A DNA stretch of 7,013 nucleotides from Desulfobacterales bacterium (GTDB lineage: Bacteria; Desulfobacterota; Desulfobacteria; Desulfobacterales; RPRI01): contig JAGVOC010000073.1 in NCBI GenBank assembly GCA_020052975.1, positions 1 through 7,013 on the forward strand, in the 5' to 3' direction. Both the position numbers and the translations under genes were made by a program. The notes under the pieces were generated by a model. The model ran no database searches and was not told where the DNA came from. It saw nothing but the letters and a program-made list of their open reading frames with translations. Positions 1 to 7,013 of this stretch are shown here, in pieces. Within the stretch, counting starts at the first letter, position 1. Each line of letters starts with the position of its first letter.

Positions 1-19
1 GGATTTTTTAACGTTCATC

Positions 20-97
20 TGTCATTCCGGCTTGTCCGGAATCTTTCCGATGGCTTCCAGGAAGGATTCCCGACGCGCTTCACTTGCGGGAATGACA
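20..97. repeat. Palindromic intergenic repeat, copy 1
   Basis: The ends are a perfect 9-bp inverted repeat, TGTCATTCC at 20-28 and GGAATGACA at 89-97. Inside are two further hairpins that share these arms: a 7-bp stem at 24-30/36-42 with loop CTTGT, and a 7-bp stem at 66-72/87-93 with a longer loop. It resembles the copy at 6779-6847 in having GTCATT/AATGAC ends, a CTTGW loop and CCGG-type stems. Dispersed palindromes of this general form are common between genes in many bacteria. I infer a REP- or MITE-like element. It encodes no protein. Confidence 0.8.
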
Positions 98-104
98 GTT
101 TTTT
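20..104 (+). terminator. Possible intrinsic terminator formed by repeat copy 1
   Basis: The long palindrome at 20-97 is followed almost at once by six T residues (99-104) and then an AT-rich stretch. This could stop transcription entering from a gene left of the window and insulate the operon that begins at 225. The stem is long and multi-branched, unlike a classic short GC hairpin, so terminator function is only inferred. Confidence 0.35.
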
Positions 105-224
105 AATTTTCTTGATCGTTTATACACAGACACTAATTAGCCTATGCACAGCATACCATCTCGGATAGCGTGTATTGCATGGAGATAAAACGATGAGAAA
201 GCAGATGAAGGAGACATAAGGAAC
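98..224 (+). other. Leader region upstream of the five-gene operon
   Basis: No substantial gene is seen here. The region holds a small hairpin-forming inverted repeat (TATGC at 143-147, GCATA at 151-155). It also holds two tiny ORFs, 179-196 (5 codons plus stop) and 193-219 (8 codons plus stop), which overlap by ATGA just ahead of the first gene. A promoter for the operon should lie here. TTGATC at 112-117 is the best -35-like hexamer, but no convincing -10 sits 16-18 bp downstream, so no promoter is assigned. Confidence 0.4.
208..222 (+). promoter_or_regulatory. Shine-Dalgarno region of the first propeller gene
   Basis: AAGGAG at 208-213 lies 11 nt before ATG 225, and AAGGA at 218-222 lies 5 nt before ATG 228. 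These motifs favour starting at 225 or 228 over the in-frame ATG at 291, which has no SD-like sequence before it. Confidence 0.55.
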
Positions 225-1292
225 ATGATGGTATATAAAAGTGCCCTCAACGCTATTTTATCAAAGGCCACGTACTATGCGCTATGCGCTATGCGTTGCA
301 CACTATGCTTTGTTATTGTTTTCTTTTTCGCGTGTGCGGCAAGATCCCCACTGCCGGAAAAGCCCTCAGGAGAATACATCTGGCCTCCGCCTCCTGAGAC
401 TCCAAGGATCAAATGGCTTACTCAGTGGTCAGACTCTCAGAACCTTAAAAAAGTTAATCCTCTCGATGTAGCGATAGGAGAGGCCGTGCTCCATGTGCTG
501 TTCAGGCCGAACGGAGTCGTTTCTGATGATGCAGGGAATGTGTATGTTGCAGATTCACAGCTCAAGAAAATTTTTGTCTTTGACATGGAAAAACAAAACC
601 TGCGATTCCTGGGCGAAGGAACTCTTAATGCACCCATAGGCCTTGCGATTGACAATAAGAGAGGAATTATATTTATTACAGATTCAGGAAAAGATGAGGT
701 ATATTGCCTTGATAAAAATACCGGAAAGAGTATTATGCCGATCAAAAAAACCGTGAAATTCAATAACCCTTCCGGCATAGTCTATGATGAACAGCGAGAG
801 AGACTGTATATATCCGATACCAAGAATCACATCATCAGGACGTTTGACAAAGAGGGGAACCCTCTTTCAACAATAGGGAAAAAGGGCAGGGATGATGGTG
901 AATTTAATAGCCCGAGTTATCTAGCCCTTGACAGAAATGGAAGGCTTTATGTAGTTGACACCCTGAATGGCAGGGTTCAGATATTTGACCCTGAAGGAAA
1001 GTTTGTGAAAAAATTCGGAAGATTTGGGAATACCCCCGGCTACTTCTCAAGGCCGACTGGCATAGGCGTGGATTCGGAAGGACATATCTACGTGGCGGAT
1101 GCCGCATTCAGCAACTTCCAGATTTTCAATGATAAGGGAAGGCTTCTTTTGTGGATTGGTAAGGCAGGGATAGGAGCAGGTGAGTTTTCTGTTCCCGCTG
1201 GGATTTATATAGACAGCCAGGACAAAATTTATGTCACTGATGTATTTAACAGGAGGGTACAGGTATTCCAATATCTGAAGGAAAAGAAATAA
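225..1292 (+). CDS. NHL-repeat six-bladed beta-propeller lipoprotein (first paralog)
   Basis: A 355-residue exported protein. The N-terminus has a long basic lead and a hydrophobic run (about residues 26-36) ending in FFFAC, so Cys37 is the likely lipidated residue. A proline-rich segment, YIWPPPPETPRIKW (51-64), is shared in form with the second paralog at 3208. Six NHL repeats follow, near residues 93-121, 134-163, 178-208, 227-255, 274-302 and 321-349. Each has the pattern hydrophobic-xP-x-G, D-x-x-G, hydrophobic-Y-V-x-D, then VQ-hydrophobic-F, so a closed six-bladed propeller is predicted. NHL propellers usually bind proteins or ligands. No catalytic signature is visible. It opens an apparent operon with a barrel and two cytochromes, which suggests a scaffold or assembly role at the outer membrane (inference). 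Odd: the signal region contains 7-bp tandem repeats. ATG 228, giving MVY as in the paralog, or ATG 291 are alternative starts. Confidence 0.88.
   Translation: MMVYKSALNAILSKATYYALCAMRCTLCFVIVFFFACAARSPLPEKPSGEYIWPPPPETPRIKWLTQWSDSQNLKKVNPLDVAIGEAVLHVLFRPNGVVSDDAGNVYVADSQLKKIFVFDMEKQNLRFLGEGTLNAPIGLAIDNKRGIIFITDSGKDEVYCLDKNTGKSIMPIKKTVKFNNPSGIVYDEQRERLYISDTKNHIIRTFDKEGNPLSTIGKKGRDDGEFNSPSYLALDRNGRLYVVDTLNGRVQIFDPEGKFVKKFGRFGNTPGYFSRPTGIGVDSEGHIYVADAAFSNFQIFNDKGRLLLWIGKAGIGAGEFSVPAGIYIDSQDKIYVTDVFNRRVQVFQYLKEKK
274..308 (+). repeat. Heptamer repeat tract in the signal-peptide coding region
   Basis: ACTATGC (274-280) is followed by two exact GCTATGC units (281-287, 288-294), with another ACTATGC at 302-308. 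Each unit contains an ATG, and the unit length is not a multiple of three. A related 7-bp tract (TATACGC twice) lies at 3212-3225, in the same part of the paralogous gene. Confidence 0.8.
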
Positions 1293-1317
1293 CGTGAACT
1301 GAAATGGGAATATAGTA

Positions 1318-3192
1318 TTGAACCAAAAAAAACGCATCTCTTTTATAATCATATGCCTTTTTTTTTTAATACCTCTCTTACCTGCAAAATCTGAAGCCCA
1401 GATGGCGCAAGCATCTTATGCGCATCTAAAAAAGTTCCGTCTAACAGGGCTAGTGGAGCTTTCATACCGTGATTACAGCGTTTCATCCACATATTATGGA
1501 AGGAAGACAGAAAGTGAATGGACAAGCTTCGAACAGCGCTACAAGCTTGGTCTGCAGGGGTATGTATACCATCCTAAACTCATGTACTTCAAAACAAGTG
1601 TAACATTCAGAAAAGAAACGATAGACAGGAAGTCAGTCGGTAATTATGATGTGAAAGATATCACTTATGATTTATCAGCTTCTTTCATGGCGACCAGACC
1701 TATATCGTTGAGTGTTTACGTTATAAAGACTGATTCTACGATAGAAGGGGCGGTAACTGGATCCTACGATTACATCTCAAATTTTTATGGGGCAAGTCTC
1801 TATTTCAGAAACAGAAAATACCCGGACATAGGACTTGAGTACAATCACTGGGATTATACGAGAGAGAGGGAAAAAGGCTTCAGGGTCATGGATGTACATC
1901 CGGGTGAGGGACTTATTATCGATAAGAAAAGAGTAAAGGAAAAGACAGATATCGACAGATTCAGCATACACGTGAACGGATCTCTGAAGACGATTAATAC
2001 AAATTATAACATAACCGGCTATATAACGGATTATGCAAGCCCGTTCAGGAATTACACGGGGGAAAATATCACCGCCAATACGTATACGGTAATCAGGAAA
2101 GAAAATCAGCTTGCAACATCCTTTCAATACTCTGATATAGATTTTTACAAACTGACGCGGTATATGGCCAGTGTAAGATTGTTCCCTATCGGCCGGCTTC
2201 ACCACAGATACGAATATGAATATCTCACCTCCGAAACCGGAAGCATTGAGACAGATTCACATACTATCAGTAATTATTTGCGCTACAGGTTTTCAAGGCT
2301 GATATTTGGTACCTCGCAATTACGCTACAGGCTCGGAAAACGGAACGGTGCCAGGGAGGATTCATATGATATTAACATAGGACTGAATTATGGCAGGCCG
2401 ATAAAGGATTTTGACTTTACCTCGTATTATAAGTTCAACCTCGGCAAGGATGAGAGACGCGGAGAATATAAGTATATGGAAAATTCTCTGGGCATCGGCC
2501 TGTCCACAGGGAAGTTCCGACTGGGGAAGATATATGCAACCTATGACATTGCACTCAGGAAATATGATTTCACTTTTCCCGTCAACGAAGATGATTTTTT
2601 TGATTTAGAATCTGAAGAATCATCTCCGGTATCAGCCAAAACTGATTCTCTTGAACACAAAATCAGAGTGGGGATAAACGGGAGGGGACCCGGCAGGGCT
2701 TACTGGAACATTGAGGCTGAAGGCAGATTTTTCGATTCGGAGAATCAGGGCCAGGAAGTAGTATTCTGGCTTGGAGAAGAACAGTGGGCAGAGGAAATCA
2801 GGCACTATACCCTCACTGGAGATATCGGCTACCCTATCGGACAGAGGGGACTGGCTACCGTGAGCGCAAGTTATCTAACAGGACAAACCAATTCGGAGGA
2901 TGTGGAAAAATATTATTACGAAGTCCGTCTCAATTATCGCCTGTTAAGAAACTTGAACTGTATCGCATGGTGGAGGGAGGAATGGCGAAACAAAGGCTGG
3001 TGGGCCGGAAGGCCTACTGCCGAAACCTTAAGGAGAACTTATGGATGGAAGACCAGGGAATATCAGGTGGAAGTCTATTATTCATTGCACAGGATAAGAA
3101 TTTCTCTTGAATATAAAGTGTACAGGTTGGAGGAGGGTCCTCTCAGTTCAGACTATAAACGTCTTTATCTGAGATTGAGCAGGACATTTTAA
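1318..3192 (+). CDS. Outer-membrane beta-barrel protein, putative porin of a cytochrome/NHL cluster
   Basis: A 624-residue protein starting at TTG. No in-frame ATG or GTG start fits better, because GTG 1294 runs straight into a stop, and the TTG start yields a good Sec signal: KKR, a hydrophobic stretch to about residue 23, then SEA before Q28. The mature chain is rich in Tyr, Arg, Ser and Thr, with repeated alternating polar/hydrophobic segments typical of transmembrane beta strands. It ends in LYLRLSRTF, and a C-terminal Phe is the usual recognition signal for barrel insertion. An acidic segment (424-434, NEDDFFDLESEE minus its first residue) probably belongs to a surface loop. Six Trp residues cluster at 551-577. 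No CXXCH motif is present. Its size suggests a large barrel, comparable to the porin of Geobacter or MtrB-type conduits, but I cannot assign it to a named family. It sits between two propeller paralogs, 25 nt after the first. Confidence 0.8.
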   Translation: MNQKKRISFIIICLFFLIPLLPAKSEAQMAQASYAHLKKFRLTGLVELSYRDYSVSSTYYGRKTESEWTSFEQRYKLGLQGYVYHPKLMYFKTSVTFRKETIDRKSVGNYDVKDITYDLSASFMATRPISLSVYVIKTDSTIEGAVTGSYDYISNFYGASLYFRNRKYPDIGLEYNHWDYTREREKGFRVMDVHPGEGLIIDKKRVKEKTDIDRFSIHVNGSLKTINTNYNITGYITDYASPFRNYTGENITANTYTVIRKENQLATSFQYSDIDFYKLTRYMASVRLFPIGRLHHRYEYEYLTSETGSIETDSHTISNYLRYRFSRLIFGTSQLRYRLGKRNGAREDSYDINIGLNYGRPIKDFDFTSYYKFNLGKDERRGEYKYMENSLGIGLSTGKFRLGKIYATYDIALRKYDFTFPVNEDDFFDLESEESSPVSAKTDSLEHKIRVGINGRGPGRAYWNIEAEGRFFDSENQGQEVVFWLGEEQWAEEIRHYTLTGDIGYPIGQRGLATVSASYLTGQTNSEDVEKYYYEVRLNYRLLRNLNCIAWWREEWRNKGWWAGRPTAETLRRTYGWKTREYQVEVYYSLHRIRISLEYKVYRLEEGPLSSDYKRLYLRLSRTF

Positions 3193-3207
3193 CCCTTGCA
3201 CTATACT

Positions 3208-4254
3208 ATGGTATACGCTATACGCTCTATATTTCTATGTATTGCGCTCATTACATGTGTTGGTTGTGCTACTGATGGATTGGAAACACAGAACACGGAA
3301 GCCGTCATTCACGACACAGAACCTGTCTGGCCTCCCCTACCTCAAACAACAAGGATTCAATATGTAAGAAGCATTTCCGGACCATCTGATATCGGGATGA
3401 AGAAATCATGGCTCAGGAAAACAATGGACACTCTAATGGGGAAAGACGAAACAGTTGAAATGTTGCTCAGGCCATACGGGGTTTTTGCCGATGCTGCAAG
3501 GATTTACGTAACAGACCCCGGAACCCGACTTCTCCATGTTTTTGACATGAAAGCAAGAAAATATCTGAAAATTAAACAAGCTGATAAAAAGGAGTTGCTA
3601 TCTCCAATCGGGGTGGCAGTTGATATAAACGGGGATATATATCTTTCCGATTCTGTATTGAAGCGGATATTTCTCTTCAACAGAGAGGGGAAATATCTGA
3701 AGGACATAGGATCAGATGAGGTATTTATCAGGCCTGCAGGCATAGCGCTTGATGGAGAAAGACTGTATGTGGTTGATACACACGGTCATAGGATCGGCGT
3801 ATTTTCAAAGACAGACGGTTCTTTCCTCTTCAGTTTTGGCAAAGATGGCAGTAGAAAAGGAGATTTTCATTATCCTACGAATATTTTTATCGGTAAAGAC
3901 GGGCTTCTCTATATAGCAGACTCGATGAATTTCAGGGTGCAGATTTTTGACAGGGATGGTCACTTCATTTCAACGTTCGGCAAACATGGCGATGGTTCAG
4001 GGGATTTTTCAAAACCCAGAGGGATAGCTGTGGATTCTGATGGTCATGTGTATGTAGTTGATGCGCTTTTTGATACTGTCCAGGTATTTGATAAGGATGG
4101 CAGGCTTCTTCTTGCTTTTGGAAAGACAGGTCGAGAAAAAGGAGAAATGATCCTTCCCGCAGGTCTGTTTATTGATGGAGAGGATAGAATTTATGCAGCG
4201 GATTCGTATAATAATAGAGTACAGATATTTCAGTATATGAAAAACAAACAATGA
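3208..4254 (+). CDS. NHL-repeat six-bladed beta-propeller lipoprotein (second paralog)
   Basis: A 348-residue exported protein from ATG 3208. TTG 3196 would add four residues and has an AGGA at 3181-3184, so the start is uncertain. ATG 3208 was chosen because it gives MVY, as in the first paralog at 228, and a compact signal with Arg6. CVGC makes Cys20 the likely lipid attachment site. The segment PVWPPLPQTTRIQY echoes the proline-rich motif of the first paralog. It is followed by a linker that is longer than in that protein. Six NHL repeats lie near residues 87-113, 131-159, 174-199, 221-248, 267-294 and 314-342. The final blade and tail (RVQIFQYMKNK) closely match RVQVFQYLKEK of the first protein, so the two arose by duplication. 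It overlaps the next cytochrome gene by 4 nt (ATGA), implying translational coupling. The role in cytochrome export or conduit assembly is inferred from context. Confidence 0.87.
   Translation: MVYAIRSIFLCIALITCVGCATDGLETQNTEAVIHDTEPVWPPLPQTTRIQYVRSISGPSDIGMKKSWLRKTMDTLMGKDETVEMLLRPYGVFADAARIYVTDPGTRLLHVFDMKARKYLKIKQADKKELLSPIGVAVDINGDIYLSDSVLKRIFLFNREGKYLKDIGSDEVFIRPAGIALDGERLYVVDTHGHRIGVFSKTDGSFLFSFGKDGSRKGDFHYPTNIFIGKDGLLYIADSMNFRVQIFDRDGHFISTFGKHGDGSGDFSKPRGIAVDSDGHVYVVDALFDTVQVFDKDGRLLLAFGKTGREKGEMILPAGLFIDGEDRIYAADSYNNRVQIFQYMKNKQ
3212..3225 (+). repeat. Short heptamer repeat (TATACGC x2)
   Basis: Two exact 7-bp units lie side by side just after ATG 3208, inside the signal-peptide codons. 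The preceding bases (ACTATACTATGG) are of similar composition. It is the counterpart of the GCTATGC tract at 274-308. Confidence 0.65.
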
Positions 4255-4988
4255 ACGGTAAACGGACAAAAAAATTTTTCATTCTGTATTTTTCATTTTG
4301 TATTTTAATGGTAATTCCCTTTTTAGTTCAGGCCGGGATACGTGATACAAAACATAACCTGTCTGTTTCAGGCATGGGAGATGTGAAAGCGGTAAGTGAA
4401 ACGCAAATTTGCATCTTCTGCCATACCCCTCATAACGCGTCTCCTGCCCATCCCCTCTGGAATCATGAGCTCAGTGCGGTTGTAAATTATATAAACTACG
4501 CGAGTCCCACCTTGCAGTCTTATGCGTCTGAGGCAGAAGCGCCACCAATCGATGGGCACTCAAAACTCTGTTTGAGCTGCCATGATGGAACTGTGGCAAT
4601 CGGTTCGATTGTGAGCAGATTTGATGAAATTATGATGGTGACAGTTCCAGGCGTCATCGATGACTCAGGGAAACTTATTGGAGGACCGGGATATCTCGGG
4701 ACAGACCTTTCAGGAGGACATCCGATCTCCATTGTTTTTGATGAAGCGCTGGCGAATAAGAGAAACTCGGCAGACCCTCCTCTTTCCCGCCTTAACTGGC
4801 CTATAAACGACCCAGATATAAAACTTCATCCAACACAGGGGAGGTACGGAGTCCAGTGCACATCATGTCATGACCCCCATGGCAGCAAGGCAGCAGGAGA
4901 GTGGCCTCCGTTCTGGCATAAAGCAACACACGATGAAGTCTGTATGGTATGTCACGAGGCAATACCGCCGGGGGATATAGAATGGTAA
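4251..4988 (+). CDS. Secreted tetraheme c-type cytochrome, OmcE-like candidate
   Basis: A 245-residue protein with a Sec signal (NGKRTKK, hydrophobic core, VQA before Gly29) and no lipobox. Four heme sites are visible: CIFCH 54-58, CLSCH 107-111, CTSCH 203-207 and CMVCH 231-235. Ten further histidines in the mature chain (35, 61, 67, 72, 103, 157, 193, 210, 223, 227) could serve as distal ligands. The order TKHNLS, CHTPHNA, PLWNH, KLCLSCHDGT, DLSGGHPIS, C-SCHDPHG and a last CXXCH is the one I recall for the tetraheme family that includes Geobacter OmcE, whose subunits polymerise into extracellular heme filaments. The length also fits. That assignment is from memory of the family and needs alignment. 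The start overlaps the preceding stop (ATGA). No SD is evident, so translation probably depends on coupling. Related tetraheme proteins that do not form filaments are the main alternative. Confidence 0.88.
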   Translation: MNGKRTKKFFILYFSFCILMVIPFLVQAGIRDTKHNLSVSGMGDVKAVSETQICIFCHTPHNASPAHPLWNHELSAVVNYINYASPTLQSYASEAEAPPIDGHSKLCLSCHDGTVAIGSIVSRFDEIMMVTVPGVIDDSGKLIGGPGYLGTDLSGGHPISIVFDEALANKRNSADPPLSRLNWPINDPDIKLHPTQGRYGVQCTSCHDPHGSKAAGEWPPFWHKATHDEVCMVCHEAIPPGDIEW

Positions 4989-4998
4989 AAATGCAATT

Positions 4999-5075
4999 AA
5001 AATATTTTCCCTCTTCTCTAAAGAGCCCTCATATGCCACCCCTCTTTTATAAAGAGGGGTCAGGGGAGATTTTTT
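4999..5075 (+). repeat. Structured palindromic element between the two cytochrome genes
   Basis: The core is a perfect 9-bp hairpin, CCCCTCTTT (5039-5047) with AAAGAGGGG (5051-5059) and loop TAT. A weaker hairpin pairs CTCTT 5011-5015 with AAGAG 5021-5025. Outer arms at 4999-5011 and 5063-5075 can also pair as RNA: A/U pairs, one mismatch, then AUUUUCCC with GGGGAGAU using two G-U pairs. The C-rich/G-rich form resembles dispersed C5T/AG5-type intergenic repeats that I know from Nitrospirota and Deltaproteobacteria genomes. Its 3' arm contains the ribosome-binding site of the next gene. It may also tune the ratio of the two cytochromes (inference). Confidence 0.7.
5063..5068 (+). promoter_or_regulatory. 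Shine-Dalgarno of the octaheme cytochrome gene
   Basis: GGGGAG ends 8 nt before ATG 5077, a good position, and decides for that start over TTG 5074. It lies within the arm that can pair with 5004-5011, so it may be masked in the folded mRNA. Confidence 0.6.
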
Positions 5076-5076
5076 G

Positions 5077-6204
5077 ATGAATATAAAATCAATTATAAAA
5101 GCTATATTAGTATTATTTGTTATTGGGATACTTTTTATCTCTCCCCACCCGCTTTATTCAGACTCCGGCAAGGGGCGTTCTCATGGCGACAGGAGTAAGC
5201 TTCTTAAGGGTTGTGCAAGCTGTCATAAAGGTCATGGCGTATTTAACACTCCCATGCTTTCGGAAAGGAAAGAGTTTGTATGCTTCCGGTGTCACGGACA
5301 CAGTATTTATGCAGAAAATGCAAAGAGAGCCGGAGATATTGCAGAGGATGTCAGGACAACAAATATTCAAAGGGAATTCGAGAAACCATATCGTCATCCG
5401 ATTGAAAAAATAGGGATTCACAGGTACGGAGAAGTACTGCCTGAGACAGATCCATCCATGCCAAGGCATTCAGCATGCGGAGACTGCCACCACCATCACT
5501 ATGTGAAAAAAGAAAATAAAATGTCGGGTGTTAGGGGCACAAACAGAGACGGATTAAGGGTGCGGATAACTTCTGAATATGAACTCTGCTTTAATTGTCA
5601 CTCGTATAGCGCAAACCTTCCTGCAGACCAAACCAATAAAGCAGAGATTTTTAATATCTCGAACCCTTCCTTTCATCCAATCGTCACCCCGGGGAAAAAT
5701 AGCGATGTGCCAAGCCTTGTTCCTCCTTTAACGACTTCGAGTCTTATACAATGTACTGACTGCCACAATAATGACGACGCTGCTGGTCCAAAAGGTCCGC
5801 ATGGCTCAACCTATAGATATATATTAGCCAAAAACTATACGACAATTGACAGTGCAGAGGGTCCTTTTCAATATGAACTCTGTTATAGCTGCCACCGAAG
5901 GAGCAGCATTCTCAGCGATGAAAGCTTTCCGTTACATGATTTGCATATTTCGACAGTCGGTACCTCATGCAGAACATGCCATAATCCTCACGGGAGTATT
6001 CAATATACACATATGATAGAATTTAATAGAGCATCTGTTATGCCATCAAACAGCGGGCAACTTGTGTACATGGATTCCGGGAGTAGGGCCGGGCAATGTT
6101 TCCTTAACTGTCATGAGAAGGATCATGATCCGGCCGTGTATCCAGGATCTGTTCCAACTCAGGTTCCGTCACGATATCCGTCACGATATCCTTTAAGGAA
6201 GTAA
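5077..6204 (+). CDS. Secreted octaheme c-type cytochrome with paired CXXCH domains (one site CX3CH)
   Basis: A 375-residue protein with a Sec signal (KSIIK, hydrophobic core to about residue 22, probable cleavage after LYS near residue 28) and no lipobox. Seven CXXCH sites lie at 46-50, 69-73, 134-138, 171-175, 226-230, 269-273 and 298-302. An eighth, CFLNCH at 341-346, has three residues between the cysteines. They form four consecutive pairs, as expected for doubled-CXXCH (paired CXXCH) domains. Another 16 or so histidines outside the motifs and the signal peptide can supply distal ligands, including H37-type N-terminal ones and a run of four His at 138-141 that overlaps the third heme site. 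The C-terminal tail is Pro/Tyr/Arg-rich (PSRYPSRYPLRK) and follows a 12-bp DNA duplication. It lies 88 nt after the tetraheme gene and is probably an electron-transfer partner in the periplasm or at the cell surface. The exact redox partner is unknown. Confidence 0.88.
   Translation: MNIKSIIKAILVLFVIGILFISPHPLYSDSGKGRSHGDRSKLLKGCASCHKGHGVFNTPMLSERKEFVCFRCHGHSIYAENAKRAGDIAEDVRTTNIQREFEKPYRHPIEKIGIHRYGEVLPETDPSMPRHSACGDCHHHHYVKKENKMSGVRGTNRDGLRVRITSEYELCFNCHSYSANLPADQTNKAEIFNISNPSFHPIVTPGKNSDVPSLVPPLTTSSLIQCTDCHNNDDAAGPKGPHGSTYRYILAKNYTTIDSAEGPFQYELCYSCHRRSSILSDESFPLHDLHISTVGTSCRTCHNPHGSIQYTHMIEFNRASVMPSNSGQLVYMDSGSRAGQCFLNCHEKDHDPAVYPGSVPTQVPSRYPSRYPLRK
6166..6189 (+). repeat. 12-bp tandem duplication at the end of the octaheme gene
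   Basis: CCGTCACGATAT occurs twice in direct succession (6166-6177 and 6178-6189), followed by CC. It encodes the doubled PSRY of the C-terminal tail and keeps the reading frame. Confidence 0.85.
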
Positions 6205-6242
6205 GATCAATCAGCATTCCAGGCAACAGACAGAAAAATATT
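6205..6242. other. Convergent intergenic gap
   Basis: This is the 38-bp gap between the stop of the octaheme gene and the stop of the minus-strand RidA gene. Only weak A/T-rich sequence is seen, and no convincing hairpin with a T-run on either strand. Confidence 0.5.
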
Positions 6243-6701
6243 TTACGAAACCTCGAAGATACACTCGATTTCCACCGGCGCATTCAAGGGAAGCACGTTT
6301 ACTCCTACTGCAGAGCGGGCATGCCTGCCCGCCTCGCCGAATATCTCGAAGAGGAGATCCGAAGCAGCGTTCAGAACCTTCGGTTGTTCTGTGAAACCGG
6401 GTGAAGAGGCAACATATCCGGTTATCCTGATGCACCGGGTAATTTTATTGAGGCTTCCCGTATATGCTTTAAGTACTGAAAGGGCGTTGATTGCCACGGT
6501 CCTTGCATCGTCTCTCGCCTCGTCCAGGGTTATATTTTCTCCGACCCTTCCGGTCCTTGTGAGCAGGCCGTCTCTGAAAGGAAGAATTCCGCTGAGGTAT
6601 AAGAGGTTGCCTGCCTGGGTGCAGGGGATGTAGGAACCCAAAGGCGCCGGTGTTACAGGAAGCTCAATGCCGAGTTCTCTTATTTTCTCTTCTGGCGACA
6701 T
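6243..6701 (-). CDS. RidA family protein (YjgF/YER057c/UK114 superfamily), long variant
   Basis: A complete 152-residue protein, longer than the roughly 128-residue classic RidA. It fits the subgroup opening with MSPEEKIRELGIELP and containing SYIPCTQAGNLLYLSG (23-38), TGYVASSPGFTEQPKVLN (94-111) and GRHARSAVGVNVLPLNAP (125-142). Arg129 in HARSAV corresponds to the carboxylate-binding Arg of RidA. Classic RidA hydrolyses reactive enamine/imine intermediates such as 2-aminoacrylate. The activity of this longer subgroup is, to my knowledge, less established, so imine deaminase function is not asserted. It is cytoplasmic, with no signal peptide. There is no clear SD before the ATG. It converges on the cytochrome operon and lies downstream of the LeuC-like gene on the same strand, separated by 179 bp that include a repeat. 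Confidence 0.92.
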   Translation of the reverse strand: MSPEEKIRELGIELPVTPAPLGSYIPCTQAGNLLYLSGILPFRDGLLTRTGRVGENITLDEARDDARTVAINALSVLKAYTGSLNKITRCIRITGYVASSPGFTEQPKVLNAASDLLFEIFGEAGRHARSAVGVNVLPLNAPVEIECIFEVS

Positions 6702-6778
6702 GGCATACTAAAAATAATCATCCAATAATACAAAAGTCAAAATTTACCTGAACGTTGCATACAATACATTGAGAAATC

Positions 6779-6847
6779 GTCATTGCCCGACTTGATCGGG
6801 CAATCCAGAGAAAGGTGCTGGATTATCCGGTCAAGCCGGATAATGAC
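6779..6847. repeat. Palindromic intergenic repeat, copy 2
   Basis: The outer ends GTCATT (6779-6784) and AATGAC (6842-6847) are complementary. Within are two perfect 9-bp hairpins: 6782-6790/6796-6804 with loop CTTGA, and 6822-6830/6836-6844 with loop TCAAG, which is the reverse complement of the first loop. ATCCAG at 6803-6808 pairs with CTGGAT at 6818-6823. The two stems differ in sequence (GCCCGA versus ATCCGG type) but are each fully paired. It belongs to the same family as 20-97. No T-run follows on either strand, so it is a poor intrinsic terminator. Confidence 0.85.
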
Positions 6848-6880
6848 AAAATTGAGCATTACACAACTTTCAATGGTTTG

Positions 6881-7013
6881 TTAAAGCCCAAGCTCTTCCG
6901 GCGTCCCGATCCTGCCAAGGACAGCGGAAGCTGCTGCAACTGCCGGATTCGACAGATAGACCTCACTCCCGGGGTGGCCCATTCTCCCTACAAAATTCCT
7001 GTTCGTCGTTGCA
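6881..7013 (-). CDS. leuC: 3-isopropylmalate dehydratase large subunit (LeuC/aconitase family), C-terminal fragment
   Basis: Partial gene: the 5' part lies beyond the right edge, and the stop is TTA at 6881-6883 read on the minus strand. The 43 visible residues include [31 protein letters not shown] and the ending TPEELGL. NRNFxGRMG and the PAVAAASA block are hallmarks of the C-terminal part of isopropylmalate isomerase and homoaconitase large subunits. In LeuC this region includes Arg residues near the active site; the [4Fe-4S]-ligating cysteines lie upstream and are not visible. The role is interconversion of 2- and 3-isopropylmalate in leucine synthesis, with LeuD. A homoaconitase-type relative cannot be excluded from so short a piece. 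Confidence 0.88.

Follow-up and report, generated by a model that had tools for sequence, protein, structure and literature searches.

We suggest, at what we judge to be an even chance, that the five genes of the window (the whole stretch of 7,013 nucleotides analysed here) make up the core, at the outer membrane, of a nanowire system of the OmcE type for extracellular electron transfer, in which the tetraheme cytochrome, TETRA, would provide the face for wire docking. Because relatives have a fuller gene order, the window probably represents the central, outer-membrane portion of a nanowire cluster of the OmcE type, with a make-up like that of the osc and oet clusters. The features are as follows:

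225..1292, + strand: NHL1, an NHL-repeat beta-propeller (Pfam PF01436), likely an outer-membrane lipoprotein
1318 (TTG)..3192, + strand: barrel, a predicted 28-stranded outer-membrane beta-barrel without a plug domain (AlphaFold2 model)
3208 (ATG, the likelier start; frame open from TTG 3196)..4254, + strand: NHL2, a second propeller lipoprotein (PF01436)
4251..4988, + strand: TETRA, a tetraheme c-type cytochrome similar to OmcE, of the adaptor lineage, with four CXXCH motifs
5039..5059, no strand: perfect hairpin CCCCTCTTTTATAAAGAGGGG, inside the 88-bp gap between TETRA and OCTA and ahead of the OCTA start
5077 (ATG; frame open from TTG 5074)..6204, + strand: OCTA, a multiheme c-type cytochrome with seven CXXCH motifs and one CX3CH motif

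The five genes follow each other on the + strand in the order NHL lipoprotein, large barrel, NHL lipoprotein, tetraheme c and octaheme c and, as the initial annotation had it, are tightly spaced, with gaps of 25, 15, -4 and 88 bp when counted with ATG starts, the negative value being a 4-base overlap of the NHL2 and TETRA reading frames. Signal peptides of the encoded proteins were assessed by eye, without a predictor. Neither an MtrA-like gene nor an isomerase gene nor a free OmcE-like gene lies within the window, in which the upstream stretch is only 224 bp long.

The initial annotation had named a lack of conserved synteny in relatives as a refutation, and such synteny is found in Nitrospirota loci, with a similar gene pattern in a second phylum, Candidatus Sumerlaeota. 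Among the 14 loci of Nitrospirota, from 12 genomes, that have a close barrel (referred to as type A loci), NHL1, barrel, NHL2 and TETRA are consecutive in 12, the exceptions being a locus truncated in the barrel (L003) and one with an inserted gene (L004). OCTA is the next gene in 12/12 type A loci that continue, and the order is retained as far as the contigs extend. Across the 12 compared loci that share the order with the window, identity is 27-67% for the barrel and 50-82% for the other four proteins. An MtrA-like cytochrome gene is located directly upstream in 12/14 type A loci, the remaining two being at contig edges; the copy in L001 matches MtrA (6r2q_A) with E 1e-13, and, against the DmsE family TIGR03508, the copies in L001 and L047 score E 2e-27 and E 3e-31, respectively, both under NCBI's cut-off. 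An MtrA-like gene may simply lie beyond the left edge of the window, and the earlier statement that the gene set differs from MtrCAB has to be qualified accordingly.

In 34 remoter loci the surroundings are richer in other components: a parvulin isomerase is present in 28 (the stretches read of the 14 type A loci contain no peptidyl-prolyl isomerase) and, by our reading, free OmcE-like cytochromes in 24 (3 on the opposite strand), while an MtrA-like gene is found in only 13. The fullest order, seen in L109 and L110 with all genes in one row, is MtrA-like, NHL, OmcE-like, isomerase, barrel, NHL, tetraheme, octaheme. Starting from OCTA instead, 44 of 65 strong matches have a same-strand barrel match upstream within 9 kb and the other 21 have no barrel match nearby; in most loci read, the OCTA-bearing unit is directly preceded by an NHL gene. 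The MtrA-like, OmcE-like and parvulin isomerase neighbours in relatives suggest a role in extracellular electron transfer and in the biogenesis of nanowires.

Both propellers have NHL repeats recognised by Pfam PF01436 (E 1.9e-35 for NHL1, E 3.7e-28 for NHL2). NHL1 has a lipobox-like Cys37 followed by the WPPPPETPRIKW motif, and the motif WP..P...RI.W/F is present in 13/13 aligned type A NHL1 proteins. Using a permissive lipobox pattern of our own, we found a lipobox-like Cys in 13/13 NHL1 and 12/13 NHL2 proteins of type A and, among the controls, in 0/13 barrels, 0/13 octahemes and 2/13 tetraheme signal regions (L006 and L052). The lipoboxes of the window itself, FFAC and CVGC, are atypical; judged by its sequence, NHL1 is likely an outer-membrane lipoprotein. 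With the same pattern, the signal regions of TETRA and OCTA in the window contain no lipobox, in line with what had been claimed for them.

TETRA matches OmcE (PDB 7tfs) over nearly its full length (E 2.1e-24, query 18-236 of 245) as well as PDB 9yuq (E 1.2e-18), and the eight His columns conserved in 35/35 TETRA-side rows and 22/22 free or PDB rows are all present in it. Despite this likeness, a 99/99 branch in a 57-row tree separates 29 TETRA proteins and 6 N-domains of fused tetraheme-octaheme proteins from 20 free OmcE-like proteins, OmcE and 9yuq. The first tree gave the same split at 97/89, with one fused N-domain (L064, on a long branch) on the free side. Residues specific to TETRA, such as His72 (30/35 TETRA-side rows versus 3/22 free or PDB rows), are scattered along the protein and do not cluster on one face.

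The initial annotation had proposed that barrel and propellers export TETRA, that TETRA polymerises as the wire and that OCTA feeds it. The OmcE resemblance over the length of TETRA with all eight His is in agreement with this proposal, as is the observation that the window encodes TETRA as a protein of its own that appears to be exported, and 5/10 type A genomes, which are drafts, show no other OmcE-like gene. We nevertheless regard it as improbable: TETRA falls with the N-terminal domains of the fused proteins and away from OmcE, 9yuq and the free OmcE-like cytochromes; the fusion of TETRA to OCTA occurs in P0226 and in 9/34 remoter loci; and the other 5/10 type A genomes encode, apart from TETRA, an OmcE-like tetraheme that the tree places with OmcE. 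In 3/10 type A genomes this free OmcE-like gene is located ~6-9 kb upstream of the first cytochrome gene of the module on the same strand. From the sequence comparisons, TETRA is more likely the base of the wire than the wire. More tentatively, and as one possibility only, the OmcE-type fold may exist in two lineages, one of wires and one of a dedicated, non-polymerising "socket" domain that is joined with an octaheme partner at a barrel flanked by propellers, and the window would encode such a socket.

OCTA contains seven CXXCH motifs and one CX3CH motif (CFLNCH) and ends in a basic Pro-rich tail. The description of OCTA as an octaheme protein is correct with respect to the eight motifs but is conditional on heme at the CX3CH site, because only seven motifs are CXXCH. 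This site is present in 120/120 OCTA homologues among the matches listed, the window's own included. The OCTA structure model was useless (pLDDT 47).

The AlphaFold2 model of the barrel has 28 strands over residues 39-623 (mean pLDDT 84.8, pTM 0.68) and lacks a plug domain, and the alternation of inside and outside residues exceeded that of 200/200 within-strand shuffles (0/200 as high); because of the model and the alternation, the annotation as a large barrel is borne out. The barrel has no match in Pfam or NCBIfam; its close family comprises 45 proteins including the window's own, and the named members are all from Nitrospirota.

A large plugless barrel together with the MtrA-like gene upstream in relatives resembles MtrCAB and other porin-cytochrome conduits. 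Alternatively, then, the module could be a conduit of the MtrAB kind in which the MtrA-like protein threads the barrel, OCTA and TETRA act as the terminal or surface cytochromes, the role of the propellers is limited to stabilising the complex and a wire is neither built nor docked. We consider this alternative rather unlikely. The window's barrel is not recognisable as MtrB by sequence, as its profile gave no match among PDB chains, including MtrB, at E values of up to 10; in the fold comparison, in which matches were not specific, the Z of MtrB ties with those of TonB-dependent receptors; and the 28 strands compare with 26 in MtrB according to the part of the source considered here (PMC12133095). 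Moreover, two NHL lipoproteins flank the barrel, the window has no surface cytochrome lipoprotein of the MtrC/OmcB type, given that OCTA and TETRA lack a lipobox, and a conduit of this kind leaves the recurrent free OmcE-like and isomerase genes of the same loci unexplained.

The module could also act outside extracellular electron transfer, e.g. in nitrogen, sulfur or selenium oxyanion chemistry in the periplasm or at the outer membrane, in which case the barrel would be a pore for solutes. NHL propellers also occur widely in unrelated contexts and, by Pfam and NCBIfam, no gene of the window has a catalytic domain hinting at a substrate. We find this very improbable, however, as OmcE-like and MtrA-like cytochromes are steadily found alongside. 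That no catalytic enzyme was recognised in the loci also argues against it, an argument that is weak because most unclassified reading frames there lack annotation.

Combining these data, we favor a nanowire-associated complex in which the barrel would form a wide, plugless 28-strand pore in the outer membrane, flanked or capped by NHL1 and NHL2 as lipoprotein propellers, and in which TETRA and OCTA would be the halves of a cytochrome that elsewhere is a single 12-heme protein. Electrons would pass from periplasmic cytochromes (MtrA-like or, in some relatives, 12-heme proteins) to OCTA and then to TETRA at or through the barrel to the outside, or in the reverse direction inward. With the heme-ligand set of OmcE, TETRA would offer an OmcE-like face that could seat the initial wire subunit, the product of a separate OmcE-like gene. 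In full clusters, the parvulin isomerase would aid maturation of the secreted cytochromes.

As in osc and oet clusters, propellers and a channel-like barrel adjoin multiheme cytochromes in the window (NHL1, barrel, NHL2, TETRA, OCTA). We take OscH to be a prolyl isomerase, OscE, OscF and OscG to be channel-like and OscD to be propeller-like. In the sections considered of the work on the Geobacter sulfurreducens osc (OmcS companion) cluster (Shen et al. 2025; PMC13194489, PMC12977616), the cluster contains nanowire-type cytochrome gene(s) and further cytochromes, and the proposed roles are folding for OscH, secretion for OscE, F and G and morphology for OscD. By make-up rather than sequence, this mix of propeller, isomerase, barrel and cytochromes recurs in many remoter Nitrospirota loci, in which, however, the wire-like gene is an OmcE-type tetraheme versus the OmcS-type hexaheme of osc; the window itself has neither isomerase nor wire gene, and a TETRA-OCTA pair is not among the osc features described in those sections (PMC13194489, PMC12977616).

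The oet cluster with the OetABI conduit, described in the excerpts considered from sulfate reducers that are ANME partners and from Geobacter (PMC10553843; core operon, PMC5539420), is likewise similar by make-up, with an outer-membrane barrel, periplasmic and outer cytochromes, a six-bladed propeller, a peptidyl-prolyl isomerase and nanowire-type cytochromes, but has 16- and 26-heme cytochromes and the cytochrome lipoprotein OetB versus the tetra- and octaheme proteins without lipobox in the window. Because the cytochromes of the related deltaproteobacterial operon were unexpressed during metal respiration in studies cited in the same excerpt (PMC5539420), electrons cannot be assumed to flow outward. 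In Geoalkalibacter ferrihydriticus, which belongs to another organism group, one locus (Ga0056053_02426-02431) encodes an MtoA homologue, an OmcE homologue and two NHL proteins; the portion of the report considered mentions no barrel, isomerase or octaheme for it (PMC12016550).

A 2025 review lists, in its section 5.4, the anchoring of nanowires in membranes and their coupling to the redox chain of the cell as an open need (PMC12307469). With an OmcE-like domain linked to its octaheme partner next to a barrel and two propellers, these four to six conserved genes provide concrete anchor candidates and make this question testable. If the socket reading is true, the clusters would show how cytochrome nanowires are held at the outer membrane and receive their charge from it. 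In uncultured Nitrospirota and Sumerlaeota, whose barrel has no family model, the gene set may also serve as a marker for extracellular electron transfer.

Finally, in the 117 loci searched, the pattern of the hairpin CCCCTCTTTTATAAAGAGGGG occurs at one further site, visible in two overlapping G288 loci.

The five genes on the plus strand of the window constitute a real and conserved set, whose content, order, homology, fusions and tree can be described directly. They encode two NHL-repeat propeller lipoproteins (NHL1 and NHL2), a large beta-barrel, an OmcE-like tetraheme cytochrome c (TETRA) and a multiheme cytochrome c (OCTA). Because a RidA-type gene and an aconitase-like gene follow on the opposite strand, the set ends at 6204.

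Genes of the window
225-1292, plus strand, NHL1
1318-3192, same strand, barrel
3208-4254, same strand, NHL2
4251-4988, same strand, TETRA
5077-6204, same strand, OCTA
6243-6701, opposite strand, RidA-type gene
6884-7012, opposite strand, apparent end of an aconitase-family gene (E 5e-6, just short of the Pfam cut-off)

A profile of 40 barrels identified 8 loci in the genome collection, and among 395 Nitrospirota genomes 89 had a match at E <= 0.001, 10 of these below 1e-100. The loci with a close barrel (type A) number 14 in 12 genomes. The order NHL1, barrel, NHL2 and TETRA is uninterrupted in 12 of the 14; L003 is cut short within the barrel, and in L004 a CARDB/beta-helix gene is inserted before TETRA. 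OCTA is next in all 12 loci that continue. In the two-copy genomes compared (G135 and G005), the copies are 26-27% identical in the barrel and 50-58% in the other four genes. Over 13 loci the distance matrices of the five genes correlate with r 0.65-0.92, as expected of genes travelling together, but the nearest relative of the L046 copy varies by gene. In G005, one barrel copy lies in two overlapping frames (L005:2541-4471) and the MtrA-like gene at L005:691-1173 is broken by stop codons, reflecting either decay or an assembly error; another contig (L049) carries a further copy of the module, in which the barrel occupies a single frame.

Both propeller proteins contain clear NHL repeats, and a lipobox-like Cys, shortly followed by a WP..P...RI.W/Y-like motif, is found in 13/13 aligned type A NHL1 proteins and in 12/13 NHL2 proteins. 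Family searches gave no assignment for the barrel. A protein search returned 45 relatives including the window's own copy, and all organism-named ones are from Nitrospirota. The structural model of the barrel has 28 strands (pLDDT 84.8) with a strong inside/outside alternation that none of 200 shuffles equalled. We infer that the barrel is the outer-membrane gate and that the NHL1 and NHL2 lipoproteins would cap it from one side or from both.

With no plug domain, so large a barrel would need an occupant for its lumen. An MtrA-like cytochrome is encoded directly 5' of NHL1 in 12 of the 14 type A loci. As for the two exceptions, the L002 sequence begins within NHL1, and in L004 only 254 bp precede it; a different contig of the L004 genome carries, at its edge, an MtrA-like gene (45% identity, E 3e-72). 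For the copy in L001, the match to MtrA has E 1e-13; the match to the DmsE decaheme family has E 2e-27 and falls short of the family cut-off. The window holds only 224 bp 5' of NHL1, with no CXXCH in any frame; given that 236 bp separate the end of the MtrA-like gene from NHL1 in L051, such a gene could, by analogy, sit just past the left edge. The barrel lumen may be filled by an MtrA-like protein, as in a conduit, by OCTA/TETRA, or by a secreted cytochrome on its way through; sequence does not separate the three candidates. A further pair of 12-heme cytochromes is encoded upstream in 7 of the 14 type A loci. This tandem pair (~270-330 aa each) lies 5' of the MtrA-like gene in L006, L046, L047, L048, L049, L050 and L051; its members resemble each other, the second in L047 has a lipobox-like stretch, and a 12-heme cytochrome of L006 weakly matches small tetraheme cytochromes.

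Synteny extends to remoter relatives. On the same 395 genomes, a search with an OCTA profile yielded 65 matches below 1e-60; for 44 of these, a same-strand barrel match lies no more than 9 kb upstream. Of 34 remoter loci (14 obtained by weak barrel matches and 20 by OCTA matches), all have an NHL gene, 31 a detectable barrel, 28 a parvulin-type isomerase on either strand (Pfam Rotamase and SurA_N in the L055 copy), 24 an OCTA domain and 13 an MtrA-like gene; a separate upstream OmcE-like tetraheme gene, read by eye, is present in 24, three times on the opposite strand. The full order in L109 and L110 is MtrA-like, NHL, OmcE-like, isomerase, barrel, NHL2, TETRA and OCTA. Compared with this order, the window lacks the OmcE-like and isomerase genes and, inside its edges, the MtrA-like gene. 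In Candidatus Sumerlaeota, the phylum of L008, OCTA matches at E <= 1e-20 occur in 12 of 40 genomes; in all seven loci examined there, the OCTA-bearing gene comes directly after an NHL gene, and a barrel was detected in four of the seven. In nine remoter loci (L098, L101-L105, L108, L113 and L114) a further OmcE-like tetraheme gene lies 3' of OCTA, and after it comes a large frame (839-942 aa) that has no heme motifs.

TETRA matches OmcE (7tfs) at E 2e-24 and 9yuq at E 1e-18; the latter, a 16-chain entry described as a 'putative multiheme cytochrome c', adds a second structure to the OmcE family. In a first tree of 40 rows, a branch with support 97/89 separates 14 TETRA proteins and eight of nine N-domains of TETRA-OCTA fusions from 15 free OmcE-like proteins (those encoded by the separate tetraheme gene), OmcE and 9yuq; the ninth N-domain (L064), on a very long branch, is placed on the free side. 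In a second tree of 57 rows, with TETRA and free rows labelled by gene position, a 99/99 branch separates 29 TETRA proteins and six fused N-domains from 20 free proteins, OmcE and 9yuq, with no exception among the rows used. Eight His, matching the count required by four bis-His hemes, occur in 35/35 TETRA-side rows and 22/22 others, and an additional His72 in 30/35 versus 3/22. By these phylogenies TETRA falls outside the wire lineage. The initial annotation had proposed a barrel, propeller and cytochrome export system or conduit with a cytochrome as the wire. Its general frame is partly right: the module is real, conserved and probably involved in extracellular electron transfer, and the wire assignment is probably wrong because TETRA lies outside the OmcE lineage.

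A free OmcE-like gene also occurs in five of ten type A genomes (G001, G006, G135, G148 and G288), its products forming one clade (100/99, second tree), and in G006, G135 and G148 it shares the strand of the module and lies ~6-9 kb upstream of the first cytochrome gene there. Given this presence and proximity, the wire gene seems to have moved rather than been lost, at least in some genomes. LuxR-type (GerE) regulator genes adjoin the free gene in two type A genomes (L090:5683-6336 and L088:13191-13844), and frames of equal size lie at the same place in L089 and L091.

OCTA has seven CXXCH motifs and one CX3CH (CFLNCH, window 6097-6114). One CX3CH, always C-x-L-x-C-H, is common to all of the best 120 of 1,271 OCTA homologues, the window's own included, and is therefore under selection; the motif presumably binds heme. 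TETRA and OCTA are one polypeptide in nine of the 34 remoter loci and in none of the 14 type A loci; in the fusion protein P0226, the OCTA part is 62% identical to that of the window. The pair is split or fused and yet stays adjacent to an NHL gene, an argument that the two work as a single electron path. The C-terminus of OCTA (window 6150-6204) is a Pro- and Arg/Lys-rich basic tail that could possibly contact membrane, barrel or peptidoglycan; of 13 type A OCTA proteins, several end in a similar tail and others do not.

We suggest that the module probably serves extracellular electron transfer: electrons would pass from periplasmic cytochromes to OCTA and on to TETRA, whose OmcE-like surface would face the first subunit of a wire or, in the absence of a wire, some other acceptor. 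In composition, the Nitrospirota clusters are of the same kind as loci in three publications. The first describes, for SEEP-SRB1 and relatives of Desulfuromonadales, a core operon encoding a peptidyl-prolyl isomerase, a six-bladed propeller and cytochromes with 16 and 26 hemes, and cites studies that found these cytochromes unexpressed under metal-respiring conditions (PMC5539420). A later one names the associated barrel conduit OetABI and pairs it with nanowire-type cytochromes (PMC10553843), and the third has a Geoalkalibacter locus with homologues of MtoA and OmcE and two NHL proteins (PMC12016550). In the sections of the literature covered by our search we found no description of an OmcE-like adaptor joined to an octaheme cytochrome or of the reduced type A form.

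By eye, palindromic intergenic repeats of the GTCATTCC/GGAATGAC and ATTATCCGG/CCGGATAAT types lie at both ends of the window (20-105 and 6781-6850); they are absent from the repeat-search listing and may be small mobile repeats. The gap between TETRA and OCTA contains a perfect 21-nt hairpin (5039-5059) followed by TCAGGGGAGATTTTTTG, and the hairpin pattern recurs at one other site among the fetched loci, in genome G288, where it is seen in two overlapping loci.
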